NCBI RefSeq assembly: GCF_018905915.1
Contig: NZ_CP064782.1
Location: 1,550,001 to 1,614,000, forward strand
From: Azospira inquinata
GTDB taxonomy: Bacteria > Pseudomonadota > Gammaproteobacteria > Burkholderiales > Rhodocyclaceae
Direction of reading: 5' to 3'
DNA: 64,000 bases
A program made the position numbers and the translations under genes. Below, piece after piece: positions 1-64,000 of this stretch (the first letter of the stretch is position 1; each line of letters starts with the position of its first letter). The notes beneath the pieces are model-generated. The model was not told where the DNA came from. It ran no database searches and was given only the letters and a program-made list of their open reading frames with translations.

Positions 1-39
1 AGACACCACGGAATAGGGGCTAGCCCCTTTCCAGCACCC

Positions 40-67
40 AAAAAAGGGCCCCTCGGGGCCCTTTTTT
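40..67. terminator. Bidirectional rho-independent terminator
   Basis: A GC-only hairpin of two GGGCCC arms with a CTCG loop is flanked by an A-run on the left and a T-run on the right, so it can stop transcription from either side. It lies 47 bases past the stop of the minus-strand rubredoxin reductase gene and probably ends the rubrerythrin-rubredoxin-reductase transcript. A second small palindrome, AGGGGCTAGCCCCT, sits just to its left. Confidence 0.8.
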
Positions 68-113
68 CATGGAAGGGATCGGAAAAGCATCCCCAAGGGG
101 CGTTTCCCTTCTC

Positions 114-1259
114 CTAGACCAGCACCGGCGGCACCTGGGTTGCCAGGGCCTGCTTTTCCTGCACCCCATCCCCGGCCAGGGCAAAGCCCAGCAGGTTGCC
201 GGCCCCATCCTTGAACAGGGCCCGGGCCCCGGTTTCTTCCACCCTTTCCTCCCAGCCCCCCTGGACACCGGGAGCGGGGGGACACACCACCACGGGGCAG
301 GCAGGGGTCTTTACCGCCACCGGCATGGCCGGATAAACCACCGCTGTGGGGGTCCCCGCCAGAGTGGCCGCCAGGGCCCGGGAAGCCTGCATAATGGGCA
401 GTACGAAGGGCAACACCAGACCAGCCACCTCAGCCCCGTCCCCCAAGGCGAAAATATTGGCATCAGAAGTCGCCAGCTGGCGATCCACCACAATGCCCCG
501 ATTGACCGTAAGACCGGCTTCCTGGGCTAATCCCAGCCGGGGGCGCAGTCCCACGGCGGAGAGCACCACGTCCGCTTCCCCGGTCTTGCCCTGGGCCGTG
601 GTGAGGCCATAAGCCCCCGGCCCGCCTTCCACCCGGGCCACTGAATCCTCCAGCTGCCAGCTCACCCCTGCGGCCGCCAGACGGTCCCGGAAAAAGCCCG
701 CCACACCGGGAGGTAACAAACGTCCCAGGGGCAGGGGAGAGGGATCGTAAATGGTGGGGGCATAGCCTCCCTTCACCAGGTCATTGGCAAATTCACAGCC
801 AATCAACCCGCCCCCCAGAATGGTCACCCGCCGAGCACCGACCAGCTTTTCCCGGAAACGGGCGTAATCCCCCAGGTCATTGACGGACAATACGGTTGCC
901 GCCCCGTCTCCCTGCAAGGGTAAGCGGATGGGATCGGCGCCGGTTGCCAATACCAGGCGGGAATAGGTCTGCTCCCCACCAGCCCAAGAAACTCGCTGGG
1001 CGGCCCGGTCGATGGCCTGCACCCGTACCCCGGGGATGAGGCGCAAATTGAGTTGGGTGGCAATCTTCTGGGCGGGAGTATTAACCAGGGTAGCCCCGTC
1101 CTTGCCGTTGGCCAGAGCATTGGAGAGCATGGGCTTGGAGTAGAAATCCCCGGAATCGGAGCAAATCATGACCAGGGGCACTTCTTTATCCAATTTCCGC
1201 AATTCCCGGGCCAGCCCGTAACCGGCCAGCCCGGAGCCGATGATGACAATGGGTTCCAC
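114..1259 (-). CDS. Rubredoxin reductase (NAD(P)H/FAD-dependent oxidoreductase)
   Basis: A 381-residue flavoprotein of the pyridine-nucleotide-disulfide oxidoreductase class. It has an N-terminal FAD-binding GSGLAG loop (residues about 8-13), a second dinucleotide loop GGGLIG near residue 150 for NAD(P)H, and a C-terminal FAD motif, FALGDGAE, near residue 270. It should pass electrons from NAD(P)H to rubredoxin, encoded 60 bases upstream on the same strand; rubrerythrin comes before that. I chose the GTG start because AAGGAG lies just before it and the FAD loop follows at once. The family also contains nitrite and ferredoxin reductases, so the partner is inferred from the neighbouring rubredoxin. 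The role is cytoplasmic peroxide detoxification. Confidence 0.85.
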   Translation of the reverse strand: MEPIVIIGSGLAGYGLARELRKLDKEVPLVMICSDSGDFYSKPMLSNALANGKDGATLVNTPAQKIATQLNLRLIPGVRVQAIDRAAQRVSWAGGEQTYSRLVLATGADPIRLPLQGDGAATVLSVNDLGDYARFREKLVGARRVTILGGGLIGCEFANDLVKGGYAPTIYDPSPLPLGRLLPPGVAGFFRDRLAAAGVSWQLEDSVARVEGGPGAYGLTTAQGKTGEADVVLSAVGLRPRLGLAQEAGLTVNRGIVVDRQLATSDANIFALGDGAEVAGLVLPFVLPIMQASRALAATLAGTPTAVVYPAMPVAVKTPACPVVVCPPAPGVQGGWEERVEETGARALFKDGAGNLLGFALAGDGVQEKQALATQVPPVLV

Positions 1260-1319
1260 GGCAACTCTCCTTAATTTTTTTAGGGTGTTTTCTGTTGGGA
1301 TTGGGGTCAGGCTATTTTT

Positions 1320-1484
1320 TTAGAGGGCTACCATTTCGAAATCGGACTTGCCCACCCCGCAATCGGGACAGCACCAGTCTTCCGGTACATTTTCCCATTT
1401 GGTCCCCGCCGGGATACCTTCATCGGGCAACCCCAAGGCTTCGTCGTAGATGAAACCGCAAACGATACATTGCCATTTTTTCAT
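1320..1484 (-). CDS. Rubredoxin
   Basis: A 54-residue protein with the two Cys pairs of a mononuclear iron rubredoxin: CIVCG at residues 6-10 and CCPDCG at residues 38-43. The usual aromatic residues (Trp4, Tyr13, Trp30, Trp37) are present, and the length is typical of the family. AGGAG stands in front of the ATG. It carries single electrons between the reductase encoded downstream and the rubrerythrin encoded upstream. The gene is easily missed because it is so short. Confidence 0.95.
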
Positions 1485-1555
1485 GATGAAACTCCTAAAA
1501 TTTATTTTCTGCTTAAAAGTTAAAACTTCAGTATTTTCGAATACTTTTGCAAAAA

Positions 1556-2029
1556 TCAGCCTTTGACCTTAGCCAAAGTCTCTTTGTAGTGGTTGGCGTG
1601 CCGTTCTTCAACCCGGGCCAAAGCAGCGAAACGCTTGGCAGCCTTGGCTAAAGTGGCGGCAAACTGTTCCGCATGTTCCTTGGATTCAGCGATCTGCTGA
1701 TCGATCTCGGAAACCGCGCCGTGATGGCCTTCCTGCTCTGCCGTCTCACGGAATGACGGATACATTTCCGTATATTCGTAAGTTTCGCCAGCGATGGCCA
1801 TTTCCAGACATTTTGCCGGGGACAAAGTGGCCGCCGGATAGAGCAGATCCAGGTGACCGAAAGCATGCATCACTTCCTGATCGGCGGTGGCTTCGAAAAC
1901 CTTGGCGGTTTCTTCGTCGCCCATGGCCCGACAGATCTTGGCGAAGTAGCGGTACTTGATGTGGGCCATGGATTCGCCGGCGAAGGCGCCTTCCAGGTTT
2001 TTCAGGGTGGGGGAGGTATGGTCAGCCAT
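1556..2029 (-). CDS. Rubrerythrin lacking the rubredoxin domain
   Basis: A 157-residue ferritin-like di-iron protein. Iron-binding Glu/His residues appear in the expected four-helix order: EGAFAGES near residue 13, EVMHAFGH near 54, [12 protein letters not shown] near 83 and [11 protein letters not shown] near 140. There is no C-terminal CxxC pair, so this is the short form without the fused rubredoxin domain. That fits with rubredoxin and its reductase being encoded separately just downstream. It reduces hydrogen peroxide to water in the cytoplasm. The start at MADHTSP is preferred over an upstream codon because AGGAG lies about 8 bases before it. A separate promoter with an OxyR-type operator precedes the gene. 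Confidence 0.9.
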
Positions 2030-2106
2030 GGTGTTTCTCCTTTGGATTAGCACTTGGGAACAACTTCGATGGAAGGAATACTAGACCTGGGAAAATAATT
2101 AATCTA

Positions 2107-2143
2107 ATTGATTAAAAAAATAACATCTATAGTCAATGACTAT
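2107..2143 (-). promoter_or_regulatory. Putative OxyR operator of the rubrerythrin operon
   Basis: Read on the minus strand, the site has the OxyR layout of four tetramers spaced by 7 bases: ATAG-N7-CTAT-N7-ATTT-N7-CAAT. The first two tetramers match the ATAG/CTAT consensus exactly and form a 15-base palindrome with one unpaired centre base (2129-2143). The last two match 2 of 4 and 3 of 4. It lies between the end of oxyR and the start of rubrerythrin, a fitting place to activate that operon. An additional inverted repeat, TTAATC-N5-GATTAA (2099-2115), overlaps the downstream half. Confidence 0.65.
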
Positions 2144-2179
2144 ACAACCCGTAATCCACCTTCTCCCCGGAGCCCGTCC

Positions 2180-3091
2180 TCAAAGCCCCTGCACACCGGG
2201 GGGTAAATCCCCCAGAATCGCAGCCCGCAGGGCATCGATGGCCTGGGGACGGGGAAAGGTCACCCGCCAGGCCAGCACAATGCGCCGGGAAGGCACCGGA
2301 TCGGTAAAGGGAATCACCCGCACCAGATTCGGGTCCGGCGGATTGGCGGCCACAGCAGAGGCGGGCAATACGGCCACCCCCGCACCGCTGGCCACCATCA
2401 GGCGCAGGGTCTCCAGGGAGCCCCCTTCGTAGGATCGCTCCAGGCCCCCCGGCTCCGTAAGACGGGGGCAAGCAGCCACCACCTGGTCCCGAAAGCAGTT
2501 GCCCTGCCCCAGCACAAGCAACTCTTCCCCAGACAACTGGGCCGCGGGAATGTTCTCCTTGTCCGCCCAGGGGTGCTGGGCCGGAACCAGCAGACAGAAG
2601 GGTTCTTCGTACAGGGCCTGGGTGACGATGCCCCCCTCTTCAAAGGGATGGGCCACCACCACCGCATCCAACTCCCCGGATTTCAGTAGTTCCGCCAGCC
2701 GATGGGTGAAGTTTTCCTGCAAATAGAGGGCCATTTCCGGCACCCGGCTATGGAGGGAAGGAACCAGCCGGGGCAGCAAGTAGGGGCCGATGGTGTAGAT
2801 CACCCCCAGGCGCAGAGGCTGGGCGAAGGGATTTTTGCCCCGGGCCGCGATTTCCTCCACCTGCATGGCTTCGCTAAGCACCTTTTCCGCCTGGAGGGCC
2901 ACATCCCGCCCCACGGGGGTGAGCTTCACTTCCGCGGCGCTACGCTCGAAAAGGATGGCGCCACAGCGCTCCTCCACCTTTTTTAAAGCCACGGACAGGG
3001 TCGGCTGGCTGACGTGGCATTTTTCCGCCGCCCGCCCGAAATGGCGCTCTTTAGCGAGGGAAACGATGTAGCGCATTTCAGTCAGAGTCAT
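2180..3091 (-). CDS. oxyR: Hydrogen-peroxide-inducible LysR-type activator OxyR
   Basis: A 303-residue LysR-type regulator with an N-terminal winged helix-turn-helix (RHFGRAAEKCHVSQPTLS, residues 17-34) and a C-terminal sensor domain. The two redox cysteines fall at Cys199 (GNCFRDQ) and Cys208 (AACPR), the same numbers as in E. coli OxyR, which supports this start over ATGs 3 and 12 codons upstream. Peroxide oxidises the pair to a disulfide and switches the protein to activator. The rubrerythrin operon lies directly downstream behind a matching operator. A possible OxyR half-site (ATAG-N7-CTGT, minus strand, starting at 3312) lies upstream of this gene at the end of the pseudouridine synthase gene. 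Confidence 0.93.
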   Translation of the reverse strand: MTLTEMRYIVSLAKERHFGRAAEKCHVSQPTLSVALKKVEERCGAILFERSAAEVKLTPVGRDVALQAEKVLSEAMQVEEIAARGKNPFAQPLRLGVIYTIGPYLLPRLVPSLHSRVPEMALYLQENFTHRLAELLKSGELDAVVVAHPFEEGGIVTQALYEEPFCLLVPAQHPWADKENIPAAQLSGEELLVLGQGNCFRDQVVAACPRLTEPGGLERSYEGGSLETLRLMVASGAGVAVLPASAVAANPPDPNLVRVIPFTDPVPSRRIVLAWRVTFPRPQAIDALRAAILGDLPPGVQGL

Positions 3092-3308
3092 GGTGTGCAT
3101 AAGTGGTGGAAGAAAAGGGGTATCCATTGTGCACAAGCCGGGAAAAACACCAGGGGGCCAAAACTGTCCACAATTTGCCCACACCCTTCCCGGCCACTTA
3201 CCAACACCCGGATTTCCCCTTTAACTTACTAAAAATAAATGAAAAAAAAAGTTATCCACAGACTTAGGTCTAGGTTAACTGGTTTACGTCTTTGTATACA
3301 GAAAAAAC

Positions 3309-4046
3309 CTATACAAAACCAAAATCACCTGGGGCAAGCCCCAGCAGGGAAAAATCCGAGGACTCTAGCCAGCGCCATTGGCCTGGCAACAAGTCCTCGG
3401 ACAACTGCAACTGGCCCATGGCACAACGATGCAAGGCTTCCACCCGGTTCCCGGCAGCCGCCACCATGCGTTTCACCTGGTGATACTTGCCCTGGCTGAT
3501 GGTGAAACGCAGGCAAAAATCGTCTTCAGCAAGGCAGGCATCGGCCTTGAGGCATTCCGTTTCCCCATGGAGTAGCACTCCCTGCCAAAGCTTTTCCAGA
3601 AACTCGGGGTTAATCGGATAGCGCAGGGTAGCCAGATAGGTTTTGCTGACCTTCCGTTTGGGGGAACTCAGTCCATGGATGAATTGCCCGTTATCGGAAA
3701 GAAGCAGAAGCCCGGTGGTGTCTTCATCCAGACGCCCAACGCACTCCACCCCCCGAAGTACCAAAGGCGCCGGCAGCAAGGAAAAAACGCTAGGGTGATG
3801 TTGGGGCGCATGGGAACACTCCACATGGGCCGGCTTATGGAGCAGCAGGTAGGCCTGGGGCCGATAGGGCCAAACCTGGTCATCCACCTGAAAATTTGGG
3901 GTTTCATTGGAAAAGAAAGGGGTGCTCGGATCCGTCGCCAACCGTTCCCCTACCCGAACCCGCCCCTCCCGTATCAGTTGGGCACACTGTTTGCGACTGC
4001 CGAAGCCTTGGCTTTGCAGCATTTTTTCCAATGTCATGGACTTCAT
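3309..4046 (-). CDS. RsuA/RluB/E/F-family rRNA pseudouridine synthase
   Basis: A 245-residue protein with an N-terminal S4 RNA-binding segment (MLQSQGFGSRKQC) followed by the RsuA-type catalytic domain. The active-site block GRLDEDTTGLLLL, with the catalytic Asp, is near residue 115, and a KTYLA block follows. This class converts specific uridines of rRNA to pseudouridine. Length and S4 start favour RsuA (16S rRNA U516), but RluE or RluF-like specificity cannot be excluded. No strong ribosome binding site was seen, so the start at MKSMTLEK is chosen by family length; a longer N-terminal extension is possible. Confidence 0.85.
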   Translation of the reverse strand: MKSMTLEKMLQSQGFGSRKQCAQLIREGRVRVGERLATDPSTPFFSNETPNFQVDDQVWPYRPQAYLLLHKPAHVECSHAPQHHPSVFSLLPAPLVLRGVECVGRLDEDTTGLLLLSDNGQFIHGLSSPKRKVSKTYLATLRYPINPEFLEKLWQGVLLHGETECLKADACLAEDDFCLRFTISQGKYHQVKRMVAAAGNRVEALHRCAMGQLQLSEDLLPGQWRWLESSDFSLLGLAPGDFGFV

Positions 4047-4349
4047 GGGACCATCTTGGCACAGTTTTTCTGTTTTGCCAGCGGGGGGATTGGGGATAAC
4101 TTCTATTGCCCAATAGGAGGGCAAAAGCCTTGAGGGACGGTTCCCTGGCTTCCCAGGACGGATTTTAGGGGGGAAATTTCCCACCGGTTATCCCCAGATT
4201 TATGAACAGGCTGGGAAGGGGAAAAAGGTCTTGACCTTATGATTCTTTTACATTTTTCCCCTCACCCGGGGTCAGGAAATGGACTATGATGTAAGTGAAA
4301 TCCAAGGGGTAAGCCCGATGGGCAACCATTTCCCCAGGAGGTCTTCATC

Positions 4350-4895
4350 ATGTCCACCATCTCAACCAACTACGGCTCTTCCAGCTACTACGACTATTAC
4401 GCGGCTACCCAGGTAGCGGCGGGGTCGGCTGCCGGTAGCACCAGTTCCGGTTCGGTGGCGGGAAGCGGTACTAGCCTGACTGCTACGGATTCCACCAGTT
4501 CCAGCGCTAGCAGCGCTTCCAGCCTTTCCAGTAGCTCGGTCACCAATCTGGTGAATACGGCGGTAAATCTGGCTTCCCAGGCCAACCTGATTGCTACCCT
4601 GGGTTCCAGCTCTTCCACGGTGGATGCGGCTTCCTTGCTCAATACCTTGATGCAGGCTGCCCAGGAAGGATCTAGGACGGCTAGTAGTATCAGCGGCACC
4701 TCGGGGGATAGTGGCGGCAGTGCTTCCGGTTCCTCCTCCACTTCCACCAGTTCTTCCAGCAGCTCCGGTTATTCCTCGGACGTGAATGCCAATTGGGCCA
4801 GCCTGCTTAAGACCAATCCCTCCCTCTCCTCCGTGGTAGCTGCCTATTCCACCAATGCGGCCATTGTGGGCTCCGTACTGTCCGCCGCCGCTTGA
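4350..4895 (+). CDS. Ser/Ala/Thr/Gly-rich low-complexity protein, unknown function
   Basis: A 181-residue protein dominated by Ser, Ala, Thr and Gly, with runs of six serines and no lysine before about residue 154. A Tyr-rich N-terminus (residues 8-17) is followed by three more ordered stretches that could be short helices (about 64-84, 91-109 and 144-181). There is no signal peptide and no Cys. AGGAGG stands 11 bases before the ATG and a terminator follows the stop, so this is a genuine single-gene unit. I do not recognise the family. The composition suggests a flexible surface or secreted protein, perhaps a non-classical export substrate, but this is inference. Confidence 0.7.
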   Translation: MSTISTNYGSSSYYDYYAATQVAAGSAAGSTSSGSVAGSGTSLTATDSTSSSASSASSLSSSSVTNLVNTAVNLASQANLIATLGSSSSTVDAASLLNTLMQAAQEGSRTASSISGTSGDSGGSASGSSSTSTSSSSSSGYSSDVNANWASLLKTNPSLSSVVAAYSTNAAIVGSVLSAAA

Positions 4896-4921
4896 ATCCT
4901 GGCGTCGGCCCTGGTTCCTAG

Positions 4922-4946
4922 CGCCCCGGTTTCCCCGGGGCGTTTT
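4922..4946 (+). terminator. Rho-independent terminator after the Ser-rich gene
   Basis: The stem CGCCCCGG/CCGGGGCG is followed by TTTT and lies 27 bases past the stop codon of the Ser-rich gene. Confidence 0.75.
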
Positions 4947-5094
4947 GCTGGGGGCTTGGGGAGGTAGGGGCAACAAATTCTTACATCTGGGGCCATTTGC
5001 TTACCTTTGCCGGGTCGCCTTTTTTTCCTGCCGGGCGTTGAAGGATCAGGCCGGGAAAATCCGGATCGGTAAACGGTTGGGTGGAAAGCCTCCC

Positions 5095-5316
5095 ATGGAC
5101 AAAATCTTCTGCACCTTGCTGCTGTGTTGCCTGATGGGCACGGCCTGGGCGGCGCCCCGCTCCTGGGCCCAGCGTCATCCCCGGTTGCACGCCCATGGCA
5201 GAAACGGGGTATCCGTATCCCGGCATCTGCTCGGGAGCAAGCCCCATCCGGCACCTTCTGTCCTCACCCGTCCCCGATCCTCCCATGCCCCGGTCACGGC
5301 CGCCGTCTCCCCCTAG
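5095..5316 (+). CDS. Small putative exported His/Arg-rich protein
   Basis: A 73-residue reading frame starting with a typical signal peptide: a charged start, the hydrophobic core FCTLLLCCLMGTAWA and an Ala-x-Ala type cleavage site near residue 20. The mature part is short, basic and rich in His, Arg, Pro and Ser, with no recognisable domain. The ribosome binding site is weak (GGAAAG). An overlapping minus-strand frame lacks any family-like content. It could be a periplasmic small protein made with the lipoprotein gene just downstream. The main support is the signal peptide, so confidence is moderate. Confidence 0.45.
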   Translation: MDKIFCTLLLCCLMGTAWAAPRSWAQRHPRLHAHGRNGVSVSRHLLGSKPHPAPSVLTRPRSSHAPVTAAVSP

Positions 5317-5427
5317 GAAGCGGCGATAAGGAACCCGGTAGCCGCTCAGGCAGTGGTCAGCCCATCCCCCTACCATGGGATGGCCCTTCCTTCCTCGGGC
5401 GGCAATTCTGATCGGCAGGTGAAACCC

Positions 5428-5748
5428 ATGACCAAAGCTGTGCTCACGGCCGCCCTGGTGGCGGCCACCCTCTCCCTGTCCGCCTGCGTGGTGGTGCCGC
5501 CCCAAAGGCCCGTGGCCGTCTGGGCCCCCATGGCGCCGCCCCCGCCTCGGGTGGAGGTGATTCCGCCCCAACCCTATCCGGAATATGTATGGATTACGGG
5601 CCACTGGGCCTGGGAAAATGACCGTCATCGTTGGGTGGAAGGCCGCTGGGCGGCGCCCCGCCCCCATGAACACTGGGAACCCCATCGCTGGGAACCGGGG
5701 GAAGGCGGCCGCTGGCAGCTCCATGGGGGATACTGGCGCCATGACTGA
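5428..5748 (+). CDS. YXWGXW-repeat-type outer-membrane lipoprotein
   Basis: A 106-residue lipoprotein. The signal peptide ends in the lipobox LSAC at about residue 20, with Cys as the lipidated residue. The mature part is rich in Pro, Trp, His and Arg, with repeated aromatic blocks (WITGHWAW, WVEGRWAA, HWEPHRWEPGEGGRW, LHGGYWRHD) typical of YXWGXW-repeat envelope proteins of beta- and gammaproteobacteria. Their function is unknown, and envelope or metal-stress roles are only guessed. The ATG at MTKAV is chosen because the signal peptide starts there and AGGTGA precedes it. Confidence 0.8.
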   Translation: MTKAVLTAALVAATLSLSACVVVPPQRPVAVWAPMAPPPPRVEVIPPQPYPEYVWITGHWAWENDRHRWVEGRWAAPRPHEHWEPHRWEPGEGGRWQLHGGYWRHD

Positions 5749-5814
5749 GCCCCTGCCCTTGTGCCTCGTTCCCGTTTCCCGGGGACGACAGAACCGGCCC
5801 TGACGGAGGGGGCA

Positions 5815-7371
5815 ATGGCAAAAATTTTGACGGAAGACTGGCCTCTCCACCGCCTCGCCTTCGGGCCCGATCCGATCAGCCGGGAGGCCCTGCAACGCCT
5901 GGGTTTTCGCGGCTGGGTGGAGGAGCAGCTGGCGCCGGGGACGGATCCGGAAGGGGAACGGCGTCTGGCCGCCCTGCGTCTGCCCATCCGCTATGGGGAG
6001 GACCTGGAAAAGGGTTGGCCTGCCGTGGACGAACAGCGCCCTCTGCAATGGTTGCAGGCCCCCATTGAATCCCTATGGGCCCTCCACGGTGGGGAAGGGC
6101 GCCCGGTCGCCCCGGCGGAAAAGGCCCGGCCCCGCAATGAAGCCATTGCTGCAACCCTGGTGCGGGCCGTGTATAGCCCCTGGCAGCTCAGGGAAGTGCT
6201 GGCGGATTTCTGGCATGACCACTTCAACGTCAATGCCTGGGACCAGACCGTGGGCATTGCCTTTCCCGTCTATCAGCGGGAAGCCATCCGGCCCCACAGC
6301 CTGGGGAACTTCCGCACCATGCTGGGTGCGGTGGCCCGCAGCGCCGCCATGCTCCGCTACCTGAACAACAGCAGCTCCCGGGCCGGGGCGCCCAACGAAA
6401 ACTACGCCCGGGAGCTGTTGGAACTCCACACCCTGGGCCGGGACGCCTATCTGAACGGCCTTTACCAGCGCTGGCGGGAAGTGCCCGGCGCCCTCCAGGG
6501 CCATCCCCAGGGCTATATCGACCAGGACGTGTACGAGGCAGCCCGGGCCCTCACCGGCTGGACCCTGGAAGACGGGGCCCACCTGGGGGGCGGCCAGACC
6601 CAGCCCCGCACGGGCCGTTTCGCCTACGTGGAGGCCTGGCACGACAATTACCAGAAGCGGGTGCTGGCCCGGGATTTCGACCCTTACCAGCCCCCCATGG
6701 CGGACGGGGAAGGGGTTCTGGACCTGGCCGCCTTCCATCCTGCTACGGCCCAGCATCTGGCCCACAAACTTTGCGTTCGCCTGGTGGATGACCGGCCCCG
6801 TCCGGCCCTGGTGGCCGGCGCCGCCCGGGTCTGGCGGGAGACGGCCCGGCGGCCGGACCAGATCGCCCGGGTGGTGGAATACATTGTTCTCTCCCGGGAT
6901 TTTGCCGCCAGCCGTCAGGCCAAGGTGAAGCGGCCCCTGGAACTGGTGGCGGGCTTTATCCGGGCCACCGGCCTTAATTTCCAGCCCACGGAAGGCCTGG
7001 TGGGGGAAATGGCCGCCGCCGGTCAGCGCCTCTACGGCTGGCCCACACCGGACGGCCATCCGGAGGACAGCGCCTACTGGCTCTCCAGCAACGGCATACG
7101 GCGGCGCTGGACCCTGGTGGCGGGGCTGGGGGAAAACTGGTGGGGTAACGGTACCTGGAACCCCTTTCCCGAGCCCCTCAGCCCCGGGGTGGCGGCGGGC
7201 CGCTTTGTCGCCTTCTGGCTGGACCGGCTCTATGGGGCGACTCCGCCGCCCCTGGCGGAGCGGCTCCTGGCCACGGCGGGCCTGCGGGCAGGCCAGTCCC
7301 TGACGGCGCCCGGTCCGGCTAGGCATCTGGTGGCCTGGGCCGCCATGGTGCCCGAATATCAATTGGGTTAA
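5815..7371 (+). CDS. DUF1800 domain protein
   Basis: A 518-residue protein of the DUF1800 family. The family signature around FWHDHFNVNAW (about residues 135-145) and the block NENYARELLELHTLG (about 195-209) are both present. DUF1800 genes are almost always followed by a DUF1501 gene, as here after 15 bases, so the two form one operon. The biochemical role is not established; they are thought to act at the envelope or in secretion. Here a GGAGGG ribosome binding site sits before MAKIL, and no clear signal peptide is seen with this start. Codon use matches the GC-rich chromosome. Confidence 0.85.
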   Translation: MAKILTEDWPLHRLAFGPDPISREALQRLGFRGWVEEQLAPGTDPEGERRLAALRLPIRYGEDLEKGWPAVDEQRPLQWLQAPIESLWALHGGEGRPVAPAEKARPRNEAIAATLVRAVYSPWQLREVLADFWHDHFNVNAWDQTVGIAFPVYQREAIRPHSLGNFRTMLGAVARSAAMLRYLNNSSSRAGAPNENYARELLELHTLGRDAYLNGLYQRWREVPGALQGHPQGYIDQDVYEAARALTGWTLEDGAHLGGGQTQPRTGRFAYVEAWHDNYQKRVLARDFDPYQPPMADGEGVLDLAAFHPATAQHLAHKLCVRLVDDRPRPALVAGAARVWRETARRPDQIARVVEYIVLSRDFAASRQAKVKRPLELVAGFIRATGLNFQPTEGLVGEMAAAGQRLYGWPTPDGHPEDSAYWLSSNGIRRRWTLVAGLGENWWGNGTWNPFPEPLSPGVAAGRFVAFWLDRLYGATPPPLAERLLATAGLRAGQSLTAPGPARHLVAWAAMVPEYQLG

Positions 7372-7386
7372 AGGGATGGAACCAGT

Positions 7387-8634
7387 ATGAAGCGGCGGCA
7401 ATTTCTCCAGGCGGCCCTGGCGGCCGGGGCCCTCTCCCCCTGGTGTGGGGTGTCCCGGCTGGCCTACGGCGCGCCCACCGCGTCCCATCCCCTGCTGGTC
7501 AGCCTGTTTCTCCGGGGCGGGGCGGACGGTCTCCATTTGCTGGGCCCGGCGGCGGACCCGGATTATCAGGGGGTGCGTCCCCCGGAACTACGGGTCATGG
7601 ATCGGGGGCCGGATCAGGGCTGGCCCCTGGCCAACAGTCTGGACCCCTGCCTGGATTTCCGCCTGCATCGCCAGGGAGCGGCCCTGGCCCAGCTCTACGG
7701 AGCCGGGGTGCTGAGCTTTGTCCATGGGGTGGGTCTGGAAGATGCCACCCGCTCCCATTTTGTCGCCCAGGAATTGGTGGAAGGGGGCCTGACGGAGGAA
7801 AAAGCCCTGTCCGGCACCCCCGGGGGCTGGCTATCCCGGGCCCTGGGCCATTTTTCCCTGGCCGGACCGGTCCCCGCTTTTTGTGCCGGGACCAATACGG
7901 ACCGCAGCCTGGCCGAGTTTGACCGGGTGCTGTCGGCCCCGGACCTGAACCACGGCCTGCTGCCCCCCTGGGGCGAAGCCACCCGGCAATTGCTGCAAGC
8001 CAGTGCAGAGGCGGGGGATAGCCCGGTCCATGTGGCCACTCGGCAGACCCTGGCCTTGGTGGAAGCGGTGGACGGTCGCCTGCCCCGCCAGGGCCGGGAC
8101 CGGATTGAGGCCTACGTGCCGGGGGGCAAGGCGGATTACGGTAAGGGCGGTGAAGCCGGGCGGGGTCTGGCCGCCGTGGCCCGTCTGGCCCGTCTGGACG
8201 TGGGCTTGCAGGCCGCCTGCGTGGATATGGGGGGCTGGGATACCCACGAAGGTCAGGCCGGACGCTTCGCCGCCCAGATGGGCCAGCTTTCCGCCGCCCT
8301 GGCCGCCTTTCACGAAGACATGGCCGCCGCCAACCGGCCCTATGTGCTGGTGGCCATGACCGAATTTGGCCGCCGCCTGCGGGCCAACAAGAGCGGCGGT
8401 ACGGACCACGGCCACGGCGCCTGCTGGCTAGTGATGGGCCAGGGGGTCAGGGGCGGGCGCATGGCGGGCCGCTGGCCCGGCTTGAGCACCCGGGCCCTGG
8501 ATCAGGGCGTGGATCTGGCCGTGACCACCGATTACCGCCAGGTTTTGGCGGAGGTGGTGGCGGGTTGCGGCTGGGGCAAGGCGGCAGGCCCCGTCCCGCT
8601 CCCTGGTTCCCGGCCCCTGGGCCTCTTTGCCTGA
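7387..8634 (+). CDS. DUF1501 domain protein with Tat-type signal
   Basis: A 415-residue protein with an N-terminal twin-arginine motif (RRQFLQ, residues 3-8), a hydrophobic stretch and a cleavage region near AYGAP, so it is probably exported folded through Tat. The body belongs to DUF1501, a family related to sulfatases and alkaline phosphatases, with the typical blocks LFLRGGADGLH (about residue 41) and MGGWDTHEGQ (about 280), and TDHGHG near the C-terminus. It follows the DUF1800 gene by 15 bases and is translated with it. The last 100 bases overlap, tail to tail, the end of the DUF2917 gene on the other strand. Function is unproven. Confidence 0.87.
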   Translation: MKRRQFLQAALAAGALSPWCGVSRLAYGAPTASHPLLVSLFLRGGADGLHLLGPAADPDYQGVRPPELRVMDRGPDQGWPLANSLDPCLDFRLHRQGAALAQLYGAGVLSFVHGVGLEDATRSHFVAQELVEGGLTEEKALSGTPGGWLSRALGHFSLAGPVPAFCAGTNTDRSLAEFDRVLSAPDLNHGLLPPWGEATRQLLQASAEAGDSPVHVATRQTLALVEAVDGRLPRQGRDRIEAYVPGGKADYGKGGEAGRGLAAVARLARLDVGLQAACVDMGGWDTHEGQAGRFAAQMGQLSAALAAFHEDMAAANRPYVLVAMTEFGRRLRANKSGGTDHGHGACWLVMGQGVRGGRMAGRWPGLSTRALDQGVDLAVTTDYRQVLAEVVAGCGWGKAAGPVPLPGSRPLGLFA

Positions 8635-8927
8635 AACCGGGGAAAAAGCCCGGCCCACCGGGGGCTGAAAACCCAGCCGAAGGCCGGGCGTTCCTTTCGG
8701 GCCGGGGCTAGAAGCAGGATATCCCCGGCCCCCCAGGCTTCCACCAGATACAGGGCCCGGGAGGGCAGGATGAGGCTTTCCCCCGGGCCCAGTTCCCGGT
8801 CTCCCAGGGGCGGGGGGCCGGAGATCAGCAGGGGGCCTTGGCAACAGACCAGGGTCCAGCCCTGGAGACGGCTCAGGGAGAGCAACTGGCCAGGGGAAAG
8901 CCGCTGGCGGCGGGGCAGGGGGGACAT
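8532..8927 (-). CDS. DUF2917 domain protein
   Basis: A 131-residue protein on the minus strand whose first 75 residues fit the DUF2917 pattern: an N-terminal LSPGQLLSL, a CCQGPLLIS strand, a LGPGESLILP turn and a final DILLLAP strand, suggesting a small cupin-like beta sandwich. It diverges from the MocR regulator gene across a 190-base gap holding a palindromic operator, so it is the likely regulated target. GGAGT precedes the ATG. The tail after residue 90 is low complexity and overlaps the DUF1501 gene, so the true stop deserves checking. Function is unknown. Confidence 0.65.
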   Translation of the reverse strand: MSPLPRRQRLSPGQLLSLSRLQGWTLVCCQGPLLISGPPPLGDRELGPGESLILPSRALYLVEAWGAGDILLLAPARKERPAFGWVFSPRWAGLFPRFQAKRPRGREPGSGTGPAALPQPQPATTSAKTWR

Positions 8928-8982
8928 GGGAATGACTCCGGATCGGGGGCCCCAGTGTGGTCCGCAGCCCCGGCCCGCCCAA

Positions 8983-9058
8983 GGTACAGGGGGGTAACTA
9001 ATCCCCGTGCTGTCCGGGCCGGCTTGGGCCACTGTACCGATCCGGCTACCGGTACAGT
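8983..9058. promoter_or_regulatory. Putative MocR operator between divergent genes
   Basis: A perfect inverted repeat, ACTGTACC-N12-GGTACAGT (9031-9038 and 9051-9058), lies 61 bases before the MocR start. A third copy of the half-site, GGTACAG, is at 8983-8989, nearer the DUF2917 gene. MocR-type regulators usually bind repeated half-sites in the gap between their own gene and a divergent target. The three copies fit that arrangement. Confidence 0.6.
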
Positions 9059-9119
9059 TTGCGGCGCTCCCCGGTCCCACCCCTGGGGTCTTTCCCGGCC
9101 CCTCTGCTAAAGTAGGGCG

Positions 9120-10544
9120 ATGGACGCCCCTACCCAACTCCCCGCCCTGGACCGGGCCGGGGAACTCTCCCTGGTGGACCAGCTGGTGGGCCACCTCACT
9201 GCCCGGATCGACAGTGGCCAATGGCCCCCGGGCACCCGCCTGCCTTCCATCCGCAAACTGGCCGCTGCCCTGGGGGTGAGCCCGGCCACCGTGGTGGGGG
9301 CCTATGACCGGCTGGTGGCCCGCAGCCTGATTGAATCCCGGGCCGCTTCCGGCTATTTCGTCCGTCAGCGCCGCTACGCGCCCCGCCTGCCCGCCCCCAT
9401 GCTGCAACGCAGTGAGCTGGATGCGGTGTGGTTGCTGCACAAGCTCATGGAACGCCAGGACAACGTGACGGCGGTGGGCAGCGGTTTTCTTCCCGAGCAC
9501 TGGCTGGAGGACATGCTTTCCTCCCGGCTCCTGGCCCAGTTTTCCCGCAAGGGCAAAAAGAGCTATGCCCTGCCCTGTGCGGCGGAGGGTTATCCCCCCC
9601 TGCGCAGCCAGATAGCCTTGATGCTGGCCCAGGCCGGGATCAAAGCCGCCCCGGAACAGGTGCTCATGACCTTTGGCGCCACCCAGGGCATTGACCTGAT
9701 CTGCCGGGGGCTGCTCCAGGCCGGGGATGCGGTGGCGGTGGAAGAGCCCGCCTATTTCGGCCTCTATGCCCGGTTGCGGGCCCAGGGCGTACGCCTGCTG
9801 GGGGTGCCCCGGCGGGATGATGGTCCGGATCTGGCAGTCCTGGACCAGATTTGTACCCAGCACCGGCCCCGGCTCTTTTTCACCCAGACCCTGTTGCACA
9901 ACCCCACGGGCAGCAGCACCAGCCCGGCCACCGCCTTCGGCCTGCTGGAACTGGCCCGGCGCCACGATCTGCGCCTGGTGGAAGACGACGTGTTCGGCGA
10001 CCTTCACCCCAGCCCCAATCCCCTGCGTCTGGCCCAGGTGGATCAGCTGGAGCGGGTGATATTCCTGAGCGGCTTCACCAAGGTGCTGAGCCCCAGCATC
10101 CGGGTCGGCTATCTGGCCGCCGCCCCGGAACTGATCCAGTGCTTTCTTGAGCAGAAAATCCTGTCCGTGCTGTCCACCTCCGAGCTGGATGAGCGCCTGG
10201 TTTTCGAGCTGCTCTCCAACGGCAGCTTCCACAAGCATCTGGAACGGACCCGGGCCCGCCTGTCCCACCACCGGGCCCAGGCCGTGCTGGGCCTGGCCCG
10301 GGCTGGGCTCAAGCCGATTCTGGCGGACGAAGGGGGGCTCTTCATCTGGGCCCGCCTGCCCGATGCCGTGGCGCTGAAGCCCCTGGTGGAAGACGCCCTG
10401 ACCCAGGGCTTTTTGCTGACCCCGGGGGACGTGTTTTTTCTGGAACAAGCCCCCGGGCCCTGGCTGCGCTTTAACGGGGCGGCGGCCAACGACGGCCGTC
10501 TTTTCGCCTACCTGGCAGAACGCTTGGGGGCGGCGGGCCGGTAG
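9120..10544 (+). CDS. MocR-family PLP-dependent transcriptional regulator
   Basis: A 474-residue fusion of an N-terminal GntR winged helix-turn-helix (residues about 15-82, with LPSIRKLAAALGVSPATVV) and a class I aminotransferase-like domain (about 105-470). The PLP-binding lysine is Lys321 in SGFTKVLSPS, and the VEDDVFGDL block with the cofactor Asp is also present. This architecture defines MocR regulators, in which the enzyme-like part senses an amine, amino acid or PLP. It diverges from the DUF2917 gene, with operator-like repeats between them. It overlaps the di-heme peroxidase gene by 37 bases, tail to tail. The effector cannot be told from sequence. Confidence 0.92.
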   Translation: MDAPTQLPALDRAGELSLVDQLVGHLTARIDSGQWPPGTRLPSIRKLAAALGVSPATVVGAYDRLVARSLIESRAASGYFVRQRRYAPRLPAPMLQRSELDAVWLLHKLMERQDNVTAVGSGFLPEHWLEDMLSSRLLAQFSRKGKKSYALPCAAEGYPPLRSQIALMLAQAGIKAAPEQVLMTFGATQGIDLICRGLLQAGDAVAVEEPAYFGLYARLRAQGVRLLGVPRRDDGPDLAVLDQICTQHRPRLFFTQTLLHNPTGSSTSPATAFGLLELARRHDLRLVEDDVFGDLHPSPNPLRLAQVDQLERVIFLSGFTKVLSPSIRVGYLAAAPELIQCFLEQKILSVLSTSELDERLVFELLSNGSFHKHLERTRARLSHHRAQAVLGLARAGLKPILADEGGLFIWARLPDAVALKPLVEDALTQGFLLTPGDVFFLEQAPGPWLRFNGAAANDGRLFAYLAERLGAAGR

Positions 10545-11836
10545 CCGTCCGTCAGGGTGCGGAGAAAAGCCTCCAGATCCTGGAGATCCCGGTGGCTGAG
10601 CCGAGGCCGCTCCCCGGGGCGGCCGCCGAAGGGAGCTTCCTGGCTCACATTGGCCCGGTAGGCCGAGGGCAGGTCGTTGTAGCGCTCCACCGTGCCGTCC
10701 GGGCGCCGGGGATACCAGCGTTGGGGCGCCCCATCCCGCTCCCCGTAAAAGCGCAGGGCATCGGCCAGGGAATGGATCACCCCGTTGTGGAAAAAGACTC
10801 GGCGCAAAGCCACGTTGCGCAGGCTGGGCACCCGGAATAGGCCGCAGTATTCCGCATGATCCTTCAGGTCCTGGCGGGCCGGGCCGCACAGGCCCAGGTC
10901 AAAAAAGGCCGGGTCCCGGTTCTGGGGCAGTTGGGCATTACGGGGCAGGCCCAGGGCCTGGTAGCCGAAATCGGTAAAGGCGGGAAACGCCCCGTCCGCC
11001 GTGGGGCGGCTGGGATGGCAGGCGGCGCAGTTGCCCCGCCGGGGGTCTTCAAACACCGCCAGGCCCCGGGCTTCCCGCCGGGAGAGCTTGGCCTGGCCCC
11101 GCAGATAGGCGTCGTACTTGCTGCTGTAGGGATAAAAGCGGTCGGGCTGCTGTTGAAAGGCTTCCAGGGCCAGGAGGGCGGCCTGGACCAGGGTATCGGG
11201 CCGGGCTTCCACCTCCGGGCCGAAGAGGCGCACTAGGGCGGCCCGGTGGGGCCCCTGGCGGAGCTTGGCGGCCAGGTTGGGGATATCCGGATTGGCCATT
11301 TCATTGGGGGCGAAGAGGGGAATGGCGGCCTGATCGTGGAGGGAAGGGGCTCGGCCGTCCCAGGTGAAGCCCCCCGTGGGGCCCTGGTCTTCGCTGTCCC
11401 GGCCATCGTTATCGAAAAAGTGTTCGCTGAAGGGGGGCAGGGTCTGGAGATAGCGGAGGGACGGGGCCGCCCGGCCGCCCACCTGGTCCATGGCTGGCCC
11501 CCCGGTCTGGGTCGCCCGGGGATTGTCCGGCCCGAAAGCCCGCCCAGGACTGTGGCAGGTGGCGCAGGCCAGGCGGCCGGAGGCGGACAGGCCCGGGTCC
11601 ATGAACAGGGCTTCCCCCAGGGCCGCCAGGGCGCGGAAATCGGGCCGATGTTGGGCCAGCAGCTGGTAGGGAGAGATGGGGCCGGGCGCCCCTTCCCCAG
11701 CCAGGGCGTTACCAACCAAGCCGATCAGGGCCCCCAGGGCCAGGCCTAGGAAAAGGCGGAAGAGGGAAGCGCAACCCAGGAGCCTGGGGGGCGGGGAGAG
11801 GGGGGATTGGGTGGGCGGCGGGTAGGGGTGGGACAT
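10508..11836 (-). CDS. Di-heme cytochrome c peroxidase family protein
   Basis: A 442-residue exported protein. A hydrophobic segment at about residues 24-46 serves as signal or anchor. Two c-type heme motifs follow: CATCH at 91-95 and CAACH near 270. This spacing and the flanking blocks (ATCHSPGRAFG, FRVPSLRNVAL, FFHNGVIHSL) match the bacterial cytochrome c peroxidase/MauG family, which reduces hydrogen peroxide or oxidises a protein partner in the periplasm. The Pro-rich leader before the hydrophobic segment is unusual and no ribosome binding site is clear, so the start may lie further in. Whether it is a true peroxidase or a MauG-like enzyme is open. Confidence 0.87.
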   Translation of the reverse strand: MSHPYPPPTQSPLSPPPRLLGCASLFRLFLGLALGALIGLVGNALAGEGAPGPISPYQLLAQHRPDFRALAALGEALFMDPGLSASGRLACATCHSPGRAFGPDNPRATQTGGPAMDQVGGRAAPSLRYLQTLPPFSEHFFDNDGRDSEDQGPTGGFTWDGRAPSLHDQAAIPLFAPNEMANPDIPNLAAKLRQGPHRAALVRLFGPEVEARPDTLVQAALLALEAFQQQPDRFYPYSSKYDAYLRGQAKLSRREARGLAVFEDPRRGNCAACHPSRPTADGAFPAFTDFGYQALGLPRNAQLPQNRDPAFFDLGLCGPARQDLKDHAEYCGLFRVPSLRNVALRRVFFHNGVIHSLADALRFYGERDGAPQRWYPRRPDGTVERYNDLPSAYRANVSQEAPFGGRPGERPRLSHRDLQDLEAFLRTLTDGYRPAAPKRSAR

Positions 11837-12016
11837 GGGCGAAAGGAAAAGGGGGAATCAGGGAAGCCGGGCGGTTGGGGCACCCAAAACCAGGGCATCC
11901 CCAAGCCAAGGGGCTAATCCCTTGGGAAACCGGGCAAAGTAAAGGGCAAAGCTCGGCAAAACGCCAGCCTAAGCCCTTTCCATGACAGGTCTGTGTCCCG
12001 GGGCGCGGTCACAGGG

Positions 12017-12034
12017 CTGTCATGGGCCTGTCAT
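12017..12034 (+). promoter_or_regulatory. Pho box upstream of the secreted phosphoesterase
   Basis: Two exact CTGTCAT heptamers are spaced 11 bases start to start (12017-12023 and 12028-12034), which is the PhoB-binding unit. The 4-base spacer is GGGC rather than the AT-rich spacer of E. coli, as may be expected in a GC-rich genome. The phoB-phoR genes at 52.9-54.9 kb are preceded by a similar box. Confidence 0.7.
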
Positions 12035-12137
12035 GGCCCGGGACGAGAATTCTTCCCCGTCCTTGGCCCGGCCCGGGGGCGTTCGCCAGGGGAGAGCAGC
12101 CTGTCACCCTTGGGCGATCCCGGGCCTACGCCCTTAA

Positions 12138-12170
12138 TTCCCTTTCCCTTCCCTTTCCCTTCCCTTTTTC
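12138..12170 (+). repeat. Three tandem 11-base pyrimidine repeats
   Basis: The unit TTCCCTTTCCC occurs twice exactly and a third time with two changes, giving a 33-base all-pyrimidine tract 35 bases before the phosphoesterase start codon. The purine strand lies on the template side. It may sit in the 5' untranslated leader. Confidence 0.75.
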
Positions 12171-12205
12171 GGCCCCTGCCGGTTTTCTGCGAGGAATGTT
12201 CCGCC

Positions 12206-13819
12206 ATGAAATCTCCCTTTCTGCTGCCGCCCCTGGCGGCGCTTATGGCTCTGCTGGGGGCCCCGGCCCAGGCGGCGTCCGCCAATGGCCTGGAAAAAAT
12301 TCATACCCTGGTGGTGATTTATGGGGAAAACCGCAGCTTCGATAATCTCTACGGCCTTTTTCCCGGGGCTGACGGCATTCCCGGGGTGAACCCCAGCTCC
12401 TCCCAGCGCCAGGCCGTGCCCCAGAAGGATTTTGACGGCTCCGTATTGCCTGCCCTGCCGCCCACCTGGGGCGGTTTCACCGCAGCGGGCCAGGCCGTGA
12501 CCCTGCCCCAGGCCCAGACCGCCGGTTGGCCGAACCAGCCCTTTGCCATTGATGATCCCAAGGGGGTGGCTGGCACCGGGGTGGTGGTGAATGGCCAGGT
12601 GACTACCCGGGATCTGGTGCATCGCTTCTACAACAACCAGATGCAGATCGGCGATGGCGCCAATGACCGCTTCGCCGCCTACTCGGACGCCGGGGGCCTG
12701 ACCATGGGCTATTACGACGGCAGCGCCATGGCCCTGTGGAAGCTGGCCCGGCACTATGTGCTGGCGGACCACTTTTTCATGGGCACCTTTGGCGGTTCCT
12801 TCCTCAATCACCAGTATCTGGTCTGCGCCTGCGCTCCTGAATATGTCCATGCGGACCAGTCCCCGGCCAAGGGCCTGATTTCCGCCATTGACCAGGACGA
12901 CCAGGGCCATTTCCTGCGCCTCACCCCGGGCACGGGCAATCCGGCCTCCGTGCTGGAAGGCAAGCCGGTGTACCAGAAGGATGGGGCCCTCACCCCGGCG
13001 GACAAGGAAGGGCGCTTCTATGCGGTGAATACCATGCAGCCGCCCTACCAGCCCAGCGGCAATCCCCCCGCCGGGGACAGCCGCTATGCCGATCTGGCCA
13101 AGGCCTCCACCCTGCCGCCCCTTACCCAGCAGACCACCATTGGGGACATTCTGGACGCCAAGGGGGTGAGCTGGGCCTGGTACGCAGGGGCCTGGGACCA
13201 GGCTAGTCGGGACCGGGCGGCCATCTACAACGACAAAATTCCCAACTTCCAGGCCCACCACCAGCCCTTTAACTACTACGCCAAGTTTGACCCGGTGACC
13301 CGGGCGGCTTACCGGGCCGCCCACCTCAAAGACGGGGATCGGCTCCTGGCGGACGCCAAGGCGGGCAAACTGCCCGCCGTCACCTTCTATAAGCCCCAGG
13401 GCAATCTGAACCAGCATCCGGGCTACGCCAATGTGGCGGACGGGGATGCCCATGTGGCGGCGGTGATCGCCCGGCTGCGCAAGAGCCCCCAGTGGAAGCA
13501 CATGCTCATTGTGGTGACCTACGACGAAAACGGCGGCTTCTATGACCACCTGCCCGTGCCCAAGGGGGATCGGTGGGGCCCGGGCAGCCGCATTCCAGCC
13601 ATTCTCATTTCCCCCTATACCAAGCGCCAGCAGGGCCAGGGCGTGGTGGATCACACCCCCTACGACACTGGCTCCATCCTGCGCTTCATCACCCGCCGCT
13701 ACGATCTGCCCGCCCTGCCGGGGCTGACGGAGCGGGATCAGGCCCTGGCCGCCCATCACGAAGCCCCCCTGGGGGATTTGAGCCAGGCCCTGGACCTGAC
13801 CGCCCCGCCCCACGATTAA
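12206..13819 (+). CDS. Secreted phosphoesterase (acid phosphatase/phospholipase C family)
   Basis: A 537-residue protein with a signal peptide (cleavage after AQAAS, about residue 25) followed by a phosphoesterase domain of the AcpA/phospholipase C type. Diagnostic blocks are VVIYGENRSFDNLYG (about residues 36-50), with the metal-binding Glu-Asn, and TYDENGGFYDH (about 438-448), with the second metal-binding Asp/Glu. It should release phosphate from organic phosphate in the periplasm or outside the cell. The Pho box upstream suggests induction by phosphate starvation through the PhoB-PhoR pair encoded 40 kb away. GAGGA precedes the ATG, and a terminator follows the stop. Phosphatase or phospholipase specificity is not decided by sequence. 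Confidence 0.88.
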   Translation: MKSPFLLPPLAALMALLGAPAQAASANGLEKIHTLVVIYGENRSFDNLYGLFPGADGIPGVNPSSSQRQAVPQKDFDGSVLPALPPTWGGFTAAGQAVTLPQAQTAGWPNQPFAIDDPKGVAGTGVVVNGQVTTRDLVHRFYNNQMQIGDGANDRFAAYSDAGGLTMGYYDGSAMALWKLARHYVLADHFFMGTFGGSFLNHQYLVCACAPEYVHADQSPAKGLISAIDQDDQGHFLRLTPGTGNPASVLEGKPVYQKDGALTPADKEGRFYAVNTMQPPYQPSGNPPAGDSRYADLAKASTLPPLTQQTTIGDILDAKGVSWAWYAGAWDQASRDRAAIYNDKIPNFQAHHQPFNYYAKFDPVTRAAYRAAHLKDGDRLLADAKAGKLPAVTFYKPQGNLNQHPGYANVADGDAHVAAVIARLRKSPQWKHMLIVVTYDENGGFYDHLPVPKGDRWGPGSRIPAILISPYTKRQQGQGVVDHTPYDTGSILRFITRRYDLPALPGLTERDQALAAHHEAPLGDLSQALDLTAPPHD

Positions 13820-13840
13820 GCTGGCCTTTCCCTTCTTCCG

Positions 13841-13866
13841 GCCCGCCGTTTTGGCGGGCTTTTTTT
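13841..13866 (+). terminator. Rho-independent terminator after the phosphoesterase gene
   Basis: The stem GCCCGCC/GGCGGGC with loop GTTTT is followed by seven T residues, 22 bases past the stop codon. Confidence 0.9.
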
Positions 13867-14099
13867 ATGGGGCCGGGCCCGGGAGTTTCGGGGCCCGGAT
13901 AGTCCATGTCAAAGCCATAAATCTGGGCGGTTTTTGCGAACAATGCCAAACGGGTAATAGTGGACTGTGCCCCCGGCTTAAGACAAAAGTGAGAAAGTCT
14001 CCGTCCTAAATCCAATCGTATATGGCATAGGTCTAATTGTGGCGCGGCTCTTGGCGGGTCACCATACGACTTTCCTGAAGGGAGATTAGGGAGTCCATC

Positions 14100-15005
14100 A
14101 TGTCCACCACCACCGTGCCTTGTCGTTTGCTCTGCGCCAGCCGCATGGCCTACATGATCAGCGACAACGATCAACCGGTTCCCGGGTGCCCCCCCTACGA
14201 CGGGGCGGCGGGATTCAAGGAAGCTCCCGTGGGATTTGTGGCTGGTCCCCTGGGCATTAACGCCGCCATGGTGGGCACCTCCGCCGATGGGGTGGTGCTT
14301 ACCTTCCGGGGCACCCTGCCACCGGATAGCCCCAATCACGAGCAAACCATTCTGGACTGGCTCAACGATGCGGACGCGGTGCTGATTTCCGTGCCCGGCA
14401 TCCAGGGCAAGGTCCATCAAGGCTTCTGGAATGCCCTGGATTCCCTGTGGCCTGCTCTGGAGGCGGAGGTGCGCCAGCAGATGGAAGCCAGCCCGAAAGC
14501 CTCCCTGGTCATCACCGGCCACAGCAAGGGCGGGGCCATGGCCGATCTGGCCGCCGCCCGTTTTGCCCAGGCCGGGGTAGGCAGCACCGTTTATACCTAC
14601 GCTGCCGCCCACCCGGGCAATCAGGAGTTTGCCGGTTACTACGCCACCCTGGCTGGCATTCAAAGCTCCTACCGCTACGAATACGCGGATGACATCGTGC
14701 CCCATCTGCCCCCCAGCCTGGTTTTGCGCCAAGCGCTGAAGGACGTGCCGGGCTTTGAAAAATTCCACGCCGAGCTGGCGACCCGGGATCAGGTGGATAT
14801 TGACTACGCCCCCGTGGGTACCCTGCGCTTTATCAACTGGGAGGGGGTGGTGGTGAAAGATACCCCCCTGCTGCCCCTGGAACGGGCCTATCACCTGGTG
14901 GATTTGATTCTGCACCGGCAGTTCGAGCAAATAGTGCGGGACCATTCCATCGACTGCGGCGGGGGCTACGCCACCGCCATCTGCCCCACCGGCGTATGCG
15001 GGTAG
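14100..15005 (+). CDS. Class 3 lipase family protein
   Basis: A 301-residue alpha/beta hydrolase of the lipase class 3 (fungal lipase-like) type. The nucleophile elbow GHSKGG, with the catalytic Ser, lies near residue 141. The stretch VYTYAAAHPGN follows, as do a YADDIVPHLPP block near residue 200 carrying a candidate catalytic Asp, and a His further on. The N-terminal part has the ADGVVLTFRGT strand typical of the family. No signal peptide is seen, so it is either cytoplasmic or exported by another route. A GGGAG-type ribosome binding site precedes the ATG. It follows a terminator and is probably transcribed alone. Substrate is unknown. Confidence 0.82.
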   Translation: MSTTTVPCRLLCASRMAYMISDNDQPVPGCPPYDGAAGFKEAPVGFVAGPLGINAAMVGTSADGVVLTFRGTLPPDSPNHEQTILDWLNDADAVLISVPGIQGKVHQGFWNALDSLWPALEAEVRQQMEASPKASLVITGHSKGGAMADLAAARFAQAGVGSTVYTYAAAHPGNQEFAGYYATLAGIQSSYRYEYADDIVPHLPPSLVLRQALKDVPGFEKFHAELATRDQVDIDYAPVGTLRFINWEGVVVKDTPLLPLERAYHLVDLILHRQFEQIVRDHSIDCGGGYATAICPTGVCG

Positions 15006-15203
15006 GGCACCGGGCCCCCGGGGCCCGGGCTTTCTCCCGCCGGTTCCCTTAATCCTTCCCTCCTGATGCAAGGCTCCCGGCCCCGGGGAGGGGGCACGGG
15101 ATGTGCCCATTTTTTCCGCCTGCGACCCTATGTCGCATCGTTTCTCCGATGCTGTGCCTCTAGAATGCCCGACTTTTCTATAAATAATAGACAAATCATA
15201 TAT

Positions 15204-15217
15204 TTAGAAATTTCTAA
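15204..15217. promoter_or_regulatory. Palindrome in the TonB-receptor promoter region
   Basis: A perfect 14-base palindrome, TTAGAAATTTCTAA, lies 27 bases before the TonB receptor start, inside an AT-rich stretch. A wider inverted pair, GACAAA and TTTGTC (15190-15195 and 15224-15229), encloses it. It does not fit the usual Fur box. The regulator is unknown. Confidence 0.45.
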
Positions 15218-15244
15218 TATAGGTTTGTCGGCCAAGGACGGGGC

Positions 15245-17293
15245 ATGGAAAAAAGGCGGATGGCGGGGTGGCTGGCGGGACTGTTGCTGGGCTTGGGGGC
15301 ACGGGGGGCGGTAGCCGCCAATTCGGGCTCCGGGGCGGCCCCGGGGGCCGGGGAAGAGGCGGCGGTCACCCTGGGGGAGGTGGTGGTTAGCGGAGCGGCG
15401 GGGGGCAGCCTGCCCACCCGGAGCATTCTCTCCTCAGTGAATATTCTGGGGGCCGACCAGATCGAAAATCAGAACATCAAATCCCCCTGGCAACTTTTCT
15501 ACCTCATGCCCGGGGTCATGCTGACCCAGTACAACATGGGCACCACCTCGGGCAAGCTTTCCTTTCGCGGTTTCAACGGGGAAGGGGAGGTGAATGCGGT
15601 GAAGCTGCTCATCGACGGCATTCCCAGCAACAGCAACGACGGCAACATGCCCTACCTGGATCTCCTGTTTCCCCTGGAAATCCAGTCCGTGGAACTGGTG
15701 AAGGGCACCAACGATCCCCGCTACGGCCTGCACAACATCGCCGGTAACGCCAACCTGACCACGGACACGGGGGGCAATTACACCAAGAGTCGGGTGGCTC
15801 TGGGCAGCTTTGATAGCCGGGAGGTGCAGCTGGGCCGGGGGGTGGAAGGGGATGGCCTGTCCCAGAATTATTTCTTTGGCTACCAGAGTGCTAACGGCTG
15901 GCGCGCCCATGACGATTCGGAGCGCTACGCCCTCTCCGGCAAGTGGTTTGTCACCCCCAACGGGGGCCGTACCAACCTGGGCCTGACCTTCCGGGCCGCC
16001 AAACAAAAAGCGGATGAGCCGGGCTATCTGAGCCAGGCCCAGAGCGACGCCAACCCCCGCATGTCCCCGGCCAACAACCGCACGGATGGGGGGGAGCGGA
16101 CCATGGAGCAGATGAGCCTCCAGGGGGACCACCAGTTCAACGACCGCTGGTTCGGCGCCCTCAAGGCCTACGTCAATCACATCGACGACCGGCGCTGGTT
16201 GGATTACGGCCAGGGCACCACGCCCCAGGAACGGGCCATCCAGGAACTGCACCAGGGCTTTATCGCCACCCTGACCTGGCGCCCGGAGGTGCATCGCCTC
16301 TACGACCTGGCCATTGAGGGCGGGGTGGATGGGGAATGGCAGCAGAACCAGAGCCAGCGCTACAACATCAACCAGCGGGTGCGCCTGGCCCAGACCCGGG
16401 ATCAGCGCTTTGACTTCAATGTGGCCGGGGCCTACCTCCAGGCCGTGATTCGCCCCACGGAAAAACTCAAGATCGTGCCCGCCTCCCGGGTGGATAAGTT
16501 CAACGGGAATTTCACCGACCGGCTCACCGGCAATAGCTACGGCATGAACGATTACGGCTGGATACACCAGCCCAAGCTGAGCGCCATGTACACCCTGGTG
16601 CCGGGCTACAGCCTTTACGGCAACTATGGCCGGACTTTCCAGGTGGGGGTGGGGTCCGGCGCCTACCGCCTGAGCCAGACCGGCTCCCAGAGCCCGTCCC
16701 TCAACGACGGCTGGGAAGTGGGCCTGAAGATGCAGCCCGCCGCCGGTACGGAAGCTCGGGTCGCCCTCTGGCAGCAGGTGGCCTCCGACGAGCTGCGGCG
16801 CATGCTCTACGGCGCTGCCAACGATATGGAAGCGGTGGGTAAGACCCGGCGCCAGGGCATGGACTGGGAACTGTCCACCCAGGCCACGGAAGCCACCCGC
16901 CTGTGGGCCTTCTACTCCTACCAGAATTCCAAGATTCTCAAGGCCGGGGCCCAGGAGCCCGGGGCCCAGGGCCAGGAAATCGACCACGTGCCCCACTACA
17001 TCGTCTCCGCCGGGGTGGAACATCGGCTCAACGCTGATCTGCGCCTTACCGCTAGCCTCAACGCCCAGGGCAGCTCCTACCTGGAGCGCACCAACACCAC
17101 GGCCAAATACGGGGCCTACACCCTGGTGAATGTGGCCGCCAATTACCGGCTGGACAACCACACCAGCCTGGATTTTCAGGTGCAGAACCTGTTCGACCGG
17201 CGCTATGAATACGTGTGGTACATGAGCGGGGAAACCTTCCACGCCCCGGCGGACGGGCGGGCCATGTTTGTGGCCCTTAACCTACGCTACTGA
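15245..17293 (+). CDS. TonB-dependent outer-membrane receptor
   Basis: A 682-residue outer-membrane receptor. After a signal peptide (about residues 1-25) comes the plug domain, with a blurred N-terminal TonB box region (LGEVVVSG) and the block GFNGEGEVNAVKLLIDGIPSN. The beta-barrel follows and ends in an aromatic residue (LNLRY), as is usual for barrels inserted by BamA. It should import an iron chelate or another scarce metal-ligand complex using TonB energy. The PepSY membrane gene follows after only 2 bases, a pairing seen in siderophore-iron uptake where the PepSY protein may reduce the iron. The ligand is not predictable. Confidence 0.9.
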   Translation: MEKRRMAGWLAGLLLGLGARGAVAANSGSGAAPGAGEEAAVTLGEVVVSGAAGGSLPTRSILSSVNILGADQIENQNIKSPWQLFYLMPGVMLTQYNMGTTSGKLSFRGFNGEGEVNAVKLLIDGIPSNSNDGNMPYLDLLFPLEIQSVELVKGTNDPRYGLHNIAGNANLTTDTGGNYTKSRVALGSFDSREVQLGRGVEGDGLSQNYFFGYQSANGWRAHDDSERYALSGKWFVTPNGGRTNLGLTFRAAKQKADEPGYLSQAQSDANPRMSPANNRTDGGERTMEQMSLQGDHQFNDRWFGALKAYVNHIDDRRWLDYGQGTTPQERAIQELHQGFIATLTWRPEVHRLYDLAIEGGVDGEWQQNQSQRYNINQRVRLAQTRDQRFDFNVAGAYLQAVIRPTEKLKIVPASRVDKFNGNFTDRLTGNSYGMNDYGWIHQPKLSAMYTLVPGYSLYGNYGRTFQVGVGSGAYRLSQTGSQSPSLNDGWEVGLKMQPAAGTEARVALWQQVASDELRRMLYGAANDMEAVGKTRRQGMDWELSTQATEATRLWAFYSYQNSKILKAGAQEPGAQGQEIDHVPHYIVSAGVEHRLNADLRLTASLNAQGSSYLERTNTTAKYGAYTLVNVAANYRLDNHTSLDFQVQNLFDRRYEYVWYMSGETFHAPADGRAMFVALNLRY

Positions 17294-17295
17294 CC

Positions 17296-18432
17296 GTGGC
17301 GGCCAATAAACGGCGCCTGCGGGCCCGGTGGCTGGGGCTGCACCGCTGGCTGGGCCTGCCCCTGGGGCTGGTGTTTGCCCTGGTGGGGGTGAGCGGCAGC
17401 CTGCTGGGCTTTTACCCGGAGCTGGACCTGGCCCTCAATCCCCCGCCCCACGCCCTCCTAACCGTGGGGCCAGACTACTCCTGGCAACCGGTAGCCGACC
17501 GCCTGCGCCGGGCCTACCCGGCCTACGACGGCCCCTGGCGCATCGAGGTGCCCCTGGCCCCCGGGCAGCCCATCCTGGCCCGCTACTACCATCCGCCGGA
17601 GCGCCCGGGCAAAAGCTTCGGCCCCCGGCTGGTGAGCCTGGACCCGGCCACCCTGGCCATTCTTCAGGACCGCTATTGGGGCGACGGGGGCCTCACCTGG
17701 GTCTATGACCTGCACTACACCCTGTTCCTGGACCGCAGCGGCCGCCAGCTACTGGCGGGCATGGCTGCCTTGCTCCTGCTCTCCCTGGGCTCCGGCCTCT
17801 GGCTCTGGTGGCCCACCCCGGGCCATTGGCGGGAACGCAGCCGCTGGCGCATCCGCCCCGGCCGGGTGCGGGCCACCTACGACTGGCATGTGTTGAGCGG
17901 CCTCTACAGCGCGCCCCTGCTGGCCCTGCTGCTGATGACCGGCCTAGTGCTGGAAATCCCAGAACCCGTGGAACGTCTGCTCCAAATCCCCCAACCGGCT
18001 CCCCCGACCTCGTCTCCCCCGGCTCCTGGCCAACGCCCCATCACCCTGGATCAAGCCCTGGTTGTGGCCCGCCACACCTTTCCCGGAGCCCAATCCCGCT
18101 GGCTGGAAATTCCCCCACGGGCTGGCGGCCTCACCCACATCACCCTGTGGCAACCCGGCGAACCGGGCCGCCGCTTCCCCAAAACCCAGGTCTGGCTAGA
18201 CCCCCAGGGCCACCTCCTGGCCCAACGTAATCCCCTCAAGGAACCCACGGCACCTAGCCTAATGCGCTGGCTCCATCCCCTACACAATGGCGAATGCCTA
18301 GGCCTCCCCGGCCGTCTCGCCGTCACCCTAGCGGGGCTATTGCCACTGGGGTTATGGGTGAGCGGATGGAGGCGGTGGCGGCAGAAGCGGGGTGGAAAAG
18401 AAACGAACAAACTTAGGGCTAGTAGCGACTAA
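17296..18432 (+). CDS. PepSY-associated transmembrane protein
   Basis: A 378-residue inner-membrane protein of the PepSY_TM family. It has a first transmembrane helix at about residues 17-38 (GLPLGLVFALVGVSGSLLGF), a periplasmic PepSY-like stretch, helices near 155-172 and 202-220, a second periplasmic part, and a last helix near 335-355. Conserved His residues near the helices suggest heme or metal binding. It starts with GTG 2 bases after the TonB receptor stop and is surely co-translated. These proteins are linked to ferric-siderophore reduction. The GC-rich codon use ends with this gene; the AT-richer island begins right after it. Confidence 0.87.
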   Translation: MAANKRRLRARWLGLHRWLGLPLGLVFALVGVSGSLLGFYPELDLALNPPPHALLTVGPDYSWQPVADRLRRAYPAYDGPWRIEVPLAPGQPILARYYHPPERPGKSFGPRLVSLDPATLAILQDRYWGDGGLTWVYDLHYTLFLDRSGRQLLAGMAALLLLSLGSGLWLWWPTPGHWRERSRWRIRPGRVRATYDWHVLSGLYSAPLLALLLMTGLVLEIPEPVERLLQIPQPAPPTSSPPAPGQRPITLDQALVVARHTFPGAQSRWLEIPPRAGGLTHITLWQPGEPGRRFPKTQVWLDPQGHLLAQRNPLKEPTAPSLMRWLHPLHNGECLGLPGRLAVTLAGLLPLGLWVSGWRRWRQKRGGKETNKLRASSD

Positions 18433-18568
18433 GCGCCTGCTCAAATAATCCCCGAATTTTGTTTTTAGGGTACATAGATAAGCCAGTATCCATGTAGCCC
18501 TCATTTTCGAGGTGGAGCCAGAGTTCTAAGGCTGATATCAATCCCAGACAATCCTGTTCCGAAGCCAA
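18419..18568 (-). CDS. Possible 49-residue protein or gene remnant at the island edge
   Basis: A short minus-strand frame beginning with TTG, preceded by GAGGAAAGG, encodes 49 residues with a globular, helix-rich composition (ISALELWLHLENEGYMDTG near the middle). This is unlike a random shadow frame. Its end overlaps the PepSY gene tail by 14 bases. It could be a small intact gene or the C-terminal remnant of a larger one cut by insertion of the island. I do not recognise the family. The rest of the gap up to 18798 shows no other gene. Confidence 0.35.
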   Translation of the reverse strand: MASEQDCLGLISALELWLHLENEGYMDTGLSMYPKNKIRGLFEQALSRY

Positions 18569-18798
18569 CTACGCCTTTCCTCTTACCTGAATCGGGCGGC
18601 AAAGCGCAAGTCACCTGGCGCTCAGGAATTGCCGTTCAGCGCGCGTTGCAGTCGTCAGATCAAGATTTATCAGAGACGGCCTAGAAGCCAAGCGACGACA
18701 GCCAATCCATCAAGGAACGAGTGCTTCGGCTGACAAGTGGACTTAAATAACATCGCAACCCAAAATGGATCCCCCTTACTTGAGATCATGATAAATTC

Positions 18799-19878
18799 AT
18801 GGTCAACTCAAATAAATGCTACATGGGATACACGTTGTATATCACTGCACCGATACTGGATGACCTTTTAAGGAAGGTTTTTCAGAAACTGCTAAACAAA
18901 AAGCTGCTCAACGGCAGAGGGCGGGTCAATCCCACGAAGGGCCCTAACGTCGAACGAACCGGGGTGATGTTAAATATTGACAAGCCAAGGGCACGTCTTA
19001 GCAGAACAGAGCGAAAGGGAACTCTTTTCAGCTGCTTGGGTGAGTTTCTTTGGTATGCCTCGGGTTCATCCAGTTTAGATTTCATCAATTATTACATCTC
19101 TATCTACGATCAATTTGCGGAGGAGGATGGAAGTATCCATGGTGCTTACGGACCTCGTATATTCGGGGAACCCAATGGCCAGTTAGAACGAGTAATTTCA
19201 GGCCTTAAAGCGAACCCTGCTTCACGAAAAGCCGTAATCCAAATCTTTGATGCAGCAGATACCGAAAAAAGCTACAAAGATGTGCCATGCACATGCACTA
19301 TGCAGTTCTTCGTTCGATCTGGTCGTTTGGATATGGTGACTTACATGCGCTCAAACGATGCATTTAAGGGCCTCCCACACGACGTATTTGCCTTCACGAT
19401 GATACAGGAACTCGTTGCACGGTCGCTCGGCGTAGAGTTGGGCACTTACAAACATGTCGTCGGTAGTCTCCATCTTTATGATGAAGATAGAGATAAAGCC
19501 GAGGAGTTTCTATCAGAGGGCTGGCAAAGCGAAGTTTTGATGCCAGAAATGCCTCGCGGTGATCCTTGGCCAAGTCTGAGAATGCTACTTGATGCAGAAA
19601 GCGATATTCGACTAGGCAAGGTTGTTGGTGCAAACCTTCAGGAAGTTGATCCTTATTGGGCCGATTTAATCCGCATTCTTCAAATTTTCAACTACACAAA
19701 AGATACCCAAGAGCACGCGAAGTTTGCATTGATTACCCCGCTAAAACAACGGATGGCATCCAACATCTATTCAGTCTACATAGATAAACGGGAGGCATCA
19801 CATCTAGATAAGATGGCTCACCACACTGGACCGGAACAACTCGAACTGTTGTCCGTGCCGGTAACGGAGGAAAAATGA
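18799..19878 (+). CDS. Thymidylate-synthase-like pyrimidine (hydroxy)methyltransferase
   Basis: A 359-residue member of the thymidylate synthase superfamily. The catalytic Cys is Cys164 (VPCTCTMQF), the phosphate Arg is Arg184 (YMRSND), Glu82 sits in GEFLWY, and the sugar-binding His225 and Tyr227 are in SLHLY. Two key positions differ from ThyA: the His after the catalytic Cys is Thr165, and the base-reading Asn (Asn177 in E. coli) is Asp195 in GLPHDVF. Asp at that position is what T4 dCMP hydroxymethylase uses to read cytosine, so a dCMP or CMP substrate and hydroxymethylation are more likely than dTMP synthesis. It overlaps the next gene by ATGA, and its codon use is AT-richer than that of the flanking chromosome. 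The start is uncertain. Confidence 0.8.
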   Translation: MVNSNKCYMGYTLYITAPILDDLLRKVFQKLLNKKLLNGRGRVNPTKGPNVERTGVMLNIDKPRARLSRTERKGTLFSCLGEFLWYASGSSSLDFINYYISIYDQFAEEDGSIHGAYGPRIFGEPNGQLERVISGLKANPASRKAVIQIFDAADTEKSYKDVPCTCTMQFFVRSGRLDMVTYMRSNDAFKGLPHDVFAFTMIQELVARSLGVELGTYKHVVGSLHLYDEDRDKAEEFLSEGWQSEVLMPEMPRGDPWPSLRMLLDAESDIRLGKVVGANLQEVDPYWADLIRILQIFNYTKDTQEHAKFALITPLKQRMASNIYSVYIDKREASHLDKMAHHTGPEQLELLSVPVTEEK

Positions 19879-20678
19879 TTCCTGCTCTACGGGATCTTGT
19901 ACGAAGACTGGAAAGCCCAGATATAGCCAAAGCTGGAGTTATTCAATGGGGGAGTCCAGTCCCCGCATTTGGTAACTTGGGATCATCTCAAATTGCCACA
20001 TTAGGCCTAAATCCGAGTAATCGCGAATTTGTGGATATAACAGGAAACGAGCTAATTGGCCCATTTCGTCGATTTCAAACATTACGCTCATTAAGGTTAA
20101 ACCATTGGTCTAATGCAACTTCCAAACATCTTCATCTGATCGAAGAATCGTGCACCAATTATTTTTTAAGGAACCCGTACGACGCATGGTTTAAAGAGCT
20201 AGACAGCCTTCTTGGCGGCGTTGCCTCCTACTATTACGAAAACTCGACGCGATCCGCATGCCATCTGGATGTAATTCCATATGCTACCTTATCAAAGTGG
20301 ACTGATCTATCAGCACTCCAACGTTCAAAATTGATTGAAATAGCAGGCGATACGCTGGGTCTATTGCTTCGAGATTCGTCAATCAAATTTCTGATACTAA
20401 ACGGAAATTCTGTAGTTAAAAATGTTGAGTCGGTCTCTGGCTCACGACTAACATGTATAGAGATGCCAGACTGGACCTTGCCAAGAAAAGCTCACGGTGG
20501 AGTTCGTGGTGTTTCTTATTTTGGGCGTATTAATAAAATCCGTGGGGTTAACTTAGGTCGCGAAATTACTGTCTTGGGCTTTAATCACAACATTCAAAGC
20601 AGTTTCGGGGTTACGAACGAAGTAAAGACAAACATTCGTCGTTGGATAATTGATTCAATTGGGGGGGGAATTTCTTGA
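19875..20678 (+). CDS. Uracil-DNA-glycosylase-superfamily-like protein
   Basis: A 267-residue protein overlapping the previous stop (ATGA). Several blocks recall the uracil-DNA-glycosylase fold: a strand with GLNPSNREF (residues 44-52) like the GINPG motif of the TDG/MUG group, HLDVIPY (130-136), a hydrophobic strand FLILNGNSVV (172-181) and a final VLGFNHNIQSSFGV (233-246), where HPS-like motif II would fall. If the fold is right, it may bind or excise a modified base made with the upstream hydroxymethylase-like enzyme. The assignment comes from motif order only and could be wrong. No membrane segment or signal peptide is seen. Confidence 0.55.
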   Translation: MIPALRDLVRRLESPDIAKAGVIQWGSPVPAFGNLGSSQIATLGLNPSNREFVDITGNELIGPFRRFQTLRSLRLNHWSNATSKHLHLIEESCTNYFLRNPYDAWFKELDSLLGGVASYYYENSTRSACHLDVIPYATLSKWTDLSALQRSKLIEIAGDTLGLLLRDSSIKFLILNGNSVVKNVESVSGSRLTCIEMPDWTLPRKAHGGVRGVSYFGRINKIRGVNLGREITVLGFNHNIQSSFGVTNEVKTNIRRWIIDSIGGGIS

Positions 20679-21604
20679 GAAGCCACGATATTCAATTTGC
20701 AGACAGCCTAGAAGGTGCACTTAGGCAGTATCATAATACGATTAGGCCACTTCCTGGGATTACCCAAGCATCATGTATTCAATCGTTGATAGAGCAAGTT
20801 ATTGACAGTCGTCGCCGCATTGAATTCGTCAATAAGATACTGTCGCTAACTCATAGTCCGAATCGCGCAGATCCATTATGCGACCTATTTGACCCTCTTC
20901 GAGCAGCCGTATTGCACCTTCGCCAAGAGGAAATTGACGAAGCATGCTGGCTTATTTTTCTATCAATTCACTTCGGAAAACATTCTCGATCTGGGTGGCG
21001 CTTAGTCCGTGATGTCTATAGCAAACTCGGTGAAGATGAGCCATGGACTTGGGAGCGCACATCTTCGGATCCGGGCGCCTTCTTTAATTGGATGTCTCAA
21101 CGCTATCAAGCACTATCAGGGCATGGCAGAGGATTTGGTAATCATCGAAAATACGAAAGTCTGAAGCCAACAGCCAAAGGAACAGGCTCAGTCATAATGA
21201 GCTATGTTGATTGGATTCGTCCTTACGGTAGCCACTCTGCACTTTTCGCACACGCTCAGGACATTGTCGGAGCAGACCCCAAAGCAATGTTCGGATATCT
21301 GTATCGGACCATGCCGGTACTGCGATTCGGTAGGACAGCAAAATTTGATTACCTAACAATGCTTGGAAAGATGAGAATCACACCGATCCAGCCAGATCTC
21401 GCATACCTTACTCAAGCTACAGGGCCATTACGTGGCGCCCGTCTTCTTTTTGGAGGTGCGACAAACTCCAATATTTTGGCAGCCACCCTTGACGCTTGGT
21501 TGGTCGAACTGGATTCTTACCTTGGTTTAGGCATGCAGGTTTTGGAGGACTCTCTTTGTAATTGGCAAAAATCGCCTGGAAACTACATTAGATTTCGAGG
21601 ATAG
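20675..21604 (+). CDS. Alpha-glutamyl/putrescinyl-thymine pyrophosphorylase clade 3-like protein
   Basis: A 309-residue protein starting with TTG that overlaps the previous stop (TTGA), with a strong G-run ribosome binding site. Hallmark blocks are LRQYHNTIRPLPGI (about 16-29), SHSALFAHAQDIVG (186-199), FGRTAKFDYLTMLGK (218-232) and ATGPLRGARLLFGG (248-261). I associate these with the clade 3 alpha-glutamyl/putrescinyl-thymine pyrophosphorylase family. A related clade in phages is the 5-hydroxymethyl-dU DNA kinase, which phosphorylates hydroxymethyl bases in DNA before further decoration. With the two upstream genes this suggests a base-modification operon. The family call is from memory of its motifs; the reaction in this clade is unproven. 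Confidence 0.6.
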   Translation: MRSHDIQFADSLEGALRQYHNTIRPLPGITQASCIQSLIEQVIDSRRRIEFVNKILSLTHSPNRADPLCDLFDPLRAAVLHLRQEEIDEACWLIFLSIHFGKHSRSGWRLVRDVYSKLGEDEPWTWERTSSDPGAFFNWMSQRYQALSGHGRGFGNHRKYESLKPTAKGTGSVIMSYVDWIRPYGSHSALFAHAQDIVGADPKAMFGYLYRTMPVLRFGRTAKFDYLTMLGKMRITPIQPDLAYLTQATGPLRGARLLFGGATNSNILAATLDAWLVELDSYLGLGMQVLEDSLCNWQKSPGNYIRFRG

Positions 21605-22696
21605 CTAACTCCAGGAAAAGCGATTTTTAAGTCGGGCCATTTCAGAATGGCCTAGTATTTTTCTGAATTGGAGCTGCCCTACAATTATTCCAGGGGACAC
21701 CCCAATTTTTCTTGCAAATCGAATAATTGCCTTTGCATCTTTTGGTAGAGAGCGCAGTTCTGACTCTAGCTCAGGGGGGATAAGGAAAGAGGAGGCAAAT
21801 TGGTTTGCCTCTTCTTCTTCTTTACTAAAACAAGTTCCTTTTCCCTCCATAAAAATCAACTCATTACTATGGAGTAGCAAGTGCGCAGCTTCGTGAAAGA
21901 AGGTAAACCAAAAATGGTCGTCCGATAGATATCTGAAACTAAGCATTAGTAGAGCTTTTTCAGGAGAAATAAATTTTGTTGCACCGCTAGCACGACAGCC
22001 TGACGGAACTCGAACGATCACTACTGCAACCCCACAAGCCGCACACAGAGCTTGCAGCCTTGGCAAAAATGCTTGGGGATCTTTCTCCCGCGTTAACAAA
22101 CGAACTGCATTAAGCTGAGATCTGAATGCTTCAGAATTCCAATCTGCGCAATTAAGTCCTTTCGCCTCACGCTCTCCTTCTCGGAGCCAAGTAGCGGTAG
22201 CTATTTCTTGCGAATCAAAGGTCTGAGATGTCCTAAAAGCCGTTTTTTGTAGGAGATCGTCGAATCTTCCTTGCAAAGCTCGAATATTTGGAAGATCGAA
22301 AAAACGTAGCGCTTCGCTCGCGTAATCAGATGGTTTGGAACAATGGGGAATCCAGCCAAACTCGACCATATCCTTTATCGGAAGCTGTTTTAGCAAGCCG
22401 CTAATCGATTCGAGCGAATCCTCTTCGGCATATAGGCGATCCAAATCCTGCCGATACTGTTCCTCCCTGGCTATCCAAAACGTTTGGGATGTGCCAAAAA
22501 ATGTCGCTAGTCGTTCAGCCAAGATGAGATCAATAGCATGACGGCCATCTAGTAGCTTGGTAGCAGTCGAACCACATTCTCCAATTGCATCAGCGAACTC
22601 ATCGAATGAAATGGATCGATCGTTAAGTATATCGAGAATCGTAGCCCCCGGCGGGCTAGCCCACCTCGGTCGAAAACTGAATTCAGTCCAGAGCAT
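21605..22696 (-). CDS. HigA-type antitoxin with ImmA/IrrE metallopeptidase domain
   Basis: A 363-residue protein with an N-terminal Xre/HigA-like helix-turn-helix (about residues 20-75) and a C-terminal ImmA/IrrE-type zinc peptidase domain, whose HEAAH motif (FFHEAAHLLLHS) is near residue 268 with a downstream EEEANQFAS block supplying the third ligand. This fusion is found as the antitoxin of HigBA-like pairs. It starts 14 bases inside the end of the toxin gene, so the two are co-translated, toxin first as in higBA. Its stop abuts the stop of the plus-strand base-modification gene, with no gap. It probably represses its own promoter and neutralises the toxin. Confidence 0.8.
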   Translation of the reverse strand: MLWTEFSFRPRWASPPGATILDILNDRSISFDEFADAIGECGSTATKLLDGRHAIDLILAERLATFFGTSQTFWIAREEQYRQDLDRLYAEEDSLESISGLLKQLPIKDMVEFGWIPHCSKPSDYASEALRFFDLPNIRALQGRFDDLLQKTAFRTSQTFDSQEIATATWLREGEREAKGLNCADWNSEAFRSQLNAVRLLTREKDPQAFLPRLQALCAACGVAVVIVRVPSGCRASGATKFISPEKALLMLSFRYLSDDHFWFTFFHEAAHLLLHSNELIFMEGKGTCFSKEEEEANQFASSFLIPPELESELRSLPKDAKAIIRFARKIGVSPGIIVGQLQFRKILGHSEMARLKNRFSWS

Positions 22697-23015
22697 GCTT
22701 TTCTATCCCAAGAATGCGAATACGGGTAACCCGTGACCAATCAACAACTCCAGAAGCCGCTATGGGCAACTTATTGTGATTCGCACAAAAAACCAGTTTG
22801 TAATTATTACCAAGATCAATCGACATACGAGCCCCATTTGGATCGCCATATGCTTGAGGGTTGCCGACAGGAATCTGGCCGATCCGTTCTATGGCGCGGA
22901 GATCTGACAATCTTGCATGCAACGTTGTTGCAGTTGCCTCTCCAAGTTCCCGCTCTGCTTTAGTAGGATCTTCGCAAAGATCCCGCAGTGATCTATGTTC
23001 GAAAGAGAGTTCCAA
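22683..23015 (-). CDS. HigB/RelE-family toxin
   Basis: A 110-residue protein of the RelE/ParE fold. Near the C-terminal half are the strand NNYKLVFCANH and the final VTRIRILGIEKH, typical of HigB-like ribosome-dependent mRNA endonucleases. It starts with TTG, preceded by GAGG 10 bases upstream. It precedes the antitoxin gene and overlaps it by 14 bases, the order usual for higBA and opposite to most type II modules. The first 60 residues are more divergent. Stabilising the island is the likely role. Confidence 0.72.
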   Translation of the reverse strand: MELSFEHRSLRDLCEDPTKAERELGEATATTLHARLSDLRAIERIGQIPVGNPQAYGDPNGARMSIDLGNNYKLVFCANHNKLPIAASGVVDWSRVTRIRILGIEKHALD

Positions 23016-23040
23016 CGAAAATAAGCCTCAGGACTAGGCA

Positions 23041-23343
23041 TTATAAAAACAAGCAAAGTTGACATTCTTGAGCTAGCGCTTCCTGCAACAGTTCCGATTT
23101 CATTTTTTTAGCACAAGTAATAATTTGCACCCTCGTTCCTGCAAAAGCACCCAAGAGAAGTGCTTTCTCCCGACATTCTACCGTAATGTCATAGTGTGGA
23201 TATGACGCATTTCTTTGAAACCACGATCGGCGTAACCCCAGGAGAATTGCAAATGAATGCAGTTCACTCAATGAGTCTGCTACAAGGTGGCACCAGAACT
23301 TTCCTTGCCACTCGATACGTGCATTATCTACATAGACTGTCAT
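23041..23343 (-). CDS. DUF4031 domain protein
   Basis: A 100-residue protein that fits DUF4031 from its first residue: MTVYVDNARIEWQGK, then CHLVADSLSELHSFA and the signature ASYPHYDIT near residue 47. These small proteins are common in actinobacteria and proteobacteria and in phages, and their function is unknown. It stands 25 bases upstream of the toxin gene on the same strand and may share its promoter. Codon use is AT-rich like the rest of the island. Confidence 0.8.
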   Translation of the reverse strand: MTVYVDNARIEWQGKFWCHLVADSLSELHSFAILLGLRRSWFQRNASYPHYDITVECREKALLLGAFAGTRVQIITCAKKMKSELLQEALAQECQLCLFL

Positions 23344-23518
23344 ACGAACCCAAAACTGTGATTTTCAACGCAACACACATAACAATTTCAAACTAGGCTT
23401 CCTCAGAAGAGCGAATTTAAGCACACTAGGGCAATCAGCGAACAGCCCTGGCTAAGGGGGGAAACGTTAGTGCGACGATGTCACATGCCAACGTCCGCTC
23501 AGGCCGAGTAGCAGACGT

Positions 23519-23548
23519 AAAAAAGCCACTACTGTGAGTGGCTTTTTT
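23519..23548. terminator. Bidirectional terminator at the island/gyrB border
   Basis: The stem GCCACT/AGTGGC with a six-base loop is flanked by six A and six T residues, so it works from both sides. It probably ends the gyrB transcript on the minus strand and insulates the island. Confidence 0.85.
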
Positions 23549-23555
23549 AGGTTTC

Positions 23556-23612
23556 TAGGATTCTAATTACTTCTAGATTTGTGAGACAAATCTAGAAGTA
23601 AATGAGATCCTA
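23556..23612. repeat. Perfect 16-base inverted repeat with outer stem
   Basis: Arms TTACTTCTAGATTTGT and ACAAATCTAGAAGTAA (23567-23582 and 23586-23601) are exact complements around a GAG loop. An outer stem TAGGAT/ATCCTA (23556-23561 and 23607-23612) extends it. It lies 6 bases from the gyrB stop, has no T-run, and is AT-rich, so it is not a normal terminator. It may protect the gyrB mRNA end or mark the edge of a mobile segment. Confidence 0.7.
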
Positions 23613-23617
23613 CAATA

Positions 23618-27309
<3,692 letters not shown>

Positions 27310-27533
27310 ATATATAAATCCTCTAAAGATAATAGCGGCGCTAATTCTGTGGATAGTTTCCGTTCAGGCTTTGTTTTCAGAGCCTTGAAGGCTTAAAACC
27401 GGATTGTATAACCCTGTATTTTCCTGTGAATCAAAGTGGAACTCTTTTTGCGTCGAGGGGGAAACGGGACTTTATCCACATTTCCTCCCCCGGCTGGGAC
27501 AGGGCTTATCCACCGCCGTCCCGGCATATCTGA
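27310..27533 (-). promoter_or_regulatory. dnaA-dnaN gap with DnaA boxes
   Basis: The 224-base gap holds an exact DnaA box TTATCCACA (27472-27480), a near match TTATCCACC (27506-27514) and a reverse near match TGTGGATAG (27348-27356). These may form a second DnaA-binding cluster or autoregulate dnaN expression. No gene is visible. Confidence 0.6.
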
Positions 27534-28946
27534 TCATCCTTTTAACACTTGCAGCAGCACATGCAAATCATGGTTTAGCTCGTTGTCCTTGACCCGCAGG
27601 CCGTCGATGGTGCGTACGGCGTGCAGGACGGTGGTGTGGTCCCGGCCCCCGAAGGCTTCCCCGATCATGGGATAGCTGTGGGGGGTGAGGTCCTTGGCCA
27701 ACCACATGGCCACCTGGCGTGGCCGGGCAATGGCCCGGGTGCGCTTTTTGGAATACAGGTCCGCCACCTTGATTTTGTAATACTCGGCCACGGTCTTCTG
27801 GATGTTTTCCACCGTGATCTGCCGGTTGAAGGCGCCGATGACGTCCTTTAGGGCGTCTTTGGCCAAATCCAGGGCAATTTGCCGACCGTGGAAGATGGAA
27901 TAGGCCAACACTTTTTTCAAGGCCCCTTCCAGTTCCCGCACATTGGAGCGCAGGTGCTTGGCGATGAAGAAGGCCACTTCGTCGTCCAGGGCCACCCCTT
28001 CCGCTTCCGCCTTCTTCTTCAGAATGGCCACCCGCATTTCCGTTTCCGGGGGCTCGATCTGTACGGTAAGGCCCCAGTCGAAGCGGGTGATCAGCCGGTC
28101 TTCCAGACCCGAAATGTCTTTCGGGTAGGTATCGCAGGTGATGATGATCTGTTTCTTGGCCTCAATCAGGGCGTTGAAGGCGTAGAAAAACTCTTCCTGG
28201 GTGCGGTTTTTGCCGTTGAAAAACTGCACGTCATCTACCAGCAGCACATCCAGGGATTTGTAATAGCGCTTGAAGACATCGAAGGCCTTCTGCTGGTAGG
28301 CCCGCACCACGTCCGAGTAATAGTCCTCGGCGTGCACGTAGCGCACCACCTTTTCCGGATGCTGACGTAGGATGTGGTTGCCGATGGCGTGGATCAAGTG
28401 GGTCTTGCCCAGGCCCACGCCGCCGTATACGAAGAGGGGGTTGTAGGACACCCCCGGGTTCTGGGCCACCTGCATAGCGGCCGCCCGGGCCAGGTCATTG
28501 GCCTTGCCCACCACCAGATTGTCGAAGGTGAAGGTGGGAATGAGTCGGGTTTTTTCGTAGCTGCCGTTGCGCTTTTCCGCCGGGGGCGGGGCCACGGGGG
28601 CCGCTACCTGGGGCGCCGGGGCGGCCCCTTGGGCGGGAGCGCCACCGGGAATAGCCATGCGGGGGGCGCTGGGGGCTTGCACCGGGGACACATTGACCCG
28701 CCGGTCCCCCACGCCCAGGGTAATGCTCACCGGGGCTTCAAAAAAGCTCCGCCCCAGTTCTTCAATACGGGAAAAATAGCGTTCCTTCACCCATTTCAGA
28801 ATGAAGCCGTTGGGAGCCAGGAGGCGCAGACCGTTTTCCGGGTGCTCTTCCCCTTCCAGACGCAGGGGTTTAATCCAGGTGTTGAATTGCTGCGGCGGCA
28901 GTTCTTGTTCGAACTGGCTGAGGCAGGATAACCAGAAGCTGCTCAT
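27534..28946 (-). CDS. dnaA: Chromosomal replication initiator DnaA
   Basis: A 470-residue initiator. Domain I (about residues 1-85) begins with [21 protein letters not shown] Pro/Ala-rich linker is domain II (about 90-135), the AAA+ domain III has Walker [10 protein letters not shown] and Walker [10 protein letters not shown], and the C-terminal DNA-binding domain IV carries the [11 protein letters not shown] signature. It binds DnaA boxes and melts oriC. It is read leftwards while rpmH is read rightwards, with the origin gap between them. Confidence 0.99.
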
Positions 28947-29302
28947 ACCTTACCAAGAAAGACTTTGCGCCCGCCCGAAGGGGGCACAAAGGTTACGGCT
29001 GTGAATAAGTGTTTCCGTCACTGGAGGGGTTGGAGAACCGGCTTCAGTTATGCACAGGTGGAAAAGTCCGTGGATGGAAACAAAAAAAGCCTACTGATCA
29101 ATAGGCTGGCGCATTATTATGCTTTGCAGTTGGGGGGGGCGGGGAAGCGCTGAAAAGCCCTGCCGGCGCCGAAGTCAGGGCCCATTTTAACCCGTCCGGG
29201 ACGACTTATCCACAGGCCGGAGGAAATTCTTGGGTTGACAGGGAGGGCGGGCTCCGGTCTAATTGCGCGTTTATCTTTCCATAAGCATCAAGGACTTAAA
29301 CC
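28947..29302. other. Probable chromosomal origin oriC (dnaA-rpmH gap)
   Basis: The gap between divergent dnaA and rpmH holds at least three DnaA boxes: TTATTCACA on the minus strand (29000-29008), TTATGCACA (29048-29056) and the exact consensus TTATCCACA (29206-29214). An AT-richer stretch (about 29080-29130) contains a hairpin GCCTA...TAGGC with GATC in the loop and could be the unwinding region. Gene directions on both sides point away from here, as expected of an origin. The rpmH promoter occupies the right end. Confidence 0.8.
29235..29263 (+). promoter_or_regulatory. Sigma-70 promoter of rpmH
   Basis: TTGACA (29235-29240) and TCTAAT (29258-29263) are separated by 17 bases. The -35 box is perfect and the -10 box matches 4 of 6. 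It stands 40 bases before the rpmH ATG and likely drives rpmH-rnpA-yidD-yidC. Confidence 0.8.
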
Positions 29303-29437
29303 ATGAAACGCACCTTCCAACCGTCCGTTGTGCGTCGCAAACGTACCCATGGCTTTCTGGTTCGCATGAAGACCCGTGGTGGTCGCGCCGTGATTCGTGC
29401 CCGTCGCGCCAAGGGCCGTCATCGTCTGGCCGTTTGA
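29303..29437 (+). CDS. rpmH: 50S ribosomal protein L34
   Basis: A 44-residue, very basic protein matching L34 from end to end: [18 protein letters not shown] at the start and a [15 protein letters not shown] tail, with the usual family length. It is a structural protein of the large ribosomal subunit. It is the first gene right of the origin, 32 bases ahead of rnpA, in the conserved rpmH-rnpA-yidD-yidC order. It starts 40 bases after the strong promoter. Confidence 0.98.
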
Positions 29438-29469
29438 GCCAACAGCCCGGTAACGGGATAGGGAGAGGC

Positions 29470-29922
29470 ATGAGCCTGACCCACCACCCGTTTCCCAAGC
29501 AGTATCGCCTGACCAAAACGGATGAATTTTCATCCGTTTTTGGTTTTCGGCGGGCCATCAAGAGTACCTATTTCCTGCTGCATTGGCGTGAGCCCGGCCC
29601 GGAAGGGGAGGTTCTGCCTGATCGGGGCCCCCGTCTGGGTGTGGTGGTGGGAAAGAAACAGGCCCGTTTCGCCCATGACCGGAATCTGGTCAAACGCCTC
29701 ACCCGGGAAGCTTTTCGCCTGCGCCGTCCGGATCTGCCCCCGGTGGATATGATTTTGCGCCTGGGCGTTTCCCTGGATAAGGCCAGCCCCCGTCCGAACC
29801 GGCGCCAATTGGCCGGTGAGATTGTCAGCTTGCTGGAACGTTTGTCCCGTAAGCTGTCCGGCGGCGGTCTGGGACCCGGTACGCCCTCTCCCCGTTTTCC
29901 CCGCAAAGGGGCGCCGGGATGA
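29470..29922 (+). CDS. rnpA: Ribonuclease P protein component
   Basis: A 150-residue basic protein. It has the RnpA features [15 protein letters not shown] near residue 10, [20 protein letters not shown] block near 58 and the family RNR-equivalent [12 protein letters not shown] near 75. It assists the RNase P RNA in cutting 5' leaders from tRNA precursors. The start at MSLTHHPF is 32 bases after rpmH, with GGGAGAGG before it. Its 3' end overlaps the yidD start by 4 bases (ATGA). The C-terminal tail after residue 125 is Gly/Pro-rich and longer than in E. coli. Confidence 0.95.
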
Positions 29923-30146
29923 AGTGGCGGTCCTGGGTTATCGCGCCTTTTCTTGGCTTAATCCGCCTCTATCAATATACAATCAGCCCCTTTCTCGGCC
30001 ACAATTGCCGCTTTGTGCCGAGCTGTTCCGAATATACCGCCGAGGCCCTGAAGAAATACGGGGTGTTCAAGGGCCTCTGGCTGGGACTTAAGCGCCTGGG
30101 CCGCTGCCATCCGTGGCACCCGGGCGGACACGACCCCGTGCCCTGA
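29919..30146 (+). CDS. yidD: Membrane protein insertion efficiency factor YidD
   Basis: A 75-residue protein with the family's conserved Cys blocks: [17 protein letters not shown] (about residues 28-44) and [10 protein letters not shown] (about 61-70). The N-terminus has a short hydrophobic, amphipathic stretch. It supports YidC-dependent insertion of membrane proteins. It overlaps rnpA by 4 bases and lies 22 bases before yidC, the usual position. Confidence 0.97.
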
Positions 30147-30168
30147 GACCTTTAAGGATAGGCCGTTC

Positions 30169-31839
30169 ATGGACAATCGACGCCTGATTCTGCTCTTCAT
30201 CTTTCTCTTCTCCAGCTACCTGTTGTGGAACGAGTGGGTGAAGTTCAATCATCCCCAACCCGTGGTCGCCAATGGCGCCCCGGCCACCAGCACTGCCGCC
30301 AATGGCGCTGTGCCCACTCCCTCGGCGACTCTGCCAGCGGCGGCTGTGCCTGGCGCTACCGCGTCCAACCCGGCTGCTCCCGTCGCGGGTCAAACCGTGA
30401 CGGTGAAAACCGACCTGGTGAATGCGGACATTTCCACCCTGGGTGGGGATCTGGTGCAGATGACCCTGCGCAACTACCAGGGCACCACGGACAAGAGCCA
30501 ACCCTTCACCCTGTTCGGTGCCAACCACCGCTATGCGGCCCAGACCGGCCTGATCGGGGACAACCTGCCCAATCACAAGAGCCTCTTCAAGCTCCTGCCC
30601 GGTCCTCTGGACATGGGCACGGGGAACGAACTGAAGGTGGCCCTGGAAGCGGACACGCCGGATGGGGTCAAGGTGGTGAAGACCTACACCTTCCACCGGG
30701 GCACCTATCTGGTGGATGTGGGCTACGACATCGTCAATGGCAGCACCCATCCCCTCAATACCCATGCCTATTTCCAACTGCTGCGGGATGACAAATCCCC
30801 CGGCGGCGAACCTCGCATGGTGAATACCTATACGGGCCCGGCCTTCTATACGGAAAGCGACAAGTACCACAAGGTGAGCTTCTCCGATGTGGATAAGGGC
30901 AAGGCCAAGCTGCCCCAGCCGGGTACGGATGGCTGGGTGGCCATGGTGCAGCACTATTTCGTCTCCGCCTGGGTGCCCCGGGACAAGACGCCTCGGGAAT
31001 TTTTCCTGCGTAACGTGACGCCGGCCCAGAATGGCCAGCCCGGCACCTACGCCGCCGGAGTGATCGTGCCCGTGAGCCCGGTGGCGCCTGGGGCCAAGAC
31101 CAGCATTGATGTGCCCCTGTTCGCCGGTCCCCAGATCCAGTCCGAACTGGAAAAGGTGGCCCCGGGTCTGAATCTGGTGGTGGATTACGGCTGGCTGACC
31201 ATCATTGCCTCCCCCATTTTCTGGGCCCTGGAATGGATCCACAAGGCGGTGGGCAACTGGGGCTGGGCCATCGTGGTCCTGACCGTGCTCATCAAGCTCA
31301 TTTTCTTCCCCCTCTCGGCCGCTTCCTACAAGTCCATGGCCAAGATGCGGCAGATCACGCCCCGCTTGCAGCACATCAAGGAACACTTTGCCGATGACCG
31401 GCAACGCATGAACCAGGAGATGATGGAGCTGTACCGCAAGGAAAAGATCAATCCCCTGGGGGGCTGTCTGCCCATCGTCATCCAGATTCCGGTCTTCATC
31501 GCCCTGTACTGGGTGCTTCTGGGGGCGGTGGAAATGCGTAACGCCCCCTGGATCGGCTGGATTACCGATCTGTCCACAGCGGACCCCTACTACGTGCTGC
31601 CGGTGATTATGATGATCAGCATGTTCATCCAGACCCGGCTCAATCCCACGCCGCCGGACCCCATGCAGGCCAAGATGATGATGATCATGCCCATGATTTT
31701 CGGTGTCATGTTCTTCTTCTTCCCCGCCGGTCTGGTGCTCTACTGGGTGGTGAATAACATCCTCTCCATTGCCCAGCAATGGCAGATCACCCGGATGATC
31801 GGAGCGGCCAGCGCGGCGGCGAACGACGCCAAGGCCTAA
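30169..31839 (+). CDS. yidC: Membrane protein insertase YidC
   Basis: A 556-residue inner-membrane insertase of the long gram-negative type. The first transmembrane helix is at about residues 5-22. A large periplasmic beta domain follows (about 60-340), after a Pro/Ala linker. The core of five helices begins near IIASPIFWALEWIHKAVGNWG (shown here only in part: SPIFWALEWIHK) and includes NPLGGCLPIVIQIPVFIALYW (NPLGGCLP). It inserts proteins such as subunit c of the ATP synthase encoded downstream. Family length and gene order agree. Confidence 0.97.
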   Translation: MDNRRLILLFIFLFSSYLLWNEWVKFNHPQPVVANGAPATSTAANGAVPTPSATLPAAAVPGATASNPAAPVAGQTVTVKTDLVNADISTLGGDLVQMTLRNYQGTTDKSQPFTLFGANHRYAAQTGLIGDNLPNHKSLFKLLPGPLDMGTGNELKVALEADTPDGVKVVKTYTFHRGTYLVDVGYDIVNGSTHPLNTHAYFQLLRDDKSPGGEPRMVNTYTGPAFYTESDKYHKVSFSDVDKGKAKLPQPGTDGWVAMVQHYFVSAWVPRDKTPREFFLRNVTPAQNGQPGTYAAGVIVPVSPVAPGAKTSIDVPLFAGPQIQSELEKVAPGLNLVVDYGWLTIIASPIFWALEWIHKAVGNWGWAIVVLTVLIKLIFFPLSAASYKSMAKMRQITPRLQHIKEHFADDRQRMNQEMMELYRKEKINPLGGCLPIVIQIPVFIALYWVLLGAVEMRNAPWIGWITDLSTADPYYVLPVIMMISMFIQTRLNPTPPDPMQAKMMMIMPMIFGVMFFFFPAGLVLYWVVNNILSIAQQWQITRMIGAASAAANDAKA

Positions 31840-31861
31840 GGTTTCCTCCGGAACTCATTCA

Positions 31862-31893
31862 AGGGCGGCTTGCGGGCCGCCCAATTTATTTGT
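31862..31893 (+). terminator. Weak hairpin between yidC and mnmE
   Basis: GGGCGGC and GCCGCCC form a stem (31864-31870 and 31876-31882) followed by a loose T-rich tail, AATTTATTTG. It could attenuate read-through from yidC into mnmE; the tail is too weak for a full terminator. Confidence 0.45.
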
Positions 31894-31902
31894 TAGCTGC
31901 CC

Positions 31903-33240
31903 ATGGCTCCCACCCAAGACATCATTGCCGCCGTTGCCACCGCTCCCGGTCGGGGCGGCATTGGCGTGGTGCGTATTTCCGGCCCGGCCCTGGCCGATTA
32001 CGGCCAGCAACTTCTTGGCCAGTTGCCCCAGCCCCGCATGGCCACCCTGGTGGATTTCCCCGATGGGGCGGGGGCGGTGATTGACCAGGGGCTGGCCCTC
32101 TACTTCCCCGCTCCCCACTCCTTCACTGGGGAAGATGTACTGGAACTCCAGGGCCATGGGGGCCCGGTGGTGCTGCAACTGCTCCTGGCCCGGTGCCTGG
32201 ATCTGGGGGCCCGCCTGGCCGAACCGGGGGAATTTACCCGGCGGGCCTTCCTCAACGGCAAGCTGGACCTGGCCCAGGCCGAAGCCGTGGCCGACCTTAT
32301 CGACGCCAGCACTCAGGCGGCGGCCCGCAGCGCCGTGCGTTCCCTGCAAGGGGAGTTTTCCCGGGAAATCCACAGCCTCAAGGATGAGCTGGTGGAACTG
32401 CGGGCGTTGACCGAAGCTACCCTGGACTTTCCCGAAGAAGAAATCGACTTTCTCCAATCCGCCAACGCCTTTGGCCGTCTGGATGCCCTGCAAGCCCGTC
32501 TGGACGGCCTCTTCGCCCGGGCCCACCAGGGCAAGCTGCTCCAGGGCGGTCTCCACGTGGTGCTGGCGGGGCGCCCCAATGTGGGCAAGTCCAGCCTGCT
32601 CAACGCCTTGGCGGGGGACGAACTGGCCATTGTGACCCCGGTGGCCGGAACCACCCGGGACGTGGTGCGGGGTAGCCTGCAAATTAACGGCATTCCCCTC
32701 CACATCATCGACACCGCCGGCCTCCGGGAAACGGAGGACGAGGTGGAACGCCTGGGCATTGCCCGGACCTGGAAGGAAATCGAGCAGGCCGACGTGGTGG
32801 TGCTGCTTCAGGGCCCCGATGCCGAACCGGAAGGGGCGGCCCTGGCGGAACGCCTACCTGCCCATCTGCCCCGCCTCACGGTGCATAACAAAATCGACCT
32901 GAGCGGCGCTCCGGCGGCCCGGGAAACGGGGCCGGACGGCCAGGTCAGCCTGTACCTCTCGGCCAAGACCGGCGCCGGGATGGACCTGCTCAAGGAAGAA
33001 TTGCTGCGGATAGCGGGCTGGCACCAGGCGGAGGACGTGTTTATCGCCCGGGAGCGCCATCTGCGCGCCCTGTCCCAGGCCCGGGACCATGTGGCCGCAG
33101 CCCGGGCCCGCTTGCCCGCTCTGGAGCTATTTGCTGAGGAATTGCGCCTGGCCCAGGGCGCCCTGGGGGAAATCACCGGGGAGTTCAGCGCGGACGACCT
33201 GCTGGGGGAAATCTTCGGCCGCTTCTGTATCGGAAAATAG
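31903..33240 (+). CDS. mnmE: tRNA uridine-5-carboxymethylaminomethyl GTPase MnmE
   Basis: A 445-residue GTPase. The N-terminal tetrahydrofolate-binding domain begins with [22 protein letters not shown] (here [14 protein letters not shown]). A central helical region carries an inserted G domain, with P-loop GRPNVGKSS near residue 225, DTAG near 268 and NKID near 328. The C-terminal FCIGK supplies the catalytic Cys. With MnmG, encoded at 38.5 kb in this window, it modifies the wobble uridine of several tRNAs. It ends the rightward cluster before a terminator and tRNA-Asn. Confidence 0.98.
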
Positions 33241-33315
33241 CGTCGCCCCTGTTCCCACCCCTGGGTTGGTCGCGGGGGAAAAGGGAAAAAATCCCGTAGA
33301 AACAAGCAGAAAATG

Positions 33316-33343
33316 AAAAAGCCCGCGAAAAGCGGGCTTTTTT
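33316..33343. terminator. Bidirectional terminator between mnmE and tRNA-Asn
   Basis: The stem GCCCGC/GCGGGC with a GAAAA loop has an A-run on the left and a T-run on the right. It ends both the mnmE transcript and the opposing tRNA-Asn transcript. Confidence 0.92.
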
Positions 33344-33348
33344 GAATT

Positions 33349-33424
33349 TGGCTCCCCGACCTGGGCTCGAACCAGGGACCTGCGGATTAACAGTCCGTCG
33401 CTCTACCGACTGAGCTATCGGGGA
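33349..33424 (-). tRNA. tRNA-Asn(GTT)
   Basis: A 76-base tRNA on the minus strand with CCA encoded. The acceptor stem TCCCCGA/TCGGGGA, D-arm AGCTCAGTCGGTAGAGC, anticodon loop CTGTTAAT with anticodon GTT, and T-arm GGTTCGAGCC are all complete. The anticodon reads Asn codons AAC and AAU. Confidence 0.98.
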
Positions 33425-33435
33425 ATAGGTCGCGC

Positions 33436-33464
33436 ATTATATAGGTGGTTTTCGGTTTAGGCAA
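33436..33464 (-). promoter_or_regulatory. Promoter of tRNA-Asn
   Basis: On the minus strand TTGCCT (33464-33459) and a perfect TATAAT (33441-33436) are separated by 17 bases. The -10 box ends 12 bases before the tRNA 5' end. A GC-rich discriminator, GCGCGACC, follows, typical of stringently controlled stable-RNA promoters. Confidence 0.8.
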
Positions 33465-33681
33465 AGACTTTTTGCAAAATAGTTCCGGAAAGGGGATTCG
33501 GTGGGGAGGCGGGGCCTGTCCTCCTGGCCCGGGGACGGCGGAGCCGGGCCTTTCTGGTGTTGGGGGAGGGGGCGGGGGGAACCGGGATTTTGGTACGGAT
33601 TGTGCATTGATTTGGCCGTGGCCCGGGGCTTTCCACCCAGTGGGGTGGCGGGGTCCGGGTCGGACACGATGGAGGTGGATC

Positions 33682-34647
33682 ATGACGGGCACGGAGCGGC
33701 GTATTTCTCTGGCGGAATCCAGGACCATTTACGATGTGGCCCAGATCGAACGGGCCATGGAAGATCCCAACACGGCGCGCAATGAATCCCTGTGCGGCCT
33801 CTACGAAAAAATGAAGCAGAAGGGCGGCGCCCGCTACCTGATTCGGCCCTCGGGCCCGGACCAGTTGGATGGCCTCTACGATAGCTGCCCTAATTTCAGG
33901 GCGGTGCTGGACGACCTGCGCAAATACGTGGCCCTGGCGGTGGCGGGCAACGAGCCCATGAGCTTTACCCCCATCCTGCTCCTGGGGGAGCCGGGGGTGG
34001 GCAAGACCCATTTTGCCAAAGCCCTGGCCCAGGCCCTGGGCACGGGCTACGAGTTCGTGGCCATGAGTTCTCTCACCGCCGGCTGGATATTGTCCGGTGC
34101 CTCTTCCCAATGGAACAACGCCAAGCCGGGCAAGGTGGCCCAGACCCTGGTCCATGGGGATTTCGCCAATCCGGTGCTGGTACTGGATGAGGTGGATAAG
34201 GCGGGAGGCGACAGCCGCTACGATCCCTACGGCTCCCTCTATGGCCTGCTGGAGCCGGACACGGCCCGCCACTTCAAGGACGAGTTCGTGGAAGTGGATA
34301 TGGACGCCTCCCATCTGCTCTGGGTGTCCACGGCCAACGACGAGCGCCAGCTGCCCGAGCCCATCCTGAGCCGCATGAACGTCTATGAGATTCCCCGGCC
34401 CGACCCGGCGGCCGCCCGGGTGATTGCCGCCCGCCTCTACCAGGATCTGTTGGAGGAGCACGACTGGGCGTTTGCCGAGGAGCTGGAGGAGGCCTCCCTG
34501 GAAGTAATGGCTGGCCTGCCGCCCCGGGAAATGCGCAAGGCCCTGCTGGCGGCCTTTGGCAATGCCTTGCTGGACGGACGTCGGGCCCTACAGGTGCGGG
34601 ATTTCGAGGCCGCCCGGCCGGGCCGTGCCCGGAAAATCGGCTTCTAG
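33682..34647 (+). CDS. AAA+ ATPase resembling the Lon ATPase core
   Basis: A 321-residue single AAA+ protein. Walker A GEPGVGKTH (about residues 98-106), Walker B VLVLDEVDK (about 167-175), a sensor-1 block STANDERQLPEPILSRMN with the arginine finger, and a C-terminal lid helical domain are all present. The spacing resembles the ATPase core of Lon, but neither the Lon protease domain nor its N-terminal substrate domain is present. GGAGGT precedes the ATG; an upstream in-frame extension is low-complexity and rejected. It stands alone between tRNA-Asn and the methyltransferase gene. Its partner and substrate are unknown. Confidence 0.82.
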   Translation: MTGTERRISLAESRTIYDVAQIERAMEDPNTARNESLCGLYEKMKQKGGARYLIRPSGPDQLDGLYDSCPNFRAVLDDLRKYVALAVAGNEPMSFTPILLLGEPGVGKTHFAKALAQALGTGYEFVAMSSLTAGWILSGASSQWNNAKPGKVAQTLVHGDFANPVLVLDEVDKAGGDSRYDPYGSLYGLLEPDTARHFKDEFVEVDMDASHLLWVSTANDERQLPEPILSRMNVYEIPRPDPAAARVIAARLYQDLLEEHDWAFAEELEEASLEVMAGLPPREMRKALLAAFGNALLDGRRALQVRDFEAARPGRARKIGF

Positions 34648-34705
34648 GCCGGGGCACCGGAAGAGGGGGCTTGGGGCATAATCGGGTTCCCCCTCCGGAG
34701 GCGCC

Positions 34706-35482
34706 ATGGCCTGGAATCCCGATCAATACCTGCAATTTGCCTCCCAGCGGCTGCGTCCTGCCCGGGACCTGCTGGGGGCGATTTTTCTGGAGCGGCCCCG
34801 GCATATCACTGACCTGGGCTGTGGCCCGGGCAATGTGACCGCCCTGCTGCACGCCCGCTGGCCTGAAGCCGCCCTGGTGGGGGTGGATCGGGACCCGGCC
34901 ATGCTGGCCCGGGCTCGGCAGGATTACCCGGCCCTGGAATGGCGCCAGGGCGATGCCGCCACCTGGGTGCCAGACGGGCCCCAGGATTTGATCTTCTCCA
35001 ACGCCGCCCTCCACTGGCTGGGGGGCCACGACCGCTTATTTCCCCGGCTCATGGACTGCCTTGCCCCGGGGGGCGTGCTGGCGGTGCAGATGCCCGCCAA
35101 TTTTCAGGCCCCGTCCCACGCTCTGATTCGGGCCCTGGCTGCCCGGCCTCCCTGGGCTGATCTCCTGGCCGGGGCGGCCATGGGCGCGGTGGCTGAGGTG
35201 GAGGATTATTACCGGCTCCTGGCCCCCCTCTCCGGGCACCTGGAGCTGTGGACCAGCGAATACTGGCAGGCCCTGGAAGGCGCCAATCCGGTGCTGGGCT
35301 GGCTGCAAGGCACCACCCTGGTGCCCTATCTGGCGCCCCTGGACCCGGCGGGGCGTCAGGCCTTCCTGGGGGCTCTAGGCGACGAACTGGCCCGGGCCTA
35401 TCCCCCGGATGGGGCCGGGGTCACCCTCTATCCCTTCCGCCGTCTCTTCCTGGTGGCCTACAAGCCCGGGACTCCGGCATGA
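34706..35482 (+). CDS. tam: Trans-aconitate 2-methyltransferase-like SAM methyltransferase
   Basis: A 258-residue class I methyltransferase. It begins WNPDQYLQFASQRLRPARDLL and has motif I, DLGCGPGNVTALL (about residues 36-48), then GVDRDPAML with the SAM-ribose acid. The N-terminal block and the LGCGPGN region closely resemble E. coli Tam, which methylates trans-aconitate in the cytoplasm. It overlaps the next gene by ATGA. Specificity is inferred from N-terminal likeness only. Confidence 0.8.
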   Translation: MAWNPDQYLQFASQRLRPARDLLGAIFLERPRHITDLGCGPGNVTALLHARWPEAALVGVDRDPAMLARARQDYPALEWRQGDAATWVPDGPQDLIFSNAALHWLGGHDRLFPRLMDCLAPGGVLAVQMPANFQAPSHALIRALAARPPWADLLAGAAMGAVAEVEDYYRLLAPLSGHLELWTSEYWQALEGANPVLGWLQGTTLVPYLAPLDPAGRQAFLGALGDELARAYPPDGAGVTLYPFRRLFLVAYKPGTPA

Positions 35483-36282
35483 GCCTGGGGGTGGATGTCT
35501 GGGACCCGGCGATGGCTTGGGGGCCCCTGGTGATCCTGTTTATCGCCTCCGGATTTGCCGGGTATGTGGATGCGGTGGTGGGGGGGGGCGGCTTGGTGCA
35601 GATTCCCGCCCTGTTTTCCGTGCTCCCCGGAGAAGCCCCGGCCACCCTGTTCGGCACCAACAAAATCGCCAGTGTGGTGGGCACGGGCAACGCTGCCTGG
35701 CGCTACGCCCGGCAGGTGGCCATGCCGTGGCGGGCCACCCTGGCGGCGGCCCTGGCCGCCTTCTGCCTAGCCTACCTGGGGGCGGCTGCCGTGGCCTGGT
35801 TGCCGCGCCAGGCCCTGCGCCCGGTGATGCTCCTGCTGCTTCTGGGGGCGGCGGTCTACACCTTCCGGCGCAAGGACTTCGGCCTGGAGCATCGCCCCGG
35901 ACTGGCGGGAAATCGGGAGCTGTTCTGGGCCCTGGCCCTGGGGGGCGGCATTGGCTTTTACGACGGCTTTTTCGGGCCGGGGACCGGAAGTTTTCTGGTG
36001 TTCCTCTTCATCCGGGGATTCGGCTTTGACTTTCTCCATGCCTCGGCGGCGGCCAAGGTGGTCAATGTGGCCACCAATCTGGCGGCCCTGGCCTATTTTG
36101 TGCCCCATGGCCATTTTCTTGCCCTGCCTGCCCTGTTGATGGCGGTGGGGAATGTGGCCGGTTCGGTGGCTGGAACCCGGATGGCTTTGGCCCGGGGCAG
36201 CGGCTTCGTGCGCCGGGTGTTTTTGGGGGTGTTGGTGGTGCTTATCGGCAAATTTGCCTGGGATACCTGGTGGCTTTTTTAA
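35479..36282 (+). CDS. TSUP-family sulfite/anion exporter (TauE/SafE)
   Basis: A 267-residue inner-membrane protein with about eight hydrophobic helices in two similar halves. Each half starts with a Gly-rich turn: GYVDAVVGGGGLVQIPAL (about residues 25-42) and GFYDGFFGPGTGSFLVF (about 160-176). These are hallmark repeats of the TauE/SafE family, which moves sulfite, sulfoacetate or other organic anions. The substrate is not indicated. It is translationally coupled to the methyltransferase gene by ATGA. Confidence 0.88.
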   Translation: MSLGVDVWDPAMAWGPLVILFIASGFAGYVDAVVGGGGLVQIPALFSVLPGEAPATLFGTNKIASVVGTGNAAWRYARQVAMPWRATLAAALAAFCLAYLGAAAVAWLPRQALRPVMLLLLLGAAVYTFRRKDFGLEHRPGLAGNRELFWALALGGGIGFYDGFFGPGTGSFLVFLFIRGFGFDFLHASAAAKVVNVATNLAALAYFVPHGHFLALPALLMAVGNVAGSVAGTRMALARGSGFVRRVFLGVLVVLIGKFAWDTWWLF

Positions 36283-36620
36283 GGCGCTAGGGCAGGGTGG
36301 GGCAGAGAATGGCCAAGGCTTGATCGGCGGGGTTGCGCCCCAGCCTAAAGGGGGTATGATCCGCAGCCATTCGTCGTGGTGCAGGGCAACAAACGGGGCC
36401 GGAAAACGGCTCAAAAAGCCAGGAAATACCGGGGTTTTGGCTTTTTGCCCAGACCGCTGTTTCCCAGCGGCGGAGCAAGAATTTTCCCGCGTCCTTCCTA
36501 GAAGGGGCCGGGAGTCAGCAATGCGTTTCAGCCTCAATTCGGCGGCCAGCAGTAGGGCCGCCATTTTTTTGTCCGGAATTTGCCCGGACGCCCGTTTCTG
36601 ACCGCCGCTGGGGGCGGGAA
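36283..36620 (+). other. Intergenic stretch with hairpins, possible small RNA
   Basis: No protein gene is convincing in this 338-base gap. It holds a long-loop hairpin AAAAAGCCA...TGGCTTTTT (36413-36446) and a strong terminator-like hairpin further right. A TATGAT box at 36354-36359, with a poor -35, could start a short transcript of about 200 bases that would end at that hairpin. Confidence 0.35.
36541..36570 (+). terminator. Rho-independent terminator in the gap after the TSUP gene
   Basis: The stem GGCGGCC/GGCCGCC with an 8-base loop is followed by A and seven T residues. It lies 259 bases past the TSUP stop and points rightwards, away from the opposing minus-strand gene. It ends either read-through or an unrecognised small RNA. 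Confidence 0.75.
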
Positions 36621-38318
36621 CTAGACCAGAATGTCCGTATTGATGCCGTATTTGGCGGCCACCCGCTGGTACAGCTGACGGGCGGTGATGACCCGGGGGT
36701 CCTGGGGATTTTTGGCCCGGGCTTTTTCCAGGTAGGTGTGGGCCTTGGCGGCCAGTTCCTCTTTCCAGCCCTTGGCGTCCATAAGGCTGTAGATGGCGTC
36801 CGCGGCGTTGATCAGGAATTGCAGGTTGGGGACCCGCTCCGCCGCTTCCACCAGCATATCCACCGAACCTTCCAGGTCCCCGGTGCGGGCGGCGGTGACG
36901 CCCTGGTTGTTGATTTCCACGATTTCCCGGTTCACGTCGTCCAGCAGGGCCTGGCCCGCTTCCGGATTGCCGTTCTTGGCGAAAACCCCCTGGATGTGGG
37001 CCAGGATGCTCCGGTCCTCATTGTTTTCCGCCGCCACTTGGCGCATTAGCTTTTCCCCTTCCTCCGCCTGACCGTTGGCCATACAGGCCTGAGCCAGATC
37101 CACGGCCAGTTTCTGGGAAAGGTTGGCATTGCCATCGGACTGGCTAGCTTCCTGGAGAGACTGGTGCAGGGCCAGGGCCTGTTCCAGGCTCTTGGTGGAC
37201 TTGGTTTTTTCCCCTTCCTTGGCCAGGGCCAGGCTTTCCAGGATCAGGGAAGCCATTTCCCCCTGCTTGTTGCCCCGCCAGTCCCGGCGTAAATCCTGGG
37301 CGATGCGCCGCACCCCTTGGGTATTGCCCCGTTCCATGAGAACCCGGGAGAGATTGGCGTAGTCATCCACGGTGCGCAGGGAAGAGCCCTGGCCCCGGGT
37401 CAGCACGGTCTGGAAAGCTTTTTCCGCCACTTCCAGGTCGTTGTTGCGGATAGCCATATCCCCTACGGAGCGCTGACGCAGGGTGTTGTTGGGGGAGATG
37501 ACGGCGGCTTCCTGCAAGGTGTGCTGGGCTTCCTGGGCCAGGCCGGATTCTTCCTGAAGGCGGGCGAGAAAGTCGTAGGCGGCCAGATATTCGGGGAAGT
37601 TCTTCACCAGATCCTGAACCAGGGGCAGGGCTTCCCCCAGCTGGCCCTGACCGTGGAGGGCCACCGCCAGCCCCATGCGGGCCCAAGGCAAATCCTTGTC
37701 CGCCAGAAGCTGGCGGTAGGCGCTTTCCGCCTCCGTGTAGCGGCCCAGGGAGTTGAGCAGTTCGCAGCGCAGGCGTTGGGCTTCCTGCTGGAAGGCAGGG
37801 AATTGCTCCGCAATGTGGTTGCAGGATTCCAGGGCCTGGTCGAAGCGGGCTTTTTCCATGTGCTGGTAGGCCCGGAAAAAGATGTGTTTTTTGAACAGGG
37901 CCCGCCCCAGGCGCTGTTGCAGCTGATCCCCGGTGAAGGGCTTAATCAGGTAATCGTCCGGGATCAGCTCGGCCACTGACACCACATTTTTGTAGCTCCG
38001 CTCGGCGGTAATGACCATGAAGACGGTGGAAAGGGAAATGAGCTGCTTGTAGCGCAGTTCTTCCAGGAGCTGCTGGCCATCCCGGCCGTCGTCCAGCAAA
38101 TAATCGGAAAAAATGATGTCGTAGTGGTTGGACTTGACCTGACGCAGCACTTCAATGCTGGACCCGGCCCCGTGTACCGTGGTGATGCCCAGGGTGGAAA
38201 GCATCATGCGCAGGGAATTACGGGCCTCCGGATGGCGGTCCACAATGAGGACCCGCTTGTTGGGGAGGTCGCCCTGAAGTTTTTGTAATTGCTGGGCGGC
38301 GAGGTCGTTGGCGTCCAT
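36621..38318 (-). CDS. Response regulator receiver fused to TPR repeats
   Basis: A 565-residue cytoplasmic protein. Residues about 20-145 form a receiver domain (VLIVDRHPEARNSLRMML, then the phospho-acceptor Asp in IIFSDYLLDDG near residue 91, and the lysine in DDYLIKPF near 126). Residues about 150-560 are helical tetratricopeptide-like repeats, with lengths and alternation typical of TPRs. No output or kinase domain is present, so signalling must pass through protein contacts. It diverges from mnmG across 203 bases. Relatives in Rhodocyclaceae and pseudomonads are linked to stress, but the partner here is unknown. Confidence 0.87.
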   Translation of the reverse strand: MDANDLAAQQLQKLQGDLPNKRVLIVDRHPEARNSLRMMLSTLGITTVHGAGSSIEVLRQVKSNHYDIIFSDYLLDDGRDGQQLLEELRYKQLISLSTVFMVITAERSYKNVVSVAELIPDDYLIKPFTGDQLQQRLGRALFKKHIFFRAYQHMEKARFDQALESCNHIAEQFPAFQQEAQRLRCELLNSLGRYTEAESAYRQLLADKDLPWARMGLAVALHGQGQLGEALPLVQDLVKNFPEYLAAYDFLARLQEESGLAQEAQHTLQEAAVISPNNTLRQRSVGDMAIRNNDLEVAEKAFQTVLTRGQGSSLRTVDDYANLSRVLMERGNTQGVRRIAQDLRRDWRGNKQGEMASLILESLALAKEGEKTKSTKSLEQALALHQSLQEASQSDGNANLSQKLAVDLAQACMANGQAEEGEKLMRQVAAENNEDRSILAHIQGVFAKNGNPEAGQALLDDVNREIVEINNQGVTAARTGDLEGSVDMLVEAAERVPNLQFLINAADAIYSLMDAKGWKEELAAKAHTYLEKARAKNPQDPRVITARQLYQRVAAKYGINTDILV

Positions 38319-38521
38319 GGTGGCGGCAGGCTAGTGTTTATTTTTAGGTCGACGCCCGGGAACTTACGCCAAGTCTCCCTGTTTTCGCAAGGAAAGCCGG
38401 GGAATTCTGTTAAATTTCATGGAACTGGCGTATCATCGCCACCTCCGTTCGAGGGTCTGACGGCCCTCTCCGTAATTCTTTCTTCGCCCACCCGGGGGTG
38501 ACTCCGGAGGCTCCTGATTCC

Positions 38522-40417
38522 ATGCTGTATCCAACCCGGTTCGATGTGATTGTCGTCGGCGGCGGCCACGCCGGTACCGAGGCTGCCCTGGCGGCGGCCC
38601 GTGCCGGAGCCCAGACCCTGCTCCTTACCCATAACCTGGAAACCCTGGGGGCCATGAGCTGCAACCCCTCCATCGGGGGCATCGGCAAGGGGCACTTGGT
38701 CAAGGAAGTGGATGCCCTGGGGGGCGCCATGGCGGCGGCCACCGACGAAGCCGGTATCCAGTTCCGTATTCTCAATAGTTCCAAGGGGCCGGCGGTGCGC
38801 GCCACCCGGGCCCAGGCGGACCGGCTGCTGTACAAACAGGCTATCCGCAGCCGTCTGGAAAACCAGCCCAATCTCACCCTCTTCGCCCAGGCCTGCGATG
38901 ATCTGATGGTGGAGGGGGACCGGGTGGTAGGGGCGGTGACCCAGCTGGGGGTGCGCTTCCAGGCCCGGGCCGTGGTGCTGACGGCCGGAACCTTCCTCAA
39001 TGGCCTGATCCACGTGGGCATGGACCATTACACCGGGGGCCGCATGGGGGATCCCCCCTCCGTGTCCCTGGCGGCCCGACTCAAGGAATTGCAGCTGCCC
39101 CAGGGGCGCTTGAAGACCGGCACCCCGCCCCGGCTGGACGGCAAGACCATCGATTTTTCCGTGATGACGCCCCAGTACGCCGACACGCCCCTGCCGGTGT
39201 TTTCCTTTCTGGGCCGTCCGGAACAGCATCCGGAGCAATTGCCCTGCTGGACCACGGATACCAATCTCCGTACCCACGACATCATCCGGGCCAACCTGGA
39301 TCGGTCCCCCATGTACGCCGGGGTGATCGAAGGGGTGGGGCCCCGCTATTGCCCCTCCATCGAGGACAAGATCAACCGTTTCGCCGACAAGGACAGCCAC
39401 CACGTCTTTCTCGAGCCGGAAGGGCTGACCACCCACGAGTATTACCCCAATGGGATTTCCACCAGCCTGCCCTTTGATGTCCAGCTGGAAATTGTTCATT
39501 CCATCAAGGGCCTGGAAAACTGCCACATTCTGCGGCCCGGCTATGCCATTGAATACGACTACTACGATCCCCGGGGGCTGAAATCCTCCCTGGAATCCAA
39601 GGCCATTCAAGGGCTGTTTTTTGCCGGCCAGATCAACGGCACCACCGGCTATGAAGAAGCGGCGGCCCAGGGCCTGCTGGCCGGGGCCAATGCGGCCTTG
39701 CAGGTACTGGGCAAGGAACCCTGGTGCCCGCGCCGGGATGAGGCCTATCTGGGGGTGCTGGTGGATGACCTGATTACCCGGGGAGTGTCCGAGCCCTACC
39801 GAATGTTCACCAGCCGGGCCGAATACCGCCTGCAACTGCGGGAAGACAATGCGGATCTGCGCCTCACGGAAAAGGGTCGGGAACTGGGCCTGGTGGATGA
39901 TGTGCGCTGGACTGCCTTCTGCCGCAAGCGGGACGCCATTGCCGCCGAGGCCGAGCGCCTGCGGGGCCTGTGGGTGCGCCCCCAGACCCTGTCCCGGGAA
40001 GCGGCGGAGCGGGCGCTGGGCAAGGCCATCGAACACGAATACAACCTTTTCGAGCTGCTGCGCCGGCCCGACGTGAGCTATGCCCAGCTGCTGAGTCTGG
40101 ACGTGGCGGGGGAAGGGCTGACCGATCCCCTGCTGGTGGAGCAGCTGGAAATCCAGGCCAAGTATCAGGGCTACATCGACCGCCAGCAGGAGGAAGTGGC
40201 CAAAGCCGCCACCTTTGAATCCCTGGCCCTGCCCGCCGATCTGGATTACGAAACGGTCCATGGCCTGTCCAAGGAAGTGCGGCAGAAGCTGGGCCAGCAC
40301 CGGCCTGAGACCATCGGCCAGGCTTCCCGTATCCAGGGCGTTACCCCTGCTGCCATTTCTCTGCTCTTGGTTCATCTCAAGCGCCAGCCCCGGGGCAAAG
40401 CCCGAGGGGAAGCCTGA
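38522..40417 (+). CDS. mnmG: tRNA uridine-5-carboxymethylaminomethyl modification enzyme MnmG
   Basis: A 631-residue FAD enzyme. The N-terminal dinucleotide loop is [10 protein letters not shown] (about residues 14-23), the family block [15 protein letters not shown] is near 50, [21 protein letters not shown] is near 370 (short form: [13 protein letters not shown]), and the C-terminal helical domain is complete. With MnmE it installs the carboxymethylaminomethyl group at the wobble uridine. I start it at MLYPTRF, since GGAGG lies 11 bases before it. Its stop overlaps the rsmG start by one base. Confidence 0.98.
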
Positions 40418-41049
40418 TGGATCAGGCTTCCCTGCTGGCCCAAGGCCTGGATTCCCTGGGCCTTGCCCTGGACGGGGAGGCACAGGGTAAACTGCTGGCC
40501 TATCTGACCCTGCTGGAGAAGTGGAACAAGACCTTTGCCCTTACCGCCCTGCGGGACCGGGACAAGGCGGTGAGCCACCATTTGCTGGATTCCCTGGCCG
40601 TTTTGCCCCAAGTGGATGCTCTGGCCGGCAATCGGCTCCTGGATGTGGGCAGCGGCGGCGGCCAGCCGGGCATTCCCCTGGCTATCGCCCGTCCGGGCTT
40701 GAACATCACCCTGGCGGACAGCAATTCCAAAAAGGTGGCGTTTTTACGCCAGGCGGTGATTGAGCTGGGATTATCCCGGGTGGCCGTCCAGGCCGGGCGC
40801 ATCGAAGCCTGGCAGCCGGAGGGACCCTTTTCCGCCATCATTTCCCGGGCCTTTGCCGACACGGGGGATTTTGTCCGGCTGACCCGCCATCTGCTGGCGC
40901 CGGGGGGCGTCTGGCTGGCCATGAAAGGGGTTTATCCCCGGGAAGAATTGAGCCATCTCCCCCCTGGCGTGGGAGTGGCGGCGGTGCAGGAATTGCAGGT
41001 ACCCGGCGTGGAAGGAGCGCGCCATTTGGTTGTTCTGAGGGAGGAGTAA
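40417..41049 (+). CDS. rsmG: 16S rRNA 7-methylguanosine-527 methyltransferase RsmG
   Basis: A 210-residue class I methyltransferase with motif [18 protein letters not shown] (about residues 72-88) and the preceding [11 protein letters not shown] block typical of RsmG. It methylates guanosine 527 of 16S rRNA using SAM. It lies in the conserved mnmG-rsmG-parA-parB order and starts on the last base of the mnmG stop codon (TGATG), so it is translationally coupled. parA follows after 4 bases. Confidence 0.97.
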
Positions 41050-41053
41050 ACCC

Positions 41054-41809
41054 GTGAAAATTCTGGCCATTACCAACCAGAAAGGGGGGGTGGGTAAAAC
41101 CACCACCAGCGTGAACCTGGCGGCCTGCCTGGCCCAGCTGGGGCAACGGGTATTGCTCATCGACCTGGACCCCCAGGGCAATGCCACCACCGGCTGCGGC
41201 ATTTTCAAAAAAGAAGCCCTGCCCACCGTCTATCAAATCCTCCTCGGCCAGGCGACCCTGGAACGGGCCACCCTGAAGACCGAATTCGGTTTTGACGTCA
41301 TACCCGCCAACCGGGAACTGGCGGGGGCGGAAGTGGAACTGATTGACATCGGGGAACGGGAAAAGCGCCTCAAGGATGCCCTGGACGGCAAAGCCTACGA
41401 TTTTGTCCTGATCGACTGTCCCCCGGCCCTCAACCTGCTTACGGTAAACGCCCTGGCGGCGGCCCAGGCGGTGATGATCCCCATGCAGTGCGAGTATTAC
41501 GCCCTGGAAGGCCTCTCCGATCTGGTGGCGACCCTGCGCAAGGTGCGCTTGAGCCTCAATCCGGTGCTGGAAATCGAAGGCCTGCTGCGCACCATGTACA
41601 ACGCCCAATCCACCCTCAATCAACAGGTGTCGGCGGAGTTGGAAGAGCATTTTTCCGGCAAGGTGTACCGCACCGTTATTCCCCGCAACATCCGGCTCGC
41701 CGAGGCGCCCTCCTACGGCAAGCCGGTGATTGCCTTCGACAAAAACTCCAAGGGGGCCCAGGCCTATATGGCCCTGGCCCAGGAAATGCTGGACCGCCGG
41801 GTGGCTTGA
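41054..41809 (+). CDS. parA: Chromosome-partitioning ATPase ParA
   Basis: A 251-residue deviant-Walker ATPase. KGGVGKTT lies at residues 10-17, with the signature lysine at the front, and the DLDPQGNAT block follows near residue 38. It begins with GTG 4 bases after rsmG, where GGAGG precedes it. ATP-bound ParA coats the nucleoid, and ParB-parS complexes move along it to segregate the origin. The position close to oriC is the usual one. Confidence 0.97.
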   Translation: MKILAITNQKGGVGKTTTSVNLAACLAQLGQRVLLIDLDPQGNATTGCGIFKKEALPTVYQILLGQATLERATLKTEFGFDVIPANRELAGAEVELIDIGEREKRLKDALDGKAYDFVLIDCPPALNLLTVNALAAAQAVMIPMQCEYYALEGLSDLVATLRKVRLSLNPVLEIEGLLRTMYNAQSTLNQQVSAELEEHFSGKVYRTVIPRNIRLAEAPSYGKPVIAFDKNSKGAQAYMALAQEMLDRRVA

Positions 41810-41825
41810 GCCAGAGGACGCGACT

Positions 41826-42656
41826 ATGAAAATGAAGGGATTGGGGCGGGGGCTGGATGCCCTGCTGGCCGCTGATAACGACACCGGGCGGGACGAACAG
41901 CGCACTTTGCCCCTGGATGCCCTAAAGCCGGGCAAATACCAGCCCCGGACCAAGATGGACGAGGCGTCCTTGCAGGAACTGGCCGCTTCCATCCGGGCCC
42001 AGGGCATTATGCAGCCCATTCTGGTCCGGCCCCTGGGCAACGGCTATGAAATCATTGCCGGGGAGCGGCGCTGGCGGGCCGCCCGTCTGGCCGGACTGGC
42101 GGAGGTGCCGACCCTGGTGCGGGAAATTCCCGACGAGGCGGCGGCGGCCATGTCCCTCATCGAAAACATTCAGCGGGAAAACCTCAATCCCCTGGAAGAG
42201 GCCCTGGGCCTGCAACGGCTGGTGGACGAGTTCGGTCTCACCCACCAGCAGGCGGCGGACGCGGTGGGCCGTTCCCGCCCGGCGGCTTCCAACATGCTGC
42301 GCCTTTTGCAACTGGCGGCGCCGGTGCAGGATCTGCTCCTGGAATCCCGCATCGACATGGGCCACGCCCGGGCCCTCCTGCCCCTGCCTGGGGCGGAGCA
42401 GGTCCAGCTGGCCCAGCGCATCGCCCTGAAGGGACTGTCCGTGCGGGAAGCGGAGCGGCTGGTGCAGAATCTGGTGAATCCGCCGAAAAAGCCGGAAAAG
42501 AAGGTGGATCGGGATTTACTGCGCCTGGAAGAAGAACTGTCCGACAACCTGGGGGCCAAGGTGTCCCTGCGGGCCAATGCCAAGGGCGCCGGGCGCATCA
42601 GCATCGATTTCACCAGCCTGGATCAGCTGGATGAGTTGCTGGGGCGTTTGCGCTGA
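41826..42656 (+). CDS. parB: Chromosome-partitioning protein ParB
   Basis: A 276-residue protein. It starts KMKGLGRGLDALL, has the CTPase motif region GERRWRAARLAG (about residues 80-91) and the block SLIENIQRENLNPLEEA, then a helix-turn-helix THQQAADAVGRSRPAASNMLRLL (about 140-160, shown short as THQQAADAVGRS) and a C-terminal dimer region. It loads on parS sites near the origin and spreads by CTP-driven clamping. It starts 16 bases after parA. I saw no clear parS copy in this window. Confidence 0.97.
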   Translation: MKMKGLGRGLDALLAADNDTGRDEQRTLPLDALKPGKYQPRTKMDEASLQELAASIRAQGIMQPILVRPLGNGYEIIAGERRWRAARLAGLAEVPTLVREIPDEAAAAMSLIENIQRENLNPLEEALGLQRLVDEFGLTHQQAADAVGRSRPAASNMLRLLQLAAPVQDLLLESRIDMGHARALLPLPGAEQVQLAQRIALKGLSVREAERLVQNLVNPPKKPEKKVDRDLLRLEEELSDNLGAKVSLRANAKGAGRISIDFTSLDQLDELLGRLR

Positions 42657-42773
42657 AAGCGGGTGAATTTTTCCCGCCGTCCGGGGTGAGGCAAGAGTCT
42701 GGGCGAAAGGGGAAAATGTACGGAATAGGCTGCAAATGACAGGGAAAAGGGGGAGTTTGTTCCCCGATTTTCA

Positions 42774-42802
42774 TTGACTTTAGGCCTATTAACTCTTATA
42801 TT
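42774..42802 (+). promoter_or_regulatory. Sigma-70 promoter of the atp operon
   Basis: TTGACT (42774-42779) and TATATT (42797-42802) are separated by exactly 17 bases, an unusually good match for this GC-rich genome, in an AT-rich island between parB and atpI. The leader to atpI is about 80 bases. Confidence 0.85.
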
Positions 42803-42887
42803 AATTATCTTTGTGTGCAGCGGCTGGCTGCCCACCGTCCGGGAGCTTGGCTCCCGCCCCCACTAGGAATACCACGGAAAAAATATA

Positions 42888-43229
42888 ATGTTCCGGGCAG
42901 TCTTTTACCAAGTGGGGGCGGTTTTCGTGACGGCGGTGTTGTCCAGTCTCTTTGCCGGCTGGGGTGGAGCAGCGTCGGCGGGAATCGGGGGGGCATCTGC
43001 CATCATTCCCAATTTCCTCTTTGCCATGCGTCTGTCCCTGGCGGTTCGCCGGAACAAAAGCCCATCTGTGGTGGGCTTTTTTGTGGGCGAAGCTATTAAG
43101 GTGGCTGCCACGATCGGTTTATTGGCGATTGCCGCCAAGCTTTATCAGGGGCTGGTTTGGCCAGCCCTGTTGATTGGCCTGGTGGTGGCGCTACAGGCGA
43201 GTTTTTTGGCTTTTTGGAAGAAATCCTGA
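42888..43229 (+). CDS. atpI: ATP synthase subunit I
   Basis: A 113-residue membrane protein with about four hydrophobic segments. The block SAGIGGASAIIPNFLFAMRL (20 residues, positions 30-49) and the Lys/Arg-rich turn at RRNKSP are typical of AtpI. It helps assemble the c-ring and is the usual first gene of the atp operon. The atpB ATG follows 1 base after its stop. Confidence 0.92.
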   Translation: MFRAVFYQVGAVFVTAVLSSLFAGWGGAASAGIGGASAIIPNFLFAMRLSLAVRRNKSPSVVGFFVGEAIKVAATIGLLAIAAKLYQGLVWPALLIGLVVALQASFLAFWKKS

Positions 43230-43230
43230 C

Positions 43231-44106
43231 ATGGAAACTGGCAAGGAAATAGTAGAAGGCGCCGTGGAGCATGGGCCGACCGCTGGCGAGTACATCGTCC
43301 ACCACTTGACCCACCTGAATACCACCGGCCACGCGCAAAAGGCGGTAATCGATTTCTCCATCCTCAATCTGGATACCCTGTTCTTCTCCGTGCTGGTCGG
43401 CGTTATCGGCCTGTTCGTGATGTGGCGGGTAGCCAAGAGCGTCAACTCCGGCGTGCCGGGACGGCTTCAGGCGGCGGTGGAAATTGTGCTGGAGATGGTG
43501 AATAACCAGGCCAAGGGCATCGTTCATAGCGAACAATCCCGCAAGTTTGTGGCTCCCCTGGCGCTGACTGTGTTCATCTGGATTTTCCTGATGAACTCCA
43601 TGGACTTCCTGCCCGTGGATCTGCTGCCCCGCATTTGGCAAGCCGCCCAAGGCAATCCCCACGCTTTCCTGCGGGTGGTGCCTACCGCCGATCTGAACGG
43701 TACCCTGGGTCTGTCCATCGGCGTGCTGCTGATCTGCATCTACTACAACATCAAGATCAAGGGCCTGGGTGGCTGGGTGCATGAACTCTTCACCGCTCCC
43801 TTCGGTTCCCATCCCCTTCTGTATCCCATCAACTTCCTGATGCAGATGATCGAGTTTCTGGCCAAGACCATCTCCCACGGTATGCGGTTGTTCGGCAACA
43901 TGTACGCCGGCGAGCTGGTGTTCATGCTGATCGCCCTGATGGGTGCGGCGTGGGCGGGTACCGCTTCGGGTGCCATGCTGTGGGTCGGCGGCGTTCTCGC
44001 CGGCTCCATTTGGGCCATCTTCCACCTTCTGATCGTCGCCTTGCAGGCCTTCATCTTCATGATGCTGACCCTGGTGTATATCGGACAGGCCCACGAAGGC
44101 CATTGA
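43231..44106 (+). CDS. atpB: ATP synthase subunit a
   Basis: A 291-residue polytopic protein of F0 with five or more membrane helices. The essential arginine lies in MRLFGNMYAGELVFMLIA (near residue 217), and a DLNGTLGLSIGV block is near 158. It forms the proton half-channels against the c-ring. The N-terminal extension ahead of the first helix is longer than in E. coli, as in other betaproteobacteria. Confidence 0.97.
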   Translation: METGKEIVEGAVEHGPTAGEYIVHHLTHLNTTGHAQKAVIDFSILNLDTLFFSVLVGVIGLFVMWRVAKSVNSGVPGRLQAAVEIVLEMVNNQAKGIVHSEQSRKFVAPLALTVFIWIFLMNSMDFLPVDLLPRIWQAAQGNPHAFLRVVPTADLNGTLGLSIGVLLICIYYNIKIKGLGGWVHELFTAPFGSHPLLYPINFLMQMIEFLAKTISHGMRLFGNMYAGELVFMLIALMGAAWAGTASGAMLWVGGVLAGSIWAIFHLLIVALQAFIFMMLTLVYIGQAHEGH

Positions 44107-44151
44107 GCCTCTTACGATTCATCCCTTTTAATTTTCAACCTACCTACTTAG

Positions 44152-44412
<261 letters not shown>

Positions 44413-44449
44413 TTATTTCCGGCTCGAACAACTTTAGAGGGTTAGTGCC

Positions 44450-44921
44450 GTGAATCTGAACGCAACTCTGTTCGCACAGCTCGTTGTGTTCTTCATCTTG
44501 GCGTGGTTCACGATGAAATTCGTGTGGCCCCCCATCGTGAAGGCGCTCGACGAGCGGGCGAAAAAAAATTGCCGACGGCTTGGAAGCCGCCGAGCGCGGC
44601 AAGCACGACCTGGAACTGGCTACCAAGCGTTCCGCTGATGCTATGCGGGAAGGCAAGGAAAAGGCTGCTGAAGTGATCTCCGGTGCGGACAAACGTGCCG
44701 CCCAGATCGTGGATGAAGCCAAGACGGCAGCCCAGGTCGAAGCCGACAAGGTCGTGGCGAACGCCAAGGCCGAGATCGAACAGGAAGTCGTGCGTGCCAA
44801 GGAAGAACTGCGCGCCCGGGTGGCCGAACTGGCCGTATCCGGTGCGGAGAAAATCCTGCGTCGTGAAATCGATGCGAAGGCCCATGCTGACATCCTGGCC
44901 GCGATCCAAAAGGACCTGTAA
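44450..44921 (+). pseudogene. atpF: ATP synthase subunit b, interrupted by +1 in an A8 tract
   Basis: The frame opens at a GTG, gives the b-subunit membrane helix ([18 protein letters not shown], residues 7-24) and continues to ALDERAKK. An A8 tract (44561-44568) then throws it out of frame and it stops at 44638. The second frame carries the rest, from [19 protein letters not shown] to the C-terminus AAIQKDL. With seven A residues the gene would encode a normal 156-residue subunit b, the peripheral stalk of F1F0. Every other atp gene is intact, so this may be a sequencing error in the homopolymer, a real mutation, or slippage on A8 that restores the frame. Confidence 0.9.
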
Positions 44922-44926
44922 CGCAT

Positions 44927-45463
44927 ATGGCTGAATCCGTCACCATCGCTCGTCCCTATGCGGAAGCGGTATTCCGCCTGGCGCGCGAAGGCAAGACGCT
45001 GGCTCAGTGGTCGGATACCCTGAAGCTCCTGGCAACCATTGCAAAGGACCCGGAAATGGTCCAATGCATGGGGAACCCGGAGCTTTCCTCCGAACAGCTG
45101 ACCCAGCTTTTCGTATCCCTCAGCAAGGGGGAAGGTAACCAGGATCTGGTTGGCTTCGTCCGGGTGCTGGCGGAAAACGATCGCCTCGTGCTGCTGCCGC
45201 AAATCCAGGAGCTCTACGAGCAACTCAAGGGCGCCGAAGAGGGTATCAAAGAGGCTGTGATCTACAGCGCTTTTCCTCTCGACGATGCGCAAGTGAAAAA
45301 TCTGATGGGCCAACTCGAATCCCATTTCCAATCCAAGCTGCAGCCCCGAGTGGTGGTTGACCAGGCGCTGATTGGCGGGGTGAAAGTGGCGGTGGGTGAC
45401 CAGGTGCTCGATGCTTCGGTGCGCGGAAAGCTCGAAGCAATGGCCACGGCGCTCAAGAACTAG
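44927..45463 (+). CDS. atpH: ATP synthase subunit delta
   Basis: A 178-residue protein matching the delta/OSCP family: an N-terminal helical part starting TIARPYAEAVFRLA (residues 6-19), and a C-terminal signature GGVKVAVGDQVLDASVRGKL. It links the b stalk to the top of F1. It starts 5 bases after atpF and ends 9 bases before atpA. Confidence 0.97.
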   Translation: MAESVTIARPYAEAVFRLAREGKTLAQWSDTLKLLATIAKDPEMVQCMGNPELSSEQLTQLFVSLSKGEGNQDLVGFVRVLAENDRLVLLPQIQELYEQLKGAEEGIKEAVIYSAFPLDDAQVKNLMGQLESHFQSKLQPRVVVDQALIGGVKVAVGDQVLDASVRGKLEAMATALKN

Positions 45464-45472
45464 GAGAAATTC

Positions 45473-47011
45473 ATGCAGTTGAATCCTTCCGAGATCAGCG
45501 AACTGATCAAGAGCAAGATTCAAAACCTGCAAGTGGGCGCCGAGACCCGCACGCAGGGTACCGTCGTCTCGGTGACGGACGGCATCTGCCGCGTTCACGG
45601 TCTGCAAGACGTGATGCAGGGCGAAATGCTGGAATTCCCCGGCAATACCTTTGGTATGGCTTTGAATCTGGAACGGGACTCCGTCGGGGTCGTGGTTCTG
45701 GGTGAATACGAACACATTTCCGAAGGCGACACGGTGAAGTGCACCGGCCGCATTCTGGAAGTGCCCGTCGGTCCCGAACTGGTAGGCCGGGTGGTTAACG
45801 CCCTGGGCCAACCCATCGACGGCAAAGGTCCGCTCAACAACAAGCTGACCGACAAGATCGAAAAGGTCGCCCCTGGCGTGATTTGGCGGAAGTCCGTGGA
45901 TCAGCCGGTCCAAACCGGTCTGAAGTCCATCGACTCCATGGTGCCGGTTGGCCGTGGCCAACGGGAACTGATCATCGGTGACCGCCAAACCGGTAAGACC
46001 GCCGTGGCTATCGACACCATCATCGCCCAGAAGGGTCAGAACATGACCTGTATCTACGTGGCGGTGGGTCAAAAAGCCTCCACGGTGGCCAATGTGGTGC
46101 GTAAGCTGGAAGAGTTCGGCGCCATGGAATACACCATCGTGGTGGCCGCGACCGCTTCCGAATCTGCTGCGCTGCAATTCATTGCTCCGTACTCCGGTTG
46201 CACCATGGGTGAATACTTCCGCGACCGCGGCCAAGACGCCCTGATCATTTACGATGACCTGACCAAGCAAGCCTGGGCCTATCGTCAAATCTCCCTGCTG
46301 CTGCGCCGTCCGCCTGGACGGGAAGCCTACCCTGGCGATGTGTTCTATCTGCACTCCCGCCTGCTGGAACGGGCTGCCCGGGTCAATGCGGAATTCGTTG
46401 AACGTTTCACCAACGGGGAAGTGAAAGGCAAGACCGGTTCTCTGACCGCCCTGCCCATCATCGAAACCCAAGCCGGTGACGTGTCTGCCTTCGTGCCGAC
46501 CAACGTGATTTCCATTACCGACGGCCAGATCTTCCTGGAAACCGACCTTTTCAACGCCGGTGTCCGTCCCGCCATTAACGCCGGTATTTCCGTGTCCCGC
46601 GTGGGTGGTTCCGCTCAGACCAAGCTGATCAAAAAGCTGTCCGGCGGTATCCGTACCGACTTGGCCCAGTATCGGGAACTGGCGGCTTTCGCCCAGTTCG
46701 CCTCCGACCTGGACGACGCGACCCGTAAGCAGTTGGAACGGGGCCGTCGTACCGTGGAAGTGCTGAAGCAAGTCCAGTACGCCCCTCTGTCCGTCGCCAA
46801 CATGGCTCTGACCCTGTTCGCGATCACCAAGGGCTACACGGATGACGTGGATGTGAAGCGGATTCTGGACTTCGAAAAGGGTCTGCATGCTTTTGCCGCG
46901 CAAAAGTACGCCGATCTGGTCGCCAAGATGGATTCCACCAAGAACCTGGATGCCGAGACCGAGAAGCAAATGGTCGCTGCCATCGAGGACTTCAAGGCTT
47001 CTTGGGCCTAA
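45473..47011 (+). CDS. atpA: ATP synthase subunit alpha
   Basis: A 512-residue non-catalytic nucleotide-binding subunit of F1. The P-loop [10 protein letters not shown] is near residue 170, and the signature [17 protein letters not shown] is near 363. Length is normal. It alternates with three beta subunits in the hexamer and binds the delta/b stalk. Confidence 0.99.
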
Positions 47012-47029
47012 TCCGTCGAGGAGAGCGTA

Positions 47030-47893
47030 ATGGCTGGCGGTAAAGAGATCCGCAACAAGATCAAGAGCGTCGAAAACACGCGCAAGATCACCAAGGCCAT
47101 GGAAATGGTGGCCGCTTCCAAGATGCGTAAGGCGCAGGAACGTATGCGTCAGGCGCGTCCTTACGGCGAAAAAATTCGCCGGGTGGCGGCTCACCTGTCC
47201 CACGCCCTGACCGAATATCGGCATCCGTTCCTGAGCAAGCGCGAACCCGTGAAGTCCGTGGGTCTGATTGTCGTTTCGTCCGACAAAGGCCTGTGCGGCG
47301 CGCTGAACTCCAACATCATGCGCACGGTGCTGCACAAGATGAAGGAATGGGAAGACAAAGGCATTCAGTTCCAAACCACGGCCATCGGCAACAAGGGCCT
47401 GGGCTTCCTGCAACGCTCCGGCGCCAAGGTGGTTTCCCAGGTCGTGGGCCTGGGGGATAAGCCCCATCTGGAACGCCTGATCGGGCCGGTGAAGGTGCAG
47501 CTGGATGCCTTCGTGAAGGGCGAAATCGACCAACTGTTCATTGCCTATACCCGGTTTGTGAACACCATGCGTCAGGAAGCGGTAGTGGAACAACTGCTGC
47601 CCCTGTCCGGAGAAGTGGTCGGTTCCGAGTCTTCCCGCTGGGATTACGTCTATGAGCCGGAAGCCAAATCGGTTATCGATGATTTGCTGGTGCGCTACGT
47701 TGAAGCGCTGATTTACCAGTCCGTCGCGGAAAGCATGGCCTCTGAGCAAAGTGCCCGTATGGTCGCAATGAAATCGGCCTCCGATAATGCCAAGAACGTA
47801 ATCGGCGAACTGAAATTGGTCTATAACAAGACCCGTCAGGCCGCGATTACCAAGGAATTGACGGAAATCGTCAGCGGCGCGGCGGCGGTCTAA
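47030..47893 (+). CDS. atpG: ATP synthase subunit gamma
   Basis: A 287-residue central-stalk subunit. It begins [20 protein letters not shown] (20 residues) as part of the rotor helix, has [13 protein letters not shown] near residue 82 and ends with the conserved C-terminal helix [16 protein letters not shown]. It turns inside the alpha-beta hexamer. Confidence 0.99.
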
Positions 47894-47906
47894 CAGGTTT
47901 CAATAG

Positions 47907-49346
<1,440 letters not shown>

Positions 49347-49400
49347 TCAACCGGTTGCCGCGCCCTTCCGGGTGCGGCGTACCAGAGGGGAACCCCTAAC

Positions 49401-49823
49401 ATGGCATTAAGAGTACATGTGGACGTGGTCAGTGCCGAAGAATCCATCTTCTCCGGCGAGGCCGAATACGTGGTGCTTCCGGGCGAAGCCGGCGAGCTGG
49501 GCATCTGGCCGCGGCATACCCCCCTGCTCTCCCGTATTAAGCCTGGTACGGTGCGCATCAAAATGCCGGACGACGATTTCGAAATGATCTACGTCTCCGG
49601 TGGCATGCTGGAGGTGCAACCGCACTTGGTCACCGTTCTGGCCGATACCGCCATCCGCGGTAACGATCTGGACGAAGCCAAGGCCATGGAAGCCAAGAAA
49701 GCCGCCGAGGAGGCCTTGCAAAACAAGACCGCCAAGCTGGATTTGGCCCAGGCCGAAGCCGAACTGGCCGAAGCCGTGGCCCAACTGGCCACCATCGAGA
49801 AGCTGCGCAAGCGTCGCCACTAA
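49401..49823 (+). CDS. atpC: ATP synthase subunit epsilon
   Basis: A 140-residue protein: an N-terminal beta sandwich with the block [19 protein letters not shown] (about residues 31-49), then a C-terminal helical hairpin rich in Ala, Glu and Lys. It couples and inhibits F1. It is the last gene of the operon, before a strong terminator. Confidence 0.97.
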
Positions 49824-49839
49824 GCACGCCGGTGCAATC

Positions 49840-49871
49840 AAAAAAAGGCAGCCCAAAAGGCTGCCTTTTTT
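49840..49871. terminator. Terminator of the atp operon
   Basis: The stem GGCAGCC/GGCTGCC with a CAAAA-type loop is bordered by seven A and six T residues, 17 bases past the atpC stop. It also faces the ubiJ gene on the other strand. Confidence 0.93.
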
Positions 49872-50017
49872 ATTGCCTGAATGGCAATGGGCGGACTTTA
49901 CCCCAGAAGAAATTGGCTCCGAAAGGGGGCTGCTCTTCCGTAAAAGGGTGAAGAACTCGACCCTAGGAGCAGGGGAGCAGGGGAGGCCAGGGCCCCTTCG
50001 CCTAACGATAACGGGGG

Positions 50018-50605
50018 TCAGGCGCCCCGACGCCGGGCTTCCAGGGCGCCCAGCCGCCCTTCTAGACGATCCGCTTCTTTCGCCGTTTCCTGGATTTCCA
50101 GCCCCAGCCGTTCCGCTGCGGCCCGGTCGGCCAGATAGGGGGAATCGTCCTGGAGGTATTCGGCCACATTTAGGCCCAGGCGTTGCCAGGTGTCCTTTTG
50201 CCAGGCCCAGAGGCGGTTGCCCGTGGTCACCAAACGGTGGGCCGCCAGGTCGCCGATACGGGTTGCCAACTCCCCTTCCACATCCCAATGGAGGTTACGC
50301 AGCACCTGCCCCAGGGCTTCTGCCAGATCCGCCGGGCCTTCCAGGTGGGCCCGGGCGAAGAGGCTTTCCGGCCCGGCCAGGAGTTCCCAGGGGGCGGGCA
50401 GGGGCAGGCGGATGGTCACATCCGTTTGGCCATCATCTTCCAGGGGCTCCAGCAGACCGCTGGCCCCCAGCTGGGCTCGGAGTAAGGGCAAGCCCCCTAG
50501 GGAAATGGCCAGACTGCGCCCGGCAAAGCCGCGAAACCGGCCCCGGGCCCAGGTTTCCTGGCGCAGGAGGTGGTTGAGAAAGCTCAGGGAAAGACGGGGA
50601 ATCAC
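50018..50605 (-). CDS. ubiJ: Ubiquinone biosynthesis accessory factor UbiJ (SCP2 domain)
   Basis: A 195-residue protein with an N-terminal SCP2-like lipid-binding domain (about residues 5-110), followed by a C-terminal charged helix rich in Glu, Arg and Ala (about 150-190), the layout of UbiJ. It holds ubiquinone intermediates for the Ubi complex together with UbiK. It lies in a minus-strand group with a Tim44-domain gene and ubiE, whose product acts in the same pathway. It starts with GTG, preceded by GGAG. Confidence 0.82.
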   Translation of the reverse strand: MIPRLSLSFLNHLLRQETWARGRFRGFAGRSLAISLGGLPLLRAQLGASGLLEPLEDDGQTDVTIRLPLPAPWELLAGPESLFARAHLEGPADLAEALGQVLRNLHWDVEGELATRIGDLAAHRLVTTGNRLWAWQKDTWQRLGLNVAEYLQDDSPYLADRAAAERLGLEIQETAKEADRLEGRLGALEARRRGA

Positions 50606-50626
50606 GCCAGGCTCCGCAGGGGGAAT

Positions 50627-51553
50627 TCAGGACAGTTGCTGGATGCCGGCCACGGTCCAGCCCCGGCTGCCATCCGTGGGTTTCACCAGGTTCCAGACTT
50701 CGTCGAAGGGGTTAGCCGGGCCATTGGCTTCTTCCCGGACCAGTCCGTGGAAGCGCACGCTGGCAATGTAGCGTTGGTTTTCCGTGACCACTTCCAGGAG
50801 ATTGGCCTCCAGCTGCACCACCTCCGTAACCTGGGGCGTCTTCCCCCGTTCGGCCAGTTGCAGCTTTACCTCGGCAAACATTTCGGGAGCCAGGAATTCC
50901 CGCAGATCATTTTCATCCCCCGCATCATTGGCGGCCTGGAGGCGGATGAAGTTGAGCTTGGCGATGCGTAGAAATTCTTCCCCGTTAAAGCCTTCGGGCA
51001 GGGCGGGAGCGGCTACCGGCGTGGTGGGCGCAGGGGTACTGCCTCCATAGTTGCCCTGAATAGGGGGCATTTCTCCGTTAAAAGGGGGCTGAACCGGAGG
51101 CATAGGCTGGAGATGGGGGCCGCCCACGCCGGAATAATGGAGGGGCTCCTCGGGCCGTGGGGCAGGGGCGGTACGGCGCAGCAGGCGCAGTACCAAGCTG
51201 AAGACCACCATGACTGCCACGATAGTCAGCAGAGTGCCCAGGAGGCCGCTCAAACCGCTTCCACCGCCCGCCAGCAGGGCGCCCAGGCCCAGACCGGCAG
51301 CGAGACCGGCCAGGGGGCCCGCCCAGCTGCGTTTGGGTTGGGCCGGCGTGGGGGTGGAAGGCTGGGGCGCGTTGGGGCTGGCCGCCTGACGGGGCTGGCC
51401 GATGGGGGACTGGGGCGCGGCGTAACGCTGACCGATGGCTTCCCGCTGCATACCGCTATTGCGGGCGCCGCCCAGGCGCCGGGCATCCGCGTCCTGAACC
51501 AGAAGGCCGAGCCCCAGGAGCAGGGCGCACAGGGAGAGGAGGGTACGTCGCAT
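50627..51553 (-). CDS. Exported Tim44-like domain protein
   Basis: A 308-residue protein with an N-terminal signal peptide (about residues 1-24), a Pro/Gln/Ala-rich stretch (about 40-80), a Gly/Leu-rich hydrophobic helix (about 82-130) and a C-terminal Tim44-like domain (about 190-308), with EEFLRIAKLNFIRLQAAND near its start. Bacterial relatives are often found by ubiquinone genes, but the role is not known. AAGGAG precedes the ATG at MRRTLLS. Confidence 0.8.
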   Translation of the reverse strand: MRRTLLSLCALLLGLGLLVQDADARRLGGARNSGMQREAIGQRYAAPQSPIGQPRQAASPNAPQPSTPTPAQPKRSWAGPLAGLAAGLGLGALLAGGGSGLSGLLGTLLTIVAVMVVFSLVLRLLRRTAPAPRPEEPLHYSGVGGPHLQPMPPVQPPFNGEMPPIQGNYGGSTPAPTTPVAAPALPEGFNGEEFLRIAKLNFIRLQAANDAGDENDLREFLAPEMFAEVKLQLAERGKTPQVTEVVQLEANLLEVVTENQRYIASVRFHGLVREEANGPANPFDEVWNLVKPTDGSRGWTVAGIQQLS

Positions 51554-51563
51554 AGGGCGCTCC

Positions 51564-52298
51564 TTAAAACTTGTAACCCCGGTGCAGTGCCACCACACCC
51601 AGGGTGAGATTGAAATATTCCACTCTTTCCAGACCCACTTTTTCCATCATGGATTTAAGGGTTTCCTGATCCGGGTGCATGCGGATGGATTCGGCCAGAT
51701 AGCGGTAGCTGTCTTCATCCTGCACCACCAGCTTGCCCATGCGGGGAATGACCTGGAAGGAATAGAAGTCGTAAATGGGGGCCAGGGGCGCCCAGATCCG
51801 GGAAAATTCCAGCACCAGGAGGCGGCCGCCCGGCTTCAACACCCGGCGCATTTCCGCCAGGGCCTGATCCTTATGGGTCATGTTGCGCAGACCGAAGGCC
51901 ACGGTGACCAGGTCGAAGTAATTGTCCGGGAAGGGCAGCTTTTCCGCGTCGCACTGGGCTACGGGCAGCACATAACCTTTGTCGCAGAGCCGGTCCCGGC
52001 CCCGGGTGAGCATGGCGTTATTGATGTCGGTGAGCCAGACCTGGCCCGATTTGCCCACCCGCTTGGCGAAGGCCAGGGACAAATCCCCCGTGCCCCCGGC
52101 CACGTCCAGTACCCGGAAACCTTCCCGCACACCGCTCTGGGCGATGGTAAAAGCTTTCCAAATGCGGTGCAGGCCGCCGGACATCAGGTCGTTCATGACG
52201 TCGTAGCGCTGGGCTACGGAAGAAAACACGTCGGCCACCTTTTGGGCCTTTGCTTCTTCGGCGACCTGTTGAAAGCCAAAATGTGTTTGTTCGCCCAT
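51564..52298 (-). CDS. ubiE: Ubiquinone/menaquinone C-methyltransferase UbiE
   Basis: A 244-residue class I methyltransferase. The N-terminal THFGFQQV and [19 protein letters not shown] blocks, motif [18 protein letters not shown] (about residues 64-80) and the C-terminal [12 protein letters not shown] are characteristic of UbiE. It adds the ring methyl in ubiquinone (and in menaquinone where made). The start at MGEQTHF fits the family; an ATG four codons upstream is an alternative. It follows the DUF971 gene by 11 bases. Confidence 0.96.
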
Positions 52299-52309
52299 GG
52301 CGGATTCCA

Positions 52310-52735
52310 TCAATGATGATGCCCACAGCCGCCCGGAGCGGGGCTGGCGGGAGCGGTGTTATCGGGATCGCGGGAAAGGCCGGCGGCCTCCAGCTGGCTC
52401 AGGTACTGCTGCCATAAGGTCTCCTGGCGTTGCCCCAGATCATAGAGACAGTCCCAGGAGTAGAGGCCGCTGTCGTGGCCGTCGGAAAAGACCAGCTTGA
52501 TGGCGTAGTTGCCCACACCCTCCACCCGCTCCACGGTGACTTCCCGCTTGCCTGCCTGGATTTTTTCCTGCCCGGGGGCATGGCCCCGGACTTCGGCGGA
52601 AGGGGAGAAAACCCGGAGAAACTCGTAGGGCAGGAGAAACTGGGTCCCGTTGTCGAAGTGAATTTCCAGCTGACGGGATTTCTGGTGCGCCTTGATCTCG
52701 GTGGGAATGGGGGTGTCTTTGGTCAGCCCGGCCAT
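52310..52735 (-). CDS. DUF971 (gamma-butyrobetaine hydroxylase N-domain-like) protein
   Basis: A 141-residue protein with the DUF971 fold: a small all-beta domain with [18 protein letters not shown] at the start and a [24 protein letters not shown] block (short: [12 protein letters not shown]) near residue 85. The C-terminal tail is rich in His, Gly and Pro and ends HHH, which may bind metal. It precedes ubiE in the same transcript, a common pairing in proteobacteria. Function is not known; a link to Fe-S proteins has been suggested for relatives. Confidence 0.83.
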
Positions 52736-52820
52736 GGCCGTCAATCCTCGCGAAAGAACGCGCTATCATAGCGCAGAAGGCGTTCAGCCGGGAGTTTCGG
52801 GGGCTGGCGGGGGGCCTGGA

Positions 52821-52838
52821 ATGTCATCTAATTGTCAC
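52821..52838 (+). promoter_or_regulatory. Pho box of phoB-phoR
   Basis: ATGTCAT (52821-52827) and TTGTCAC (52832-52838), spaced 11 bases start to start with an AT-rich spacer CTAA, closely resemble the PhoB-binding direct repeat. They lie 75 bases before the phoB ATG. This indicates that PhoB activates its own operon. Confidence 0.8.
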
Positions 52839-52895
52839 CTGACTGCAATACACTGAGCCTGAAAAATCATTATTCATCGGGAGTCGGGTTTAGCC

Positions 52896-53588
52896 ATGGC
52901 AGCCAACATTCTTGTGGTGGAAGACGAACCGGCCATTCAAGAGCTGATTACGGCCAATCTCCAACATGCGGGCCACTGCGTTTTGCGGGCCCTGGATGCG
53001 GAGGAGGCGGAACGGCGGGTGCGGGAAGTCTTGCCGGACGTGATTTTGCTGGATTGGATGCTGCCCGGCATGTCCGGCCTCCAGCTGGCCCGCCGCCTGC
53101 GAAGCGATGACCGGACCCGGGATGTGCCCATTATCATGCTCACCGCCCGGAGCGACGAGCAGGACAAAATCGCCGGCCTGGATTCGGGGGCCGATGACTA
53201 CATTACCAAACCCTTTTCCCCCCGGGAGTTGCAGGCCCGGATCAAGGCCGTGCTGCGTCGCCGGGCGCCCCAGATGACGGAGGATCCGGTGGATGTGGAG
53301 GGGCTGCGCCTGGACCCGGTGACCCACCGGGTCACGGGCAACGGGCAACTGCTGGACCTGGGGCCCACGGAATTCCGCCTGCTGCACTTTTTCATGACCC
53401 ACCCGGAACGGGTCCATAGCCGTCCCCAATTGCTGGATCAGGTCTGGGGCGACCATGTGTTTGTGGAGGAGCGCACGGTGGATGTCCATATCCGGCGCCT
53501 GCGCAGCGCCCTGGAGGATACGGGTCACCACCGCCTGATCCAGACTGTGCGGGGCAGCGGCTACCGATTTTCCTCCCAGGCCGAGTGA
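52896..53588 (+). CDS. phoB: Phosphate regulon response regulator PhoB
   Basis: A 230-residue OmpR/PhoB-type regulator. The receiver domain has the acidic pair ED at residues 9-10, phospho-acceptor Asp53 (LLDWMLPG, same number as in E. coli) and Lys near 105 (DDYITKPF). The winged-helix DNA-binding domain (about 130-228) carries VDVHIRRLRSAL. It is followed by phoR after 9 bases. A Pho box lies upstream, and another in front of the phosphoesterase gene at 12 kb. Confidence 0.96.
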   Translation: MAANILVVEDEPAIQELITANLQHAGHCVLRALDAEEAERRVREVLPDVILLDWMLPGMSGLQLARRLRSDDRTRDVPIIMLTARSDEQDKIAGLDSGADDYITKPFSPRELQARIKAVLRRRAPQMTEDPVDVEGLRLDPVTHRVTGNGQLLDLGPTEFRLLHFFMTHPERVHSRPQLLDQVWGDHVFVEERTVDVHIRRLRSALEDTGHHRLIQTVRGSGYRFSSQAE

Positions 53589-53597
53589 GTTCATCCC

Positions 53598-54902
53598 ATG
53601 ATGCTGGCGTGGTGGGGAACTTGGCTGAGTCTGGCGTTTGTTTTTATTTCCGGTTTGATTCTGGGCCTCTGGCTCGGGCCTTGGTGGGCCTGGGGCCTGG
53701 GGCTGGCGGCCCTGCTGGCCATGGCGGGCTGGCAGATGTGGTTTGTGAACCGGCTGTTGAAATGGCTCAAAGGCCCCATGGATGCCCGGGTGCCCCGGGC
53801 CTGGGGCGTCTGGGATCTGGTCTTCGCCGGGCTGCACCGCCGGGTGCGGGTGCGCATGGAGCAGCAGCAGATGCTCCAGGAGGCCCTGGAACGCCTGCGT
53901 CGGGCCGGGGAAGCCCTGCCCGACGGGGTCATCACCTTCAACCGCTTTCGCCAGATTGACGGCATCAATGCCCGGGCGGCCCTTCATTTCGGCCTCAACC
54001 CCATGGTGGATAAGGGCCAGCCCCTCACCAACCTGATCCGCCAGCCCGAGTTCGTGGCCTATCTGGAAGCGGGGTATTACGACGAGCCCCTGACCCTGCA
54101 CAACGACCGGGTGCCCGGTCAGACCCTGCAGGTTCAACTGGTGCCCTACGGGGAAGGCCAGACCCTGCTCCTGTCCCGGGATATCAGCCAGCTGGAAAAG
54201 CTGGAAACCATGCGCCGGGATTTTGTCGCCAACGTATCCCACGAACTGAAGACCCCCCTGACGGTGGTGAACGGCTTCGTGGAAATGCTGGTGGATGACT
54301 ACGGCGCCCATTCCCCGGAAGAAGCGGTCCATTACCTGCGCTTGGTGCAGGATCAGGCGACCCGGATGCAGCACTTGATCGAAGACCTGCTCACCCTGTC
54401 CGCCCTGGAAACGGGGGGCTCGGCCCCTACGGAGGAGCGGGTGGCGGTGGCTCCTCTGCTGGAGGCCATCCTGGCGGAAACCCGGGCCCTTTCCGCTGGC
54501 AGCCACGAAATCAGCCTGGATTGTCACGGCCCGGCCATTCTGCTGGGCAACGGGCCGGAATTACGCAGCGCCTTCGGCAATCTGGCCTTCAACGCCGTGC
54601 GCTACACCCCGGCGGGGGGCCGGGTGGAAATCAGCTGGCAGAGCGACAGCAACGGGGGCGGGGTGTACAGCGTGACGGACACGGGGATCGGCATCGCGCC
54701 CCAACATCTGCCTCGGCTGACCGAGCGCTTTTACCGGGTGGACCGGAGCCGTTCCCGGGAAACCGGAGGCACGGGGCTGGGGCTGGCCATTGTCAAACAC
54801 GTGCTGACCCGCCACCAAGCCCGGCTGGAGATCACCAGCGAATCGGGCAAGGGCAGCCGCTTTAGCGTCCGCTTTCTCCCTTCCCGGGTGGCGGAAGAAT
54901 AG
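53598..54902 (+). CDS. phoR: Phosphate regulon sensor histidine kinase PhoR
   Basis: A 434-residue membrane kinase. Two close hydrophobic helices lie at about residues 5-45, a PAS-like region follows (about 95-195), the phospho-acceptor is His near 215 in VANVSHELKTPLTVV, and the ATPase domain has N (FNAVRYTP), G1 (VTDTGIGIAP) and G2 (GTGLGLAI) boxes. It lacks a large periplasmic domain, as PhoR usually does, and takes its signal through the Pst transporter and PhoU, which are not in this window. Confidence 0.95.
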   Translation: MMLAWWGTWLSLAFVFISGLILGLWLGPWWAWGLGLAALLAMAGWQMWFVNRLLKWLKGPMDARVPRAWGVWDLVFAGLHRRVRVRMEQQQMLQEALERLRRAGEALPDGVITFNRFRQIDGINARAALHFGLNPMVDKGQPLTNLIRQPEFVAYLEAGYYDEPLTLHNDRVPGQTLQVQLVPYGEGQTLLLSRDISQLEKLETMRRDFVANVSHELKTPLTVVNGFVEMLVDDYGAHSPEEAVHYLRLVQDQATRMQHLIEDLLTLSALETGGSAPTEERVAVAPLLEAILAETRALSAGSHEISLDCHGPAILLGNGPELRSAFGNLAFNAVRYTPAGGRVEISWQSDSNGGGVYSVTDTGIGIAPQHLPRLTERFYRVDRSRSRETGGTGLGLAIVKHVLTRHQARLEITSESGKGSRFSVRFLPSRVAEE

Positions 54903-54938
54903 ACGGCTCTTCCCTGGCGGGCGCAGTGGGGTGGGGGC

Positions 54939-55364
54939 CTAGGCTTCCAGCGCCTGGCGGATGGCGGCCCCCAGGGCAGCGTCATCCGGTGCCCGGGGCG
55001 GTTGGGCTTCGGTTTGGGTTTGGGGCCCCCAGATGGAATTGGGGAAATGGGGGTCGCTGCGGCGCCGGGGAATGATGTGCCAGTGCAGGTGGGGCACCAT
55101 GTTGCCCAGGCTGGCCAGATTGATTTTGTCCGGGTCCATCAGCTGGCGCAGGGCCGTTTCCACGGCGCAGAGTACCTTCAGACAGTGGCTGCGCTGGTCG
55201 GGAGACAGATCCGTCAGCTCCGCCACATGGTTTTTCCAGATCAGACGGCAAAAGCCCGGATAGAGGGGATCTTCCACCCGGATAACGCGGCACAGGGCAT
55301 CTTCCCAGAGGATGGCCCGGTTTTCTTCCGCCGTGGGGTGGCAGAGGGGGCAGGAGGGGGACAT
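54939..55364 (-). CDS. HIT-family nucleotide hydrolase/transferase
   Basis: A 141-residue protein with CPLC near the N-terminus (a likely zinc site) and the histidine triad in PHLHWHIIPR near residue 97. HIT proteins cleave or transfer nucleotides through a His-AMP intermediate. Betaproteobacterial relatives are uncharacterised. Its end lies 36 bases from phoR, tail to tail. The ATG at MSPSCPL is chosen because it gives the typical length. Confidence 0.9.
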   Translation of the reverse strand: MSPSCPLCHPTAEENRAILWEDALCRVIRVEDPLYPGFCRLIWKNHVAELTDLSPDQRSHCLKVLCAVETALRQLMDPDKINLASLGNMVPHLHWHIIPRRRSDPHFPNSIWGPQTQTEAQPPRAPDDAALGAAIRQALEA

Positions 55365-55419
55365 GGGCGGCTTTCCGAAAATCAGTGGGCCGCCAGTGTA
55401 AGCCGCCCCGCTGTCCCCG

Positions 55420-56985
55420 TCATGCCTGGCAGGCCACCAGATCGAAGTCGTAGCCGTCCAGCAGCACCCGCTCCAGATGGCAGCGCAGATTGGGCTGGGG
55501 GCCCAGTTCCACCGGCCGCTGCAACTGGAACCAGCCCCGGGGCAGCACCAGCTCCGGAACGGGGGAAGCGCTGTGGGGCGGGCGCAGGGCAAAGGCCAGC
55601 ACCACCGGGTGGGTGGCGGCCACCCCGCCGGTGCTGCTGGCCGTAATGCCGCTCACGTCCCCCAGGAAGCGGCGGGCCTTGATGACCACGCCCCCATCCT
55701 CGGTCTGCATCAGGCTGGAGACCCGGCACAGCCACCAGGAAGACAGGCCGGGCTGGCGCACCGCCAGGAGCTGACCCAGGGCGATTTTGCCTTCACCGCG
55801 GGCCCGGTAGAGGCGGAAGGCCTGGGCGGTGGCTTCCAGCAGGGACCAGTTTTCCCCGGGAAAGCGCTGGCTGAGCTGATCCTGCAAATTGGTTTGGCCT
55901 GCTCCCGGCTCCTCTCCAAAGATGAAGACCCGGTCCGCATCCTGGCGGGAGAAGTTTTCGTAACGGCTGGCGGGCAGCAGTTCCCGGCCCGTGAGGCGGA
56001 CATGGATAGCCTCGAAACCCAGCAACACCTCCGCCGTGCCGGCCGGGCTTTTCAGGGAAAAGGGCCGGGCAATGGCGGTGAGGCTCCACGGATATTTCAG
56101 GTGGGTCATCAGCCGGTTGGCGTCCGCCGGGCTGCAATCGTCCCCCAGGAGCAGGGTTTCCGGGCTCAGGCCCTTGGCCAGCCCATGGCGGACCTTGTGC
56201 AGGTGCTTGGCCAGATCGGCGACCTCCAGGGCCCGTACCTGGCTGCCCAACTGGGCCCCGGGCAGCATGGTGCGCACCGGGCAATCGCTGTCCAGATCCA
56301 GAAGAAAGGGCGGGGGGGGCACGGGCACCGGGGTGATATGGGCCAGCTTGGCCATGAGCCGGGCCCAGCGCAGCACCCAGTTCATGTCCCGGGAGGTGAG
56401 ACCATAGGGCTTGGCCAGATCAAAGAGGAGCACCGGCAGATAGCTCCGGGCACAGCTGCGCTTACGGCCCTGGGCGTCCAGATATACGGTTTCCGCCCAG
56501 CCCCGCCGTTCTCCCTCGGCGTAGGCCCGGTTCAAAAGCCGCCAGGCGTCGGCGGGCACCTGACAACGGGCTTTCAGGTATTCCAGGGGCACCATGCCGC
56601 GAAAATAGACAATGCGCTCCAGCACGTGGAGCTGGGTGTCCGGGGCCAGGCCGCCACCGGAACGTTCCGGCAGGCAGTGGCTCCAGGCTTCCCCCCCTGC
56701 CTGCCAGAGGGCCACGATGCGGAGAAACAGGGAGAGCTCGCCGCCGGTGTAGGGCAGGGGTTTGTGGCGCAGGCGGCGGGTGGCGTCTTCCTGGACGAAC
56801 AGCAATTCCGTTTCGCTGTCTTCCAGCAGGGCGATGCGCTCGTCCACCGGCAGGGACCCCAGGGTCAGTTGGGCATAGAAGCGCCCCAAGGCCTCATGGG
56901 TACGGACCGGATCGGTGACCGGTAGGCCGGACAGGGCCGCCCGGGCGGCGGCGCCATCGGCGAACGGACTTAAGGGGGTGCTCAT
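55420..56985 (-). CDS. Conserved protein of unknown function, 521 residues
   Basis: A 521-residue protein without signal peptide or membrane helix. I do not recognise a domain. The N-terminal two-thirds are helix-rich, with Leu and Arg in regular spacing, while the last 100 residues hold beta-type stretches with several Val/Leu pairs. It could act as a cytoplasmic regulatory protein. A perfect CRP-type palindrome lies 45-60 bases upstream, suggesting control by a CRP/Vfr-type activator. GGAGA precedes the ATG. Codon use is that of the core genome. Confidence 0.7.
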   Translation of the reverse strand: MSTPLSPFADGAAARAALSGLPVTDPVRTHEALGRFYAQLTLGSLPVDERIALLEDSETELLFVQEDATRRLRHKPLPYTGGELSLFLRIVALWQAGGEAWSHCLPERSGGGLAPDTQLHVLERIVYFRGMVPLEYLKARCQVPADAWRLLNRAYAEGERRGWAETVYLDAQGRKRSCARSYLPVLLFDLAKPYGLTSRDMNWVLRWARLMAKLAHITPVPVPPPPFLLDLDSDCPVRTMLPGAQLGSQVRALEVADLAKHLHKVRHGLAKGLSPETLLLGDDCSPADANRLMTHLKYPWSLTAIARPFSLKSPAGTAEVLLGFEAIHVRLTGRELLPASRYENFSRQDADRVFIFGEEPGAGQTNLQDQLSQRFPGENWSLLEATAQAFRLYRARGEGKIALGQLLAVRQPGLSSWWLCRVSSLMQTEDGGVVIKARRFLGDVSGITASSTGGVAATHPVVLAFALRPPHSASPVPELVLPRGWFQLQRPVELGPQPNLRCHLERVLLDGYDFDLVACQA

Positions 56986-57029
56986 TGCCCGTCTCCAAAG
57001 AAAAAGCGTTTCAAGCTTTTTGCATAAAG

Positions 57030-57045
57030 TGTGAATTAATTCACA
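57030..57045. promoter_or_regulatory. Perfect CRP-type operator
   Basis: A 16-base perfect palindrome, TGTGAATTAATTCACA, matches the CRP consensus TGTGA-N6-TCACA at all ten fixed positions. It lies upstream of the unknown 521-residue gene (minus strand), with its centre 52 bases before the start codon, in an AT-rich patch. Confidence 0.75.
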
Positions 57046-57082
57046 TTTTGCTGATTGGGGCCTGACTTGCCAAGTCGGGGGC

Positions 57083-57508
57083 TTAGACGCCCAGCAGGTG
57101 GAGGATCAGGTTTCGATGCTGGGGGTGTTGCCGGTGCTCGTAGCAGTATATGCCCTGCCAGGTGCCCAGGGTCAGCCGTCCCGCCAGGAGAGGCAGGCTC
57201 AGGGAGCTTTGGGTGAGGGCGCTGCGGATGTGGGCGGGCATGTCGTCCGGCCCTTCCAGACTGTGCCGGTAGGCCGGGTCCCCGTCCGGGGCCAGGCGGG
57301 CGAAAAAGCTGTCCAGGTCGCGGCGCACGTCAGGATCGGCGTTTTCCTGGATCAGCAGGGAGGCGGAGGTGTGGGGGCAGTAGACGGTGAGCAGGCCTTC
57401 CTGGAAGCCGCTTTCCGCCACAAAACCCGTCACCTCCCGGGTGATGTCGTAAAGGCCCCGGCCCCGGGTGGCCAGGGTCAGGGAGCGGTGTGTCAGGGAT
57501 AGGTCCAT
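57083..57508 (-). CDS. YjbQ family (UPF0047) secondary thiamine-phosphate synthase-like protein
   Basis: A 141-residue protein. Conserved blocks are TVYCPHTSASLLIQENADPDV (short: YCPHTSASLLIQENADP), with the His-Thr-Ser active-site cluster near residue 42, and LGTWQGIYCYEHR near the C-terminus. These define the YjbQ family, several members of which show weak thiamine-phosphate synthase activity. The in-cell role is unclear. The start at MDLSLTH gives the family length; an upstream extension is a continuation of the neighbouring gene in another frame. Confidence 0.9.
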   Translation of the reverse strand: MDLSLTHRSLTLATRGRGLYDITREVTGFVAESGFQEGLLTVYCPHTSASLLIQENADPDVRRDLDSFFARLAPDGDPAYRHSLEGPDDMPAHIRSALTQSSLSLPLLAGRLTLGTWQGIYCYEHRQHPQHRNLILHLLGV

Positions 57509-57527
57509 AGGGGCTGGGGGCGGGGCC

Positions 57528-57552
57528 AAAAAAAAGGGGGGCGATGCCCCCC
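57528..57552 (-). terminator. Terminator of the FAD/Fe-S oxidoreductase gene
   Basis: On the minus strand GGGGGG and CCCCCC form a hairpin with a CATCG loop followed by eight T residues. It begins 5 bases past the stop codon of the oxidoreductase gene. Confidence 0.88.
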
Positions 57553-57557
57553 GGGAT

Positions 57558-60500
57558 TTACAGCAGCACCCGCTCGATGCCCCCGTCGTTGGCCTTGGCC
57601 ACGTAATCGGCCATCCAGTTTTCTCCCAGCAGGGTCTTGGCCATTTCCACCACCACGTAATCGGCCTGGATGTCCGCATCCGGCTCGTAGCGGGACAGGC
57701 CCTGGAGGCAGGAGGGGCAGGAGGTGAGGATTTTCACCTGGCCATGGAAAGGTGTGACCTGACCGTGGGCGTCCGGTTCCCCGGCGGCTCGCAGCAGGGC
57801 GGCGCCCTTTTCGATTTCCTCCTGCTTGCGGAAGCGCACCTGGGTGGAGACGTCGGGCCGGGAGACCGCCAGGGTGCCGGATTCGCCGCAGCAGCGGTCG
57901 TTCAGATCCACCCGCTGGCCCATCAGGTCATTCACCACCTTGATGCCCGAATAGGTCTTCATGGGGGTGTGGCAGGGCTCATGGTACATGTAGCGCACCC
58001 CCTGCACCCCTTCCAGCTTGACCCCCTTCTCCAGCAGATATTCGTGGATGTCCAGGAGGCGGCAGCCCGGGAAGATTTTCTCGAATTCGTACTTTTGCAG
58101 CTGGTCCATGCAGGTGCCGCAGGAGACGATCACCGTCTTGATGTCCAGGTAATTCAGGGTGTTGGCTACCCGGTGGAACAGTACCCGGTTGTCCGTGATG
58201 ATCTTCTGGCCCTTGTCTTCCTGGCCCGCGGCGGTCTGGGGATAGCCGCAGCACAGGTAGCCCGGGGGCAGGACGGTGACGGCGCCCACCTGGTAGAGCA
58301 TGGCCTGGGTGGCCAGCCCCACTTGGGAGAAGAGCCGTTCCGAGCCGCAGCCGGGGAAATAGAAGACCGCGTCCGAATCCTCCGTGGCCTTGCGGGGGTC
58401 CCGGATCACCGGAATCACCTCATTGTCCTCGATGTCCAGGAGGGCCCGGGCGGTGCGCTTGGGCAGGTGGCCCGGCATGGGCTTGTTGATGAAGTGGATG
58501 ATCTGGGCGCGCAGGGGCGGCCGACCCAGGGTGGCGGGGGGGTGGCGCAGTTGCTCCCGGCTCAGGCCCAGGGCCTTGGCCGCTTTGACGGCGAGACGCT
58601 GGGCCCGATAGCCCCAGTCGATCATCACCTTGCGCACCAGCTTCACCGTGGCCGGGTCCTTCATGGTGAGGAAGGCCATGGCGGCGGCCTTGCCCGGATC
58701 GAACTTCTTCTTGCCCTGCTTGCGCAGGAAGTTGCGCATGGCCACGGACACATCGCCGAAATCGATATCCACCGGGCAGGGCTTCACGCAACGGTGGCAA
58801 ACCGTGCAGTGGTCGGCCACGTCGTTGAATTCGTCGAAATGTTGCAGGGAAATGCCCCGCCGGGTCTGCTCCTCATAGAGGAAGGCCTCGATCAGCAGGG
58901 AGGTGGCGAGGATTTTGTTGCGCGGGCTATAGAGCAGATTGGCCCGGGGCACGTGGGTGGAGCAGACCGGCTTGCACTTACCGCAACGCAGGCAGTCCTT
59001 GATGCTGTGGGCGATTTTGCCCACCTCGGACTGCTCCATGATGAGGGATTCGGCCCCCAGCAGGGAGAAGGAGGGGGTGTAGGCATTGCGCAGATCGGCC
59101 CCGGGCATGAGCTTGCCCTTGTTGAAATGGCCGTTGGGGTCCACCTTGGCCTTGTAGGCCCGGAAGGGGGCGATTTCCTCTTCCGAAAGAAAATCCAGCT
59201 TGGTAATGCCGATGCCGTGTTCCCCGGAAATGACCCCGCCCAGGGAGCGGGCCAGGGCCATGATGCGGCTCACCGCCCCGTTGGCGGTGCGGAGCATTTC
59301 GTAATGGTCCGAATTCACCGGGAGATTGGTGTGCACATTGCCGTCCCCGGCGTGCATGTGCAGGGCGACGAAAACCCGGCCGCGCAGCACTTCCTGGTGC
59401 AGGGCCTCGAACTTGTCGATGATGAGCCGGTACACCTTGCCGTCGAAAATGGCGGTGAGTTCGGGCTTCAGCTCATTTTTCCAGGACACCCGCACGGAGT
59501 AATCCTGGAGCCGGTGGAAGAGGGTGGGATTGGCGGCCCGGTTGGTGAGGGGGCCCGCTTCGATGCCCAGGGCGGCGAAATGGCTTTCCGCCTCGGCCAG
59601 GGGCATGTCCAGGTTGTCCAGCAGCCACTGCCAGCGGTGGCGGATGCCTTCCACCAGCTCCAGGGCCGCCTGGCGCCGGTCGCCGATGAGCACGTCCTTA
59701 TCCAGGTTGGCGTCGCCGCTGGAAAGGGGCAGGTCGCCCTGGAGGAAATTCACCAGGGTGTCGCACAGCTCCAGCTTGTTGCGGGTGGACAGCTCGATAT
59801 TGATGCGCTCGATGCCGTCGCAGTAATCCCCCATGCGGGGCAGGGGAATCACCACGTCCTCGTTGATCTTGAAGGCGTTGGTGTGCTTGGAGATGGCGGC
59901 GGTACGGGAGCGGTCCAGCCAGTATTTCTTGCGCAGCTCCGGGCTCACGGCAATGAAACCTTCCGCACCCCGCTGGTTGCACATGCGCACCACTTCGGAG
60001 GCGGCGTGCATCACGGCGGCTTCGTCGTGACCCACGATGTCCCCCAGCAGCACCATCTTGGGCCGCCCCAGGGTTTCCCCCTTGCGCTTGGCTTTGGTGG
60101 CATAGCCCACCGCCTTCACATAGCGCTCGTCCATGTGTTCCAGGCCCGCCAGCTGGACCCCGGCAGCGTGACCAGCGCCACCCGGCTTGAAGAAGTCGGT
60201 GATTTCCACGATGGAGGGCACCGCTTCCCGGACCTGGCCGAAAAATTCCAGGCAGACGGTGCGGGTGATGGGGGGCATTTTGTGCAGTACCCAGCGGGCG
60301 GCCACCACCAGGCCGTCACAGCCTTCCTTCTGCACTCCGGGTACCCCGCCCAGGAATTTATCGGTCACGTCCTTGCCCAGGCCCGCCTTGCGGCAGCTGG
60401 CCCCGGGCAGGGAAAGGATGTCTTCCTGGAGCAGCTTTTCCCCGGAGGGATCAAAGCGTTTCAGGCGGAAGCGCACCGTGGGCTGTTCGTGGATTTTGCC

Positions 60501-61475
60501 CAGGTTGTGATCCAGGCGTTCCACTTCCAGCCAGTTGCCGTCCGCGTCCACCATCTTCCACCAGGCCAGATTGTCCAGGGCGGTGCCCCACAGCACGGCC
60601 TTCTTGCCCCCCGCGTTCATGGCGATATTGCCGCCGATGCAGGAGGCTTCCGCTGAGGTGGGGTCCACGGCAAAGACCACGCCGGCGGCTTCCGCCGCTT
60701 CCGAAACCCGCTTGGTGACGACCCCGGCGCCGGTGCGGATGGTGGCCACGGGGCGGCTTACCCCGGGCAGTTCGATTTCTTCCACCGGCCCCAGGTCGAT
60801 GAGCTTTTCCGTATTGATGACGGCGGACAGGGGGGTGAGGGGCACGGCACCCCCGGTGTAACCGGTGCCACCCCCCCGGGGAATGACGGTGAGGCCCAGC
60901 TCGATACAGCCCCGCACCAGGGGGGCGATTTCTTCCTCCGTATCCGGGGTGAGGACCACGAAGGGATAGGCCACCCGCCAGTCCGTGGCGTCGGTGACGT
61001 GGGATACCCGGGCTAGGCCGTCGAAGGCGATATTGTCCTTGCGGGTATGGCGGGACAGGCTTTTTAGCACCTGATGGCGCAGGTGTAGGGTGTCCACGAA
61101 GCGCTGTTCAAAGCGGTCCACGGCCTTTTCCGCCGCCTGGACCAGGGCCGCTACCTTGCGGCTACGCTGGGGATCTTCCTTTTCCGTGGCCTGACGGCGC
61201 TTCTCTACTTCCCGCAGGCGGTGGCGCATGGCCTCCACCAGGGCTTCCCGGCGGTGCCGGTTGGCCAGCAGGTCGTCTTCCAGGTAGGGGTTGCGGCGCA
61301 CCACCCAGATATCCCCCAGCACTTCATAGAGCATCCGGGCGGAACGGCCGGTGACTCGCTCCAGGCGCAGTTCATCGAGCACCTGCCACATGTCTTCCCC
61401 GAGCAGGCGGATGACGATCTCCCGGTCGGAGAAGGAAGTGTAGTTGTAGGGGATTTCGCGCAGACGTACGGTCAT
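57558..61475 (-). CDS. DUF3683/FAD-binding/4Fe-4S/CCG multidomain oxidoreductase
   Basis: A 1305-residue redox enzyme with five parts. An N-terminal DUF3683 region (about residues 1-130) comes first. A PCMH-type FAD-binding domain (about 150-400) has [12 protein letters not shown] near residue 197. An FAD-oxidase C domain has [12 protein letters not shown] near 704 and [10 protein letters not shown]. Two 4Fe-4S clusters lie at [11 protein letters not shown] (about 827) and [14 protein letters not shown] (about 888). Two CCG-type cysteine domains include FPGCGSERL (about 1038), CCGYPQ (about 1078) and CCGESG (about 1199). This resembles a D-lactate or glycolate dehydrogenase with its iron-sulfur subunit fused on. 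The 2-hydroxyacid substrate is not determined. It diverges from ilvA. Confidence 0.9.
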
Positions 61476-61789
61476 CGGAAGGGGCGGCCAGGGCCGTGTC
61501 TTTCAAAAAGGGGATTTTAACGTATTGCACTGTCCCGGGTAGAGCGGGGTGGGTCAAGGCCCGGGACGGCGATGCCAGGTTGGCCCGGCGCTGGCCTAAT
61601 CCGGTCCCTCCGGGGAGCGGTGCCAGGGGCTTGGTTCAGGCTCAGACCGTCCGGCGGGCCGGATGTTCCGGGCGCCGCACCGGACTTGCGCCCCAGGCCC
61701 TTTCCGGGCGGGGGAAAAGGCCCTGGCTTCATGGACTTGACCGGAGCCCGGGGGGTACACTGATTTCTTTAAGTTTCCCGCCCCATTCC
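61476..61789. other. Divergent gap between the oxidoreductase gene and ilvA
   Basis: This 314-base stretch holds the two promoters, but I see no clean -35/-10 pair, no leader peptide with repeated Ile/Leu/Val codons and no known riboswitch. A GC-rich inverted pair near 61600-61690 is likely just composition. No gene is visible. Confidence 0.4.
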
Positions 61790-63301
61790 ATGCCCCACGA
61801 TTACCTCACCAAAATCCTCAACGCCCGGGTGTACGACGTTGCCGTCGAAACCGCCCTGTCCCCCATGCCCAACCTCTCCCGTCGTCTGGGCAACCGCTTT
61901 CTGCTGAAACGGGAAGACACCCAGCCGGTGTTTTCCTTCAAGCTGCGGGGGGCTTACAACAAGATCGCCAGCCTTTCTCCGGCCCAGCTTAAGCGGGGGG
62001 TGATTTGCGCCTCCGCCGGCAACCACGCCCAGGGCGTGGCCATGGCCGCCGCCAAGGTAGGGTGCCGGGCGGTGATCGTCATGCCCACCACCACGCCCCA
62101 GATCAAGGTGCAGGCGGTGGTGGCCCGGGGCGGCGAAGCGGTGCTGGCCGGGGAATCCTTTGATGAGGCCTATGCCCACGCCCTGGAATTGCAGAAGCGG
62201 GACAAGCTCACCTTCGTCCATCCTTTCGACGATCCGGAAGTGATTGCCGGTCAGGGCACCATTGGCATGGAAATCCTGCACCAGCACAGTAAGCCCATCC
62301 ACGCCGTGTTCTGCTCCATCGGCGGCGGCGGTCTGGCCGCCGGGGTGGCGGCCTACATCAAGGAAGTGCGTCCGGACGTGAAGGTGATCGGGGTGGAAAC
62401 CTTTGACGCCGACGCCATGCAGCGTTCCCTGATCGCCGGCAAGAGGGTGCGCCTCAACCAGGTGGGCCTGTTTTCCGACGGCACGGCGGTGAAATACGTG
62501 GGGGAAGAAACCTTCCGCCTGTGCCAGGAATATCTGGATGAAATCGTCCTGGTGGATACGGATGCCATCTGCGCCGCCATCAAGGATGTGTTTGAAGACA
62601 CCCGCTCCATTCTGGAACCCGCCGGCGCCCTGGCCCTGGCCGGGGCCAAGGAATACGCCAAGCAGCACAAGCTGAAGGATCAGGCCCTGGTGGCCGTGGC
62701 CTCCGGGGCCAACACCAATTTCGACCGGCTCGGGTTCGTTACCGAGCGGGCCGAGGTGGGGGAACAGCGGGAAGCCATTCTGGCGGTCACCCTGCCGGAA
62801 AAACCCGGGGCCTACAAAAAGTTCGTCAGCCTCATCGGCAACCGGAGCATTACCGAATTCAACTACCGCTATAACGATGCCCAGGAAGCCCATGTCTTCG
62901 TCGGTATCCAGGTGGCCAACCGGGCCGAATCCCTGAAGCTGGTGGAAAGCCTGCAAAAGCACGGCTACGCCACCCTGGATTTGACCGAAGACGAAATGGC
63001 CAAGCTCCATGTGCGCCATCTGGTGGGGGGCCACGCCCATCAGGTGCAGAACGAGCTCCTCTACCGTTTTGAATTCCCGGAACGGCCCGGCGCCCTGATG
63101 CACTTCCTCAACCAAATGAGCGCCAGCTGGAATATCAGCCTGTTCCACTACCGCAACCACGGCGCCGACTATGGCCGGGTGCTGGTGGGGATGCAGGTGC
63201 CCCCGGCGGAAAAGAAGGAATTCCAGGCCTTCCTGAAAACCCTGGGCTACCGTTCCTGGGACGAATCCAAGAACCCGGCCTATAAGCTCTTCCTCGGCTG
63301 A
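61790..63301 (+). CDS. ilvA: Threonine deaminase (biosynthetic), IlvA
   Basis: A 503-residue PLP enzyme. The cofactor lysine is in FSFKLRGAYNK near residue 50, the SAGNHAQGVA block is near 75 and the Gly-rich phosphate loop SIGGGGLAAGV near 176. Two C-terminal ACT-like regulatory regions (about 330-410 and 425-500) mark the biosynthetic, isoleucine-inhibited form. It turns threonine into 2-oxobutyrate for isoleucine synthesis. The start at MPHDYL is chosen because upstream in-frame sequence lacks family content. Confidence 0.97.
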   Translation: MPHDYLTKILNARVYDVAVETALSPMPNLSRRLGNRFLLKREDTQPVFSFKLRGAYNKIASLSPAQLKRGVICASAGNHAQGVAMAAAKVGCRAVIVMPTTTPQIKVQAVVARGGEAVLAGESFDEAYAHALELQKRDKLTFVHPFDDPEVIAGQGTIGMEILHQHSKPIHAVFCSIGGGGLAAGVAAYIKEVRPDVKVIGVETFDADAMQRSLIAGKRVRLNQVGLFSDGTAVKYVGEETFRLCQEYLDEIVLVDTDAICAAIKDVFEDTRSILEPAGALALAGAKEYAKQHKLKDQALVAVASGANTNFDRLGFVTERAEVGEQREAILAVTLPEKPGAYKKFVSLIGNRSITEFNYRYNDAQEAHVFVGIQVANRAESLKLVESLQKHGYATLDLTEDEMAKLHVRHLVGGHAHQVQNELLYRFEFPERPGALMHFLNQMSASWNISLFHYRNHGADYGRVLVGMQVPPAEKKEFQAFLKTLGYRSWDESKNPAYKLFLG

Positions 63302-63320
63302 GCCGGGATTTGCCTCTAAG

Positions 63321-63347
63321 AAAGCGGGCTGGGGCCCGCTTTTTTTG
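63321..63347 (+). terminator. Terminator after ilvA
   Basis: The stem AGCGGGC/GCCCGCT with a TGGG loop is followed by seven T residues, 20 bases past the ilvA stop. Confidence 0.92.
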
Positions 63348-63509
63348 TTAACGCCTGCTTCCGGGAAATGCCCGCTGCACGGCCTTCTCCGCCTAAACGC
63401 GACCATATGCCGCATGCCCTTTTGGGTAGGGACTGCCTACCATTCCCCCCTTTTAACCGGGTCGGTCATGGGGCGCATAAGCCCTGGGCCGTTACTTTAG
63501 GGAGGCAAT

Positions 63510-64000
63510 ATGGGGTCGGGAAAGCGGGGCTTGGCGGGCGGTTTGGTGGCAATGGCCGTGGGGGGATTGGCCTGGGGGGCGGACGGGGTGCCCACCCTGG
63601 GGGAAGTGGAAGTCCGGGGCACGCCCTTGGACAGCGCGACTACGGAGGGTTCCGGTTCCTACACCAGCCCGGCGGTAACCGTGGCCGGCAAGGAAGCCGT
63701 GCCCCGGCGGGAAATTCCCAATTCCGTGTCCGTGGTGACCCGCCAGCAGATGGACGATCAGGCCATGGTGACGGTGACTGACGCCCTCCAATACACCACC
63801 GGGGTGACGGCCATCCCCAACGATCCCAGCCAGGCCCAGTTCAGCGCCCGGGGCTATGCCCTGGGGGTGATGTATGACGGTATGCCGGCCTACAGCAGCC
63901 TGTCCGGCTATCAGCAGTTTGATCTGGCCATCTATGACCGGGTGGAAGTGTGGCGGGGGCCCGCCGGATTGCTGCAAGGCTCAGACGATCCGGCCGGGGT
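63510..64000 (+). CDS. TonB-dependent siderophore receptor, cut by the window edge
   Basis: The first 163 codons of a TonB-dependent receptor are seen. It has a signal peptide (cleavage near GADGVP, about residue 25), the TonB-box region LGEVEVRGT, then the plug domain with EIPNSVSVVTRQQMDDQ, ALQYTTGV, SARGYALGVMYDG and VEVWRGPAGLLQGSDDPAG, the blocks typical of ferric-siderophore receptors such as those of the FhuE/FpvA group. GGAGG precedes the ATG. The barrel lies beyond 64000. No Fur box was seen in the short upstream gap. Confidence 0.9.
   Translation, partial: MGSGKRGLAGGLVAMAVGGLAWGADGVPTLGEVEVRGTPLDSATTEGSGSYTSPAVTVAGKEAVPRREIPNSVSVVTRQQMDDQAMVTVTDALQYTTGVTAIPNDPSQAQFSARGYALGVMYDGMPAYSSLSGYQQFDLAIYDRVEVWRGPAGLLQGSDDPAG

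Follow-up and report, generated by a model that had tools for sequence, protein, structure and literature searches.

What do three overlapping genes in an AT-richer island encode, and do they act by themselves? The window (the whole stretch of 64,000 nucleotides analyzed here, to which all coordinates refer) carries these genes on its forward strand. They encode a thymidylate synthase (TS)-like protein of 359 aa (18799..19878), a protein of 267 aa that we call P2 (19875..20678), and a protein of 309 aa, P3 (20675..21604). The open reading frames bear out the first-pass annotation's description of three co-directional, overlapping genes: the first pair overlaps by ATGA (19875-19878), and the second by TTGA (20675-20678). 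The island is equally plain, with a GC content of 0.43-0.49 in all five 1-kb windows between 19 and 24 kb versus 0.53-0.71 in the rest of the window. gyrB (23618-26149, reverse strand), next to which the island was said to lie, is close by, but it is separated from the trio by three further genes, all on the reverse strand (21605-23343). These encode a HigA-type HTH fused to an ImmA/IrrE (M78) metallopeptidase (HigA-ImmA; 21605..22696, 363 aa), a HigB-like protein (22683..23015, 110 aa) and a DUF4031 protein (23041..23343, 100 aa). The stop codon of HigA-ImmA abuts that of P3. An Rfam scan of 17500-24500 gave no match, and a repeat search around the island gave no convincing flanking direct repeat.

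The trio is half of a larger unit. The genes for the TS-like protein, P2 (where present) and P3 face an operon that encodes the HigB-like protein and HigA-ImmA, and a DUF4031 gene often accompanies them. The whole comprises five or six genes, arranged as two operons that face each other. Among 115 relatives, the TS-like gene is present in 112, the ImmA gene in 110, the P2 gene in 37 and the DUF4031 gene in 29. The ImmA gene is convergent in 109 of its 110 occurrences, a gene order that rules out a unit limited to 18799-21604; the three-gene unit first proposed had left out the HigB-like/HigA-ImmA pair. In four of the five relatives without ImmA (L025, L086, L091 and L094) the DNA ends 0-500 bp past P3. 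L006 has neither TS nor ImmA within its 3.8 kb of sequence, and L080 has no TS despite the presence of upstream DNA. On chromosomes, the TS-like gene lies near the P3 gene, on the same strand, in 79 of the 80 relatives examined, and so this linkage is not due to chance; the 80 are the best of 219, and therefore distant relatives may differ. The concern that the trio might not recur is removed for its first and third genes; P2 is optional. The four core proteins co-diversify. Across the two operons their distances correlate with r of 0.71-0.82 (91 non-redundant loci; shared host ancestry and co-evolution taken together), versus shuffle maxima of 0.10-0.16, and these correlations are as high as those within operons. 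The unit recurs as a block in many bacterial phyla. A promoter word common to both operons scored at least 12 in 0 of 96 loci, with 0.67 expected from mismatched pairs.

The first protein is a TS homologue, as originally claimed (PF00303, 109 bits), and it also matches the phage TS family phrog_5131 (160 bits). Its best match in the PDB is MilA, a CMP 5-hydroxymethylase (169 bits); the best thymidylate synthase scores 90 bits. Cys164, Thr165, Ser185 and Asp195 of the window protein occupy positions 146, 147, 167 and 177 of Escherichia coli TS, the numbering used below. Asp177, Ser167, Thr147 and the catalytic Cys146 are each present in 111 of 111 aligned TS rows, the conserved Glu58 in 110, and Arg126 in 107. 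According to passages in PMC5175136 and PMC8670742, Asp at 177 denotes cytosine and Ser at 167 denotes deoxyribose; part of PMC6400193 also deals with the meaning of the active-site residues. Since every row has all four residues indicative of dCMP (Asp, Ser, Thr and Cys), the base is probably cytosine and not thymine, and the enzyme a predicted dCMP 5-hydroxymethylase. The position of T4 Asp145, where an acid activates water in hydroxymethylation, is occupied by Asp in the window protein, and by Asp (67), Glu (33), Ser (7) or others (4) in the 111 rows; in view of the last 11, methylation may occur instead of hydroxymethylation. We rejected plain thymidylate synthesis in view of a second, ordinary ThyA in the genome and of the Asp at 177, and hydroxymethylation of dUMP in view of the invariance of that Asp. 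Ser167 and, mostly, Arg126 speak against a ribonucleotide pathway of the MilA kind: MilA acts on CMP, whereas these two residues predict dCMP. The protein resembles T4 dCMP hydroxymethylase and MilA in its base-reading Asp, nucleophilic Cys and conserved Glu, and differs from them in its setting, beside aGPT-PPlase3 on bacterial chromosomes, plasmids and viral contigs. Of the pyrimidine-modifying system first suggested, the partnership of a TS-superfamily enzyme with aGPT-PPlase3, often in mobile DNA, stands; its predicted substrate changes from dUMP to dCMP.

P3 can be assigned firmly, from its profile matches, to the family known as aGPT-PPlase clade 3 or amino acid:DNA transferase (ADDT), in keeping with the initial description. 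It scores 355 bits with PF18746 (aGPT-Pplase3; cut-off 25) and 239 bits with PF18724 (ADDT; cut-off 26.2); a PDB profile search gave no match. In phage thymine hypermodification, an aGPT-PPlase/ADDT protein is accompanied by a TS homologue and a 5-hmdU DNA kinase. The present unit shares the combination of TS-superfamily enzyme and aGPT-PPlase family protein. It differs in its cytosine-type site (the dUMP-type Asn177 occurs in none of the 111 rows), in the attached ImmA/HigB-like operon, and in that no kinase was recognized. Neither the six window proteins nor an inspection by eye of the 40 largest neighbor clusters yielded a candidate kinase, whether of the phage 5-hmdU DNA type or for hm-dCMP or another 5-hydroxymethyl base.

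P2 was said to carry uracil-DNA-glycosylase (UDG)-like motifs. This is fair as a remark about motifs; membership of the UDG superfamily is weakly indicated. Against a five-sequence, family-5-type UDG profile, P2 scores 11.0 bits versus 1.8 in shuffles, and against a family-4-type profile, 0.8 versus 5.6. Searches of Pfam, NCBIfam and PHROGs assigned it to no family, and its one PADLOC match is DrmA (E 0.033). No Pfam UDG match occurs among 35 members of the P2 family, hhalign against UDG profiles gave none, and a PDB profile search gave no credible relative. A possible model for a putative UDG-like P2, going by the description in part of PMC11078745, is Brig1, a defense glycosylase of UDG-like fold that acts on modified hydroxymethylcytosine.

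The DUF4031 protein (PF13223, 86 bits; no credible relative in a PDB profile search) ends in QLCLF (23047..23061, reverse strand), a predicted beta-sliding-clamp-type motif by comparison with the clamp consensus QLxLF (PMC4549789). The strict C-terminal QLxLF is present in 24 of 30 DUF4031 rows (shuffles: mean 0.46, maximum 3), and the motif in none of six DUF4031 proteins from outside the system. The C-terminal tail of the window TS-like protein has a related motif, QLELL (19837..19851, forward strand; residues 347-351). A relaxed pattern, chosen after the tails were inspected, finds such motifs in a minority of them, 18 of 109 (shuffles: mean 0.9, maximum 5).

What of the facing operon? HigA-ImmA matches M78 (40 bits) and the PADLOC model PD-Lambda-2_B (E 3.2e-22), and more weakly the capP and RmrA models. 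Its N-terminus matches HigA structures (E 2e-11), and HExxH is invariant in 37 aligned ImmA sequences. The small partner is called HigB-like on the basis of one profile comparison (hhalign, 83%, E 9e-6, versus 2.2% with a single RelE/ParE sequence); it has no HigB match in Pfam or PADLOC, and no credible relative in a PDB profile search. HigB ribonuclease toxins end in D-Y-H, a motif with a catalytic role. It is present in 15 of 16 HigB sequences, and absent from the window protein and from the 20 HigB-like C-termini inspected. The pair, which resembles a toxin-antitoxin system, recalls PD-lambda-2, presented in sections of PMC9519451 as an abortive defense that works through a HigB-like plus HigA-peptidase pair. 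Both systems have a HigA-HTH/M78 fusion and a HigB-like gene, the latter here by that one profile comparison. PD-lambda-2 as outlined there has a third, P4-antitoxin-like component, for which PADLOC gave no match among the six window proteins; the nucleotide-modification operon stands here in its place.

Low GC, plasmids (one with phage genes), 25 viral-contig loci, and resolvases and integrases among the recurrent neighbors mark the unit as horizontally mobile. Two accessory genes fit a theme of modified dC or DNA conflict. A Nudix gene lies 9-39 bp upstream of TS in four loci, two of them copies; its best NCBIfam match, below that model's cut-off, is a pyrimidine (deoxy)nucleoside triphosphate diphosphatase. 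A nuclease family, Mrr-type by a Pfam scan of one member, lies beside the unit in seven loci, 29-31 bp away in two.

The probable role of the block lies in conflict with phages or with other mobile DNA, and the antiviral defense first suggested remains conjectural. Our best reading, to which we give about an even chance, is a horizontally mobile, 5-hydroxymethyl-dC-based two-operon module with a PD-lambda-2-like protease switch, acting in such conflicts. What it builds on has been observed: the unit itself, the joint inheritance of its parts, the family membership of proteins 1, 3 and 4, the residues of the active site, and the motifs in the tails. To judge from its residues, the TS-like enzyme would convert dCMP and methylene-THF to 5-hydroxymethyl-dCMP. 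aGPT-PPlase3, by family, would elaborate the 5-hydroxymethyl group, either at the nucleotide level or in DNA, and might attach an amino acid or a polyamine to it. The motifs suggest docking on the DNA polymerase sliding clamp by DUF4031 and, in some members, by the TS tail as well, in which case production or action would take place near the replication fork, and 5-hm-dC modification possibly there too. By analogy with its relatives, the HigB-like/HigA-ImmA pair would form a PD-lambda-2-like switch, with the peptidase protein as regulator and latent effector, restrained by a HigB-like partner without the usual catalytic end. When infection or foreign replication disturbs either the modification or the pair, the cell would block the intruder or abort. 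A bolder version, which we consider doubtful, is a cellular, transferable system that writes hypermodified cytosine at the fork. In it, a clamp-tethered dCMP hydroxymethylase and DUF4031 would supply aGPT-PPlase3, and the HigB-like/HigA-ImmA pair would read the modification state and trigger defense when foreign replication escapes it.

Other readings divide the same evidence differently. Self-marking in the manner of restriction-modification, with the operon hypermodifying the carrier's cytosine and a reader (P2, the Mrr-type neighbor or the protease) attacking unmarked DNA, would account for a P3 from a DNA-modifying family, for the Mrr-type nuclease and for the weak glycosylase-like signal of P2. 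Yet the conserved core has no nuclease, the Mrr family and P2 are both optional, and no sequence-specificity protein was recognized; we consider this unlikely. We see a similarly small chance that the product is a poison or signal. Under control of the HTH-protease, the operon would then make a modified deoxycytidine nucleotide that stays free and either blocks the polymerases of phages or drains the dCTP pool, with host DNA left unmarked. Characterized relatives of gene 1, as far as the available accounts describe them, act on free nucleotide, the Nudix enzyme could clean the host pool, and no kinase was recognized. But the P3 family is named for transfer onto DNA, the chemistry of its phage relatives is traced in part of PMC5977210 to polymerized DNA, and the clamp-type motifs point to DNA.

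The two operons might, finally, be two selfish parts: a HigB/HigA-type addiction pair and, retained by it on mobile elements, a metabolic or modification cassette, with no mechanism shared between the two. The mobile contexts and a convergent layout with no promoter word common to both operons agree with this. We regard it as very improbable, however, given that the same two operons are almost always found together (109 convergent loci) and that distance correlations are as high across operons as within them.

If the best reading is right, phages are not alone in making 5-hydroxymethyl-dC derivatives by means of a TS-superfamily enzyme: mobile elements of bacteria do so as well, and they tie this chemistry to a protease switch. 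Phage-type base hypermodification, ImmA-type defense and clamp-tethered enzymes, usually kept apart, would be joined; aGPT-PPlase3, DUF4031 and the ImmA/HigB-like pair would acquire testable functions, and a modified base or nucleotide should be visible to mass spectrometry. The literature searched turned up no account of the unit as a composite, and the TS/aGPT-PPlase3 link may have been noted before. aGPT-PPlase already figures in DefensePredictor as a predicted, unvalidated defense domain, with UDG and HTH in the same figure's abbreviations (PMC13092281); the available text of that source mentions neither a mechanism nor cytosine specificity nor a clamp motif. A protein search of phages for P3 returned no record, and searches of plasmids returned one record for P2 and eight for P3.

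Three genes overlap end to end within a low-GC stretch of the window, as the first-pass annotation described them. Gene 1 (18799-19878, plus strand) encodes a thymidylate synthase (TS)-like protein, gene 2 (19875-20678, plus) the protein we call P2, and gene 3 (20675-21604, plus) P3, a firm member, as had been proposed, of aGPT-PPlase clade 3 and also of ADDT by Pfam. On the opposite strand lie a gene for a HigA-HTH/ImmA peptidase (‘ImmA’; 21605-22696), whose stop codon touches that of P3, and the genes for a small HigB-like protein (22683-23015) and a DUF4031 protein (23041-23343). Beyond these is gyrB (23618-26149). The gap that separates DUF4031 from the end of gyrB contains two adjacent inverted repeats (23515-23615; arms of 16 nt at 94% and 30 nt at 83%), which could be read as a terminator or an operator. 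The host genome, one contig of 3.28 Mb, encodes a second, ordinary ThyA elsewhere.

The trio had been put forward as the functional unit. Genes 1 and 3 do recur together, but the true unit is larger, and includes ImmA, the HigB-like gene and often DUF4031. We searched the ORFs around 115 relatives of P3 with profiles: 80 from genome contigs (the highest-ranking of 219), 25 from viral contigs, 7 of 8 plasmid records (H9, an apparent copy of H8, was left out) and 3 from genomes of the phylum, where 4 of 398 had a match and one of those 4 was the window's own. These sets partly overlap, some viral contigs duplicating genome or plasmid loci. In the same order, the TS-like gene was present in 79/80, 24/25, 7/7 and 2/3; ImmA in 77/80, 24/25, 7/7 and 2/3; the HigB-like gene in 76/80, 22/25, 7/7 and 2/3; P2 in 32/80, 4/25, 1/7 and 0/3; and DUF4031 in 26/80, 3/25, 0/7 and 0/3. 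ImmA is convergent in 109 of the 110 loci that bear it (L028 is the sole exception). Five relatives lack ImmA, and in four of them the DNA ends 0-500 bp past P3. Neither TS nor ImmA was found within the 3.8 kb covered at L006, TS is absent from L080 despite the DNA being present, and P3 of L118 lies at a contig end.

The two operons also travel together. In the 91 non-redundant loci that carry the whole four-gene core, pairwise distances among the TS proteins correlated with those for P3 (0.72), ImmA (0.76) and HigB (0.71), and the other pairs likewise (ImmA-P3, 0.82; HigB-P3, 0.71; HigB-ImmA, 0.75), although common host ancestry may add to these values; shuffled distances gave correlations of about 0 (maxima 0.10-0.16). 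We regard the architecture and co-inheritance of the unit as virtually certain.

The pyrimidine-modifying TS homologue first suggested is a TS-superfamily enzyme, and its residues 177 and 167 (E. coli TS numbering) point to cytosine and deoxyribose. Its closest solved structure is the CMP 5-hydroxymethylase MilA, which scores 169 bits where the top thymidylate synthase scores 90. Asp at the discriminating position is common to cytosine-using enzymes and Asn to uracil-using ones, and enzymes for deoxy substrates have Ser and Arg where MilA has Ala and Lys (PMC5175136, in part). The same Asp/Asn rule is given for position 177, and position 147 is also discussed (PMC8670742, in part). All 111 rows of our alignment, in which the window is entered twice, have Asp177, Thr147, Ser167 and Cys146; Arg126 is present in 107 and replaced by Lys in the other 4. 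At positions 177 and 147 the ordinary ThyA of this genome carries Asn and His. Of the residues three before Cys, 67 are Asp, 33 Glu, 7 Ser and 4 others. In T4 dCMP hydroxymethylase, Asp145, by our reading three before Cys, is the water activator (PMC6400193, in part). With this residue pattern, dCMP is very probably the substrate, and hydroxymethylation the likelier reaction.

Phage phiW-14 adds putrescinyl side chains to DNA that is already polymerised, through 5-(hydroxymethyl)-O-pyrophosphoryl-uracil formed there (PMC5977210, in part). No kinase for an intermediate of this type was recognised among six window proteins or, by eye, the 40 largest neighbour clusters; no other gap in the proposed pathway is as large.

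P2, for which uracil-DNA-glycosylase (UDG)-like motifs had been reported, is a possible UDG. A profile of five UDGs, presumably of family 5 by their look, scored P2 members at up to 11.0 bits, against at most 1.8 for 330 shuffled P2 sequences, 0.6 for P3 and 0.4 for ImmA. Against this weak signal, a family-4-type profile gave P2 0.8 bits (shuffles, 5.6), and profile-profile comparison with UDGs of the order's genomes gave no match. A mixed profile gave 5.0 (shuffles, 3.4), in alignments limited to the stretch around GLNP. Searches of Pfam, NCBIfam and PHROGs gave P2 no family, PADLOC gave DrmA at E 0.033, and no Pfam family matched more than 2 of 35 members.

The minus-strand pair resembles PD-lambda-2 in having a HigB-like gene and a HigA-HTH/peptidase fusion. 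ImmA matches HigA structures at its N-terminus (E 2e-11) and M78 at its C-terminus, with HExxH invariant; its top PADLOC model is PD-Lambda-2_B (E 3.2e-22). The small protein resembles HigB when profiles are compared (a single comparison: 83%, E 9e-6, with controls at most 1.1%), but against a single RelE/ParE sequence the value was 2.2% (E 0.021, register unchanged). It matches no HigB model of Pfam or PADLOC, and DYH, found in 15/16 HigB sequences, is absent from the 20 C-termini examined. In PD-lambda-2, an abortive defence, the HigA-peptidase protein is toxic alone and the HigB-like protein rescues (PMC9519451, in part); by analogy, the window pair may behave likewise. In L015, L027 and L036 a small HTH gene lies between TS and DUF4031, on the opposite strand.

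Sliding-clamp-type motifs hint at the replication fork. The beta-binding consensus is QLxLF, mostly C-terminal (PMC4549789, in part). The strict C-terminal form ends 24/30 system DUF4031 proteins, including the window's (QLCLF), against a mean of 0.46 (maximum 3) in shuffles; by reading, it ends none of six from three genera among the phylum's other genomes, whose short flanks are free of TS, P3 and ImmA matches. TS tails carry it in 6/109 (shuffles: mean 0.23, maximum 2), or in 18/109 (mean 0.9, maximum 5) under a relaxed pattern fixed after the tails had been viewed; the window's has QLELL. Whole TS sequences are not enriched (9 versus 7.1 expected), nor do P2, P3, ImmA and HigB-like tails exceed chance.

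Our literature searches, partial in coverage, turned up no account of the composite unit. The DefensePredictor paper (PMC13092281) places aGPT-PPlase among predicted, untested defence domains, in a figure whose abbreviations also include UDG and HTH, and describes thymidylate synthase and 5-hydroxymethyluracil kinase domains in validated system(s). A role in conflict with phages or mobile elements is probable. For the specific mechanism, 5-hydroxymethyl-dC modification coupled to a protease switch, we put the chances of the outline at about even, and of each detail lower.

Hosts in the genome set include Pseudomonadota, Bacteroidota, Acidobacteriota, Chloroflexota, Planctomycetota, Myxococcota, Gemmatimonadota and Verrucomicrobiota, and those of plasmid-borne copies Spirochaetota and Actinomycetota (phyla assigned by us from record titles). 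Some copies look decayed: L009, L023, L044, L049 and L076 each have one or two genes of the system broken across two reading frames. Flanks of L075, L077 and L079 also carry dnaN- and gyrB-like genes, and gyrB is near the window unit too; insertion may have occurred repeatedly at the replication-gene cluster. The unit of L008, on a Pantoea plasmid, accompanies phage-type genes (head processing, ddrA, lysis), and its gene lengths recur in the viral contigs L103-L105, which suggests phage-plasmid cargo.

Accessory genes, each in few loci, are in keeping with a theme of modified dC or DNA conflict. In four loci, two being copies, TS has a Nudix gene 9-39 bp upstream (best NCBIfam match, under cut-off: pyrimidine (deoxy)nucleoside triphosphate diphosphatase), and an Mrr-type nuclease family (Pfam scan of one member) adjoins the unit in seven. 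A conserved protein of 121-191 aa without family match occurs in nine loci, mostly viral contigs (e.g. L106:10392-10805), and in seven of them its gene precedes the HigB-like gene by 31-79 bp; by eye, it is like MazG-type pyrophosphohydrolases.
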